Both the position numbers and the translations under genes were made by a program. From Adineta ricciae (lineage: Eukaryota > Rotifera > Eurotatoria > Adinetida > Adinetidae): a stretch of DNA of 64,000 bases. The notes beneath the pieces are model-generated. The model did no database searches and had not been told where the DNA came from. It worked only from the letters and a program-made list of their open reading frames with translations. The stretch is taken from assembly GCA_905250025.1 (NCBI GenBank), contig CAJNOJ010000328.1, positions 20,794 through 84,793 on the forward strand. Reading direction: 5' to 3'. Below, piece by piece: positions 1-64,000 of the stretch. Every line of letters begins with the position of its first letter. The stretch's first letter is position 1.

Positions 1-468
1 CCGGTGTTTTCCATCTCAGTTCCGCTCTGGTTTCAGCGGTTGGAACGATCGACCTGGGTATAAGGAAGATCATACATATGAAAAAAATGAACCATTCAGA
101 TTGAAGTCCATACTTTAATGTCAATACTAAGACTTAAACCACTTGCTTGTAAAGGCTAATCTGACCTTAATTATTGATTCCTTGTACGGAAAAGACAACA
201 ACTAGCGAAGAGTTCTAGAAGGTTGAAGTACTATTAAATATTTGAAATTGGCTTTACCAGAAACAGATAACTATATTTTACTATAATGATACACACCAAT
301 GCAAAGATAATGGGTATAGTATGAACTAATGAACTTTTCTCTGGTTCACATCAACTTAGATTTACTTCATATGAACACGGCGCAGTAGCGGCACATTCTT
401 AACGACGGTAGTCTACTCTAATCCCTGTTCGATGCAAAAAATTCTAGATCAAGTTTCATGATTTATAT
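1..468. other. No gene seen at left edge
   Basis: AT-rich sequence with no open frame that looks coding on either strand. It lies downstream of the minus-strand gene that follows. Confidence 0.5.
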
Positions 469-1770
469 TCAAAATATATAGCTCATGAATAACTTACGAT
501 GATTTCTTCGTTGTATAAATGAAAATTGTGATGATCTTATATGTGTTAATAAAGCAATCAGTTTGGACATAACCTTAATAGTAAGTGGAGCAATAAATTT
601 CAGAATAGTATTAATTCCACCAATAAGACTAACAATAGTTGTGATAATATAAACAATGTTAATTTCTTTTTCATAAGTAAATGAAAAAAATGATGGTTTA
701 CATTTATGATAAAATTCGTCAAATGAATAAGAAAAATTCCATTCTTCAATCATCATTTCATTAAAAATTGTTTCAACTGATGTCGATGGAGAATATCGAC
801 TAAATAACGTTGAATTAAGTGGAGTTACAGAGAAAGGTATTGTAACACCAATTGTATAGAAAATCTCTCGTAGTTGATTTAAACAAGTCTCTTTAAACCA
901 ACATGTCATTGATGATTTTAATACAGAATCAACAATAGAACAACCACCATGTATTCCTTCAAGTTGCCAATGAATCTGGAATATTTGTTTATCGTCACTT
1001 ATTCCGTAATCAAAACTACATGTTGAATCAAGAATACAATTACATTCGACGTTATTTTCATTTAAACCAAACCGAGGACCCACTTCAATATCTAGAGATA
1101 TTAGTTTGTCATAATTATTTAAACCCAATATTAAATGAAGATAAGTATTCATTTGCATATTACTTAAATATTGATTACTATGAAGTAATATATTAGTTAA
1201 AGACATTCTATAAAGAAAGTCAGTTCGTGTTAATGTATAAAATGTATTATTTAATGAATTAACTTGTAAAATAAATGAATTATTTGACAAGAGTTGAGAA
1301 TTAATAAAATTTCTTGCTAAAAATTTTTGAATTGCATCATTTATTGTTATATTTATAATATTACAAAATGTTGATAATGTTTGAAAATATGATGAGGCTA
1401 TTGATAAAAAATTAAGTGTTACATCCGAACTATTTCTTGGAGGAAAACTTTGATACCACCATGATTGAATAAAATCACTTGAACATATTTGATGATATTT
1501 GACTTGAATTTTAAGAAAATCTTCATATGGTATAGATATTTGAGTACATGGGCATATTAACGTTGATGAATATTGCTTTTCTAACATTTCATATTCTTTT
1601 ATAGATGGACTCGAAATATGTTTATTGATTGTTTGATTTACAAAATTTGCTGATAAAATAATAATACATAATGAAATAAACATTGAAATAATATATAATC
1701 GCGTTGCTAAAACACTATGATAAATACGGATAGGATTACGAGAATGTTTAATATATAAATTAAAATTCAT
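469..1770 (-). CDS. Two-pass membrane protein with cysteine-rich ectodomain (copy 1)
   Basis: Single open frame of 433 residues. A hydrophobic segment at about residues 24-46 and a second at about 372-400 bracket a long predicted extracellular region rich in N-x-S/T sites and cysteines. Shared blocks with the next gene include a C-x-C motif before SIPYEDF/SIPYEKF and a CSSDF block at about residues 70-105. The second hydrophobic segment holds a Gly-Gly (SLIGG). Two membrane passes, a Cys-rich ectodomain and Gly-Gly in the last helix recall the layout of DEG/ENaC channels, but I see no diagnostic motif of that family, so the function is unassigned. It lies in tandem with, and on the same strand as, its paralogue about 90 bp away. 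Confidence 0.7.
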   Translation of the reverse strand: MNFNLYIKHSRNPIRIYHSVLATRLYIISMFISLCIIILSANFVNQTINKHISSPSIKEYEMLEKQYSSTLICPCTQISIPYEDFLKIQVKYHQICSSDFIQSWWYQSFPPRNSSDVTLNFLSIASSYFQTLSTFCNIINITINDAIQKFLARNFINSQLLSNNSFILQVNSLNNTFYTLTRTDFLYRMSLTNILLHSNQYLSNMQMNTYLHLILGLNNYDKLISLDIEVGPRFGLNENNVECNCILDSTCSFDYGISDDKQIFQIHWQLEGIHGGCSIVDSVLKSSMTCWFKETCLNQLREIFYTIGVTIPFSVTPLNSTLFSRYSPSTSVETIFNEMMIEEWNFSYSFDEFYHKCKPSFFSFTYEKEINIVYIITTIVSLIGGINTILKFIAPLTIKVMSKLIALLTHIRSSQFSFIQRRNHRKLFMSYIF

Positions 1771-1860
1771 TATTTTAGTTTCTATTTTGCGAAAAAAATG
1801 TATGAAACGATTTTGATTTGTTTCATCTAGAAAAAAAAGATTTTTAGTTTTATTTGATAT

Positions 1861-3246
1861 TTAATATTTATTTGAAATTATACCTTGAGATTGATTCATT
1901 TCTTGTGTTTGTTTTAAACAAAATCGTTCTTTTAAAAAGAAAAACAATTGAATAATCAATGGAGAAATTATACGTAATATTGCTGTTATACCTCCAAAAA
2001 GACTAATAAATATAGTTAAAATGTAAATCCAATTAAAACGATTTAAATAAGTGTAATGACAACTATTTGGTAAACATTCTGAATAATATTGAGTATAATT
2101 TGTTTGATTAAATATATTTTCAATGAAAAGTTCATTAATAAGGTATTCAATTTTTGTTTGCGGATTAAAACGAGTTATTAATGATTGATTAAGAATTGAA
2201 ATATTAATTTTAGTTGAATAAGATAAAAGAAGAATATTTAAACATAATTCATTATAAAAACATTCTAATGTTGATGACAATGTCATTTGAACTGGTAAAC
2301 AATCAATTATTATACCAGATACACTTTCATTTATTTCAATTTTATTCATATCATAAATTCCAAATTTTTCCGAAATATTATATAGATAAAGATTACCAGG
2401 TAAAGGACATGAACCGTTATTTTTACAAGAACAGGGTATTGTGGAATTTTTTGATATATATTTGTTTCCAATGATCCCAATATGACTAGATATGTTTATT
2501 TCAGATGAAACAAAAATAGGTTTAGATGATTGTGATAAACCAAATTTATCTGTTACAACAATATAATTTGTTAATAATCCTGTTATTAATTCATTCGCTT
2601 GAGTTATTCTTTGAATGATTGTTCTCGATTGTATAAAATTCGATGATATTGTTCGAAGTAATAAATTCAAAGTAGCTACAACTTTTGCTTCTAAGAATTC
2701 TTCACTTAGTAACATTGAAGTAATTAAATAAGAATTATTAAATTGATTAAGTGCATTTAGAACTGTAGTTTTTGTATTTTGACAAAAGATTCTAATTAAT
2801 TGCCACATGGAACTTAGACTTGTTCGAACATCTATTGGCCAAATTACTGTTGAATCTGCTTTAAATATAAAATCAATCCATTCTTGAGAAATAAAATCAC
2901 TTGAACACACTTGATGAAATGATGGAATTGTTTTAACAAATTTTTCATAAGGAATTGAACATTTCGTACATGTACATTGTAAACTATTGCTATACTGTTT
3001 TAGAAGATTTTTATAAACAGATTGTTTTGGAAATAATACAGTTTTAGTCTCAGTTTGTTGACTAAGTGAAGCGTATGTTGTTAAAATGATAAGGGAAATA
3101 AGAACAAGAATAATATATAGACGAGTTGATAAGATTTCACGACGAATAATCAATGGATCTGTTGATCGAGAATCGAAAGTATTCCATGTAATCCATTTTT
3201 TGCCAACAATTTTATATAAAGATTGCAATAACACTCTTACTTGCAT
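1861..3246 (-). CDS. Two-pass membrane protein with cysteine-rich ectodomain (copy 2)
   Basis: Single open frame of 461 residues, clearly paralogous to the 469-1770 gene. It has the same order of elements: basic N-terminus, first hydrophobic helix (about 41-62), the C-x-C then SIPYEKF block, CSSDFIS, a central Cys-rich N-glycosylatable region, and a C-terminal helix with SLFGG (about 408-436) followed by a short basic tail. Identity is highest around both helices and the first cysteine block and low in the centre, as in a tandem duplicate whose ectodomain diverged fast. It ends 90 bp upstream of copy 1. No intron is evident. Function unknown; a ligand-gated channel-like topology is only a guess. 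Confidence 0.7.
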   Translation of the reverse strand: MQVRVLLQSLYKIVGKKWITWNTFDSRSTDPLIIRREILSTRLYIILVLISLIILTTYASLSQQTETKTVLFPKQSVYKNLLKQYSNSLQCTCTKCSIPYEKFVKTIPSFHQVCSSDFISQEWIDFIFKADSTVIWPIDVRTSLSSMWQLIRIFCQNTKTTVLNALNQFNNSYLITSMLLSEEFLEAKVVATLNLLLRTISSNFIQSRTIIQRITQANELITGLLTNYIVVTDKFGLSQSSKPIFVSSEINISSHIGIIGNKYISKNSTIPCSCKNNGSCPLPGNLYLYNISEKFGIYDMNKIEINESVSGIIIDCLPVQMTLSSTLECFYNELCLNILLLSYSTKINISILNQSLITRFNPQTKIEYLINELFIENIFNQTNYTQYYSECLPNSCHYTYLNRFNWIYILTIFISLFGGITAILRIISPLIIQLFFFLKERFCLKQTQEMNQSQGIISNKY

Positions 3247-5216
3247 GAAAAGATTTCTCTAAAATAGAAATATTTTCAAGATTTATTCAAATTTATAAAG
3301 AGAAAAGAAACGAACTATTTTCCAACATTTTCATAACGATTTATTAACTTGAGGGTGAGGATGCAGGATTTCTTGTCTCTTTTTACCCTCAAATCAAGAT
3401 GAAATATCTCTTAGGTCTTGCCTAACAAACATCAAAGTCAAATCAGTCAATTAAATACAACGAACGCGCTTCCTTTTTAAAAACTCCGTATGATATAAAA
3501 CATTATCAGATGTCATTTAGTTTCTGCTGTATATACAGATTTCGTGATATAATTTTTGTAAGTTTTTCTAAGTAGGATGTGGAAGCAAAATGTTCTAGTG
3601 AAAATATAATGTAACTATTACTAAAAAAACATTGTAAATCAGGATCCTTTAAGGAAATACGAACTTTCTGATAAAAAAAGTTCAATATTAGAATAAAGGT
3701 TTTAAGGACAACAATTCATCTGGTAATATTTGAAGTAAAACAAAAGCAGATTGACGTATGTTATGTTAGAATAGAATTTGAGTTTTTTCTGAATGGATTC
3801 ATCTGATGATTAGACTAGCTTCGGACCAAGATGCAACTTGACGAACTCTATCGAATGAATACTTCAGAAACTGTATTTGAATCTATCATAGTGATAAGAA
3901 TCACTAAATAGTAACTCATTGTTAATGAATTTACTATACCCAAAACATATTGACTTAGAGGTTAGATCAGGTTAAATTAATGTTATATAGATCAAAATAG
4001 AACTCGATGAGATCAATCGATTGAGTGTCAAGGATGCTATGCTCAAGTAGATTATAACCAACAAAGGTTTTTCTGAATAAATTTAAGACACGATAATAGA
4101 AGGAAAAACAAAATATGTGTGCTATTTTTTTTTGAAACACGTTTCTATTTATCAAACAAATAAGAAAATATACACTTTGTTTTCATGAACAGCTGTCAAA
4201 ATATAAAATGAAAGAATGATTAAGAAAAATACACTGACCAATGAGACAAATAAATTACCAGAAATCATTCATGATACAAATGATAAATAATCTAAACGTA
4301 AGAATTTTTTCTTCGTCAACACAACAAATCATTGAAAATTTTATTCAATTATGAATACTTTTGGTCCTTATACCAAAATTCAATATATATATATTCTATT
4401 GCTAAATATTATTGTGGACGAGATGCATTTCGATCAACATTTAAAAGTATTACTGTAGTTTCAAAAGTAAGATTATTGTGCAACGTAGAAATTCATTCAA
4501 AACTCACACATGCTTATACATCATTCTAATATTATATACAATAATAAAATTGGCTTTCATATCATAGGAAAAATTTCAAGAATATCTTTCAATTGAATTC
4601 TACTAACTAATCAATCCTGTAAAAATTATGTTCCAAGAATCGTTTCTTGTGCGAAACTCGATTTTCATCGTTTACTGTTAAGCTCATGAAGTAAGTTACA
4701 TTATTTGAAGTAATCTTCTGTTTAAAGTATTGATGTTTAAAGACTTCGTTTTTATATAATTTGATATAATGAAGAAATTTGTTGCGTGTAAACAACAGAA
4801 AAGGAGGAAAGTACAATCATGCAAGGAAGACAAGACGTATTTCCCCCCAAAAGAGTCTACGAATTCTTTCTATGTCAGTATCAAAATAATATCACAACAG
4901 GCCACTTATCGTTCAATAAATTTTATTCTGGAATAACTACGTATACACTTTATAAATCATATAATCGTAAAAGTGACGTAAGAATGTATCAACACACCTA
5001 TATTTATTTTGTACCTAAATAGTCGCTTGATATAGAACAATATACATGGATCAGCATAGTGAGAATATTTGAGAAAAAAGGTACTATTTCGTTTATAATT
5101 ACGCCGAAATATGATTTTATCATTACATTCGATATTTTCTGTCCAATTGAAACAATAAAGACAAACCTTACTTTATACAGTGTTTTACGAGTATATATTT
5201 ATTTTTCGCTACATAC
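3247..5216. other. Intergenic AT-rich stretch
   Basis: Only short open frames without recognisable domains or good splice context. A short telomere-like tract (GAGGGTGAGG) is at 3351-3360. I see no gene here. Confidence 0.5.
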
Positions 5217-5604
5217 ATGTTAAGATCCTTTATTCCACAAAATACTATCACCATACGTGAATATTCTGGTAAGTTTAATATTTTCTCGATAAATTAGTAT
5301 TATAGTGCTCTTTTTTATTCTTTCAGGACTTGGTCAAAGAAAACAGTTTTATAGAAAGTATCCTCTAGAATTAGTTGGAATTATAGCTCCCAAAGAATTT
5401 TATCAATCAATAGATACTATTAATTATGTACGTGGAAGAACATTCACCAGAAAAACTCTTGCGGTGTGTCTTTTGTTTACAATTCTTTTCGTGGGATCTA
5501 TAATAACGATTCTTGGCGGAGTATTAACAGCATTTACATCTCGACCAGTATGGATTACTTTGTTGTCAATCGGAGGTACAATGTTTGCAATTCCCACTCT
5601 GTAA
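5217..5604 (+). CDS. Small two-exon membrane protein, possibly truncated
   Basis: Exon 1 (5217-5268) starts with ATG and ends at G|GTAAGT. A 58-nt intron (5269-5326) ends in TTCTTTCAG. Exon 2 (5327-5604) continues in phase to a stop, giving about 109 residues. The product has a soluble N-terminal half and two hydrophobic stretches (about residues 66-91 and 96-109). The second is cut short by the stop, so the gene may be truncated or have a further exon. A run of A residues and repeat-like DNA follow directly. No family recognised. Confidence 0.45.
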
Positions 5605-6349
5605 AAAAAACCGGGTTATAAGGAACTATCTAAGGTTCTAGCATAGATTCAGAACCTTTTAAGGTTTCATTCGTTTAACAATAAACCATCAAAAGGTTTT
5701 CGACAGTTTAAAGAACTATTTAAGAAAACCAAATGGTTTGGTACACCCAAAAGGGTTTTAGTTTGCACTACTTTTCCAAATACGGAATCTTCACAGATAA
5801 AAAATGCTTCCAGACNCGAAGAGAAATTATGATCGATCAGTCAAACGATTAAAACATAAATTTCGACTCACCAACATAGTATTACGTAAAACAGATAAAT
5901 CCAAAGTATTCCATTTAGGAAAGATCGATGATTATAAGAAAAAATCTAACGATTATATGGATAAAACACAAGCATATCGAATACGTCAATGAATGTCCTT
6001 TAAAAGACGTCTTTTCAAAAATGTCCTCGGGTTTTTGTCCTTCAGAAAAATGTGTTCCGGAATTTTGTCATTTAAAAGATGTCTTTGAAAGTAACGTCTT
6101 CCACAAAATGTCTTTCGAAAAAAGGTCTCGTATATAAAAAAATGTCCTTTACTTTTATGGCAACGCACGAAGCGAAATTGGTGGAAAGATAGATGACGTT
6201 ATGGTAAGAAAATACCGGTAACGATCTCATTATATAGAGGATCGGACAAGAATGGTATGAAGGATAGAGAAAGAGAAAATTTTTATATCATAATTGAATC
6301 CATTGTGATCGTGATCAGATTCCAGAATAGACATAGTTGGTATTTATAA
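5605..6349. repeat. Degenerate short repeats
   Basis: From about 5990 to 6160 a loose unit with ATGTCCTTT/ATGTCTTTC-type words recurs every 20-40 bp. From 5600 to 5760 there are variants of AAGGTTCTAG/AAGGTTTC. A single N at 5816 marks an assembly join. No gene is seen. Confidence 0.4.
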
Positions 6350-8125
6350 ATGGAAACCATCGGCTCGATATTCATTGATGATGCGTCGTCGTCTTCACCA
6401 TCTTTTTTACGAAGATCTTCTTCATCTTCATCTACTTCGTCTTCATCTACATCACCTAAACCCTCAATTACAAAAAAACAACATCAAATAAACGAAAATT
6501 GATGTTATGTATCGAAGGATATCAATATCAATTCAATGATTTCAATAAAAATAAAACTATGAAACTTTGGCGTTGTGCAAAGCGAGATTGCGGCGTACTT
6601 TTACATACCTATCTCAATGATGAATTTAAATGTTTTTCTGGAAAGAAGGTTAACCATACGCATTTGCCAAATCCTGCTGCGATAGAAATACGTGACGCGA
6701 AAGAGAAAATGCGACAAAGAGCGGAAAAAGAATTAGCACCATTACAAGAAATTGCTGAACAAGAGATTCGAAATGGTTTGTTAAGCGGTGATGCTTTAGC
6801 TAATCTACCAAATATCTTCGAAATCGGTAAAGTATAAAAATATCTGCGACGAATATCAACAATATGTTCCTTTTTGTTAGGTTGGGGTTTAGGCCACATT
6901 CGTCGAAAACAGATTCCACCAATACCAAATTCAGCATCTTTTATCATACCAGATTCATATACGAAAGATCATCTTGGTGCTAATACTCTATTACTAAACG
7001 ACAGTGAAAATCCGCAGTTCAAAGTCGATTCATCAGACGGTATACGACCGTCAGGAAGAGTTTTAATGTGGTCGTCAGACATTCAACTTCGTTTGTTATT
7101 CAACAGTGAACGGCTACACATGGATAGTACTTTTTCAACTTCACCTCCACATTTTGAACAGGTCTTCATTATACAATCAATACATCATGGAACATGTAAG
7201 CTTTATTTGCGATACAAAACTGCATGAAAATAAAAAATTCTTATCCTATTGTATTATTTTCTGTTTACTAAAGGTGTACCAGCCGTCTATGCGTTTCTTC
7301 CTGGTCGAAAAGCACAAACATACTTATACCTATTCAATGTTTTATTTAATCAAGCGAAAAAATTTAATCAAGAATTGGATCCTGTCAACATAATGACGGA
7401 TTTTGAGTCGGGTCTTATAAAAGCAATTTCAATTGGGGTACGCCTATAATCGAAAATAGTACAAATTTTGCTAATACATTACTTTTTATGTAGTTTTCGG
7501 AAAGAACCACCCAAAAAGGATGCTTTTTTCATTTTTGTCAATCCATTTATAGACATGTTCAGTGGTTGGGTTTATCATCAAGTTACATTAATCTTATGAT
7601 TCGAAATGTTATTAAACAAGCAATGGCGTTGGCATTAGTACCTCCATCGTGTGTTCAAGTTTTGTTTAGTGAACTTGGTGAAGAACTAACTGACGACGAA
7701 CGTGAGGAAATTTCTGGTCTGTTGAAATATATCGATAGACAGTGGATGCGCCAGATATCAACATGGAATGTATATGAGTTACCTGATCGAACAAACAACT
7801 ATAGTGAAGGTGATTGAAAATAAGTCAGTATTTGTTTACCGATTTTACTGTGGTATTTTTAGGCTATAACAATCGATTCAAAGAACGCTTACATAAGACT
7901 CACTCGAATATTTGGATATTTATGGATTCTATTCGACACGAAACAAATACAATTCATGATTTAATTCAGCAAATACACAGTGGAATGCCGCCTCGAACAA
8001 AAAGATCTCAAACTAGAACTGCTCAGCAACGTATGACCGAACTGTGTAATCGATTTAATCAAAATGAAATTACAATGAGAGATCTTTTACGTGGTCTTTC
8101 TTTTTATGTCGCTAACCAGAAATAA
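6350..8125 (+). CDS. FLYWCH/MULE-domain transposase, five exons, N-terminal frameshift
   Basis: Exons at 6350/6499-6826, 6881-7195, 7274-7437, 7494-7809 and 7863-8125. Introns are 54, 78, 56 and 53 nt, all GT...AG and in phase, giving 461 residues from the ATG at 6499. The first exon carries a FLYWCH zinc-finger-like domain (W-R-C...C...H-x-H over about residues 17-55). The rest is a Mutator-like (MULE) DDE domain: the first Asp in HMDST, the second in MTDFE, and the Glu in NNYSEG, which lies at the junction of exons 4 and 5. The block KGCFFHFCQ is typical of MULE proteins. A Ser-rich leader starting at ATG 6350 is in another frame. One extra A in the A7 run near 6471 would join it, so this is either a frameshift or a sequencing error. 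It could be an element gene or a domesticated host gene. No inverted repeats were found. Confidence 0.75.
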
Positions 8126-8433
8126 AATTTCAATATATTAGAACAAAGTCAAACATGTGTATTGTCTTGCCATCAGTTTTGCTAATACATATCTATCTTG
8201 TTCTCGTTACGTTCAGCTACAAGCTCATAGTTCCTGCATCATCAGTTTCATTCTATATAGGGCAACTTAAGGAAAAAGGAAGCTTAATGTTACAGGCATG
8301 GACATACACATGCCTTCACATCCTCCTCTCCATCTGTTTCTGTTATCTTCGATACACATTCTCTTTCGCATCGTTTCGAATAAACGGATTGCGATTCGTC
8401 GCTCGAGCGAAGGCAACGCTAATACTTAATCAA

Positions 8434-10054
8434 ATGGAAATCGACGAAATTTTGAGTGATTCTAAATCAGAATTAGAAACAGAGTTTGACGATTTGGATC
8501 TGTCTTCGACAGATGATGAAGAAGACGAAGACAGTGACATTTCAGTCCCAAATACTCGAAAAAGACATGCTCCTAGAAAATGGCGTTTATCTGGCTTCGA
8601 TCCAAAGTGCTTGGTATTTTCCGATAGGATGTCATGGCTTAGGAAAGAATTTGAAATTGGAGGAAAGAAACCATCTGACTATTTTCGAGCATTTTTTGAC
8701 AACGAACTAATGCAGAAAGTTTTTGAAGAAACCAACAATTATCAACAGCAAAATGTAGCAACAAATGTCGAAAAAACTGCAGCTTGGTACCATACGAATG
8801 TGGAATAATCGTATATCTTTTTCGCCACTACAATATTGATGGGATTGAATCAAAAGAATTACATAAAGGATTATTGGTCAACGAATAAACTGATTACAAC
8901 ATCAATTTCGGGGAACTTTTCACAAGGAATAGGTATCTTTCTATTATGCGATATCTCCATTTTGCTGATAATAACACAGAAGAAGAAGGCAAGCTCCGAA
9001 AGATCCAACCTATCATGGAGAATTTGAGAAAGGAATTCTAAAAAGCAGTAATTCCATGTGAGAATTTGTGTATCGATGAGAGCTCGATGCTATGGAAAGG
9101 ACGTCTCAGTTTCAAGCAATACATCCCATCGAAAAGACACCGCTTTGGCGTGAAGCTCTTCATGTTGTGTGATTGTGATACGAAATTCGTTCTGAACTTC
9201 ATCGTTTACACTGAAACAGAAACAGAACTCGACAATCACCCCGAAGTTGGAATGTCGGGCTCAGTAGTACTAACATTGGTGAAAATTATCTAAAGCAAAA
9301 CCATACCCTTTTCATCGATAATTGGTTTTCCAGTCCTACATTATTCAAAAGATTATTCGAAAAGAGAACAAAAGTTTGTGAAACAGTGAGGAAAAACAGG
9401 AATGGAATGACATCGTTTGAAAAACTCGCAAAAGGGCAACAAGCATATCGGACTATTGGTGAACTATTGGCACTCAAATGGATGGACAAAAGAGAGGTGC
9501 ACATGCTTACCACACTGCATGAACCTATCATGGTAGAAACTGGGAAGAACGATAGAGAAACAGGTAAAAAAATCAAGAAACCTCTCTGTATTACATAATA
9601 TAACAAAAACATGAGAGCAGTAGATCAAGTAGACATGCAAAACAGCTTCTCAGAATGCCTACGCAAAACACTAAAATGGTACAAGAAATTGTTTTTTCAC
9701 TTATTTGATATCACTGTGCAGAATTCATATGCCATGTTCAACATGAAAAACGAGAAAATTTTCCAACTTTCACAGTTTCGTTTCCAGCTTGCTCGAGAAC
9801 TCATTGAAGAATACGGATCAAAGCGGCCACATATGAGAGGAAGACCGTCAACCGATTCTCTGCTACGTCTCACTGCTCGTCATTTCATTGCTTTTATTCC
9901 AGGAGATAATGTTCAAAGACACTGTTTTGTTTGCAGTCATACAGTCAAGCGAGAAAGAAAACGAAGTGATACAAGATTTTATTGCCCGGATTGTGATGCT
10001 CCACTATGTAATCCCACCTGTTTCAAAGAATATCATACTTTGAGTGCTTTCTGA
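8434..10054 (+). pseudogene. PiggyBac transposase, decayed
   Basis: Starting at ATG 8434, an acidic Asp/Glu-Ser N-terminus is followed by the DDE_Tnp_1_7 core and a C-terminal Cys-rich finger (C-x2-C...C-x2-C...C). It aligns block by block with the intact piggyBac protein at 45978-47702, including QYIPSKRHRFGVKL. The three catalytic Asp positions are still visible, in CIDES (about 9071), FIDNW (about 9319) and VDQVDM (about 9630). The frame is broken after about 8808, again near 8930, by a stop near 9041, near 9293, and by a stop at 9596. It is therefore inactive unless supplied in trans. It lies only about 300 bp after the MULE gene. Confidence 0.85.
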
Positions 10055-10142
10055 TCTTCAGTTTTGATAAAGTTGACAAAAATATATCACTTTCGAAAAG
10101 TTAAAATAATCTCTATGTTTAATTTTTTTCTTAAAATAAGCT

Positions 10143-10159
10143 GGTCCTCAAAGGGTTAA
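10143..10159 (+). repeat. Right inverted repeat and TTAA of decayed piggyBac
   Basis: GGTCCTCAAAGGG followed by TTAA matches the right terminus of the intact piggyBac at 48105-48121. No matching left end was found between the MULE gene and 8434, so the left end is lost. Confidence 0.8.
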
Positions 10160-10980
10160 TATTATAATTGCTCATTTAGTATTATTATTACTCATCGCAC
10201 ATTATTATTGCTAAGTTTCGTTATTGCTCATTTGGGTTATCTTATTACTCATTTAAATATAAGTCCATAAAACTTAAAAAAAACGTATATATCTGATGAA
10301 AATATTATGATTCATTGACTCAAAGAAACGAATGTAAATGGGAAAAAGGAAATAGACAATTGCAATGATTCATAATGAAACATGTTTCGTTAGATATTAT
10401 TTATGTGATTGAAGTGTCACAATTGATTGATTTCGTAAATAGGATTGTACGGGGAAAAACCAAGTTACTTCTACAAACGATAAAAAGAAGTGAAATCAGT
10501 TATAAAGATATAAAATAAACTCGCACATTTCACGACCGTACTACACAGTTCACAAGTAAGTCTGATTTCTAATATTAATTCGACTGTAGTATTAAGACTT
10601 AAGAGAGTTTCATGAGACTATCGATGACTATGTCAGATATCGAAGCACTCGAGAGTGTGGGTGAGGATATTTTATCTTTTATCATTACGCGCACACCCTC
10701 ATCGTGTACGTAGAGCATGTACAAATCTGCTTGATATGGCATTGATAAGACTATGAGACAACATGGACTTTATGAAAAGGCTCTCATGAGTTGACACAGA
10801 CTATATGGGCAAAACAGGACATTGACCTCTCTCGTTTCGCTTTAGTTTTTGACGACAGTATCTTCTCTAACCAAATTCTTTTATCATAAACATATGTAAA
10901 AATGTTTGCTCTTTCTCATGCCATTTAATTAAAACTAAGTAATCAATTAGTTAATTGATTAAGCAAGAATTAGCTAATAT
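10160..10980. other. Intergenic, no gene seen
   Basis: AT-rich. It contains a GTGTGGGTGAGG tract at about 10655. No convincing coding frame. Confidence 0.4.
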
Positions 10981-10988
10981 CTCCCTAC

Positions 10989-11681
10989 TAGGGGTCGGAC
11001 AGTTCAGTTTAGTTCCAAAGAACTGAACTGTTTAAACAGTTCTTTTGATAGGAACTGAACTGTTTGTTTAGACAGTTCGTTTCAGAAGAANCAAGACTTT
11101 AGAAAGTCAGTGGGAGGCCAATGTACCGTTGACTCTATCGAATATCTTGATGCAGATGGTAATTAGGGGTCGGACAGTTCAGTTTAGTTCCAAAGAACTG
11201 AACTGGTTAAACAGTTCTTTTGATAGGAACTGAACTGTTTGTTTAGACAGTTCTTTTCAGAAGAACTGATGTCTGGCGATAGTTCTTCCTCAAGAACTGT
11301 TCCCATAACAGAACAATATTACTCACTACCCAGAAATGCAATTCCCAAAACAGAACACATGTGTACTGTTATGGGAATTATACTTCCGGGTAGTGAGCAA
11401 TATTGTTCTGTTATGGGAATTATACTTCCGGGTAGTGAGTAATATTGTTCTGTTATGGGAATTATACTTCCGGGTAGTGAGTAATATTGTTCTGTTATGG
11501 GAATTATACTTCCGGGTAGTGAGTAATATTGTTCTGTTATGGGAACAGTTCTTGAAGAAGAACTATCACCAGACATCAGTTCTTCTGAAAAGAACTGTCT
11601 AAACAAACAGTTCAGTTCCTATCAAAAGAACTGTTTAAACAGTTCAGTTCTTTGGAACTAAACTGAACTGTCCGACCCCTA
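10989..11681. mobile_element. Non-autonomous hAT-type MITE with internal tandem repeats
   Basis: The ends read TAGGGGTCGGACAG and its reverse complement, flanked on both sides by the exact 8-bp duplication CTCCCTAC (10981-10988 and 11682-11689). Eight-bp duplications and TA-x-GG-type ends are typical of hAT elements. The right arm (about 11515-11681) is almost the reverse complement of 11164-11330, so the unit can fold into a very long hairpin. The outer left end is an extra copy of the arm (10989-11090) separated from the inner copy by unrelated sequence containing an N (11091). The centre has about four copies of a 42-bp repeat (11368-11535). The repeat length is a multiple of three, so it creates artefactual open frames. 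Confidence 0.85.
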
Positions 11682-11689
11682 CTCCCTAC

Positions 11690-12854
11690 CCGTACGACGA
11701 AAAAGTTTGAAACTTTCAGGATAAACTCTATGGCCCGGCCTACGTATATGATAGAATTTTCAGCGAAATCGGAAATGTGAAATTTCCGTGGCAAAAACCC
11801 CTCCCTCCGGCTCCTGGTAAGGGTCGAATCAGAAATTTTCATTTCATGATAAACTAAAGGTATCGAAGAATGATCCACGCTTATGTGAATCGATTTGGAT
11901 CTCTCTTCCAGTCGTACCAGCATTTTTTCGCTCGACCACTCGTACTGAGTAACGTCGCTGACAAAATGTCACGTCACTAACGCGGAATACAGTTGGTTTT
12001 TCAGAAAATCTATGTGATCTGAGGGAAATACTGCACACGGGCTTCGTAGCACTCTAAGTGGTCTACACAGTATATAATATTGTTTTCGAAAATAATACTT
12101 TCGCTCAAAGCTATTTTAACCTAAACTGAAAAAAGTGAAAACCGATGTCTTTTTTTGAGTCACGTCGCTAACGACAGTTTTTCAGCAGTGGTTCCTTACA
12201 GGAAGGTTTTCTGGCGCTGATTTTTGTAAGGTTTATAAAACAACTAACTCTGTATATTATGTAAAAAAAAATCAGTCTCCGACCAACTTCTTATATATAG
12301 ATACACATATTGAAAGTGTACGGTGTCACGTCGCTATTAAAATGATTTTGCCCACATCAGTGTTTTGTAGCTCATTACGAGATCTTAATTCCTAGACGAC
12401 AGGTTAATCTTTACAATATAAAGCACTATTTCAAATTAAATTTATGAAAATGTAGCGTGATAATTTCTCACTGATCGATTCATATTGCCGATGGTACTGT
12501 GAGAATGTGTTGAAGTAAGAACAACATGCCAAGAAAGATTTTTACAGAATTGTAGAGTATGTGAAAGTGGGTTTATTCTATAGCCTCCAGTTAATACGCA
12601 TCCTCGTCTTCGAGATAGTAGCTCAAAATCAGGTGACAAGTAAGAAATGTTGATTGATGTTTTATTTGGTTTCATGAAAATGAAAAATATATTTCCCAGC
12701 TGTAAATACTGAATAATATTGAAGATAAACGATTATATTGTCTGCAATGTATGTTTGTAGATCATTATAGGTTTCTTTTTGGTAAATTTTGGCGTACTGA
12801 AAAACACACCTTAATTTATTGATCGGAAGAAAATAAAGTAAAAAGTATTGCGAA
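11690..12854. other. Intergenic with a recurring TCACGTCGCTA motif
   Basis: TCACGTCGCTA or a close variant occurs near 11951, 11969, 12162 and 12327, within AT-rich DNA. This may be part of an unrecognised repeat. No gene is supported. Confidence 0.35.
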
Positions 12855-13436
12855 ATGTACTCGAGACATCATTATCATGGCAGAGATTTTCTTGGTACAA
12901 GATTACGAAGGTATAATGAAACTCATCGTTCAACAGGCGTTGGATCCCGACAGTTTTCATCTATGCGACTTTATCGAATAGTTGGTCATCCATTTTCTAT
13001 TGATAAAAAATTTACCATATATGAAAACGGTAACGAACAGTATCTGGTCCGTGGCGGTAGACTATTTGGTGGCATTAATAACCTAATACTAGAAGATCGC
13101 CTTGGTACTCCCTTGATTAGCATTCAAAAGGAATCCGGACACTTCTTGCACCCAACATATCAGTTATTGTCGAATGATGGCCGTGAAATAGCAAGAATAA
13201 GACAATCTCCTGGAGGGCTTAATTTTGAAATTGACACTGTTTATGGACCTCATGACATTACGATATTGTCGCGAGAACCAAAATATTTTTCCATATGGAA
13301 TGCCCACCACCAAAACATTGGCAGCTGGAAAGGGACTGGAGCAGAATTAGCAGCAAATCAAGATCAACCATTTATGTTAGCATTGCTTGTTGTAATTCAT
13401 CATCTTATACCGTCTCCTCCAAGTAACATTCATTAA
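12855..13436 (+). CDS. LURP-one-related / tubby-C2-like protein
   Basis: Single exon, 193 residues. After a short basic N-terminus (about 35 residues) comes a domain resembling LURP-one-related and YxjI proteins, which share the tubby-C2/scramblase-like beta-barrel fold. It shows FTIYENGNEQYLVRGG, then LEDRLGTPLISIQ, then LLSNDGREIARIRQ, then a FEIDTVYG block, and ends with DQPFMLALLVVIHHL, the hydrophobic helix usual at the end of these domains. The family has no known enzymatic activity; roles in membrane association have been proposed. The start is the first ATG in frame. Intronless, as in many small bdelloid genes. The family call rests on pattern recognition. Confidence 0.7.
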   Translation: MYSRHHYHGRDFLGTRLRRYNETHRSTGVGSRQFSSMRLYRIVGHPFSIDKKFTIYENGNEQYLVRGGRLFGGINNLILEDRLGTPLISIQKESGHFLHPTYQLLSNDGREIARIRQSPGGLNFEIDTVYGPHDITILSREPKYFSIWNAHHQNIGSWKGTGAELAANQDQPFMLALLVVIHHLIPSPPSNIH

Positions 13437-13798
13437 GTACGTTAAAAAAGTATGTGAATGTTATGTATTCAAGAAAAAAAAATAACGAAACAGACGTTTC
13501 TTGTAATCAAGAAATTGTAAAGCTAATGTTAATTTCCTGAATAAAAAGACGTTTCCATCTACTGAATTTTTAATCTCACATGTCCTTCGTTATATCACGC
13601 TCCATATGACCGCTAATGAGATTTCACACAGACGAAACTCGTTGTTATAAGTTGTTAATGAAATTTTGACTAATGCGGATGAGAGTGTAAGACTGTAGTT
13701 CAAACGAACACTTACAACCACACCCTCAGGTATACGAAACTATATTAAGTGTGTTGGTGGGCGTTATCGCCAACTGGAACCGTCTCTGGCATCTATTA
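13437..13798. other. Intergenic, no gene seen
   Basis: Contains CACACCCTCA at about 13719. Nothing else is recognised. Confidence 0.4.
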
Positions 13799-14500
13799 TC
13801 AGGGTGTCCGGAAAGTCCGTAGAACTGTATCCTAATTACATATATGAAACGTTTAGTTCATGTTATTGGGCCAAAGGTGAATTTTCAACATTGCATAGAT
13901 TTTTTTTCTCGACTGCTTGTATCATTTTGTGGAAAGAATTAGTTTTCACAACTGTGTCTATCAAAAAGAATTGGTTGAGTGGTCGAAAACAGAAAACGAA
14001 ACAAATGTTACCAAGCTTCAATAAAATGCACTTCTAGATTTTGAAAAAATCATTGATAATTTCATTTCAAGATTATATGAGTACCACTCGATGTCCTTAT
14101 AGGATGAATAACGGAACCAAAAAGTGGCACGTATCGCTACCGAAAGAGAAATATGTGCAAAACGAGAGAACAAATATTCGCGAAAATATCTAATCTTTCG
14201 TTCTGAACATTTTTTTCTTTTTTTTCGTATGAATATGTGGAATCTCTTACTTTTGTTATTCATTTCTCCGATTAAAACGAGTTATGCTTATTGACTCTTT
14301 CCATGACATTATAGGTGATTTTAAATGAAATATCGAAACGTGTTCCTTTGCTATTTCGTACTATTCATTTCGTATTTATTCATGTTTCAGACATGTCAAA
14401 CATCGAATATCGAACGATCATAAAATTTTTCACTCTAAAAGGGCTAAATGCTACCAAAAACGCCGAAGAACGAAAAGAGGTCTATGACCAAACGACGCCA
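13799..14500 (+). mobile_element. Left part of a Tc1/mariner-like element
   Basis: TCAGGGTGTCCGGAAAGTCC at 13799-13818 has the form of a mariner terminal repeat. About 575 bp further on, an ATG at 14393 opens a frame encoding the N-terminal helix-turn-helix typical of mariner transposases (EYRTIIKFF, then LKGLNATKNAEE, then VYDQT). The frame runs into a 41-base N gap (14501-14541), and the next sequence belongs to another transposon. No catalytic domain or right terminal repeat was found in the window, so this is a fragment. Confidence 0.65.
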
Positions 14501-14541
14501 NNNNNNNNNNNNNNNNNNNNNNNNNNNNNNNNNNNNNNNNN

Positions 14542-17500
14542 TGTATAATAACAGTCCTATTTCGTGAATGCGAGTTAGATGCAATTAATTCGAAGAAATC
14601 CTGTCTTATTTTATTCGTAGAGTATGACAATTTTGATGATATAATCCTCTCGAAATGATGCTGAACTAATGACTTGGCTCACATCACTAGAAAGGTTTGC
14701 CGTGAAGCTGTCTCATAGAAGTAAGAGACTGCATTCAAAAAGGACAGTGTAATCGAAATGATAGATTTTTCATGTCTGTGTAATGACATCTTTAGATTTA
14801 AACGTGATGCGTTACTAGAAAATGTCCTAATCTTAAACGAATAAGATTACGGGATGAATCATTAAATAGTAGTAAATATATCGATTTCTCATCAGTACCT
14901 CTTTTTCTCCCTAAAACTTTATCTCGATGCCAAGACAAAAATATTGTGAACATCCAATAAATCATGCACAAACCACACGCATACCAAAAGGAACCAAGGC
15001 TGTATCTTTACAGCTTTCAAAGTTTTTGATTTCTCAATATGATGTGGTTCACAACCGAATTCGTTGGTTATGTGCAAGATGCCATACATTTGAATCGAAG
15101 AAAATAATGACTGATCAATCAATGGAATTCAACGAAGATGAAAGTTCAAGTGATGATGGACCCATGACAGAAGGTTCTCCTGTTAATCAAAAAGAAAATG
15201 ATAATGATGGCGCTGCCAGTATGAATGTCAATGAATTAAGTGAAGAAGAAAAACAAAATTCTCATATGGATAGTGGTATTATAGCTGAGTCAGATGACAA
15301 TGATGATGAATCACCACATGTAGATCAGGCCACAACTGATCCTGAATCAATGGATGGAGATACAGATCATGTTTTGTATGAACTCGAACACGAGAAACGC
15401 AAAGCAATGGAAGAATTATCAGCTGTATTCGAACTACTGAACATTGATCCAATTCATGACAAGTCAGTTTGTGAACTATATCTCGATTTTTTTAAACGAC
15501 GATTGTATTTAGATCAGCAGTATCACCTATTCGAATTAAAGTTGATGAAGTTTATCGTAAACTAAATCGATTATGTGACCTATTGGGTGACAACTCTCAA
15601 ATTTCGAATAATCCAAATCCTCATGCACTAACAATATGTGAATCGAATGAACTTTTGAGTGGTTTGAAAAGGTTATTCGATGAGAGTGATCCTGATGAGA
15701 AGGTTCGTTTGATGACAATTGCTCCCAAAGAATGGGGTCGAGAAAAAATCGAAAAATGGTGCGTATTCTATTCTTTTTTCCTTTAATATCTCCGCATTTT
15801 CCACTTGAGTTCTACTAACAACTCTTTTCTATTTATTAGGTTTGGATCAAAACCTAATCAGGCTCGACGATCGGTTGCTCTTCGAAAAAACAAAGGAATA
15901 CTTGCTTATCCAAAAAGTCTACGAGGAAATACACCTTTATCTGACTCAACAATTGACACTGTGATACAGTTTTATTGCGAAGATGGTATTAGTCGAACCT
16001 CGTCCAATTCTAAAGATACAATTAAAATTAATGGACAACGTGTAGCAGTTCGGTTTTTAGAAATGACTGTCTTGGATGCGTACCATATATTTGAAGAACG
16101 ACATCCTGGACTTGTTTCACGATCAACGTTCAATACTCTTCGACCACGAGAAGTGAAGACTGCAGCACCACACGACACGTGCATTTGCATAATTCATGAA
16201 AATATTGACTTGTTACTAAAGGTTCGTAGCGTTGGCGTGTTGATTCGAACTTAAAATACCTTCATTATAGGCCTGGAACAACCATTATCGGAAATGTGCT
16301 GGTACAACTGCTTTATCAGTCACCAACCAGATTACTATGAAAGATCTGATTAATCAAATGGTATGCACAGACTCAAATGAAAAATGCTTCAGTGGTAAAT
16401 GTAAAAATTGTTCATCGAAGAACATCGCAGCCATTCTGACCAGCGGCAACATAATGGATTTGGATGAAGAATGCTCATGGACTTTGTGGAAGAAAATTAA
16501 CAATAAGTTCGACCTTCAACAGATGTTTGGCTCAGTTGAATCTCTATTATCAGAAATTGAAGAAAGATGGCCATCATTCTTGCTTCACACACATACAAAC
16601 AGAGTACAACGTGAATACATCAATGACTTGCGCATTAAATCGACGAACGACTCGTTTGCGGTGGCGCAAATAGATTTTTCAATGAATTATACATTGATAC
16701 GTCAGCGTGAAGTTCAACAAGGATTCTTTAGTCAGCATCAAGTCAGCTTATTTACAATTCATCTTACCATTGGAAATGAGCAAAGAAATATAGCCATTAT
16801 CAGTAACTATATGGAGCATTCGACAGCATTTGTGCACTGTGCACAAAAAATTCTTGTTGAATTTATCAAGAAAAACTTTCCATTGGTAAAAAAGATCAAT
16901 TATGTCAGGTAAATCGTGTCTTTCATGTCGTTTGTGTGCTATGTTGACTCTCTTCTTTCATTTAGTGATGGGGCATGTGCCCATTTTAAAAACAACACTA
17001 GTATCTTGAACCTGATTCATCACAAGAGGGATTTTGGTTTAGATGCTTCATGGACATTTACAGCTACGGGTCATGGGAAAGGTGCTGGTGACGGAATTGG
17101 TGCAGTACTGAAGTCTACCGCCAGACGTGATACACTTTCCAAAAATATTCTCATGTCAAACGCAAAAGATTTTTATAATTTTTCACAAAAACAACAACTT
17201 GAAACAGCAAAAAGATCCAACAAAGATAATCCTGGTGTTAATATCTTCTATCTTGACTCGGATGAAGTAGAGGAAGCTATCAACAATTGCTTAAAAAGCA
17301 GAAGCGAAAAACTTCGAGTTACAGGTGAGAAAGACTTCTCGTTCTAGTCTCTTACGTATGTACTGATTTAGGTACGATACAAGGTATTCGCAGCATGCAT
17401 CAGTTCGAGCCAATTAGCCATTCAACGGTTCAATACAGTTCGACGTCTCGATCAACACAGATAAGAACTTTTACATTCAAATAAAACTGCTCTTTGTGTT

Positions 17501-17747
17501 TTTCTGAATCCATCACATCTTTTTAAAGTCAAACTTGGTGATGAAACTTACTATTCAGATAGATTGGACAACTGTGTTCTTCGCTATACCAGAATTCTTT
17601 CGTCTGAAGTTCATCACTTGGGATAGATGTCTTAGCAAAATTCAAGGTCATCAACGCTTCGATAACTTTTCGAAGCAAATAAGAGAAGATTTCTTCGAAT
17701 TAATTGCATCTAACTCGCATTCACGAAATAGGACTGTTATTATACAA
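14542..17747 (+). mobile_element. 3.2-kb DNA transposon with long inverted repeats
   Basis: About 55 bases starting at 14542 (TGTATAATAACAGTCCTATT...) are repeated perfectly in reverse complement ending at 17747. Similarity continues for about 15 more imperfect bases inward. They frame one plus-strand six-exon gene. The N gap hides the left target-site duplication, so the exact termini and target preference cannot be read. The left flank is mariner sequence, suggesting insertion into that element or an assembly join. Confidence 0.75.
14927..17484 (+). CDS. DDE-type transposase, six exons, apparently intact
   Basis: Exons 14927-15462, 15513-15758, 15840-16221, 16271-16908, 16966-17324 and 17372-17484 join in phase through GT...AG introns of 50, 81, 49, 57 and 47 nt, giving about 757 residues. 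The N-terminal region has a possible zinc-binding set ending in CARC (about 47-50), then an acidic Asp/Glu/Ser linker. The core includes a QIDFSMNY block (first likely catalytic Asp) and [10 protein letters not shown] (second likely Asp, split by intron 4). [19 protein letters not shown] follows. These blocks occur in a group of uncharacterised proteins common in cnidarians and arthropods. I cannot assign the superfamily by eye. It sits between the element's inverted repeats with no stop or frameshift, so it may be autonomous. Confidence 0.7.
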
Positions 17748-19361
17748 AGAAAAAGTAGTTTATCACATATGATTTTCAAGAAGGCTAGTGTAATTATTAC
17801 CAAAAAAGATGTTTCTAGACTTGTTTAATATTTATGAGTACTAAAAAATTTCGAAAAAAGAGCTTTTAAAAGAGTTCCAGACGTTTTTCTATCATTTTTC
17901 CTATATATAAAAAATGCTGTACGTGTACCTAAAAAACGCTAAAAAACTCGAGGTCTTTCGCAGATAGGACCCAATTTTTTTTTCACCAAAAGTGTTTTCT
18001 AACAAAGATCGGATGTTTAAGACGAAAAAAAATTGAAAAAAAAAACCTTTCCAAAACGTGGCTGGATCTCCATGGATTCACCCTATTCTCTTTCGACATG
18101 ATTCCAACATAGATGTGTACTCGTGCGTTTCTAATGGTAGATGTAACAAAACGTGTTCGAAATATTAATTTATTCTTCAAAAAACGACATGATTTTATTA
18201 CATAAATCTGCTTATTATATGTAAACGTGTTTTTAACATAGAGACAAAATTATGAATGCAAAAAGTACTTCTGACAAAGGTTTCTGATATTACATATATC
18301 AGTAATTATATCTGAGAAAAATTACAATTAATCAGTTTGAAGTGCTTCTAATATCATATAAATTTTCTTATATTACAGCATAGTTTCCATAAATATATCG
18401 ATAAAACTAATAATTTTCTTTTTATATAGAAGATTTCTTTCTATAAAGAATTTAGAATAGTAAATAATTAATGTTTTTATTGACAAATATTTTTCAAACA
18501 CCTTCTACGAATTTATTAGTCTTGAACAAAATTCAATCGATTCTATGGATCGATTTTTATTAAAAAACCAACTTCAGGACTTTATCCTGTAAAGATGTCG
18601 TAGAAACATAGTATAACAACTAACATCTGAGTCTTGTTATATTTTATGGAACCTCAAAAAAAGTAATCTTATTAACAGATATATAATTGATAAATAGATA
18701 CTGGGTGCGTAATCAAATGAACAAGTTTCATTTTAAATTCATATTCATAAGATAATTGAAGAATTAGAGAAGAAAAAAGAAACCTTGAGAAGAATGTTGC
18801 ATTCGGGCACGGGTACTGTAATTAACCATTCAATTGCGATAATGTTTGTTGGAATACTATTTGTAAGCACAAAAAGGAAGAAAATATAGAAAGAGAAAGA
18901 GAGAAAAAAAGAAGAAACAGTATGGATGTGTGAGACTATAGCCTTAAAGAGTATATCATGTAAGATTCTTTTCATTCCGATCCATACGTCACTTCAGCCA
19001 TTGTGACTTAGACACACAACCATATTTCCAAAATTCTCCTTCACAATGTTAAGATAGTTTTTCTGGCAAAATATTTTCAGTTCAATTTTAGGTAAACTTC
19101 TTCTCAACGTCTTTTGTCATAAACTTTTATGTGATATCTAAAAAAATAGATTAGCATAGGCATTATCACATAACAGAAACTTCATTTCATTATCTTTCTT
19201 ATATTTTTAAGTGCAACATAAATATCTCATGAATATCCTCTTCAATTCTCATGTTTTAATTCAATATTGTACTCAATGAAGTAGTCGAAAATACAATAGC
19301 ATTTTTGAAGAAAAAATAAAAACTACTTGCTGCGAAACAAAATTATTTATATTGATTATTA
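17748..19361. other. Intergenic, no gene seen
   Basis: Very AT-rich with only short chance frames. I searched for a right half of the mariner element or its terminal repeat and saw none. Confidence 0.45.
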
Positions 19362-20303
19362 ATGTCTTCGTCAGCAATACTCATCTCGATATCACAATGG
19401 TTCGTTATCATAGTTGGTCTTTCTTTTCTATTTTTTGGTCTTATTGGCACACTGACTAATCTATTGATATTCTCGAATCGACGTCTTCGAAAACTACCTT
19501 CGACTCAATATATTCTCATTCAATCTGTTTTCAATATTCTCATTCTTAGTTTCGTCCTTTTAAATCAAATACTTGTTACAGGATTTGTTTGGCCTTATTT
19601 CTTTACTTTTCGATTCGCCTGTATATCACGTAGTTATATTGCAATATTTTCAACGCAAACATATCTTTATCTCAAATGTCTAGTAACTTTTGATGCATGG
19701 GCATCAACATCAGAATCTGTATCAATTCGCCAATGGAGTACTGTTAGACGAGTTCGTCTTCTCATTTTGATCACTGTCATGTTTTGGAGTTTACTTAGTA
19801 TTCCCTATGCCATTTGGAATAATAATATCCTAGAGAAAAATATCTGGCAATGTTTTTTAGTTGGTGAAATATTTCGAAAATATCATGGATACTTTTTTGT
19901 CCCATGTTTAGTTCTATTCATTCCTTTATTATGGCTCAGTTTCTTTGGATATCATACTTATAAACATATAACTCGTTTTAAAAGATGTATTCGTCGTCTA
20001 GTACGATTACAGCAACAATTTATTCGTATGATCCTTGCGCAAGTTTTTGTATTGATCATCTCATTAGTACCTTATACTGCACAATACACTTACACAACAA
20101 TTACAGATAATTGGCAGAAAGATTCTCAATGGTTAGCAATAGATAGTATCATTGTTCTTACCAGTCGCATGTGTTTCTTTTTCAACAATGCTGTTGAATG
20201 CTATATTTATATTTGTCTATCAAGTGAAATTCGATCAATTTTCAAACAATTAATATTCAATTTATTACCTATTCGACGACCAAATGTAGTATTACCCATC
20301 TGA
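19362..20303 (+). CDS. Rhodopsin-like 7TM receptor
   Basis: Intronless, 313 residues, with seven hydrophobic segments at roughly 12-34, 46-68, 83-104, 128-148, 172-195, 218-240 and 259-283. The first contains the Asn in GTLTN expected of class A receptors. TM2-TM3 has an extracellular Cys in RFACIS and the second loop has Cys in IWQCFL, able to form the conserved disulphide. The DRY position is degenerate (TFDAWAS). Basic residues cluster in the third inner loop (RFKRCIRRLVR). It resembles the large set of bdelloid chemosensory or peptide-type receptors related to FMRFamide receptors. The ligand is unknown. Confidence 0.8.
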   Translation: MSSSAILISISQWFVIIVGLSFLFFGLIGTLTNLLIFSNRRLRKLPSTQYILIQSVFNILILSFVLLNQILVTGFVWPYFFTFRFACISRSYIAIFSTQTYLYLKCLVTFDAWASTSESVSIRQWSTVRRVRLLILITVMFWSLLSIPYAIWNNNILEKNIWQCFLVGEIFRKYHGYFFVPCLVLFIPLLWLSFFGYHTYKHITRFKRCIRRLVRLQQQFIRMILAQVFVLIISLVPYTAQYTYTTITDNWQKDSQWLAIDSIIVLTSRMCFFFNNAVECYIYICLSSEIRSIFKQLIFNLLPIRRPNVVLPI

Positions 20304-22204
20304 TACTCTTAATGATGAAAATAACATAGTGAATAAGTTGATGTTTTATGTTGTATTTTGCTGTATACGAATATATGTTTTTGAAATACAGACTAAAAAC
20401 CGAAAAGATCAAAATAAAATCGGTGGAACTTTTATTCAGTATCTGAACGTTATTCCAAATTCTTTCTGAAAACTTTTTTCAAAAAATCATTGGGTATCTC
20501 GCTATTTCAATTCTCATTTTCAACGCGATTCTTCAAAGAAATGTCTATCTGTTAACCGGTCTCGCTCCGTTCTTTCACTGATGCCTGTGTAATTTCAAGA
20601 GCTCCCCAATGTATATGTCATTTTTTACTTCCTCCAAAGCAAACGTGCGAGTTAACTTTCAATCTGATCGACGTTAATCCATAAATACGAAAAATAGTCG
20701 AATTGATAAATGTCCACCTGAATACAAAGACAGCAAATATTTCAAAATCCTCTGCTATGCTTACAAATAATACGGCGCAGTGACCGCTTGCGCTTTACTA
20801 AATGTATATCATCAGATCGCTTGTGTTCATCAAAATAAATAAATAAAAACTTTCGCATTCAAATGGTTTACCTATTTCATAATTTGCCCCTGTATTTTAC
20901 TCATCTTCATTCTTACTTTTAAAGTAGTCACTTGACATGCATTCAATTACTGAAAGGAACTAGATAGAAAGTTTTATTCTATAGTTTGGCATGAAAAGAG
21001 CATGCGTCATATTGCTTTATATGTTTACAATACTATTTCTCTACCAGTTGTCTCGATAGTTGATGAGATGGAACTACACTAACGAGCATACCTCTGTGAG
21101 ACCTATTTCCCCTAAAGTCGTATCGAAATAATTGACGTATCGCAGCTCACAAGACCAATATGACGTTAAGTATATAGTATTCTGTCTGATTTCTTGAATT
21201 GCAAACACCATAATGCAAGGTATACTAAATCTTTTTTTGCAGAGGCCTAAACCAGTATCTTCGCATACGTCGTGTTTAGGAATGGCGTCTCATCTACTAG
21301 CTTCCACTCAGGAATTTAGAAAAGATACAGGAAAATATCTTTTCCAGAAAGAAAAAGGAATCAGAAGCATCTTGGTGAGTAACGAAAAGCTAACCTCAAA
21401 TTTGAGTTCTTTGATATCGCTAACCCTTCGGTCAGCTCTTACTCTACAACCGAAAAGTTTTTCGCTACTTAATTAGTAATTAGCTAATTGAAGTTTTAAA
21501 AAACTAACATCGAATTCGTGATCCTCCACCTTGGTTACCTCAGGTGAATCATTTCTGGATGGTCATCACTTAGATTTCATCAGTTTATAAAAAAAACTGC
21601 AATCTGGTTGGATTGGGCAAACTCACAAACTTCTAGCTTTTGAGCCATCGATTTTAGAGCGCTATAACCCTTTCTTTCACAAAAGGGAAATATAGGAAAA
21701 ATATCAACGTATAGGTATCAGAAAAATTCGAATAAACGGTATGTGAGAAAATAAAGGCATAGCTTACTATGTAGTATTATAAACTACTGAATACACTGGG
21801 TATGTTTCCACAATTTATGAATACTGATCATTTACGGCATCAACATAATAAAAGTACTTAGTAGACTATTTCTACTCACTTTTGGTTGATTCAAAACCTA
21901 TATCGTTCTCAAATGTTGAGAAATACTCCATGTGGTATATATACCACGCCCGTCTCCAAAGGGTTAATACCAATACCATTACTAGTCTATATCAGTACTT
22001 TGAATACGACCTCAAGACCAATACTCTATGCCAAGTTTTAGTGTTGGTGCATTCCTATCAGAGATGTTTTGAGAAAAAAAATTATAAAAGGAGAAGAAAT
22101 AAAGAAAAAATGCAACAGTAGAATTCGTCATGAGAACGAACATAATAATCAACGAAAAACTAAAAAGCGACAAGAAAAAAGAAAGTAGATGTATATATAT
22201 ATAT
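20304..22204. other. Intergenic, no gene seen
   Basis: Short open frames only, with no recognisable domain. A TA dinucleotide run precedes the hairpin at 22205. Confidence 0.4.
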
Positions 22205-22318
22205 GTCGCAGGAATAATTGAGATTCAGGAAAATCTAAGATTGCCCTAGAACAAATTGGAATTTTAGTTTTTCCTAGGATAATCTTAGATTTTCCTGAAT
22301 CTCAATTATTCCTGCGAC
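22205..22318. mobile_element. Foldback MITE, perfect 38-bp hairpin arms
   Basis: Starting with GTCGCAGGAATAATTGAG, the arm 22205-22242 is the exact reverse complement of 22281-22318, with a 38-nt loop. It is flanked by TATATATA-type sequence on both sides, so it appears inserted in a TA run, which blurs any target duplication. It has no coding capacity. Confidence 0.75.
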
Positions 22319-23127
22319 CTATATATACGTGTGTAGAGATCAAGGAAAACAACTCTATAGCAATTAGCGTCATGAAGTAATATCCAATAACGCTAAAATG
22401 CGTCTATTTTTATTCTATACTAACGGTTTTTTTATGTAAAAACTTCTTCAGGCATTGTCAATACAAGATAAACAGGACATCAATTAGATAAAAACATTTA
22501 AGAGAAATTCAGCGATGTTCATTCAGTATTCTTATGAGATTTTCGTATAAGCACACAAAATTGGAGCTCTGAAAAAACACAGCGAAACTAGCAAATTAAT
22601 ATGGTAGTTGAATCAATAGAAACAACTGTTCATAGAATTTTTAATTACACACAAAATTTGATAACGCATCATAAAAATAATCTTTTTGATTTTTTCGTTT
22701 GAATGTTAATAATGTATCGCAATACATTAATGTTATTGAGGAATATTTTTGTTCTAATTCGCATGGCTTTCTAAGACGCTCACCACTGTCAAAGAATCCT
22801 ACCGACAGAATGCATCCAGCTAAAACAAGCGATCTTTTGCCTCAACAAACAGAAGGCAATTAAGGATATAAAAAAACTCTCTTCAATTATGTCTTTCAGA
22901 CCAAAGTGTTTTTTTCGGCGAGTCAAACAGTCGATGTTTGCGGAACTGATTTCTATCAGAAAGAGATTAAAAAATAGATTATTTCTCTGCCTTCTCAGAA
23001 AAAAAAAGTAGAAGTATATAAATGCACGAAAGGGAAAATTATTTCATTCTGTTGAGTATACTCAATCAAAGTAACGTATTCACTTCGGTATAGTTTACCA
23101 CGAAACAAATAAATTTTTAAGAAAACA
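22319..23127. promoter_or_regulatory. Upstream region of the 23128 receptor
   Basis: No gene seen. The last 150 bases before the ATG at 23128 have a TATA-like GTATATAAAT word at about 23014. Its promoter function is only a guess. Confidence 0.2.
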
Positions 23128-24084
23128 ATGAACCAGTCTGGATATAATTCTGATTACGAAGATGTATACAAGTCGCCTGTTCTTTGGATGTGGCTTCTGG
23201 CTGTTTTCATTGGACCCTCAGTCGTTTGCTATGTCTTTCTGCTCTATCATTTTTTTGCCATACGAACTCTTCGTCAAGGGATCAATAATCATATTGTTAT
23301 CGTTGTTCTCATTCTGGGCCTCATGTACACTCTCATTGACATTGCTAGTTCAATAACATATTATCGTTTACATCGTCAGGTTTGGCCACAATCACCAGCA
23401 TTTTGTTATTTCTGGCTGTGGATTGATTATGGAGTATTCAATACAATCACCGTTTTATTAGCATGGGGTTCATTTGAAAGACATATTCTTGTCTTTCATC
23501 ACCAGTTAACGAATACTCGTTTCAAGCGCATTATTTTTCATTACATACCTATGTATTTTATTCTCACGTATATGACCCTGTATTATACCGTGCTAGTATT
23601 TTTCTATCCATGTCAAAATGATTGGGATTACAACTGGGCTGTTTGTGGAGTGGATGGATGTTATCATGAGAATGTGATTATAGCCTATTTCGAACTTTAT
23701 TTCCATGGTATCATACCCATGATAGCAATCACATTGTTCAATATTGCATTGCTGATTCGTGTCATGTGTCATAAACGAACGGCTCAACAACGAGTTGCAT
23801 GGAAAAAGTATCGTAAAATGGCTTTTCAATTGCTCAGTATTGTGGCACTTTATCTATCCATCAATTTCCCATTATCTGCTATTGACATGTTGAGTTTAGT
23901 CGGAATCAATGTCGAAGGTCAAGTATCGCGTATTATATCGTTTCTCGGATATCACACTATTATGTTTTTACCATTTGTATGTCTCGCAGGCTTGCCGGAA
24001 GTTTGGAAAAAAGTAAAAGGTATTTTTCATATAACTACAGCACAAATAGCACCGTTCCAAACTCAACCAAACAATAACCACTGA
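23128..24084 (+). CDS. 7TM receptor, rhodopsin-like
   Basis: Intronless, 318 residues. Seven hydrophobic segments lie at about 19-43, 55-77, 92-115, 137-160, 190-213, 235-257 and 268-289. ERH occurs at the end of TM3 (GSFERHILVFHH), where DRY is expected. Cysteines that could form the TM3-ECL2 disulphide are present (AFCYFW and the cluster CQNDWDYNWAVCGVDGC). The N-terminus has an N-x-S site and acidic Tyr-rich residues. It is not closely similar to the 19362 receptor. Ligand unknown. Confidence 0.8.
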   Translation: MNQSGYNSDYEDVYKSPVLWMWLLAVFIGPSVVCYVFLLYHFFAIRTLRQGINNHIVIVVLILGLMYTLIDIASSITYYRLHRQVWPQSPAFCYFWLWIDYGVFNTITVLLAWGSFERHILVFHHQLTNTRFKRIIFHYIPMYFILTYMTLYYTVLVFFYPCQNDWDYNWAVCGVDGCYHENVIIAYFELYFHGIIPMIAITLFNIALLIRVMCHKRTAQQRVAWKKYRKMAFQLLSIVALYLSINFPLSAIDMLSLVGINVEGQVSRIISFLGYHTIMFLPFVCLAGLPEVWKKVKGIFHITTAQIAPFQTQPNNNH

Positions 24085-25448
24085 ATATTACAGAAAAAGT
24101 GTCAGAAATGAATTGAGAAAACTGTAGAATGGACAGAGTCGTTCATATTTTTCTTCGTTGTGATCTATGAAATTTAAATAAAAATTGACATCGATTAAAA
24201 AAAAGTTTCAACTACAGGAGAAAAGAAACGAATAAATAGTTGATTTTTTCCCTTTATTAGGTGAATTTTCAATATTACTTATGAAATCCTTCAGATAACG
24301 ATGTCCTTTTTTTGTTATGTAAAAACTGTGATAGTTAGACCCTATCAGTACATGTTGAGGGTGTGTGAGAGTGGGTGTGAGTATCTTCTTGTTCTATACT
24401 TTTACCTACACTCTAACTCTTACCCAAAGCAATAGCTCAATGTCGTATTTAGAATGCAGAGAGTGCGTTTAAAACTGCACCAAAACTCTTTGGTCAGTCA
24501 TATACAGTACATGTACATAATGACTTTTCTATGAAAACAGTATTATTTGCAGCTTTGGGAGACAAATGTGAAGCTACTCATTTGAGACGGCAGCATACGA
24601 CACCTTTCGAATACTTTTTCCTCAATCAATGATATTATTCTGTCATTTTCATTTTGCAAAGAACATCATGAAGCATTTGAAAAAAATGCGTAAGTTAGTG
24701 CATGCATATCTAAACAAATATATGCACATGAATTATTTCTGCAGACTTTTTTCATCCGTAGAAGAAAATGATCTTATTGAATTTTTAAAGCGGTCCATTA
24801 TTAACATTGAAACATAAGCTGAAAGATCTTTGGAACAATATTACACGTACTAATCGATCGTCAAGTCATCTTTTCATAAAGAAAAAATCGCTGAAATCAA
24901 CACTGACTGACATAGCGTCACTTCGTACAACTGCAACAATTGCTACTAATACGACGCACACAAAAATATAACTTCTTAGTACTGATTCTTTTTACTATCT
25001 CGTATAAGCTGTTGGGTATGAATACTAAATGGAATGTACCTGTTCTGACTATTCAGCAGCGTTTGGTTTTTTGATTATCTTTCAGGTTTAAATAGTAACG
25101 AGTAGAATTCTCGATATTTACTATTCCTTGTAATTGTAAAAACTCCTTTAATTTCGCCTCAATTCGTTTTGGTGTCTGTTTCAGAGAATATTTCTTAGCG
25201 ATTTTGAAGCAATTTTTCGAAAGAAAATCGATTGTCAGATTAGGCATATTTCTCCAAATAATCGGGTTATGCGAACGAATCTGTGCCAGTTCTACAGCAA
25301 CATATGCAAAATCGCTGGCTTGGACACAAATATATTTCATGTGATCAACTGTAAGAACATCTCCTTAAAATGACTATCTTTCACCTCGTTAGTCATTTGT
25401 GTTCATAATTCACAGGAAGGTACTCCGCTGTGACCAATTGTTTCGTCA
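24085..25448. other. Intergenic, no gene supported
   Basis: Contains a G-rich tract of the form GAGGGTGTGTGAGAGTGGGTG at 24356-24376. A minus-strand open frame at 25053-25340 (95 residues) has no domain I recognise and may be chance. Confidence 0.35.
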
Positions 25449-26720
25449 ATGCATACACCGACAACCAGCATTTCTAAATTTCTCGATCAATTACTTCGAC
25501 CGTTGTTTGATAAACACGTTCGTTCAACAATAAATATTGACGATGTTGATCTCATTCGCTGTCTCGAAGTATATGCCGCAAATGACTATTTGGAACCAAC
25601 AACTTTATTCCACCTGATGCCATTCGGAAATTAGCTCATCTGATTTTGACAGAAAAATGTGTTTACGTATGATAAGAAATTCCATCGACAAGTAGTCGAT
25701 GATGCAATGGGATCAGCTTTTACTCGAACTTTGGCCAATATCTTTATGTGGAAATGGGAAAAACCGTTTGTCCTTTATCAAACAAGTTCAAATGAAACTT
25801 ATGGTCGGCACGTTTACCTTTTGATTTAAGTGCTATACCAGCAACTTATCTATCTCATTGCTCTTTACTACAGATAGATTGATGACATCATCTGTACATC
25901 GAACGAATCTTTCGATAAAATCAATCGAATGTTAGATGAAGCCAACTTATTTCGTCCCAATATCAAATTAGTGCGTCAAATTGGCTCAAGCGTATCATTT
26001 TTCGATGTTCAGATCGAAAATAAAAGTGGCACATTGCTAACATCAGTTCATCACAAAGAAGCAGCAGAACCGTATGTGATAACATTTACACCTAATCATC
26101 CAAAGCATGTATTCACGAATGTCAGCTATACGGCACTTTTACGAGCCATTCGATATTCTTCAACATTATCAACATTTGAAAGTGAACGATGCTCCATCAA
26201 ATTAATGTTGTTGTATAACGGGTAAGATAAACGTACCGATTTCTCAATCTAATCATTCTCTTATTCACAATTTGTAGGCATTCACCCCGATTCATTCAAT
26301 ACATTCTTTGCTGTCAATGAAGCAAATCAAAATGTGACCATTATCATATACAATGATGATGATTTTCGCAATAAACACCAAGCGCCATTACATAGACTAA
26401 CTATTCCAGAAATGGCTGTCCAATCAAGGATATCAAGAGCAGCATATAGTAACAATGAAAACTCTACATATAATCAAATGAATCCATCAAATAATAACCA
26501 TCTATCTAAATGGAATACTAATATCATTGTCCGTTACACTTATGAAAATCGATTAGCGGGCTGCAAAAAAGATATCCATCAATTTTGGGACCAACACTTT
26601 CAGCACACTTCCGTAGTCAGCGCACGCCTGACAATAGATAATGCAATCAAAAACTTCCTCACTATATATCCTTGTATATATACGTACTCGTTTCTTCTAT
26701 GCGCCTCCGATTCATCATAC
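25449..26720 (+). pseudogene. Penelope-like element reverse transcriptase relic
   Basis: Three frames carry successive pieces of a reverse transcriptase. The first (25449-25634) has a TSISKFLDQLLRPLFDKHV-like block. Around 25700-25790 comes a block with ANIFMWKWEKPF, characteristic of Penelope-like RTs. Around 25875 is YIDDI, split by a frameshift, which is the catalytic YxDD. The 25929-26225 frame continues with SFFDVQI and HPKHVF, and 26334-26723 adds a C-terminal region. Multiple frameshifts and stops show it is dead. No GIY-YIG endonuclease domain was seen downstream, as in the endonuclease-deficient telomere-associated bdelloid elements. A CACCCTCACCCTCA tract follows at 26830. Confidence 0.7.
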
Positions 26721-26966
26721 TAAGCTACTAAAGTTGACAATTACTACGATCATTTAAGTGATTACATAGTCTAGTACCAACTGAGGAGACCCTTGAGCAA
26801 GATCGAAACGCGTCTTGATTTTGCTTTGGCACCCTCACCCTCAAGACATTAATTTATGCATGTGGAAGAATTCAAGTTACGACTTATATATATTCTCATG
26901 CACGTAGATTTTCCGAAAAAGTAAACAACGAAATGAAAAAAAGGGACATAATTCAACTTTAGAAGA

Positions 26967-27710
26967 TCAATAAAAACTTTTCTCGCTGACATCTGATACT
27001 ATTGATACTTGTGATCCATCAGCATGTGATTTTGGCACCAGTTGCCTTATTTCATATTCATAGATATTTGGTTTTGAACCGTGTAATTGTTGGTGTTCTT
27101 CATATTCTTGTTTTTCGATTTGTTTACGAATTGTTAACCGATTAGATGAATTAGAAAGATGTTTGTTTACTGTTATATTGCCGTTTTTGCAAACAGTTCG
27201 AAAGAAATCGGATGTTAATAATTTCTCAATTTCATCGTCATCAATATGCCCTTCATCATGTGGTTGAATTCTAGACAATGTCGATTGAAGATTAAGAGAA
27301 TTCGTATCAGATATTGAATCAATCTTTAGTTGTTCAGCTGGTACGTATATTGTGTTAATACTACAATGAGACGAACCAATTGGAATAGTCTCACTATCTA
27401 ATGAATTAGTATCCAACAATGGAATTTTTTGTTCTACCATTGGTTCGAACAACAATGTACTACCAATCTTTTCACTCTGTATCTTTTTTCTTGGTGAATT
27501 ATGATCGGATTCTAAACCGTAACGATAGTTTTTGCTTCGTTTATTTTGACCTATAGAGAAAAAAGTTTTCTACAGATAATATTTCTCATATGAGAAAATT
27601 AGACTTACATGAAACACAGGAAAATGTGGATGACATAATAGTACGAAATAAAGAAGAAAGTAATGGCATGCTGGCAATAGGCAAAAACAAAGAAATGTGC
27701 CAAATTTGTA
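26967..27710 (-). CDS. 3' exons of a membrane protein gene, 5' part missing
   Basis: On the minus strand an exon from about 27710 to 27609 encodes a hydrophobic helix (WHISLFLPIASMPLLSSLF) and a Cys-Ser stretch. A 58-nt intron (27608-27551, GTAAGT...CTATAG) leads in phase to the last exon, 27550-26967. That exon encodes a hydrophilic tail of about 190 residues rich in Ser, Asn, Asp and Glu, including a basic QNKRSKNYR start. This looks like the last membrane helix and cytoplasmic tail of a larger protein. I find no convincing upstream exons before the SDR relic, so the gene may be truncated. No family recognised. Confidence 0.4.
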
Positions 27711-27989
27711 GTCTTCTTATACTTTTGTATTTGTTTAAAGCAATGCTTTTACACGTGTAGTTTATTGATGAAAATATTTCATACAAAGAAAAAAAGAAAA
27801 ACTTCATTCGTTTTTTTTACTTAGTAGAAAAAAGACGTTGAGAGTCAACACAAAGCAGTAAATCGAAGGATAACGAGAAAAATAATAGAAGGAGCATGAT
27901 GACGTGACTTGTTTGTGTATATAACTAAATAATAAGATATACGACGTACATTATTGACTGATAATAACTATATAGCGATAATAAGAAAA

Positions 27990-28594
27990 ACTGGGTAACC
28001 TTCCCGGAAAGATTGCTTTAACCATAGGTGACCTAGAAGATATAGGTTTTGCTACTACTCAATAATTTCATGTCCTTATTACTGGTCGACGTCAAGATGC
28101 TCTTGATGATACGCTAACAAAACTTGGCAGTAATAAAATAACTGCAATCAAAGGTGATGTATCGTATATGGACGATTTCGACAAACTGTGCGATGTGGTT
28201 AAAAAAAGAAAAAGGATATTTAAACATTGTTTTTGCTAATGCCGGTGCATACGAAGTAGTACTGTTAGATTCTATAAACGACTCATATTTTGATCGTTTG
28301 TTTAATACTAGTGTCAAAAAAATGTGATTTATTATTCAAAAAGCATTACCAATACTAATAGATGGTGGATCGATTATCTTGAATGTATCTATTCTTACTA
28401 CGAAAGTATTTCCTTATCATAGTGTTTACAGTGCTACAAAGGTTGCTAGTCGTTCTTTTGCTCGTTGTTGAGCAATTGATTTGAAAAATTCACAAATTCG
28501 GGTAAATGGTTTGAGCGCAAAACCAACAGAGACCTCAGCAATCAAAAATATTGTTAATGCTGAAGAGAAAAGAAGAAAATCTACGCCTCGTTAG
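27990..28594 (+). pseudogene. Short-chain dehydrogenase/reductase relic
   Basis: Across several frames an SDR fold is readable in order: a degraded N-terminal GxxxGxG segment (GDLEDIGFATTQ), VLITGRRQDALDDTL, KGDVS, FANAGA (the NAG motif), GGSIILNVS, the catalytic YSATK at about 28430, and a C-terminal RVNGLSAKPTET. It is broken by in-frame stops near 28050, 28326 and 28470 and by a frameshift in the A/G run near 28205. Bacterial-type SDRs of this kind are frequent among horizontally acquired bdelloid genes; that origin is an inference here. Confidence 0.65.
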
Positions 28595-28895
28595 ACGATC
28601 TTACAGTACTACGTAGAATGTGGCTTCTTCTATCTCGATTCTTGAGACTCACTATAAAAAGTTTGTCTTCTGCCGAGATAGTCTTGTAATTCATGCAATG
28701 ATCGAATTTTTCTTTCATTGCCGTTTTCATAGCCAATTCCATATCAGATGATGCATTTCGATTCAAATAATGACGAAGTGATTCAAGAACTACATACGTG
28801 AAACCGAATGATGGATATTTGCTGGTCGATAACATCTCAGTCGCTTCAGCAAAGTATGAAAGACATTCAAACAGCATAGAGAGAATTATACCCAT
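28581..28895 (-). pseudogene. hAT-type transposase fragment
   Basis: About 104 residues that match the region of BED/hAT transposases upstream of the dimerisation domain. The pattern is FFxxATxxLSxxKYP followed by a hydrophobic LExLRHYLN segment and MKTAMKEKFDHC. It has no BED finger and no C-terminal dimerisation block nearby, so it is a scrap. It overlaps the tail of the SDR relic on the other strand. Confidence 0.5.
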
Positions 28896-29328
28896 TCTTC
28901 ATTCGGCGATTTCAAATTAATTAGATGTGCTTGTTTCTTGACTGAGACTCCGTTGATTTGAGAGAGATTTCGGTAGATGACAGGCAAGATGGATTGATAT
29001 AAAGATGAATTATTCGTAGTGTAAAGTTTTAAACTGATGTATTTGACGGATTCGTTTCTTTTTTGAATATTTCATTTGTTTTTTAGAAATGAGCGTGAAT
29101 GAAGGAGTTGTTGACTTATAACGATAAAAGAAAGAGAAGAGATGAAATAAATTCTTATTTAAGTAGATAATCAACAAGATATGCTGACAAAAACAATGTT
29201 CCTCTTTTATGATATTCTTTAAGAATTGAAAGTTGGAAAAAATGTTCTGACGTGCGTGAGATGATTTATAACGTGAAATCTATTCAAGTAATTCGGTTAA
29301 GAGTGAGCATAAGTGGTTACCCTCATTC
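28896..29328. other. Intergenic, no gene seen
   Basis: AT-rich 3' flank of the epimerase gene. Confidence 0.4.
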
Positions 29329-30336
29329 CTATTTTAAATTTTCAAAATACCATTTGCAAACGAATTCCAATCCTTGCGAAGTATTACATTTCGGTTGGTA
29401 TGATAGAATATTTTTAGCTTTTTCGATAGAAGCTTGAGAATGTGGAATATCTCCCAGTCGTTCAATACCATAGATAGGTTTAATATCAGCAATAATTGGA
29501 TCATAACAAGAAAGATTAGAGCGTAAACTGGTAAATAATTCATTTAATGTTGTTTTTCCGCCAGATGCTACATTGATTATTATATTTATCTGAGTAATCT
29601 TAGGTGAGTTTTCATTTGTATTTAATCGTTCAAGAATAATATTAGTGGAAGTTACCATAGCAAGTTCATTAGCTTGTATAACATTATCAATGTAGGTAAA
29701 ATCTCGAGAATAACTTCCATCACCATTGATTATTGGTCGTTCATGTTTGATCAAACATTTGATAAATAATGGAATCACTGCTGCATAAGAACCATTTGGA
29801 TTTTGTCGTTTACCAAAAACATTAAAATAACGTAATCCAATTGTTTCAATTCCATATAAGTTGGTGAATATTTGTGCATAAAGCTCGTTAACATATTTAG
29901 TAATTGCGTAAGGTGACAATGGTTTACCAATATTTTCCTCAACTTTTGGTAATTCTTTTGAATCTCCATATGTTGATGATGAAGCTGCATAAATAAATCG
30001 TTTTACACCGGCATCGCGTGCAGCAACAAGCATGTTTAAGAAACCATCAATATTTACTGAATTTGTGGTAATAGGATCATCTATTGAGCGTGGTACACTT
30101 CCTAACGCCGCTTGATGAAAAACATAATCAACATTCTGAACGGCTTTTCGACACGTCTCAATATTTCGAATATCGCCTTCAATAAGTTCAAATGATGAAT
30201 TGAGTAAAAACGACTCAATATTATGACGATATCCTGTAGAAAAATTATCTAGACAGATTACTTGATGATTTTGAAGAAAGTATTCACAAAGATTCGAACC
30301 AATAAATCCTGCGCCACCTGTAATCAATATTTTCAT
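29329..30336 (-). CDS. UDP-N-acetylglucosamine C4-epimerase (WbpP/TviC type), bacterial-like
   Basis: Intronless, 335 residues, full length for the family. Extended SDR fold: the NAD-binding GGAGFIGS at residues 7-14, LDNFSTG at 29-35, the SSSTYGD catalytic Ser/Thr region at 119-125, and Tyr143/Lys147 in SPYAITK. The WbpP/TviC hallmark blocks QAALGSVPRS, NVNIDGFLN-like, LRYFNVFGKRQNPNGSYAAVIP and INGDGSYSRDF are all present, which sets it apart from GalE or UDP-glucuronate decarboxylases. It would interconvert UDP-GlcNAc(A) and UDP-GalNAc(A) in the cytosol. It lies 62 bp downstream of the matching dehydrogenase on the same strand, the order seen in bacterial tviB-tviC and wbpO-wbpP clusters. 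Codon use is AT-rich like its neighbours. A CATATTTTAG acceptor-like site ends 11 nt before the ATG. Confidence 0.9.
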   Translation of the reverse strand: MKILITGGAGFIGSNLCEYFLQNHQVICLDNFSTGYRHNIESFLLNSSFELIEGDIRNIETCRKAVQNVDYVFHQAALGSVPRSIDDPITTNSVNIDGFLNMLVAARDAGVKRFIYAASSSTYGDSKELPKVEENIGKPLSPYAITKYVNELYAQIFTNLYGIETIGLRYFNVFGKRQNPNGSYAAVIPLFIKCLIKHERPIINGDGSYSRDFTYIDNVIQANELAMVTSTNIILERLNTNENSPKITQINIIINVASGGKTTLNELFTSLRSNLSCYDPIIADIKPIYGIERLGDIPHSQASIEKAKNILSYQPKCNTSQGLEFVCKWYFENLK

Positions 30337-30398
30337 TTTAAATTAATCTAAAATATGAAGAAGTCATTTTTATTAACAGAAAGAAAAAAATGATAAAA
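30337..30398 (-). promoter_or_regulatory. 62-nt intercistronic spacer with acceptor-like site
   Basis: Reading on the minus strand after the dehydrogenase stop there are pyrimidine-rich runs (TTTTTTTCTTTCTG) and then CTTCATATTTTAG, ending at 30348, 11 nt before the epimerase ATG. This has the form of a 3' splice site with no donor exon, as expected for spliced-leader trans-splicing. There is no room for an ordinary promoter. Confidence 0.4.
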
Positions 30399-31679
30399 TT
30401 ATAATCGTCCATCAACAATATCTTTTGGTAAAATTCCTTTAACATCGTAAAGAACTTTATTAGCGGTTGACATTGAAGAAAAATCATACAAAGAAAATTC
30501 TTGATGAGCTACTGCAATAATAACTGTATCATAATTTTCAATAATTATTTTCTTATTAATCATCTGAAATTCATTTGTAGATTTAAGAGTAATTTTATAT
30601 TCATTATAAACTTTTTCTGAATCTGCCCATGGATCAACAACATCCACGAGACAACCAAATTCTATTAATTTATTAATAATATCAATAACTTTAGAATTTC
30701 GAATATCATGGCAATTTTCTTTAAAAGTTATACCTAAAATTAATATTTTTGCACCATTAATTTGTATATTTTTACGTATCATTAATTTAATAACTTGTTC
30801 AACAATAAAACATCCCATACTATCATTCATGCGACGTGCGCTTGAGACAATTTCTGGATAATAGTTTAATTGACAAGCTTTATGTATTAAATAATATGAG
30901 TCAATACCAATACAATGACCACCAACTAATCCTGGTTCATATGGAATAAAATTCCATTTTGTTCGAGCAGCTTTTAATACTTCATGAGTATCAAGATTCA
31001 TCAATCGAAAAATACGTGTTATTTCATTCATAAGAGCAATATTGACATCACGTTGAACATTTTCAAGCATTTTCGCTGCTTCTGCTACTCGAACAGATGG
31101 TGCTACGTATGTACCTGCTGGAATTATTTCTTGATAAAGTTCATTTATTTCTTGACTAATCGCAGGTGTTGAACCTGAAATAATTTTACAAACATTACTC
31201 AGTTGATGATTTTGATCTCCGGGATTGATACGTTCAGGTGAATATCCACAAAAAAAGTTTTCATTATATTTTAAACCGCTTATTCGTTCTAAAATTGGAA
31301 CACATTCATCTTCTGTTACACCAGGATAAACAGTTGATTCGTATATAACTATATCGTCCTGTTTTAAAATTTTTCCAATCATTTCTGATGATTTCAATAG
31401 ATTTGACAAATCAGGTTGGCGTTGTGCATTAACTGGTGTTGGAACAGCAACTATAAATATTTGCGCCGAACGAAGATCATCTAATGAATAAGAATATTGA
31501 AGAAATTCAACACATTTTAAGTTTTCGCTTGAAAATTCATTTGTAGAATCATGACCAAGTTTAAGTTCATTTATTCGATCTTTGTTAACATCGAAACCAA
31601 TTGTCGGACGATATTTTCCGAATTCAATACTTAAAGGAAGTCCAACATAACCTAGACCTATGACAGCAATAGTTTTCAT
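30399..31679 (-). CDS. UDP-N-acetyl-D-hexosamine 6-dehydrogenase (WbpO/TviB type), bacterial-like
   Basis: Intronless, 426 residues, full length for the UDP-glucose/GDP-mannose dehydrogenase superfamily. It has the Rossmann GLGYVGLP at residues 8-15, VPTPV at 79-83, YESTVYPG at 113-120, PERINPGD at 148-155, the AAKMLENVQRDVNIALMNE block with Lys203, and the catalytic Cys256 in GGHCIGID. The C-terminal domain has GITFKENCHDIRNSK and a VDPWAD block. The pattern fits the bacterial UDP-GlcNAc/UDP-GalNAc dehydrogenases rather than animal UGDH. It would oxidise UDP-GlcNAc to UDP-GlcNAcA using NAD+, feeding the epimerase just downstream. TTTTTTTAG abuts the ATG, a possible trans-splice acceptor. Horizontal origin is inferred from the absence of introns, the family and the gene order. 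Confidence 0.9.
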   Translation of the reverse strand: MKTIAVIGLGYVGLPLSIEFGKYRPTIGFDVNKDRINELKLGHDSTNEFSSENLKCVEFLQYSYSLDDLRSAQIFIVAVPTPVNAQRQPDLSNLLKSSEMIGKILKQDDIVIYESTVYPGVTEDECVPILERISGLKYNENFFCGYSPERINPGDQNHQLSNVCKIISGSTPAISQEINELYQEIIPAGTYVAPSVRVAEAAKMLENVQRDVNIALMNEITRIFRLMNLDTHEVLKAARTKWNFIPYEPGLVGGHCIGIDSYYLIHKACQLNYYPEIVSSARRMNDSMGCFIVEQVIKLMIRKNIQINGAKILILGITFKENCHDIRNSKVIDIINKLIEFGCLVDVVDPWADSEKVYNEYKITLKSTNEFQMINKKIIIENYDTVIIAVAHQEFSLYDFSSMSTANKVLYDVKGILPKDIVDGRL

Positions 31680-31905
31680 CTAAAAAAATGTCGAACCATC
31701 ATATTATATTTCCTTAATTCAATGAACCCTTGAGGAATCTTTCGCAGCTTTTAACTCGACTACAATAACACTCACTAGAAAATTTTACAGTATAGTAAAG
31801 AAGAAGAATCTATCTGTGATGTATGTAGCTTTATTGTCGATAAAACACCATCATCCAAATCAAACCACACGTATATATACATGTAGATAATATATGTGTG
31901 AGGAT
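31680..31905. promoter_or_regulatory. Upstream flank of the sugar-nucleotide gene pair
   Basis: The only candidate promoter region for both genes. AT-rich. TTTTTTTAG ends directly before the dehydrogenase ATG (minus strand). No recognised element. Confidence 0.25.
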
Positions 31906-34393
31906 GGAAGAGGGAAAGCATGGAATGAGCGAGGAGTGAAGAGGAGAGAATGGAATGAAAGAGATGTAAGTATCTCCAGAAGGAGAAGAATCATGGACGA
32001 ACTCCATAACACTATCGAAATAATACTCATTAACTCGTATTCCTATCACATGGATGATTCAAGGATACGTTTTATTTAATAAGGAAAACAAAAAAATATA
32101 TTACAATGACGCAGAACGAAGCAAACAGGATGGTTGGATAATTATACGATATTGATATACGCTATTACCACTGAGTGATAATATTTTTTTTCTCGAGTCA
32201 ACAGAGTACGATATATGCACTCATTCAAGAGTATTCTTCTTATCAATCTATTTTGAGTATTAGTATTCATTTTATACCCTCATTTCAATAGAGGGCATTC
32301 GATTACATCGAAAGAATATGGAGACAAATAACTTGGTTACACGTGTTTCATCAATATGATAAGGTGTTTCGGTAAAAATCGTTCGACTCAATGAGTGCAA
32401 AGACGGTTATATGGCTATGATTGGTGCAGTTGTGCTATGAATTGTCATAAAAATAGTTCTTTTTGAATATAAACTTCATCCATAATGTCTTTGTGAAACA
32501 AGGTTGTATTTAACCTTTTGTAGTGCGTATTTCGTAGTCCTTGACAGACGTTGTTGAGAAGAAATAATGCACTCTTCGTTCTGGCTAAAACTAATAGGTT
32601 TTTCTTTTTTGAAAATCTCAACGAAATGAAACTTTGTATTAAATCTGCTCTTATGAAACCACTGTTTCTCAAAATATATTTCGTAAAATAACTATGAAAA
32701 ATAATAATCACATATTTTCAAAATCTTGTCTGATGCAAAGAAATGCGACACTAACTCGAGTCGTATACCTCGTACCAGAAGCGTTTCTCATCAGAGTCAC
32801 TCATTCAATATTATCATCTAATTACGTCTTTGATGTTCTTGAACCTGACTTTCATAAGTGTATATTAAGAAAATTCGATGTTAGATTATAAATCAAAAAA
32901 CAAATTAACTCATATTCTTTTGGATACTAGCCAATTTGCTAGTCTCGACTTTTGCTTCTCAGCAATCGATCAAATATCAACATATATGTAAGTTTAATTG
33001 ATGTGCTTTTGAAAATCAGTTAATAAGAGAAATGCAGAGAGTTTAATTTCGCCGACGCGTTTCGGGTTATTTATTAAAATTTAAACACTCATCAGGGCTC
33101 TGCATAAGCACCAAATTGAAAAAATGTGTTCGAGAAAGGAAAAAAAACAGAAGAAGGCGCATTATTAATTTAGTAGTTTGAACAAACTATCTTGGCTTGG
33201 TTTCAAATCAAATATTAATGTTACACTATGAGTAAATAAGAAAAATTTTTTAAATCACTAAATGTACAGATAGTTGATCTAATGTATTTGATGGTTTCGG
33301 TTAATTGGCCACGTGCCAAACGATATGTTGAGATTTTCAAATTACTGGCTGTTTTCATTTTTAATGAATAGCAATAATTAAATATAAACCATTCACCGAA
33401 CCAAATCTTCGTGCAATTTAATAGTAATTCAAGAAATCGAATTTTGGAATCCGAAGTAACAATGTAAGAAGGTATTTATCCTTGATCAAAATAAATTCGA
33501 ATAACATACCAATTTGTCTAGTAAATTTTTCAGTCCATGTATGTCTACTGTTTGAAATCCAACGGCTTGGAAAAGTTGGGAAAATGACCAATGATAAAAA
33601 TTCATAATATTTATCTAATAATAGTAAATATGAAACCGACTGTTTAGTAAAATCCAAATCATATTGATAATAGAGCCAGTTTGAAAGATCAGCAATCATA
33701 AAAAGTTGGCAAAATGCCAAATGATATGTGTGACTTCAATGTTTTCAAATAATTGGCCATGGAACATTAATATCAATTGTTTATTATTCTTTATCCACGA
33801 GCATCGAATTTAGAGATTCTGGACGATTGGCAGAATGCCAAATGATCAAAGAAATGTATTTTTGTAAATAACGTGAAACGCTTTCAGCATAATACCCTAC
33901 GGGATTAAAAATGTGAAACGCGATCGACCTGCTACAATAAGGATAATAATGATTTGTACGTAATATTTTTGTTTGATATTGTTGATTGAGAAACGCAGGA
34001 AACATTCTATACGGGTGTTGTTCAAAGAAAATCGTTTAGTTTGAATATAGGACGTTTGATTTATTGAAATTTGAAAGGCTGAAGACGGGATGTTTCATTG
34101 GAGATAAAAGATGATTCAACTGTTTAGTCAATTGAGAGAGAACGGATTTCTGTTTCGAGTTTGATATTTTATTATCAAGAAAAAACGAAACGATTATTTA
34201 AGGAGATTAGAGAAGCTCGAAAAATGTTTCAACGAATAATTGTTTTAGATTTGAATACTATGGATTTCAATATTTATGACAGTTTTATTTTTTGAATTTT
34301 ACATAATTGAAAGACTAATTGATGATAATGTTAATAAAACTGATTCTTTTCCCAACAAATCTTCTTCTGATAAATGAGTGTGATTGCATTGTT

Positions 34394-34693
34394 CTAATAG
34401 TTGTTTGATTTTTGTTTTTCAATGATCAATTCCACCGATTTATCATCAGATGTATTAATAGTTTCTTTCAATCGATTCTCTTCGACATCGTTTTTGGTGA
34501 TATATCTCGTCTTACATCGCTTACATTTCACACTTCTTTCAGTTATTTCAACTTCTTTAGAATAACACTTCGCACACACCGGTTGTTGTTTAATTAATCC
34601 GATTGAAACGATGTTGCCAATTACATTTATATCGTGATCAAATTCAACAACTTCAGACGTTTGCACCCGAGCTGAGCACAGGACAGGATTCAT
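34394..34693 (-). CDS. Short protein with RPA-like zinc ribbon
   Basis: 99 residues. The centre has CAKC...CKRC separated by 13 residues, followed by RYITKND, resembling the zinc ribbon in the C-terminal OB fold of replication protein A subunit 1 and the RPA-like proteins encoded by some mobile elements. The preceding DHDINVIGNIVSIGLIKQQPV fits an OB strand. It is far shorter than RPA1, so it is a fragment or an element remnant. Most of the frame is absent from copy B of the block. Confidence 0.3.
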   Translation of the reverse strand: MNPVLCSARVQTSEVVEFDHDINVIGNIVSIGLIKQQPVCAKCYSKEVEITERSVKCKRCKTRYITKNDVEENRLKETINTSDDKSVELIIEKQKSNNY

Positions 34694-35021
34694 CGCCCGT
34701 CCTGCCGTGCGGCATGATAAGTTGTTACAAATTTTACTTTAAAGCTCCTACACGACTTCTAGTAATTCATAGCGACCAATATTCCTATTTCTACCATAGA
34801 GGTCACTCACAGACAGTCACATACTCTGTGACTATAATTCGTCGAGATGCACACGAGTGTTGCATCATTTACAGAAACAAACTAACTATACGTTAAATGT
34901 TAAATATAGACTGATAATAGTCAACAGTCGACTATTCCTCTCGTCCATATGTACAAGTATTCCTTTACAACACGTCGATTGTTTGTTTTCAGATTTGTAT
35001 TAAATTCAAAGAAAGTGAATT

Positions 35022-35245
35022 ATGGATGTAACATATGCCTCTTCATTAAATGAATTTCCTTTGAATTCGGAAAAAAAATCAAACAATTACTCCGATCAGA
35101 TGTTAAACTTTACAAAGTAATAAAAAAACGAATCATCATCTGGAGCAACGTGGTGGAACATATTTGGATTTCCTGCTAAATTAAATGAAAATAATGAATA
35201 TCAACGAATCGTCGGACATGCTAGTTGTTTTAAGTGTTTTCAAAC
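35022..35245 (+). pseudogene. 5' fragment of hAT transposase gene
   Basis: Starts ATGGATGTAACATATGCC and matches 38895-39107 of the longer hAT gene. One A is missing in the A-run near 35070, shifting the frame, and there is an indel near 35172. Homology stops exactly where a telomere-like G/T tract begins (35246). Confidence 0.7.
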
Positions 35246-35405
35246 GGGTGAGGGTGAGGGTGTGGGTGTGTATATGTATAAGTAAAACTAAATCTATTTC
35301 TATTCCTATCTACTCATTTGTTATAAGTGTGATATCGGTATCTATTTATATTCGAATTGATACTAGCCTGTTGGGGGTCGACTTATAATATAAGTCGAAT
35401 TAGGC
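35246..35405 (+). repeat. Half of an inverted-repeat element starting with telomere-like tract
   Basis: Begins GGTGAGGGTGAGGGTGTGGG and continues for about 135 bp almost identical to 51476-51616, including the hairpin GACTTATAATATAAGTC and the end GAATTAGGCATCTCATG. It interrupts the hAT fragment. Confidence 0.65.
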
Positions 35406-35967
35406 ATCTCATGTAGAAAGCACATATTATGTGCAATTACTTCTGTCTTCGATATTATTTAATCATTTATTGAGTAGTGAGATGCTTTTCGTTGAAACAA
35501 TCAAGACACAAAAATTTCGCACAATAAGGGCAAAAGGTTTTAACTTTCTCTGGTGTCGCGTGGCTAATCCAGAAAACTAACTCCACTAAGTGTGCTAGTG
35601 TTCTCTTCTGTATCGTTTACTTCTAATGACATGTCAACAAGTCGGAAACTTCCGCTATTTTTATACGTAAAACTACAGATAGAAGGATATGTAAGAAAAA
35701 AATTGAAAACTTCGCTCTGACTCGTAATATTACATGCCATGATATGGAGAAGAGAACAGCGACTCACCCATATATAATATCGACAAGACACTATGTGCAT
35801 TTATTAGAAGTTAATTATTGAGAAAAATGAATATTTCCAAGATTTTCTCCATGAAAACTGAATCGTGCTGAATGTGTTAATATACAAAATTATGACAACA
35901 CGTAATAAAGATATATAAGAACGAACAAATAATCACAACCTATAACTCTGTGTTTTACTGAAATAAA
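35406..35967. other. Unique stretch between repeat and receptor fragment
   Basis: No gene recognised. From about 35876 it matches the 3' flank of the receptor gene at 41775. Confidence 0.4.
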
Positions 35968-36198
35968 TCAATTTCTTCGTGATGTAATTTGACGAGTTAT
36001 AACTAGTGGTTGGTCTGTTCGTTTAGCAGTGAATAATTTCATAAATTCGTAACGAAACAGCTTACTCGATAAAATGAAAAGATAAAAACTTAAACATGGA
36101 ACTGCAAGAGAAATCAGACCAGCAATATTATAGAATAAATTGTCTTTGGCTGCCTGAAGAGCATCGATTATTATATTTGACCGTACTGATGTATAAAT
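35968..36198 (-). pseudogene. 3' fragment of rhodopsin-like receptor
   Basis: Encodes the last 76 or so residues (IYTSVRSNIII... to TSRRN) of the receptor at 41866-42995, with one residue difference noted near the end. It stops abruptly at a single N (36199). The rest of the gene is absent, so it is either a truncated duplicate or a contig end. Confidence 0.8.
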
Positions 36199-36199
36199 N

Positions 36200-39107
36200 A
36201 TGGAAGAGGAGAGAGAATGGAATGAAAGACATGTAAGTATGTTCAGAAGGAGGAGAATCATGGACGAACTCCATAACACTATCGAAATAATACTCATTAA
36301 CTCGTATTTCTATCACATGGATGATTCAAGGATACGTTTTATTTAATACGAAAAACAAAAAAATATATCAGAATGACGCAGAACGAAGCAAACAGGATGG
36401 TTGAATAATTATACGATATTAATATACGCTATTATCACTGAGTGATAATTTTTTTTCTGCAGTCAACAGAGTACGATATGTGCACTCATTCAAGAGTATT
36501 CTTCGTATTAATTTTATACCCTCATTTCAATAGAGGGCATTCGATCACATCGAAAGAATATGGAGACAAATAACTTGGTTACACGTGTTTCATCAATATG
36601 ATAAGCTGTTTCGGTAAAAATCGTTCGACTCAATGAGTGCAAAGACGGTTATATAGCTATGATTGGTGCAGTTGTGCTATGAATTATCATAAAAATAGTT
36701 CTTTTTGAACATAAACTTCGCCCATAATGTCTTTATGAAACAAGGTTGTATTTAACCTTTTGTAGTGCGTATTTCGTAGTCCTTGACAGACGTTGTTGAG
36801 AAGACATAACGCACTCTTCGTTCCGGCTAAAACTAATAGATTTTTCTGAAGCTTTGCATTAAATCTGCTGTTATGAAATCACCGTTTCTCAAGATATATT
36901 TAGTAAAATAACTATAAAAACAAAATAATCACATATTTTCAAAATCTTGTCTGATGCAAAGAAATGCGACACTAACTCGAGTCGTATACCTCGTACCATA
37001 GAAGCATTCCTCACCAGAGTCACTCATCCTAGAAAATATTTGAGACGCATTCAATATTATCATCTAATTACGCCTTTGATGTTCTTGAACCTGACTTTCA
37101 TAAGTGTATATTAAGAAAATTCGGTGTTAGATTATAAATCAAAAAACAAATTAACTCATATTCTTTTGGATACAAGCCAATTTGCTAGTCTCAACTTTTG
37201 CTTCTCAGCAATCGATCAAATATCAACAGGTATGTAAGTTTAATTGATGTGCTTTTGAAAATCAATTAATAATAACAGAAATGCAGAGAGTTTGATTTCA
37301 CCGAAGCGTTTCGGGTTATTTATTAAAATTTAAATACTCATCAGGGCTCTGCATGTAAGCACAAAATTGAAAAAATGTGTTCGAGAAAGGAAAGAAAACA
37401 GAAGAAGGCGCATTATCAATTTACAAGTTTGAACAAACTATCTTGACTTGGTTTCAAATCAAATATTAATGTTACACTATGATTAAATAAGAAAAATTTT
37501 TTAAATCATTAAATGCACATATAGTTGATCTAATGTATTTGATGGTTTTGGTTTATTGACCACGTGCCAAACGATATGTTGAGATTTTCAAATTATTGAC
37601 TGTTTTCATTTTTAATGAATAGCAATAATTAAATATAAACCATTCACCGAACCAAATCTTCGTGCGATTTATAGGAAATCAAGAAATCGAATTTTGGAAT
37701 CCGAAGTAATAATGTAAGAAGGTATATATTCTTGATCAAAATAAATTCAAATAGCATACCGCAGTTTGTCTAATAAATTTTTCAGTCCATGCGTTTCTAC
37801 TGTTTGAAATCTGATGGCTTGGAAAAGGTGGAAAAATGACCGATGATAAAAATTCATAATATTGATCTAATAATAGTGAATATAAAATCGACTGTTTAGT
37901 CAAATCCAAATCATATTGATAATAGAGCCAATTTGAAAGATCAGCAATCATAAAAAGTTAGCAAAATGCCAAATGATCAAAGAAATGTATTTTTGTAAAT
38001 AACGTGAAAAGCTTTCAGCATAATCCCTTGTGGAATTAAAAATGTGAAACGCGATCGACCAGCTACAATCAGGATAATAATGGTTTGTACGTTATATTTT
38101 TGTTTGATATTGTTGATTGGCAAACGCAGGAAACATTCTATACGGGTGTTCTTTGAAGGAAATCATTTAGTTTGAATGTAGGACGTTTGATTTATTGAAA
38201 ATTGAGAGACTGAAGACGATTCAACTGTTTCGTGAATTGGAAGAAAACGGATTTCTGTTTCAAGTTTGATATTTTATTATCGAGGAAAAAAACGAAACGA
38301 TTATTTAGGGAGATTAGAGAAGCTCGAAAATATTTCGACGAATAATTCTTTTAGATTTGAATATTTTGTATTTCAATATTTATGACAGATTTTATTTTTT
38401 GAATTGTACATAATTGAAAGACTAATTGATGGTAATGCTAATAAAGCTCATTCATTTCCGAACAAATCTTCTTCTGATAAATGAGTGTGATTGTATTGTT
38501 CTAATAGTTGTTTGATTTTTTTGTTTTTCAATGATCAATTCCACCGATTTATCATCAGATGTATATCTCCCGTCCTGTCGTGCGGCATGATAAGTTGTTA
38601 CAAATTTAACTTTAAAGCTCCTACACGACTTCTAGTAATTCATAGCGACCAATATTCCTATTTCTACCATAAAGGTCACTCACAGACAGTCACATACTCT
38701 GTGACTATAATTCGTCGAGATGCACATGAGTGTTGCATCATTTACAGAAACAAACTAACTATACGTTAAATGTTAAATATAGACTGATAATAGTCAACAG
38801 TCGACTATTCCTCTCGTCCATATGCACAAGTATTCCTTTACAACACGTCGATTGTTTGTTTTCAGATTTGTATTAAATTCGAAGAAAGTAAATTATGGAT
38901 GTAACATACCTATATCTCTTCACTAAATGAATTTCCTTTGAATTCGGAAAAAAAAATCAAACAATTACTCCGATCAGATGATAAACTTTACAAAGTAATA
39001 AAAAAAACGAATCATCATCTGGAGCAATGTGGTGGAACATATTTAAATGAAAATAATGAATATCAACGAATCGTCGGACATGTTAGTTGTTTCAAGTGTT
39101 TTCAAAC
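36200..39107. repeat. Duplicated block, copy B
   Basis: Second copy of 31906-35245, starting one base after the N at 36199 and running without a break into the full hAT gene. Compared with copy A it lacks the zinc-ribbon segment (junction near 38563) and 120 bp between two direct repeats (junction near 37973). Confidence 0.8.
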
Positions 39108-41267
39108 GTTTTATTATTCTTCAAAAAGTGGAGCAACTCGTTTAAAAGCCCATGAAATAAACTGTAGATCAGTTGCTACATCGTCAATATTTCCATTAGC
39201 TTCTCCAATTGAAACTGATCACTCTTCTTCTTCTTCCTCGTCGGCACAAAGCATTCTTACACAGCATAGATTTCTACAACTGCAAAAATTAAATGAAAAA
39301 GATGTTGAACATATGACATTAATATGTACTCAGTGGATCAGTACAGATATTCGTCCATTTTCAATCATGCAAGATTCAGGATTTCTTGATATAGCCCAAG
39401 AATTAATTCGAATTGGTGTGTTATTTTGTCTTATTTTGATTGCATCGCAATCAATACTATTTCCAATTATTTTTCAGGACACAAATATGATTTAATTGAT
39501 ATCAATACTGTTTTGCGAAGTCGTCACACTTTATCTCGAAACGTGCATGATCTTGCAAATCGATTCAGAGAATGTATAAAAAATAAACTACGCGAACCAC
39601 TGCAATATCATTCTGTGACCATATGTCCAGACTTTTGGAGTGATCCGTATAGAAACATCTCGTATCTAGGACTGAATATATGTTTTGTTGATGCTCAACA
39701 TCGTTTTTCTTCAATAGATTTATTTTGTCGACCTTTTCTTGGTAAAAAATCTGCTGATGTAGTTGTAAAAGTAAGGATATTCTTTCAATATATAGTCTTT
39801 TGCCTTTTGATTTTGTAGGTCCTTGAATCTCATTTAAGCGAATTCGGTATTAATAATTTAGCTATGGTGAATATAATATCCGATCGAGGATCAAATTTTG
39901 ATAAAGCTTTTGAACCATTTAATCCTCTATTTGGCTTTGGTCATCGACTGAACAACGTATTCAAGGCAGCATTTTTTCATCACGAAAAGAAGAAAACAGA
40001 TAACAAACAGTCATTGAGAAGTATCTTGAGTAATGATATTGCAGTTGAAGCAAAACTTGTACTTTCTACATTGAAACAATGTAAAAAATTGTCAGATATA
40101 TAAAAAAAAGTTCGTACAATGAATTTGTAATATTTATTCCGAAAAGAAAGAATTTTTAATTCTTTTATTAGTCTGGTTTAAACAAAGAGATTGAAAGTAG
40201 TGGCGGATCAACAGTACATCAAGCAACTGATATTCGTTGGGTCTCGATCATGAATTCATTGAAATCAATATTGAAATCGTATAAGATGATTAAGAAAATT
40301 TTGATCAATAGACAACAACAAAAACTATTCATCAACGTCGATGAAAAGAAAATCAAACAGATTATGTTATTGTTAGAACCATTTCAAGACGTGATGAAAA
40401 TGATTCAAACTGGTAATTCACCATCTTTACATTTAGTCTTGTTATGTACACAAACATTGAGAGATGTATTAAAATCACTCGAATCATTAGTGAATTATCA
40501 CGAAAATAATGGTGAGCATGAATCCAAAGAAAGATCGAATGAAATAGACGACGAGTTGTTCGAAGAATTAGAAGGTATGTAAGGAACAAGATGTTATATT
40601 GATGAAAACTTTTCGTATTATAGGTATAAAATTTTTTCTTAATCGAATCAGAGGTTTGTTGGACGAAATGTTTGAACTTGATATCAGACACTATTCTGCT
40701 ACGTTATTGCATCCTAAGTATCGTTCAGTGAAAGCCTGCACTTGGACCGAACGTGCTGAATGTCACAAATATGTGCGTCAACAAATGCAGCTAATCTATA
40801 TCGAGCTAAATGAATCGATTCAAAAGGAAGTTGAAGAACCTACAACAAAGAAGTTTAAAGGTGATTTGTTTCGTCGATTTGAATCTGATGGGTCAGATGT
40901 TCCACGAGAAGATGGAGGTGAATCTAGAAATGAAAGCGAAGAATATCCAATCTCATCAAGAAAAAGAGATGCACTTGATCGTTATTTAAATTTAGAGTTA
41001 GAAAAACTCAAATTATCATCAAATTCATTAAAATTCTGGGATGATCAACACGAGAAGTTTCCTCGTTTATCTTCTCTAGCTCATCGTATTTTTTCAAAAC
41101 CAGCTACTTCTACGAGTGTAGAAAGACAATTCTCTGGAGCAGGTTTAGTTATACAAGAAATAAGAACGAGTTTAAATCGTGAACAATTAGACAATCTTTT
41201 ATTGATCAGATCAATGAGAAAATATCAACATTTATTTGAACAACGATTGTCTTATTTTCATATATGA
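38895..41267 (+). pseudogene. hAT transposase gene, five exons, probably frameshifted
   Basis: Exons about 38895-39415, 39478-39770, 39819-40109, 40172-40574 and 40624-41267, with introns of 62, 48, 62 and 49 nt. A Cys-x2-Cys...His zinc-finger-like N-terminus (CFKCF...H) precedes the RNase H-like core, with FWSD as the first Asp region and ISDRGSNFDKAF as the second. The C-terminal hAT dimerisation block (FSKPATSTSVERQFSGAG, then RTSLNREQLDNLLLIRSM) is intact. Compared with copy A the N-terminus carries a 4-nt insertion near 38909 that shifts the ATG frame, and the end of exon 3 (near 40090-40109) has a frame problem in an A-run. It is therefore probably inactive, unless these are sequencing errors or translation starts later. 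No terminal repeats were identified. Confidence 0.75.
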
Positions 41268-41774
41268 ACTTTCACTATTTGTATTTGTATATTTTTGAAA
41301 CACATATTCTTATATCTTCTCAATTTTCTACCATTGATGCTCATTACAGCTATTTCTACGTGATGCCGCGTCATTCTCACTTCGAATCTTCTATAAAATG
41401 TCATTTTGTTCATCATATATGTTTGCTCAAATATTTATTTACTTATTCTGTTTTGTATACATTTATTTCATTAATCATATTAAGAAAAATAGATATGATA
41501 TTAATGATACAGGAATATAACTGTGAAAAGAATGGATGAAAAGTTCAATATTTTTTTTAGAAAAAAAATTTCATATATGTCCTGTACTAACCTCTGTCCT
41601 CATGCGCTCACACTTCCAAGATTGTAACTATGGATGAAGATTATACTCGAGAAAATATTTCTTGACACATAGATCTAATATTGTTATTGGAGACAGGTTT
41701 TGAAATTATTTTATTTTCAATAAGTAATACAATTGAAGGTCAAACAAGTCACTTTCAACCAATGTTATTTACGG
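41268..41774. other. hAT 3' flank, no gene seen
   Basis: AT-rich. The hAT right terminus should lie here but could not be recognised. Confidence 0.35.
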
Positions 41775-41865
41775 TTAATATACAAAATTATGACAACACC
41801 TAATAAAGATATATAAGAATGAACAAATAATCACAACCTATAACTCTGTGTTTCATTGAAATAAA

Positions 41866-42995
41866 TCAATTTCGTCGTGATGTAATTTGTCGAGTTATAA
41901 CTAGTGGTTGGTGTGTTCGTTTAGCAGTGAATAATTTCATAAATTCGTAACGAAACAGCTTACTCGATAAAATGAAAAGATAAAAACTTAAACATGGAAC
42001 TGCAAGAGAAATCAGACCAGCAATATTATAGAATAAATTGTCTTTGGCTGCCTGAAGAGCATCGATTATTATATTTGACCGTACTGATGTATAAATAAAT
42101 TGTACAGAAGGTACACTTGCTGTTAAAATAAATATAAAACATTGAAAAAGCATCATTTGAATTAATTGACGATCTGTTACTTTGTGACGTTGTTGCAGAT
42201 TTTGAATTGGTAAATTATTTATTTCAACACGTCTAATCGATTGACGAATATTTTGAACAGTACGTATACCGAAATAAAGCATTATAAATGGTGGACCTAT
42301 GCTATATACAATTAAATTCCATGCGCCGTAAAACGTTTGATAGATGCCTGGCAGTGGAATACACGTTTGTTGACGTATATTAATTTGAAAATAGATAGGT
42401 ACATGAATATAAATGATATCAACGACTAATATTGCAAGAGGAATAATACGACGAGCAACATGAAGACTACTAAAACTACGCAATGTTGCAGAAGATGAAC
42501 TACATAAAAATCTAGAAACGGTAAAATAATTATCATAGATCTTACATCCATTCGTATTCATTAATAAGAAGTGTAAGAATATCTACCTGTCAATAGAAGC
42601 TAAAGCAGTAAACCATGCACTTTGCCCTCTATAAAAAGATATGATTGAGATATTATATAAATAAATCTGTTTAGTTACCTAGCCCATTGTAATAATAATA
42701 ATGTAATTGCTTTACATACTACCAAGGAATTAGCCAAAAGATTGATATTATAACCAGCCTGTAATAATCGTATGGGTATAGTGATAGTAACAACACATAT
42801 ACCGCTAATGGTGGCTCCAAAAAAGTACCATATACATGAATTTGAACGAAATGATGGACGTGTAAATACATAAATGCTTGACATATGACCGATAATACCC
42901 AAAATAATAATCGAATAACACCAAATTCTTGCGAATATAATAGTAGTTTGTTGAATAAATATAGTTTCTGTAATGTTCGAACTTGACGACGACAT
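41866..42995 (-). CDS. Rhodopsin-like 7TM receptor, three exons
   Basis: Exon 1 42995-42679, intron 50 nt, exon 2 42628-42587 (only 42 nt), intron 75 nt, exon 3 42511-41866, in phase for 334 residues. Seven helices can be traced. Exon 2 bridges TM3 and carries WARGQSAWFTALASIDR, so the exon 2/3 junction falls in the DRY-equivalent (DRF). A basic third inner loop (QQRHKVTDRQ) and a TM6 with a Pro (TASVPSVQF) follow. The WARGQSAWFTAL signature is typical of bdelloid FMRFamide-receptor-like families. Ligand unknown. Its 3' end recurs at 35968-36198. Confidence 0.85.
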
Positions 42996-43510
42996 TCTGT
43001 TAAATGATGTTACTTAAGCAGAGAATTTGAAAAGAATGACATGAAGCATAAATCATATTTATCATAAACTACAAGAAACTTGAAAAGGGAAAGAAAAAAA
43101 ATTTCAATTCCATTAATGTTATTTTTTTCTAATTAACTATCATGGAAGATATAAGACAATATAATAAGAAGAATGAAGAGTAGTCAGCCCAAAACTAGCC
43201 AAGAAAAGAATGACAGCATCTTCAATAATTTTTATGTTAGAAAGTTAATTCATATAATGAAGGAAATGTATGTTCATGCCCTGATACCACTATAATCCTG
43301 CTCTATTTTTTCATAGACTTCTAGAAAATACCATGAATGATTTGTCGTAAAACAAACTGAATTATTTGTATTACAAGAATCTACACAATATTTCCCTCAT
43401 ATTTTCATTTCTTTCTTTGTGGCAATATCTATCATGATCGAATATGATCATTTTATCGTGTTCATATTCACTGTAAAAAAAAAGCGTAGAATAATCAACC
43501 TTTAAATCGT
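42996..43510. other. Intergenic, upstream of the three-exon receptor
   Basis: No gene. CACTGTAAAAAAAAAGCGTAG at about 43470 resembles a repeat end; a related reverse-complement word is near 48640. Confidence 0.35.
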
Positions 43511-43703
43511 TTTTGAAAGTGCAACGTATAACAAACCCTTTTTAGCCGTTTATGACAACGTCATGAACTGTGAAAGATATGGCCTAAAAAGCGAATATGG
43601 CAGGGTTTATGAATGCACAATGACACAGTATAAGGGGTTTATTCCGGGGTTTATGACATTAATAAACCCTAAAAGGGATTGTTATACGTTGCATTTTCAA
43701 AAA
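43511..43703. mobile_element. Short MITE with about 33-bp inverted repeats
   Basis: TTTTGAAAGTGCAACGTATA at 43511-43530 and the bases that follow, to about 43543, recur as the reverse complement at about 43670-43703 with two or three mismatches. The interior has several GGGTTTAT words. Non-coding. Confidence 0.6.
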
Positions 43704-43933
43704 CCCATTGCAACCGTTTAATAATCAAAAGTACCATTTAATAAAGGTGCAAAAGAATCAAAGTTCTAAGGTATTTGACAATAATAAATACGAATACATT
43801 TTTCTGAAAACCGTATATAAGATGGTTGTTGAACATCATTAATCCTAAAAAGGATTGATGAGAGTGTAGATCACCAGGTATATGAGCCACACATATACAC
43901 TTTCGGATATATGAATCGGTAGATGAATGGATA

Positions 43934-44304
43934 GATGCATGTCGCAAATACTCATCAGAGTGCATCACTTCGTTCATGAAAAGGTAGATGGGTATCACAT
44001 ATATCGATGAGGGGTATATCATTTCGTTGGTGAAAGAGTAGATGCATGTCACAAATACTCATTAGGATATATCACTTCGTTTAAGAAAGGGTAGATGGGT
44101 ACTACAAATACTGATGAGGTACATTATGCCGTTCATGAAAGGATAGATACATGTCACAACCATTCATCGGGGTATGTTACTTCGCTCAAGAAAGGGTAGA
44201 TGTGCATCACATCTACTGATCAGGATACATAACTTCGTTCATGGAAGGGTAGATAGATATCACATATACTGATTAGGGTATATGAATTCGTTCATAAAAG
44301 GATA
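43934..44304. repeat. 53-bp minisatellite, about 7 copies
   Basis: Units begin GATGCATGTCAC/GATGGGTATCAC and contain a variable ATACTGAT and CTTCGTTCATGAAAGGGTA. They are diverged from one another. Chance frames arise on the minus strand. Confidence 0.7.
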
Positions 44305-45887
44305 CATCGAGGTGAATGATATTCTCGACAGTATATAGACTAACTGTAATGAGGTGAGGTCTGGTTGAATGACGTGATGTATAAAGCTGTCACCAGCAAA
44401 AATGGTGCTTATTAAAACTGTTTGTAAGGATAGAAAAAAGGAAAGGCTACTAGAAGATGTAAGAATATACTATTATCGATTGACGAAAAAGTTTACTAAA
44501 TATCTCAATATATATATATAGGCAGTTAAACTAATCAATCCTATGGAAGGACGGAGTCTAGGTTCGAGAAAGTAAGTATTTTAATATTATAAATAGATTG
44601 ACATGTCTGAAATACTGGAAAAGAGTACTGGACTAAAACAAATGAATGTTTTGTTCACAGGATGAAAAAGCAAAATTATGGATATGCTAAGTAAACGGCA
44701 AAACTCCTATATGATAATAGAAAGACACGATTTTAAGGCAATGTCTACGAAAAGTTTAACAAAAATACGCGAAACTCAACTTTGTGTTCTGTAAAAAAGG
44801 CAGACAAAACATGGTAATCTTAATAACGAACATTGGCATTCTGGATCGCTGGAAAAGAAAGTTTAAATTAAGATCATTTAAAGTAATATATCTAATATAT
44901 CCTTAAAATATTCAAAAAAGCTTCGGAGCAATAAATTTCAACTTATATATGGGCGTTATTTGAGTAGAATTACAGAGTAAATGCGCACCGCGGACGAAAG
45001 ATAGAAATGGAAAAGATTAACGTGAAAATTACTACTCACAGAAATTCACCTTAAGACAAAATGATAGACAAAAAGAAAGGCTGATGTGGAGAATATTTGT
45101 TGGAAATAATATGTTACAAGATGTTCTTGTAAATTTAAAGTATGACGAGAAAGAAAAAATAAGTAAATGGAAATGACCTGATCTAACATAACACTTAAAA
45201 CGCAACGATAAGTTAAAAGAAAATATGAATTGAAAAGAACTAGTCGAGAATGGAATTGGAAAACATTTTCTTAAATACCAACGCAACGAAAGGAAAGACG
45301 AAAGAAATAAAATGAAAGTAACAAACAGGCTTACCTTAAACTTAAAATGCAATGCCAAATACCAACAACAAAACCAGTGAAGTAAATTAACCAAGTTCAA
45401 TATATTAAAGCACTTTTCCTAAAATAAAATGAAAAATATAGATTTAGATAAAAAGTTAGAACGATTTGAAAAAATAATAGGAACTTATCTGAAAGCTTGC
45501 TTTGAATGTTAAAATACTGTTCATATCCTTAAATACTTGTTGAATTTTGATTTGGATAACAAAACCCGCTGCGTTGGAAATAAGTATCTTGTAGTTAGTG
45601 TTGTTTCGAAGTCACAAAATAACATTGGTACGGAGAAGAATATGAAAGAATTCTTTTACTGGATGATTGAACTTAAAAAGGATGGTATGATATGTGGAAG
45701 ACGCGAACAAGTGCGATATTATAGATTTTCGTGTTCGATGACGATCTGATAGAGATGGTTTCTACACGAATTGTTTTGATTACATAGATATATTTTGTGG
45801 CTCTGATCAAATATCAATATATATCGATTTTCTATCTGAAATGTACTGTGATGAGAAATGTCAAAAACTTTGGATTACATGACTTAA
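44305..45887. other. Intergenic, purine-rich, no gene supported
   Basis: Long A/G-rich plus strand gives minus-strand Phe/Leu/Ser-rich frames (e.g. 45032-45400) that look like composition artefacts. The left TTAA of the piggyBac element is at 45884-45887. Confidence 0.4.
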
Positions 45888-48117
45888 CCCTTTGAGGACC
45901 GGTTTAATTTTGAAAAAACTAAGCTTTTTTATTTTTATTTTTACTTTCTAAAACATACGAAAAGAGCTTCTGTTTATTTAAAAACGTTCTAAAGTATGAT
46001 ATTTCTTAAAACAATCATCAATACATAGACCAACATCGCAATCAACACATTCATATAAAGTATCAGTGCGCTTTTTTGGTGCGAGATTTGTTCTACTACA
46101 AACAATACATTTTCGTCTTCGAATATGATTGTTGCCATTCGGTTCTATACGTGATGGGAAGTGTCTGCCAGTGAGACGAAGAGGTTCTGATGTTAATGAT
46201 GGCCTTCCTCTTCCTTTTTTCTTCAAGCTGCCAAACTTTTGCACAATTTCACGTGTAACTTCCAAACGATAATCTAAGAAGGTGAGTCGTTTGCCAGTTT
46301 TTTGTTTGTATATAATATAACCATTGAGAAGAGCCATGTCCAAAATGTGCAGAAATAATTTTTTATACCATTTGATAGTTTTTCTGGTACATTCAGAAAA
46401 ACTGATTTGCATATCTGTTTTATCTATTGCACCCATGTTTGAATTGTACTCCACAATGCATAACGGCTTTACGATTGGTTCATTTGTTCTTTGATTAATT
46501 TTTCCAGTTATGATCATATCATCATTATGAATCGTTGTTAACATGTTTACTTCTCTTCGATCATACCATTTGAGATACAAAAGATTATCTGTAAATTGAG
46601 AGAATTTTTCTCCCGCTTTCAACTTCTTGGACATATTTGGTAAACCAACACGATTTGGACGCACTGTTCCACAAGCTCCAGTTTTCATATCATGGAGTGT
46701 TTCATATAAAACAGAACTAGAATACCAATTGTCCATATAAAGAACATGACCAACATAAAAGTATTTTTCCATAAGTGACATAACAATGGAGCCTGATATT
46801 CCCAATGTAGGAAATATTTTAATTTCAGTTGTACTTCCGGTGTATATAATAAAATCTAATATAAATCGAGTTTTACAATCACATAATATAAATAACTTTA
46901 CACCAAATCGGTGACGCTTAGATGGTATGTATTGCTTAAACATTAGCCTTCCTCGCCACAACATTAAACTTTCATCAATCACAAGATTTTTATAAGGATA
47001 CATTGATTTGCTAAATTTTTCTTTCAAATTAAGTAAAATAGGTTTTAACTTGAAGAGTCTATCACCTAGAGTAGAACATGTATTGTCATTGAAATGTAAA
47101 TAACGTAAAATAGATAGATATCTGTTACGTGTAAATAACTCACCAAAAATCGGTGTTGAAATAAGACTATCAGTCGACCAAAAATCTTTTATACGATTTT
47201 TCTTCGTATAAGACATAAGAATAGTAGCAGCAAAAAAAACATACATTTCCGGTATATCTGTATCAGTCCATAATGCAGTTTTTGCTGTAGGATTCGAATT
47301 ATTTTGATGTTGATAAAGATTAGTTTGTGTTACAATACTTCCAACAAGTGATGCGTCAAAAAAATATTCAAAGAAATCAAATGGAGTTTCCAATGGATTA
47401 TTCAGTAAATTACTGGAAATTCCCGAATTAGTAATAGTAAATTCTTGAACTTGAGGAACAAATTGACCTTCTCTCCATTTTCTTTCCAATCGTGGCATTT
47501 TTCTCTTCGGTAATGGAGAACCATCTTCATCTGATAAGTTGGAAATATTCGCAGAATCCATAGAGATATCATTTTCTTCTTCAGAGCTATCTGCGGATAA
47601 ATAGTTTTCGTCGATATCATCTTCATATGATTCACATTCCGATTCAGCATTTTGTATAATTTCTAAAATTTCGTGGTCTGATGAATCTCTACGACGTGCC
47701 ATTCACTTATGATATAAAAAATCAAGTTGACAAAAGACAAACACTTATCACTGAAGGATAATCTTTATTTAGTGTTGCTTTCGAAATATTTACTACATAT
47801 ATATAGACAAAGAACGAGAAAAATCGAAAATCATTTGAAAATAAACACGATTTTGAAAGATAAACATCACCCTTAACATAAGCAATGACATAACAGAAAG
47901 AAGAAAAATATATGTATATCGTGTATAGCGCAGTCAGATTATAATTGAAAAGAAAAGAAGATATGTAATATCTGTTATTATAACACTAACGCTGTAATGT
48001 ATGACTGACTTTTTACACCAAAATTAAAGTATACAAAACCAAAATGTAACATAAAGATAGCTTATTTTCATTAAAAAAGTGTTAGGACGCACATATGCGC
48101 CAGCGGTCCTCAAAGGG
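45888..48117 (-). mobile_element. Complete piggyBac element
   Basis: CCCTTTGAGGACCG at 45888-45901 is the exact reverse complement of 48104-48117, and both sides are flanked by TTAA (45884-45887 and 48118-48121), the piggyBac target. One intact transposase lies inside on the minus strand. Length 2230 bp. Confidence 0.95.
45978..47702 (-). CDS. PiggyBac transposase, intact
   Basis: 574 residues in a single uninterrupted frame. An acidic N-terminus (about 1-65) is followed by the DDE_Tnp_1_7 core with catalytic Asp243 in VIDES, Asp324 in YMDNW and Asp427 or Asp430 in AIDKTDM. The C-terminal cysteine-rich domain (CIVC...CVDC...C...C...H, about 532-570) is the finger that binds the terminal repeats. 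A basic GRGRP patch lies at 497-501. It would cut and paste the surrounding element at TTAA sites in the nucleus. All key residues and both termini are present, so it is a candidate active copy. Confidence 0.93.
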   Translation of the reverse strand: MARRRDSSDHEILEIIQNAESECESYEDDIDENYLSADSSEEENDISMDSANISNLSDEDGSPLPKRKMPRLERKWREGQFVPQVQEFTITNSGISSNLLNNPLETPFDFFEYFFDASLVGSIVTQTNLYQHQNNSNPTAKTALWTDTDIPEMYVFFAATILMSYTKKNRIKDFWSTDSLISTPIFGELFTRNRYLSILRYLHFNDNTCSTLGDRLFKLKPILLNLKEKFSKSMYPYKNLVIDESLMLWRGRLMFKQYIPSKRHRFGVKLFILCDCKTRFILDFIIYTGSTTEIKIFPTLGISGSIVMSLMEKYFYVGHVLYMDNWYSSSVLYETLHDMKTGACGTVRPNRVGLPNMSKKLKAGEKFSQFTDNLLYLKWYDRREVNMLTTIHNDDMIITGKINQRTNEPIVKPLCIVEYNSNMGAIDKTDMQISFSECTRKTIKWYKKLFLHILDMALLNGYIIYKQKTGKRLTFLDYRLEVTREIVQKFGSLKKKGRGRPSLTSEPLRLTGRHFPSRIEPNGNNHIRRRKCIVCSRTNLAPKKRTDTLYECVDCDVGLCIDDCFKKYHTLERF

Positions 48118-48121
48118 TTAA

Positions 48122-49791
48122 TAAATGATCTCAAATTTGTTTTCTAAGGATACAGTGATACGTGCTAGAACTGTGTAATNCCATCATACAGTTCATAAGT
48201 TTGGTCGTCGAAGAATCAATCCTTCTCTTCTAAACGTATGTAAATCAACCTTATGTTGCAGAATCATAAACCTTTCATCTGCAAACGTAGTATAAAATAT
48301 CAATTTAAAGGTAACGTTCGAGACTCTACCTTTGTTCGTAGAATAACAAACCCTAACGGTAGTGCAAAGAAACTATTTAGTCATGTTCGTAGAATAATCA
48401 ACGGTTTTTCAGTTACCATAGAACTGTCTACTTAGAAGTGTAGATTAAAGAACCGTTTTTTGGCATAAACGTAGGTTAATAAACCATTAAACGGCTTATT
48501 CTTCCCTTATGTTTTTCAAGAACCCTTGTATTCATATACTCACTAAACAATAAACCTCTCTCCAGTTTATTCCAACAGGAGATATCCTTAAAGCGTTGTT
48601 GTAAAAAAAATTTAAGTGCAAGAGTTCATGAAAATATTCTTTTTTTTTACAGTGTTATAGCGCCATTCTTGCCTCGTTCAGTTATTTGTAGGCATTCGTT
48701 TTCTCCTATGTATGAGTCGTTCTGATGTGAGGTGTATGTAAATGTCTTATTCATGATCAAATAAACCCGTAACTATTTGCAACTCGATTATTAATCATTT
48801 CTTACCTCAGTATGATGTAGGTAGGAAGAAAAGGAACTTTTTCTAGCCACTACTCATCTTTTTCTTTCATCCTCACCCTCATGATGGAAATCGTTTATAT
48901 TCTTTTGATAAATCATTAATAAAAAATGGTAATGCCAAATGATAATTCGCTCGACTGAAAGGAGGGTCATGTCGAAAAAAAGTGCTCAAAAAACGGAAAT
49001 TCGTTTGTGTGTATCTGTCGCAGGTCAAAGGTCAACTTTTAGTGATATGATGAAAAATCCATAAAACATGGTTTGGGAGGGCTGTTGACGGTGGATGTTC
49101 ATTGGAGAAAGCATCGAGGTTAACTGTGATAGCGAAGGCCGTCTGAGCGCTCGAAGAGAATTATCCACTCGTGGTATACATTTATGGGTGTTGCAGTGGC
49201 TACAGGGAATCGATACAATCAATCAGTACCGATGCAGGCTTTGAAAAGATTGAGATCAACCTCGCGGGTGGATCAGAGTGAAAGGAAGGGTGAATGAGAA
49301 GATATAATCTATAGGCTGATGTGTGAAAGTGGCAATGAAGTCTATAAATGAACGACTGGAATGGAGAATAAATATCAGAGTAAAAGAAAATTAATCAAAC
49401 TTCTATTGCAAAAATCAGATTCAGTAACGTCTTTGCATACAAAACTGCAACCGAAGCGACCATGTTGTGCAGCAAAGTTCGATGTAACAGGTCTGTTTTC
49501 TCTGTCTTCTAGAAGCAATAGTTGCTTACGAACGAGTATTCATATATTAACTTTCACAGTATCATAGTTGTAACGAATATTTACACTTACTAATGTACAA
49601 ATTACATTGAGTCTCCTTTTCGAGTAAATACCTGTAGATGTTTAGAAGAATTTTATTTAATGTTGAATTCGTGAATAATTATGAAAGATAAAACGAAATT
49701 TAAAAATAATCAGTCCAGAATATAGAAGATAGTGAAAAATGGAACACACATTAGTCATTTGTTAAGCAAGTCAATAAGTGTTGCTTATGAT
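48122..49791. other. Intergenic with recurring GTAGAATAA(T)AAACC words
   Basis: From about 48230 to 48490 a loose repeat (CGTAGAATAACAAACCC and variants) recurs every 40-60 bp. A single N at 48180 marks a join. CCTCACCCTC is at 48871. No gene is supported. Confidence 0.4.
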
Positions 49792-51000
49792 TTAAGCTCG
49801 TTTTGCAATGTAATATGCATCGGATTCGATTCCGCACATATTGACACCACGTCGGATTCGAAAATAGCCCGCTTCACCCCAAGTGTTTCCCCAGCTATTT
49901 CTTACTTTCCAGTAAGGAATATTTGTTACCGTATCTACTCCATAACCAACGATAACAACAGCATGATTTCTCGTGCTCGATGATGTTGGACATCCATTAG
50001 GTTGCCAAATTCCACCTTGATAAGATGAAAATTTATTTAAGATCGATATATATGTAGGGGACGAATTAGAACCAGCAAAAAATGCCACATATAAAGGTCC
50101 ATAATAAATTAAAGCTTGTTGCATACCAACGACATTATTTGATGAAACAGTATTGTAAAGAAGTGGACTAAATCGCACTCCAGGAGCAGTAGCTTTAAAT
50201 AAACATTTACCTGCGACGTTCTTATAAGGATAATACGATGCAGTATTCACTTGCCAACTATTACTCTGTATATAGTTGAATGTATTAATAAAGTTGCCTC
50301 CATTACAACCAGAAGTGCTTTTTGAACAGTCTACTACCTGTTGTTCACTTAAAATTAGAGTAGACTTCGTCTGAACAACATATTGAAATTCAAGTAAACA
50401 AATAGTTGCAAATGCATAGCAACTTCCGCATGCTTGTTGATTTTTAATTGACTGAATCTTAAATGAACAAATATATTTCCTAGTATGAGAAAAAAAATGA
50501 ATACTAACCACGGGGATTTTAGTTCCTGAAGCTACTACCATTGTATAGTCATACCATGTTGGAAGACTTGCTCTACTAGTTGCGACCTTTCCATCCCATG
50601 TCATCATGCGTTCACCTGCTTTGGCATTTGTTGTTGGAACTTTACCTTCAGGTATTCGAGCACCGTTCAGTTTCATCAGTTCATCCAGTGTCCAGTCAGA
50701 ATGATTATTGAGACCGAGAGTATATGTTTTATCACCTTGTCGACGATGTTCGATTAGCATATTTAATGTTTTATTAAATGAATCCAAACGAAGTTTCTCT
50801 TCATTTGTTGTTCGAATTTTTCGATTATATTGTTTGTTGTATAAATTGAATAGATTTTGAATTGCATCTGTATTTGATTTGCCAGAACTTTTGCTCATAG
50901 TTGATGCAATAAAAGATTCCAAGGCATTATCAAGCTCGGTACTTGAAACTTGTGTATGAACCAAAAGAATAAAACATAGCACGAATTTTGTTGTTTCCAT
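49792..51000 (-). CDS. Papain-family cysteine protease (cathepsin L-like)
   Basis: Signal peptide at about 1-20, then an I29 inhibitor prodomain (about 45-112, LNNHSDWTLDEL instead of the usual ERFNIN/GNFD set), then the mature peptidase. Catalytic Cys in QQACGSCYAF, His in NHAVVIVGYG and Asn in VRNSWGNTWGEAGYF; CSKSTSGCNGG is the usual disulphide region. The open frame contains a 51-nt in-frame insert, 50508-50458, that begins GTTAGT and ends TTTAAG. Removing it gives the expected junction just before SIKNQQACGS, so it is almost certainly an intron and the protein is about 385 residues. Lysosomal or secreted digestive role likely. Confidence 0.9.
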   Translation of the reverse strand: METTKFVLCFILLVHTQVSSTELDNALESFIASTMSKSSGKSNTDAIQNLFNLYNKQYNRKIRTTNEEKLRLDSFNKTLNMLIEHRRQGDKTYTLGLNNHSDWTLDELMKLNGARIPEGKVPTTNAKAGERMMTWDGKVATSRASLPTWYDYTMVVASGTKIPVVSIHFFSHTRKYICSFKIQSIKNQQACGSCYAFATICLLEFQYVVQTKSTLILSEQQVVDCSKSTSGCNGGNFINTFNYIQSNSWQVNTASYYPYKNVAGKCLFKATAPGVRFSPLLYNTVSSNNVVGMQQALIYYGPLYVAFFAGSNSSPTYISILNKFSSYQGGIWQPNGCPTSSSTRNHAVVIVGYGVDTVTNIPYWKVRNSWGNTWGEAGYFRIRRGVNMCGIESDAYYIAKRA

Positions 51001-51333
51001 TTGTTTTTGTTAATAATACGAATGTATTGTGTTGTTCGTTGCAACACTCTTTTATAGGTGAATTGGTGGTTGATCTTCGACATCTAAGTGTTTTCGTCTG
51101 CAACACTTCACAGGAAAAATTTCTACCAACTTACTCAGAATAAAAGCAGAATTGTTTCATAGAGAATTTGTTTATAAGGGAAAAAACCTCTGTTTGCAAG
51201 AAATTGTCAGAAATCAAAAACGTACCCAAGCAACGGTTTATCGCTTGAAAAAAAATTTCTTCTAAAAAATATGTGTTAGAATTTGTTGCGGTAGGTTTCG
51301 TCTCACCTCATTGAAAAAGATTTCAGAATAGCT

Positions 51334-51616
51334 GCCTAATTCGACTTCTAATATAAGTGACCTATTCCTAGCACCCTTAGGAATAGAAATAGATTTAGTT
51401 TTCCTTATACATACATACCATCGCCAACACCCACCGCAGCTCCCTCAATCGAGATATACCCCGGGTGTGGGTGTGGGTGTGTATATGTATAAGTAAAACT
51501 AAATCTATTTCTATTCCTATCTACTCATTTGTTATAAGTGTGATATAGGTATCTATTTATATTCGAATTGATACTAGCCTGTCGGGGGTCGACTTATTTT
51601 ATAAGTCGAATTAGGC
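51334..51616. mobile_element. Inverted-repeat element with internal telomere-like tract
   Basis: GCCTAATTCGACTT at 51334 is matched by its reverse complement ending at 51616. Inner arms also match: AATAGAAATAGATTTAGTTTT near 51389, and the reverse complement near 51499. Between the arms is GGGTGTGGGTGTGGGTGTG (51463-51481). The right half is present alone at 35246-35405. Non-coding. Confidence 0.65.
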
Positions 51617-51980
51617 ATCTCATGAGATTTCAGGAGTGTGATACTTTTAAAGCACATATATTTAAAACGACGCAAATTCGGATGTCCATTTCAAAATAAA
51701 ACACAGAAAATCCAAAGTTATTCTAAAAACATCCATCCGCCTTTTATTTCAAAATGGGCATTAATATCTTCACTTTCAGTGTCATCGTATTCATTTTTAA
51801 CGAATATGAGTAATAATGAGATTTTTCAGTACAAGTCCAAAGATACTTCTCTCATAATCCATGTTTGCTATTCTTATCATCATTTATAACGCATCTCGTT
51901 AGTTCTTCAAACATCTTTGCTGGAATTGTGTCTGATCGTGATCTAATAGAAGACTAAGCTACAATTGGATTAAATTAGTC

Positions 51981-52356
51981 TTGGTATTATGTGCTCTTAT
52001 TTCCATGTTTGATAGTTGTATTCTAACTAATTCATCGGTTCTTCTCTTATGCTTTCTCGTAATTTTATCTTTGATACAATATGTATGTAAGATAACGGCA
52101 GAATTTTTTGTTACCAATAGACTACAGGATGTTGCAGACGATGCGAGTCGTTGGTTATGGTTTTCATCACACTGGTCGCAATGCTTCCGGACAGAATGGG
52201 AACATTCGTCGATCCAGAAGTACCGATATGTTAGAGAGAAAGACTGGACATGGTGGTGTGGACGATCTTCGTCCGAGTTTATTCTCTAACTCTATGTTTA
52301 ATACAGAAAACGGTGTACATATATACGAACGAGAACCAAGGCGAGAAAGAATCTGA
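51981..52356 (+). CDS. Possible small membrane protein, doubtful intron
   Basis: A frame from 51981 encodes a hydrophobic helix (SVLLLCFLVILSLIQYV). A potential donor at 52087 and an acceptor ending at 52120 would join it in phase to 52121-52356, which encodes a hydrophilic Arg/Gly/Ser-rich tail, about 113 residues in all. The intron would be only 34 nt, shorter than the others here, so the model is weak. Confidence 0.2.
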
Positions 52357-52825
52357 TGAAGAGAGAGCAGGGCGACGTCATGTCGCCCTAACAATCATAG
52401 AAATTCATCATATCTCTTGTTTTCATTCAGAGTATTATTCCCTCTCCCTTTGAATAATATTATTTACCATCCAGTATATAAAACAAATGAAAGAAATGAG
52501 TTTTTACGAAGTGTAGAAGAAGTGCAACTAAAAGTCTTACACGATTTATAATTAGCGAAAGTCTATGCCTAACTTTATTCATTAAACATTTTATAAATTT
52601 ATCTTTTTCCAACTTAGAAGAAATTATATAATACTTGTATTCAGATGTCCAATTGATCTTTTCGTTAGAATCAAGTTGTAGTATACATAAAATTGAGGAA
52701 GTCCCAATTACACTTGCACTAAATAAGGCTTAATTTTTGTTAGTATTAATAGATGAGAGTGTTGGTAACAGTATAGACACAAAGGAAAACTCAAACAAGC
52801 GACTTCTCAGTTATGTATACGTACT

Positions 52826-55800
52826 TCATTTGTGTCGGGTGATGTGCTTCAGCCAGCTGATTTCTCTAAGCTGTTCCTTATAAAGTGGCGATGGTAGAGT
52901 ATAGATAAGCAGAATCGAAATCTGTGGTGCAAAAGAGAAATAATAGAAAAGAAGTGCGATGATGTTGAACGCTCGACTATCAATGAATTGACAACTGTCA
53001 AGAAAGATGAGAATAATTTGTGGCAATTGACTAACAAAACAAACCACTGGAGCGATGAGAAATTCCACTCGTTGTTCCAGAACTATAACGAACGAATTCC
53101 AATGGCTTGCCTTACTCATATTGGCTTTCGATTGGCTGATATGGAGAAGAAGAACCAATGTTGAAATGACGTTCAACGTGAATGGCACGATCTGATGCAA
53201 GAACATCGCAAGCCGCAGGTAAATTGTGTTTGACGATGACAAGTGTAATACACACCACGTTTCTGTTTGTTGATCAGTAGTTTCGCGGAGAATTCGATAT
53301 GAGAGAATGTACGTGACGCAACTAGCAAAAACCAGTAGCATTGTAACGAGAATCATCCGAGCAGCGAATCGTGACGAATGAATCGATAAGTAGGCTTTTG
53401 GCCACACAATGAACATCATCCGAGTCATACTAATGAACGACATAATCCATGAACTGACAAACCACATCGATGACATGACATACGGCAGGATGCGGCACAG
53501 ATTAATATTCACATTTAGATTTATTGGATAGATGCGAATTAGTAGTAGATGAACAATGCGTACCAGCAGCAAAGTGACCGTCAGTTGACTGAAAATGCTA
53601 TTCGTCAATAAATAAATGCTACATCCACGCGACGATCGTTTCGATGGGGATAATTGACGCGTGTACGTTTTATAGAATACTATAGCGCTTATTCCATTGA
53701 ATAGCAAGCCAAAAATAAACATCAGTGCAGGTGCGATCAACTGATAGAGTGATCCCATAGACATAGATACCAACAGAGTTTCCAGAGTAACCGTGAATCG
53801 ACCAAAAGCGTATTGACACCTTTTACCAGTGGTACACAGCGGACATATGCAGACAAAATCTGATCTATTCAGGCGATTGCCATGAATACACTGGCCATCG
53901 TTGAAGCAAACGCTTTCTTGATGACACTCGCTCAAATCCAAGTGGAACGAGACACACTCGGCGCGCGAGGGATCTCGATCACATCGACAGAAATATTCTT
54001 CTGTATAAAAGCAATGAACTGAGAGATGCTTTTGGCAGTAGCCGTGAAACATGTGTATGTCTTTTGTCGTCATCAAGTTCTTACAGTCGATCGCTTTGGC
54101 AACATCGACGGCGAATCGAAATCGTGTATGCTCAGTACAGTTCGCATAGAGAAGATGAACACGCGATCGAATACTCGAAACCTGCCGCTCAAAGACGTGT
54201 AGAAATCCGAGCTCAGTGAAAACGTCTTGCGAATCGAAGGGAATGCTGAGCGGCAGTTGATGCCAGTGAATCAATGACTGTTGTCGCAGGACGGTGAAAC
54301 CTCGACGCACACCGAATAGCTGCAGCAAGAAGCCTTGATAATGATCGTGGGGAAAATAACGATTAGTTGTCGAGTAGAGAGTGATGATGGCGGTCGTTTT
54401 TTCACACCGTCGGCCACTGTAGTATTGACCGCAGATGCATGTATAATTACCAACTTCCGCATGTGCGTAGCAACTACCGTTGTTCAAGCATGGATTCGAT
54501 CGACATACGGGATTTTTCAAACGACACAACGGTGGAACCTGGCCTTCGGGACACACACAAAACCAATCTAGCTCATCAGTAGTTACGTCGGTGTGAATCG
54601 CACGACATTGTGCGGACTGAGAGCATGGACATCGTTTAGATGCGTGTCGTTGTTCACAAAACTGACCGGTGAATTCGGACGGGCATTGGCAGTGACTATC
54701 ACCTAGCTCATGTCTGTTAATGATCACGTGGCATGTGCCGTTGTTCTGACAGATGAACTGTGCACAGTTCCAAGGAATGTGGGCGTGTTCAATCAGCGGA
54801 AAACGAAGAATTTTAGCGAAGCGATAAGAAGGTAGGAAATCGAAAGCGATCGCGTATTCCCAAACGGCTAGGAGGTCGATGTTCACTGAACTTGAGTTAA
54901 GTGCTTCGAAACGAACGCTGTACTGGCACGAAGGCTTCGGCTGAGGATAGAGTAAATAACGATCGTACTTCAGACGAGTATTGCCAACCGAGTCAACGAA
55001 TTGTGCGTAATCAACTATTTCACTCCGGTTGCATACTAGATACATGTAGATGTGTAAAATGTGTGGTAAATCTGTTCGATGTAAACGATCGAGGCGAACA
55101 CGAATTGGAATTCGCCGACTATAGTATTGACAGCGGTCACCGTAATGATTCGGTGGACAGAAGCATGATGTAACGAGACCATAAGATGTATTTTTTTGGA
55201 TAATCAGCCCGTGATTGCACACTAAAACTGACAGGCTCGCACTTGCTGGTGGTGGTGAAACTGTGCCGGAAGTCGTAGATGGTGTAGAAGTGAAGGCTTC
55301 TCTAGTACCCATACAGAATTCATCATAGTTGGATAATGATCTCTTATTTCCTCGATATGCGACTAAAGTATTCGCACACCAGAACAAATGCTCACTGTCC
55401 GCACATTGCTTTCTTTTGGAGCATGAATATGATGGGATACATTTTCCATTCAAACATTGAAATTGCGGATAGTTGCAGGTCGACGTAGTTCGATTACTCC
55501 CATGCATCCAATAACACACTTGTTCATCACTGCCTTCGATGCAATCATTGAATCCATTGCAGACCAGGCTATTGTGTATGCACGAACCGTTAGCGCATCG
55601 AAACCGATGGCCCAGCATTCGATTGTCCTCTCTGCACCAAGCGGTATTACGTTCATCAGTGGCGCCTAAACAATCGATCTGATTGTTACCTACCTGTGTC
55701 CATGAGATGCAAAGATGTAATTTAACTGGATCTTGAATAAACTCAGGTGTTATACAGAAGAAATCGCCTCTGGAGTGACATACTTCCTCTAGAGAAAACC

Positions 55801-57724
55801 GCGATTTGTTCGTGGAGCATTTGCGTTCATCTTCACCATCTGCACAGTCCCATTCGCCATCGCATTGCCATGCACCTTTGATGCATTGTCCAGTCCTGTT
55901 GCATCGGATGTACGGCTTCGAGCAAATCCAGTGCGTGCAGTTTCGTTCGTCATCACCGTTCCATGTATCCCACACCGTATTGCAATAGTGATGAAATGCC
56001 AAATGAATCTGCCGAACCTTTTCATCGTCACGCAAAATGTCGCATGAAAAGAAATTATCATTCCAACATTTGTGAGAGTTCCAATCGATGAACGGAGAGA
56101 TCTCGTCGGAACCATCATCGCAATCTCGACGTCCATCACCAAGTTGATGGGTACTGATGTATTGGAATGGCACCGCTGAGAAACATCGATATCGATGTGG
56201 CCGATTCACCAGTGCACTCAGCGATGGGAGCTCATCTTCTCCGTAAGGGCAATCTTGATAACCATCATGGATGCGCCATTCGCTAATGAACCGCTCGTTG
56301 GATTTGCACTGCCAAAAACCACGATTATTTCTCGTGTGTGGTAGTCGTGAGTTGGTAAATGAGCTCGAGCACAATAAAAAGCGAAACGGCCATTGGTTGT
56401 ATCTGCGGAGCACTTCACGAGACGAGACGCAAAAGGATTGATTTAAAGTAGTGATGATCCCATTGCAAGTTGCACTTCCATGAAAACAGAAGTAATGCGG
56501 TCTCTGATGTACTGGCGCTATCGCATAGGGAGGAGCTTGACTAATGATTTTATTTAAATAAAAGATTGATTTATTATAGTGAGTATGCATGTTTGCTGTG
56601 AGAAATGATTGTCGTGGAAAGTTAAAAAATTCGTTGCACGATTGATTGAAAGGCTCGATCGTTCTTACTTTTCCTAACAGTAGATGTCGGAAAGCCGCTG
56701 TGCAATTATCATCCTCAACTAGTTTTCTAAGATTATTAGCAGATTTCAGACAGGAACCATCATTGTTGGTCGTTCTCAATTCAAGCCCATGGTTCATTTC
56801 ACATCGATGAAACATCTCTCGGTAATTGTTACAATGGTCTTGTTGGTCAAAGAGATGTTGCCATCTTAGGCATTGCCCGTCACCACATGAGTATGGCTCC
56901 TCACTACTACATAAACGCTCGGCACAGTCAGCCTGATAAGGCAATTGTCGACATCCTTGCACTGTCTTAGTCAGCATACTTAACCTTTGTTCGTCCGATT
57001 CATCTTGACAATCCAGCATAGTATCAAACAGCCAGTCTTGTGGTATGCACATACCGTTTCGACATCGATACTCACTCACTTCGCATTCATTGGCTTCCAA
57101 CAGTTCGCAATTATACTCATCCTCACCAAATTGGCAGTGTTCAATCCCGTCGCAAACGTATCGCCAATCGAGGCAGTTCGTGCCCATCTGGCATGGAACA
57201 TCAATCAAACACCATTTGTCGAGGAAAGAACCAACCCTAGCCGCTGTAAGTTGGCTCACCAGTACCGATCTCGGAGTAAGACGGAAGTCAGGTTTCAGGT
57301 ATTCGCAATTCATTCCGAATCTATCGTTAGTGCAATGACAGATAGATTTATTATCGTAATGCTTCGACTTCAGTGTGGCGAGTGATAGATAGTGCGCATA
57401 TGATTGGGCTATATCAATTGGTACAGACCAATTTAGTAATTCTTCGGCACTAACATCACTTGATCTCAATTCTTTAAATGATCGTGTCATGTTCTCGGGA
57501 CATGAAAACGATGAGATTGGAATCTTGGATACATTCGTGGGTCTCTGGCAATACCAGGTCGACTCGATCAGCAGACAGTCGTGAAAATGTGCAGCGGACG
57601 ATGGAAACGAAAAATATAGAAGCCAATCGAAAGTAGGCTGTTGAACAGATCCGTGTGTTAGTAATATAATAAGAATAATCCCTTGCATGACGACCCGTAC
57701 ATATTTAGTCTCCACGAAGACCAT
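52826..57724 (-). CDS. Mosaic receptor: LDLa and EGF modules plus 7TM domain
   Basis: A single 4.9-kb open frame of 1632 residues. The signal-like N-terminus could start at Met1 or, better, Met13 (MQGIILIILLTHGS). The ectodomain holds about eight LDL-receptor class A modules, several with the calcium-binding DGxxDCxDGSDE pattern (e.g. about 172-206, 213-245 and 600-640) and some degenerate. About five EGF-like modules include CICGQYYSGRRCE and CQCPSEFTGQFCE. Residues about 1340-1610 form a rhodopsin-like 7TM domain with a Cys in the TM2-TM3 loop, SMTRM in place of DRY, and a short basic tail. The layout recalls LDLa-bearing relaxin-type receptors but has EGF instead of leucine-rich repeats. 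Ligand unknown. Intronless despite its size. Confidence 0.88.
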   Translation of the reverse strand: MVFVETKYVRVVMQGIILIILLTHGSVQQPTFDWLLYFSFPSSAAHFHDCLLIESTWYCQRPTNVSKIPISSFSCPENMTRSFKELRSSDVSAEELLNWSVPIDIAQSYAHYLSLATLKSKHYDNKSICHCTNDRFGMNCEYLKPDFRLTPRSVLVSQLTAARVGSFLDKWCLIDVPCQMGTNCLDWRYVCDGIEHCQFGEDEYNCELLEANECEVSEYRCRNGMCIPQDWLFDTMLDCQDESDEQRLSMLTKTVQGCRQLPYQADCAERLCSSEEPYSCGDGQCLRWQHLFDQQDHCNNYREMFHRCEMNHGLELRTTNNDGSCLKSANNLRKLVEDDNCTAAFRHLLLGKVRTIEPFNQSCNEFFNFPRQSFLTANMHTHYNKSIFYLNKIISQAPPYAIAPVHQRPHYFCFHGSATCNGIITTLNQSFCVSSREVLRRYNQWPFRFLLCSSSFTNSRLPHTRNNRGFWQCKSNERFISEWRIHDGYQDCPYGEDELPSLSALVNRPHRYRCFSAVPFQYISTHQLGDGRRDCDDGSDEISPFIDWNSHKCWNDNFFSCDILRDDEKVRQIHLAFHHYCNTVWDTWNGDDERNCTHWICSKPYIRCNRTGQCIKGAWQCDGEWDCADGEDERKCSTNKSRFSLEEVCHSRGDFFCITPEFIQDPVKLHLCISWTQVGNNQIDCLGATDERNTAWCREDNRMLGHRFRCANGSCIHNSLVCNGFNDCIEGSDEQVCYWMHGSNRTTSTCNYPQFQCLNGKCIPSYSCSKRKQCADSEHLFWCANTLVAYRGNKRSLSNYDEFCMGTREAFTSTPSTTSGTVSPPPASASLSVLVCNHGLIIQKNTSYGLVTSCFCPPNHYGDRCQYYSRRIPIRVRLDRLHRTDLPHILHIYMYLVCNRSEIVDYAQFVDSVGNTRLKYDRYLLYPQPKPSCQYSVRFEALNSSSVNIDLLAVWEYAIAFDFLPSYRFAKILRFPLIEHAHIPWNCAQFICQNNGTCHVIINRHELGDSHCQCPSEFTGQFCEQRHASKRCPCSQSAQCRAIHTDVTTDELDWFCVCPEGQVPPLCRLKNPVCRSNPCLNNGSCYAHAEVGNYTCICGQYYSGRRCEKTTAIITLYSTTNRYFPHDHYQGFLLQLFGVRRGFTVLRQQSLIHWHQLPLSIPFDSQDVFTELGFLHVFERQVSSIRSRVHLLYANCTEHTRFRFAVDVAKAIDCKNLMTTKDIHMFHGYCQKHLSVHCFYTEEYFCRCDRDPSRAECVSFHLDLSECHQESVCFNDGQCIHGNRLNRSDFVCICPLCTTGKRCQYAFGRFTVTLETLLVSMSMGSLYQLIAPALMFIFGLLFNGISAIVFYKTYTRQLSPSKRSSRGCSIYLLTNSIFSQLTVTLLLVRIVHLLLIRIYPINLNVNINLCRILPYVMSSMWFVSSWIMSFISMTRMMFIVWPKAYLSIHSSRFAARMILVTMLLVFASCVTYILSYRILRETTDQQTETWCVLHLSSSNTIYLRLAMFLHQIVPFTLNVISTLVLLLHISQSKANMSKASHWNSFVIVLEQRVEFLIAPVVCFVSQLPQIILIFLDSCQFIDSRAFNIIALLFYYFSFAPQISILLIYTLPSPLYKEQLREISWLKHITRHK

Positions 57725-58299
57725 TACAGTAAACCGATTTCACCTACAGCTAAGATAGAAGATGGCAATGCAAATGATGTCGTATGAAAATCCTTGCTCA
57801 AATAAAGTAGATAGATTTGACATCATGCATATAAAACTTCCGTTCATGACATTATCAGATTACACAAAACGGTGTGTGCCAGACTAAACTGATTTCAAAT
57901 AACACGTACATAGTATAGCATAATTACGTCGCATGCCGGAACGTGTTGATCTCATTTTCTCGTTACTAATAAATGTATTCTTCAATTTGTTCTTTCGTTC
58001 AAGAAAATATAGATATATGTATTAGACAGTAAGCAAAATATCTGGTATGATATTTCAGAAATGAAATTGTATTTGTCATTTAGTTTATATTCACATATCA
58101 AAAACAAATGTCAAGAAAATTGACTCAATTAGTATGTATCATATAGGTCTGATAGAGCGCATTGAAAAAAATTGTTCGAATATTTTAAGTACCATGGAAA
58201 ATTCTATTGCAATAACAAACTTCATATTCTACTAATATATTCGATTCTTTATTAGAAATATCTCAAAATTACAATATAATTATAAATGATGCAAATGAA
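57725..58299. other. Intergenic, no gene seen
   Basis: AT-rich flank between two minus-strand genes. Confidence 0.4.
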
Positions 58300-59390
58300 T
58301 CACAATTGTGATGAAATTTGGTCTGGTAAAGCTTTAAAATATAGCAGAGCACCGAAATCACGTGGATCAAACCAGATCGGCGAATTGACAAAATGATCAA
58401 CCACATCTGTCATACGTTGTGATATAAGAGTTCGAGACACAAATTGTGCTGTTGCAGCCAATGCTCTTCTTTGTAGCAACGATTTGAATGGTGAAGATTC
58501 TTGAACATCACAGAGGAAAAATGGGATACCATCAGCATCCATCATACTGCTCAGAGCAGAGAGAAATCTTTCTTGTATATCGATGGAAACGGATGATTGT
58601 GTCTTGAATGAATGAATGGAAAAAGTTCAGTGCTATACGCACTTGACCACGATATGGATTGTTTACATCCAGTCGATCATCACAAAGAACAGTAGATGAT
58701 GGTTGCCATATCATTGCTGCTGCAAACTGTTGTGAAGCGAAATCACCGACAATAAAAGTACCTACATAGTCATTTAACTGCATAATATGCCGTAAATCTG
58801 ATAGAACTGGACGCTGAGTCCAATCAATCATATCAATCATCCAAAGACGTTCTGTTTCTTCCGAGGTAAGTTTCTGTAATTTAATACTATCGGAAATGAG
58901 TCCCGTGGGTAGAATGAAAGAGTTCAGTACAATGCCTGCTTCAGGCTCTGCACCGAGTGAACGTCGTTGAAAACTCAATGATGGTAGATTGGTAACTGAC
59001 GTGTAACCTTGTGAATAATCAATGTGTCGAACACTACGCCACTGACTCATATGACTAAAGAGAGTCGTTAGAAGATATTTACGCCTTTGATTAGGATCGA
59101 CGCGACCTAAACGGGCGAATGCTACATTCATTAGATAAAATCCAAATTGTACTTTTTTCAGATTAACAGCCGCAATAGCAACGATACGACCGTCTGTCGG
59201 TTCCATCAATGTAAAACAATATGATTCGGGATATTGTTTCATGCAATGAAGATGATCAATAGATTCACAATGAAATAAAACAGGCGATGCATTATTAATT
59301 AGTATCCATCGTTGCTACTTTATGATTTGTCGATTCACATCGGCGAAATAAGTCACGTATGGCAGTTAGATCTTTTTCATAATCATCCAT
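58300..59390 (-). pseudogene. GNAT-like acyltransferase gene with two frameshifts
   Basis: The reading starts at ATG 59390 (MDDYEKDLTAIRDLF), loses frame near 59300, continues 59242-58590 and shifts again near 58600 into 58545-58300. The middle part has a GNAT-like motif A (GRVDPNQRRKYLLTTLFSHM) and GYTSVTN...FQRRSLGAEP, resembling the motif B region. A C-terminal domain follows, as in two-domain GNATs. The second shift lies in an (ATTC)3 run; with two units the frames join. Either the copy is broken or the assembly is wrong at these points. The family call is tentative. Confidence 0.5.
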
Positions 59391-60231
59391 CGAATGAACA
59401 CGAAAAATCAATCCTGACGATCTTGTTGTTGTTATCATTTTTTTCTTCTCCAAATGTAAAAATTCTGCTATATGTCTGTTGGATTCATTTATATGTCTTA
59501 TCTTTCTTTTGTGTTCTATATTTTTATCTAGAAGTAACTCCTAACAAAGATGTTCTTAAATAGATACTGAGAAAAATCATTCAGACTTAAAAATTATTCG
59601 ACGAGTAATTAATTCATTGTGTTTCTTGGATCTGTCTGTCGAAGTGATTTGTAACAGAGGAAAAGCATAATCAATGCATCCTCTTCATTTCTGTTGACTC
59701 CCAAGGATGTCTGTTCTTATTCGAGACCAGAAAAAGGTTCTATTAATATATCGTATTAAAACTACATTTAATGGTGATATATCTGGAAGTTATATCGCTG
59801 TTTTTTTTATCGTGTTTTGTCAAATCTATAACAAAAATCGGAACATATCGGTAATCAGGCCATACAAATTAATACCTGCATGCAGAGCAGTCAAATATTT
59901 CATAAAGCACTCATGTCATCACCGTGCGTCTCAGGCGCCTCGATTCTCTGAAAGTCACTTCACATCTACCTCACACACCCTTAAGTTTTTGCCATGAAAA
60001 GCATTGTTTAGTCTTAATGTTATATGTTTAACCTTTATTCATAATAAAAGTAAATGCACTTTTTTATAGTATTACGTATTCTTCACAATGAAACGTTTCT
60101 GAATGCTTGTTCGTATTAACCCTAGTACTCCGAGCCTATTTTAAGCGCTATACTAACAACATTTCTCTTCATCGAGTGACTTCTTTACTCTTGCATCAAT
60201 GCTCTGATCGTATGGAAGGCGCAAAACCCTC
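59391..60231. other. Intergenic, no gene seen
   Basis: AT-rich, ending in an N gap (60232-60330). Confidence 0.4.
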
Positions 60232-60330
60232 NNNNNNNNNNNNNNNNNNNNNNNNNNNNNNNNNNNNNNNNNNNNNNNNNNNNNNNNNNNNNNNNNNNNN
60301 NNNNNNNNNNNNNNNNNNNNNNNNNNNNNN

Positions 60331-60600
60331 GCGTTCAGACGCGCTTATAGGATGCGTCTAGACGCGTTTCTTAATTCTATCGCGTTCGGATGCGTTTATA
60401 GGATGCGTCTAGGCGCATTTCTTAGTTGTATCGCGTTCGGGCGCGTTTATAGGCTGCGTCTGGCCGCGGTTCTTAGGTTCTACCGCGTTCAGATGCGTGT
60501 ATAGGATGCGTCTGACCGCGTTTGATAATTCTATCGCGTTCGGACGCGTTCATAGGCTGCGTCTACACGCGGCACTACACTATGTGAAACACCAAACGCG
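60331..60600. repeat. CpG-rich 51-bp minisatellite
   Basis: About four and a half units beginning GCGTTCGGACGCGTTTATAG. Each unit contains partly self-complementary GACGC/GCGTC words. The array starts at an N gap, so its true length is unknown. It is very CpG-rich compared with the rest of the window. Confidence 0.8.
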
Positions 60601-61975
60601 TCCAAACGCGTTTTTTCTGCGTTTCAGAGTTACATGGGGGATAGATCTCAACTACAACACAGAAGATCTGAATAATCCAATATATCCTGGCGGTTCGTGA
60701 CACATCAATGGAATGAAAATTGAACATATTGTTGCTACAAGAATCTATTCCCGTTATAACCTTAATATTGACGAATCAAATTTATAATTTCGAACTGTTG
60801 TTCATATAGAGCACAATGTAGATTTACTGAAGATGATCGTTGTGTTGTATATCGATGGATTTGTCAGCATTGTGTTGGAAAATGTTAATTGAAACATCTG
60901 AGTAAATCAGGTGAAAGAAAAATCTACATGTTTTATTTAGTTGATTCGTCAATTCGAATTTTCTACCACAACAATTACATTGGCTAACCGATATGATACA
61001 TTCAATCAATTACCATGGTTAATAATCGAACAAATATGAAGTTATTTAGGTGATCAGATGAGTTTAGATCAAGCAAATGAACATTGAAAAAAGTTAATTG
61101 ACAGAAAAAGATATTTTGCTTCTTTGAATAGCTCTTCACCAACGAATTAGACTTCAATATATAAAATATTCTTTATTTTTTAGTACAAATAACAGCAAAA
61201 CGGCATTTCAATGAAATGTCAATATTGAGCGAGATGAGATTCTGATCATCCAGAGTTATAGAAAGAAATTTCGTATAAACTATCATTTGATACTTGTCTA
61301 TCCGTCGTCAAACTGCAGAAATGGTACAACACTATTGGGAAAATGGCTGTTGAATTGATATGTGTTGTTTTACTCATTCGAAAATGTTCCATTCACTTAT
61401 TTAGATACTATGTAGGAAATATATTATGAAATCATGTTCAGCGATTTCTTATTTTCATTATTCTAATGTCAATGACATGGTGAATCGCATTACTTCTTTG
61501 TTCTACTGTCAATATTTCTTCACTGATATATGATCTTCACACGATCATTTCTTTCCAATCTTCCAACGTGGATGACGTATCCATGCTCGGTTTATTCCCT
61601 TTTTATGTGATACGATATCGTAAACATCTTACAAAAATGAATTCAAGTGAAATCTTGTACCTTTTTATTGATGTCAGTATAGTCAACAGGTATTATTTCA
61701 AGATACTTTCGTAGTCAATGGTAACATCACGCGAGAAAAATTGGAAAGAAAACGAACTTACCATATTACCGAGATAATCATCGCAACACTGACTAGTTTT
61801 TATTTCGAAGTATATGCAGGTAGAATAGCGTCATTGATGTGAGTTTCTGTTTGTATAGATATCGATAAATAACTCACGATTTTTTATTAGCACATTTCTC
61901 AAAGCAATATGCAATTGTCTTCTCAGAACGTGTGTTTATTTGAATATTTTTAGAGAACGTTTTTGATTATTACAT
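60601..61975. other. Probable decayed coding sequence, no intact gene
   Basis: Between 60980 and 61150 the plus strand reads LPWLIIEQI, a stop, then SYLGD and later KRYFASLNSSSP, suggestive of an F-box-type relic with stops. This is too weak to call as a gene. Confidence 0.2.
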
Positions 61976-64000
61976 ATGTTAGCGAACGATTATATAAATC
62001 GACAAGCATTAGACGATTCGAACCATGACATTGGTTCTTATTATGACATACGACGCGATCGATTTTTAATGCATTCCTGCTTAAAAACTGGGATTGTATT
62101 AGATGGCAATATCTTGGATATCTCACCTACACGAGTATTGTTTACGAGCATAGTTTTCGTGATACGATGGCTGATAAATTTAAAAAATTTAAAATTGATC
62201 TGGATCTATCTGCAAGTATCTTATCTGGTCTGGCAAAACCGAGTGGTTCGTTCAAGTTCTTAACAGAATCCCCAAAAACGAGTCATATTGTCCAAGCGTC
62301 CATTTTCTACCGCGAAATAGTCCGATCAAAACAATTCAAGGAAGTCATTCTAAATAATAACAAGAAATTAAACGAATTGATTACATTTAAACGACAACCG
62401 ATCGAGGCCACGCACATCGTTATCGGTGTTATTTACGGCTTCTGTGTCAGTGCAAATTTCGAACGACGCGTCGAAAAGAATGAAAACAAATGTGAAGTCG
62501 AAGGTAAATTAAAAGTCATGCTAACCGAAGTTAAAGCTCTTTCGTCCGGCTCGGGTGAAGCCAGTGCAGAATATAAACAAACGTCGACAATAAGTAAGAA
62601 TTCATTTCATGTTAAAATCTACACCGATATCAAGTTTACCAATCAACTACCACAGACTGTTGACGAAAGTTTAGCATTTTTTAAAGATCTGCCAAAATCC
62701 ATGGAAAAAATGACTTCACAAGCTAAGCCAATTGAATATATTCTTTATCCTATTAACAATTTCAAACGTCAATTGAAAATATCTATCGATGGTTTGGACA
62801 GTTTGCTCGTAAGTCAAGGGACTTTATGCAAAATTCAATTAGATGCGGATCGTTTACTCGAAATACAACAGAAATATGCTGATTACTTTGAAACGTACGG
62901 AAGTGTTTCAGTTTGCATTTCAGATGCAACACGTAAATGCATTGGAAAGCGGCATGTTGAACTGCTGCATGCTCAGGTTGCGTATCGTGAAATGCTAAGC
63001 GAAAACTTAGTGAAAGTTCGCAGCAATAATATTGATGAAAGGACATTTCTAGAACAAATCAATACTTCTTGTGATAAACTTGTCCAAATGCACGAACAAA
63101 GTTATTCTCAAAACGAACAAATTCATTTTCTTCGTACTGCATCAGATCGTGGATGCATTTTAGTCGATAACAATACTACGGAGAGTCTTATGCTCTCTGA
63201 ATATGGCGAAAAAGAACAAGATCTATTTATTGGCGTTATCAATGATCATCTCATAGTCAATGATGATGCCAGTTGGAAACTTTTCATGAGGAAATTTACC
63301 GATCTTATGCACTCAAGGAAAGACAATGTCAAATTTATCCTTCGTAATGATAATTTAGATCCAACTACTGCAGATTCAAAATTACCAACTAATTTTAGTA
63401 TTCTTCATTACTATGACAGAAAGTTAATAAGAACGGAGCTTATAAACATCAATGATAATCTTCATGATACAAAACAATATTGCCATCGATGTGGAGCAGA
63501 AGACAACGAAGAACGATTTGTCGCGTTTGGACTTGATCCAAGTGTAAGACCAACACCAGATAATAATTATACCGGAAGGGTATCACAGTATGGAAAAGTT
63601 ATTAGCTGTGAGAGTTTAATTCAGTATGGCGCCACGAGTTTGAAATATTCAGCTGGTGTTCATCGAATTGAATTTCAAATTTTGTCTTGTGAAAGTAAAA
63701 CACTTCAGTTTCACATGAATATGATTCATAGGTACGATGACATTTCACGTATTGAAATCAAATTCGGTGCACCAATTCTGTCTACTGAAAATTTGTGTGA
63801 AGTTAATGATATATTTGAATTAACGATCGATTGTGATGCGTATAAAGTTGTGTTAGTCAATCGAAGAACAAGATGGACACAAGCAATTGGTGTTGATACC
63901 GATAAATATCCGTTACCATGGGCTTGTCTATTCAGACACAGCAATGCATATCTTCGCACTCCAAAAGTACAATTACGCATAAATAAAAGCACTCATGAGA
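61976..64000 (+). CDS. Large SNTX-domain protein, runs off the window
   Basis: A first frame (61976 to about 62130) and then an uninterrupted frame from before ATG 62167 to the window end (611 codons from that ATG). The first part resembles the start of stonustoxin (SNTX)-family N-terminal domains, and the second continues that domain to about 62880, including the THIVIGVIYG block. Between 62060 and 62140 the frame changes, through an indel or an unrecognised intron. The region from about 62900 has no name I can give. Near 63780-63930 there is a SPRY-like pattern. SNTX domains are found in many non-venomous animals, so this does not imply a toxin. A CHRC pair lies near 63481. Confidence 0.5.

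Follow-up and report, generated by a model that had tools for sequence, protein, structure and literature searches.

How does a bdelloid rotifer, a tiny freshwater animal, come to carry two adjoining sugar-nucleotide genes of bacterial type, and was the pair received as a bacterial operon or joined in the animal? Within a 64,000-nucleotide stretch of an Adineta ricciae contig (the window), open reading frame coordinates confirmed two intact, intronless genes on the same strand, 62 bp apart, in the order dehydrogenase (DH) then epimerase (EP) that the initial annotation had described:

30399..31679, minus strand: DH, first cistron, a TviB/WbpO-type UDP-GlcNAc 6-dehydrogenase of 426 aa, intronless, ATG start
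30337..30398, minus strand: DH-EP spacer, 62 bp, with 61-bp counterparts behind the DH copies at contigs C621 and C246
29329..30336, minus strand: EP, second cistron, a TviC/WbpP-type UDP-sugar 4-epimerase of 335 aa, intronless, insertion-type, ATG start

By family, the pair is predicted to make UDP-GalNAcA, a sugar nucleotide that animals are not known to produce.

Both genes proved to be bacterial in kind, as had been proposed, their best curated families being TviB and TviC. The best curated model for DH was TviB NF011729 (519.1 bits); since this score is the highest but falls under the equivalog cut-off of 592, DH is TviB-like, not a certified TviB. All three Pfam domains of nucleotide-sugar dehydrogenases were matched above cut-off, the NDP-sugDHase subfamily model TIGR03026 was passed (375 bits, cut-off 189.8), and the catalytic Cys256 is kept in GGHC, within GLVGGHCIGID. 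DH matched Cap5O at E = 1.5e-48 versus ~1e-8 to 1e-10 for UDP-glucose 6-dehydrogenase chains, some of them human. Elsewhere in the genome, UGDH-like genes have PF00984 broken by short intron-sized gaps (C95, C14, C71), unlike the window DH, which is a single reading frame. Vertical origin from animal UGDH or GALE was rejected on the bacterial best families, the weak UGDH similarity and the unsplit frame. A DNA search for a second DH allele found none among the 40 of 262 candidates scored, its matches tracing to the window, to repeats and local duplications, and to the two DH paralogs. No separate A. vaga DH appeared among the best 120 matches, where a member of the window DH's own cluster would be hidden, so that A. 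vaga may still have one.

EP matched TviC NF011728 best among curated models (383.3 bits, under the equivalog cut-off of 760) and WbpP best among solved structures. By alignment it keeps all seven WbpP signature residues (G79, S80, V81, Y143, N172, A186 and S300, corresponding to G102, S103, V104, Y166, N195, A209 and S306 of WbpP; PMC12820599), and its catalytic Tyr143 and Lys147 were invariant in a 15-protein alignment. EP is 95% identical to A. vaga I4U23_022180, located on a 16.9-Mb contig. As to viral carriage of EP, the best 80 EP-like loci of a viral collection reached at most 52% identity.

A Pfam scan of the window's ORFs bore out the animal-type genes and transposons that had been noted as neighbours. 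Ten other long ORFs were scanned, and six gave a match: a cathepsin, an LDLRa-repeat protein that also matched 7tm, two 7tm ORFs of rhodopsin type, and two transposases, one hAT and one DDE_Tnp_1_7. The three 7tm matches score below the Pfam gathering threshold. The remaining four long ORFs, like four shorter ones near the pair, had no match. The GC contents of EP (0.318) and DH (0.297) lie close to the value of the neighbouring DNA. An EP copy with 98% protein identity is present on a second contig, C271, where the flanking DNA is 91–96% identical to that of the window; the two copies differ by 11 synonymous and 5 nonsynonymous changes (dN/dS 0.12), indicating purifying selection. Because C271 starts inside EP, it provides no second confirmation of the DH-EP link, and the junction was seen on one contig only.

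Two further DH copies, 58% identical, occur in the genome (C621 and C246), both 61 bp upstream of a LamG-type gene instead of EP. The LamG-type gene, intact at C621 and broken at C246, is bacterial in kind, its best named bacterial relatives being Paenibacillus. DH coding divergence reached dS 1.04; comparison of the C621 and C246 DHs gave dN/dS 0.21 (purifying selection), and at C246 the catalytic Cys is replaced by Ser. Signals in and around the spacer of the window pair are as follows:

31680..31688, minus strand: TTTTTTTAG, candidate trans-splice acceptor abutting the DH ATG
30369..30374, minus strand: AATAAA, candidate polyadenylation signal for DH mRNA
30345..30355, minus strand: TATTTTAGATT block with a candidate trans-splice acceptor, AG at 30348-30349, the same in all three spacers

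The candidate acceptor TATTTTAG, 11 nt ahead of the EP ATG and 51 nt from the DH stop, is conserved at the three DH loci, and the acceptor sequences TTATTTTAG and TTATTTCAG abut the ATG of the two other DH copies. The TATTTTAGATT block was identical at 11 of 11 positions across the three spacers, versus 18/43 and 21/43 in the remaining spacer positions, and the longest identical run (12) was attained in 11 of 100,000 shuffles; a looser acceptor pattern is expected by chance in 4–6% of such sequences. As the three DHs are homologous, their common acceptors are not independent events. AATAAA was absent inside the spacers at C621 and C246. Same strand, a 62-bp spacer and a candidate acceptor upstream of the second gene, which are expected of a spliced-leader-resolved animal operon, are all present. 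Spliced-leader trans-splicing in rotifers, A. ricciae included, has been published (PMC3795323, PMC2481426), and the leader was found at 46 genome sites with up to three mismatches, 41 of them with one mismatch; the reversed pattern gave no sites in the same genome search. In the contexts listed, the leader is followed by the donor GTAA.

The relatives of the two genes were then compared for gene order and ancestry. EP falls within a Bacteroidales clade defined by a 15–16-residue insertion; 26 insertion-type rows formed one clade (support 100/99.8) in a tree from which the insertion columns were excluded. No DH was found within 7 kb of insertion-type EPs at the three loci with readable context (0/3; a further 47 insertion-type rows are without it). 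The nearest DH-paired EPs (EP identity ≥59%) showed the order EP>DH in 14 of 14 loci. Among 395 Bacteroidia genomes, which hold at least 17 pairs as matched by eye from the DH and EP lists, 15 of the 17 pairs listed were EP>DH, and two (G317, G152) were DH>EP with near-adjacent genes. DH>EP was seen in 25 of the 41 loci with both genes, in counts that leave out DH matches shorter than 380 aa or below 40% identity (among them a far-upstream fragment in L074 and matches of 31–33% identity in L095, L136 and L138). One locus, L261, has a 56% DH followed directly by a 56% EP; the EPs of L261 and of other DH-bearing loci were not insertion-type where typed. Uniting the rotifer EPs with EP>DH-type EPs was rejected (AU p = 0.0013; 12 long-branch EP rows dropped, 22 of 51 P rows kept). 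Uniting the rotifer DHs with the DHs of EP>DH loci was not rejected (AU p = 0.058; 21 of 94 DH rows dropped), and a separate origin appears less firm for DH than for EP. Because DH>EP-type EPs form no clade, the p of ~1e-75 obtained on uniting the rotifer EPs with all of them was given no weight. Of 119 further DH proteins and 119 further EP proteins listed, 50 and 51 respectively entered the trees, and EPs below 46% identity as well as L099 (internal stop) were kept out of the EP tree; the first DH and EP trees and the DH AU tree were quick trees.

We conclude that the pair is probably a spliced-leader-resolved eukaryotic dicistron of bacterial-type genes, one whose second gene can be exchanged and which was put together in the rotifer lineage; its sequence suggests that the animal joined the pair itself and reads it by its own RNA splicing. 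What stands of the initial annotation is the bacterial-type pair on an animal contig, its order and its catalytic residues. Its proposal of a transfer of the complete two-step pathway is not supported: the EP clade is unpaired (3/3), the nearest paired EPs mostly have the reverse order, and elsewhere DH with its spacer precedes LamG.

A DH-EP operon from an unsampled bacterial donor might still have moved in one piece, the acceptors being gained later and the C621 and C246 copies having lost EP and gained LamG. DH>EP pairs with short gaps do exist, as the 25 of 41 two-gene loci, two Bacteroidia pairs and L261 illustrate, and the DH test was borderline. In a comparison for sisterhood of both genes to one type of bacterial operon, EP grouped with the unpaired insertion-type EPs, and DH stood at that same p = 0.058. 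The lack of a DH at the three readable loci of the EP clade, the consistently reversed order of the nearest paired EPs, the other type of EP at L261 and other DH loci, and the presence of LamG, of other bacterial affinity, in the same slot behind DH make such a transfer unlikely. Even less probable is that the genes are neighbours and not an operon, with separate starts, an upstream acceptor belonging to a 5'-UTR intron and an EP that may be poorly expressed. The DH acceptor could indeed serve a cis intron, and the spacer AATAAA is not common to the other DH copies, but the genes are separated by only 62 bp, the acceptor block is conserved at three loci while the remaining spacer is not, and nonsynonymous changes between the EP copies are few.

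Whether the two genes form one pathway depends on the EP substrate, since EP might act on UDP-GlcNAc/UDP-GalNAc and not on the acid. EP residue 261, in the WbpP Arg268 column by alignment, is Lys and not Arg; this column holds Arg in 36 of 39 same-strand DH-paired EPs and Asn in all 50 non-rotifer insertion-type EPs, some of which are named UDP-GlcNAc 4-epimerase by JGI. Against this, none of the five rotifer-type EPs carries Asn there (K, Q, Q, R and R), and any role of Arg268 is putative. EP also lies directly behind a WbpO/TviB-type DH, at 62 bp, like clade B (gnaB) genes, adjacency to a WbpO homologue being a criterion for GnaB-type epimerases in PMC3682973. We regard the non-acid substrate as a serious but rather doubtful alternative. 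Bacterial contamination, which the initial annotation had named as an outcome that would speak against it, was rejected on account of the ortholog in A. vaga, contig C271 with its syntenic flanks and the animal-type neighbours. Contamination or an assembly chimera is a highly improbable source of the pair: a junction on a single contig would allow it, but GC is near that of the surroundings and the spacer goes on, as far as EP, in the pattern seen behind the DHs of C621 and C246. Counted against the dicistron reading were the single-contig linkage, the DH AU p of 0.058, the small number (three) of insertion-type EP loci with readable context, the non-independence of the three DH acceptors, the existing bacterial DH>EP order, the unshared AATAAA and Lys at the Arg268 column.

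If the pair is a spliced-leader-resolved dicistron, EP would derive from a Bacteroidales-type gene without an adjoining DH and would have been fused to the DH spacer inside the rotifer, as LamG would at the other DH copies. One transcript would start upstream of DH, and the spliced leader would be added at the acceptors before DH and before EP, yielding two capped mRNAs. Judging from the enzyme families, DH would oxidise UDP-GlcNAc to UDP-GlcNAcA, EP would convert this to UDP-GalNAcA, and a putative glycosyltransferase would use the product. More tentatively, DH and its spacer may constitute an expression module with a ready-made acceptor, behind which an incoming bacterial gene could be expressed immediately; EP and LamG would have docked there to give operons of genes from different bacteria, including a complete two-step sugar-nucleotide pathway.

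The gnaA-gnaB modules (wbpO-wbpP of Pseudomonas aeruginosa O6, tviB-tviC of Salmonella Typhi) share families, common strand, DH-first order and short gap with the rotifer pair. Unlike them, the rotifer pair has an animal host, misses both equivalog cut-offs and has candidate acceptors before both genes; its EP is insertion-type, with no DH-paired bacterial example among the loci typed here, and its DH also occurs with another partner. As described in PMC3273482, the Hydra RFC140-flp operon likewise has a horizontally acquired intronless second cistron behind a trans-splice acceptor. There, however, the leading cistron, RFC140, belongs to the host, 417 nt separate stop and acceptor, and trans-splicing was demonstrated, whereas both rotifer cistrons are bacterial in kind, the distance to the candidate acceptor is 51 nt, and DH is found again beside other partners. 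Same-strand genes, short spacers and spliced-leader genes in the genome also recall the spliced-leader-resolved operons known from chaetognaths and nematodes (PMC12460157, PMC2481426); the former paper briefly mentions rotifers in connection with trans-splicing and operonic transcription. Bacterial-type genes linked to metazoan genes are a feature of bdelloid horizontal transfer in PMC5916493, which assesses it gene by gene; here the spacer of a pathway pair recurs in other pairs. Among the top-ranked papers of a literature search outside subscription titles, none reported the pair or a rotifer operon of bacterial genes.

If this reading is correct, the locus would be a candidate rotifer operon, where PMC2481426 enters 'ND' and PMC7986045 'not reported'. 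Docking behind a spliced-leader acceptor already in place would be one concrete way for an animal to put bacterial genes to use, and the animal would have built an operon for a bacterial pathway out of separate pieces, with UDP-GalNAcA as a predicted animal sugar nucleotide.

The genome assembly that holds the window comprises 130.46 Mb in 1033 contigs. The gene pair under study is an operon-like pair, bacterial in kind, consisting of a TviB/WbpO-type UDP-GlcNAc 6-dehydrogenase gene (DH) and a TviC/WbpP-type 4-epimerase gene (EP):

30399-31679, minus strand, DH, ATG-started ORF of 426 aa
29329-30336, minus strand, EP, ATG-started ORF of 335 aa

The pair described in the initial annotation is real: both ORFs lie on one strand, 62 bp apart, and the catalytic residues Cys256 (DH) and Tyr143 and Lys147 (EP) are kept. 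All three UDP-glucose/GDP-mannose dehydrogenase domains are present in DH. The top curated families were TviB for DH (519 bits, below the cut-off of 592) and TviC for EP (383 bits, below the cut-off of 760). WbpP is the nearest solved structure to EP (E 3.6e-105), which has 7 of 7 WbpP signature residues (residue list in PMC12820599). The same enzyme pair is known from bacterial gnaA-gnaB modules (PMC3682973).

Both genes are bacterial in kind. The window DH is much nearer to bacterial Cap5O-type enzymes than to animal-type UDP-glucose 6-dehydrogenases; three further loci (C95, C14, C71), where PF00984 is in two pieces with a short gap between, are read, from sequence, as native intron-split UGDH genes. 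DH formed a nine-row group with two copies from its own genome and six database proteins in a quick 94-row tree (SH-aLRT 94) and a reduced 73-row set (95), with database protein P0004 as the next branch in the former (99). EP grouped with an A. vaga EP and three database proteins (99; quick 117-row tree), and this rotifer-type group was placed among EPs with a 15-16-residue insertion (55 rows, 99). In a careful 76-row tree from which the insertion columns were left out, 26 of 26 insertion-type rows formed one clade (100/99.8).

The annotated A. vaga counterpart of EP, 95% identical, lies on a 16.9-Mb contig. Pfam matches were obtained for six of ten other long ORFs scanned (cathepsin, LDLRa with 7tm, two 7tm, hAT and DDE_Tnp_1_7; the 7tm matches score under the gathering score), and the other four had no Pfam match. 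Upstream of the pair, window 31937-36000 and G000:C328:56996-59901 recur at 88-93% identity elsewhere on that contig, a few kb off, and many contigs contain shorter pieces; these stretches are probably repeats or local duplications. The second EP copy lies on C271, a contig that starts inside EP (G000:C271:1), so the DH side of the other haplotype is absent from the assembly.

The initial annotation had further proposed transfer of a whole two-step operon. Besides the rotifer-type EPs, 50 further rows carry the insertion, and the neighbourhood was readable for three of them: L059 (Bacteroides gallinarum), L062 and L068. At these three loci no DH lies within 7 kb of the insertion-type EP, and each of the three genomes has one elsewhere; ten neighbours were scored, of which some were glycosyltransferase-like, one was asparagine synthase-like and several matched nothing. 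In B. gallinarum another EP match, 45 bp shorter, adjoins a DH, with EP first (EP>DH). Of the 41 bacterial loci that hold DH and EP together, EP comes first in 15 and DH first (DH>EP) in 25, and one has them on opposite strands; at EP identities of at least 59%, all 14 loci are EP>DH. A search of 395 Bacteroidia genomes gave 42 EP matches, spread over 41 of them; among the matches listed, at least 17 have a DH within 2.3 kb on the same contig and strand (15 EP>DH, 2 DH>EP).

The AU test rejected a grouping of the rotifer EPs with the EP>DH-type EPs (p=0.0013); for the rotifer DHs, a grouping with those from EP>DH loci was not rejected at 0.05 (p=0.058). At one Bacteroidia locus, L261, a 56% DH is followed directly by a 56% EP. 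At L259, L260 and L262 (Bacteroidia G224, G023 and G318), which hold the class-sample DHs nearest the rotifer DH, another SDR enzyme, ~30% like EP, stands in its place a few bases after DH. The absence of DH near insertion-type EPs at the three readable loci, the uniform EP>DH order at 59% EP identity and above, and the AU result for EP speak against the whole-operon proposal. Separate donors for DH and EP are favoured, not proven; the pair was probably not a ready-made operon, and assembly in the animal is the better reading, transfer of a ready-made operon the weaker one.

Two further DH copies are found in the genome, with a different partner, a LamG-type gene (PF13385):

C621:5905-7167, DH copy, 58% identical to the window DH
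L017:7396-8658 (C246), DH copy, 58% identical to the window DH
L016:4998-5843 (C621), LamG-type gene behind the DH copy
L016:2729-3511 (C621), second LamG-type gene, partial
G000:C846:1749-2543, fourth LamG copy, 74%

The further copies are 92% identical to each other (39 synonymous, 33 nonsynonymous changes; dN/dS 0.21) and differ from the window DH by dS 1.04 and dN 0.31. The LamG ATG follows 61 bp after each, and the start of the gene resembles a signal peptide by eye. The C621 LamG is intact. The one at C246 is broken ~55 residues in, and the DH there has Ser at the catalytic Cys position; by sequence, this DH may be a decaying or repurposed copy. The contig of the fourth LamG copy carries no DH match. 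The best named bacterial relatives of LamG among the matches listed are mostly Paenibacillus (57-64%); the matches include proteins from A. ricciae and Rotaria as well. P0007, a DH from the database, and P0262, a LamG from the database, both list 7,089 bases as the length of their longest contig, and this equal length hints at linkage in another organism.

Candidate splice acceptors precede both cistrons. Abutting the DH ATG are TTTTTTTAG (window), TTATTTTAG (C621) and TTATTTCAG (C246), and 19 of the 40 nt upstream match between window and C621. All three spacers between the DH stop and the next ATG contain TATTTTAGATT, with that ATG 7-8 nt after. This block is identical at 11 of 11 positions; the first 43 spacer nt match the window at 18 (C621) and 21 (C246). 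The longest identical spacer run, 12, was equalled in 11 of 100000 shuffles. By chance, 1-2% of such sequences would have TTTTAG within 20 nt, and 4-6% would have a looser acceptor pattern; the three acceptor sets are not independent because the DH copies are homologous. AATAAA occurs in the window spacer only.

The rotifer spliced leader (PMC3795323) has 46 genome sites at up to three mismatches, 41 of them with one mismatch, and the reversed pattern gave zero sites in the same search. At the six loci whose leader context was read, GTAA stands directly 3' of the leader. The leader genes often form divergent pairs ~150 bp apart and are clustered (C6, C8, C43, C77, C79, C99, C146; L024-L043). 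A. ricciae is entered as trans-splicing with operons 'ND' in PMC2481426, rotifer operons are given as 'not reported' in PMC7986045, and PMC12460157 makes a passing mention of rotifers as one of the lineages that show trans-splicing and operonic transcription. The nearest precedent is the Hydra RFC140-flp operon, where a transferred gene is the spliced-leader-resolved downstream cistron (PMC3273482). Unlike in Hydra, both rotifer cistrons are bacterial in kind; moreover, the first cistron and its spacer are found again in front of another second gene.

Most likely, a transcript starting upstream of DH would be resolved into two mRNAs, with the leader added at two acceptors, one before DH and one 11 nt before EP. 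DH would make UDP-GlcNAcA and EP would convert it to UDP-GalNAcA, dehydrogenation preceding epimerisation as described for WbpO-WbpP (PMC3682973). Between the C328 and C271 copies of EP there are 11 synonymous and 5 nonsynonymous changes, giving a dN/dS of 0.12. The WbpP Arg268 column holds Arg in 36 of 39 EPs paired with a same-strand DH, Arg in 13 of 22 EPs that lack both the insertion and a DH counted nearby, Asn in 50 of 50 non-rotifer insertion-type EPs, and K, Q, Q, R and R in the five rotifer-type EPs. The rotifer EP may have changed substrate once it was paired with DH, or it may make no use of the acid.
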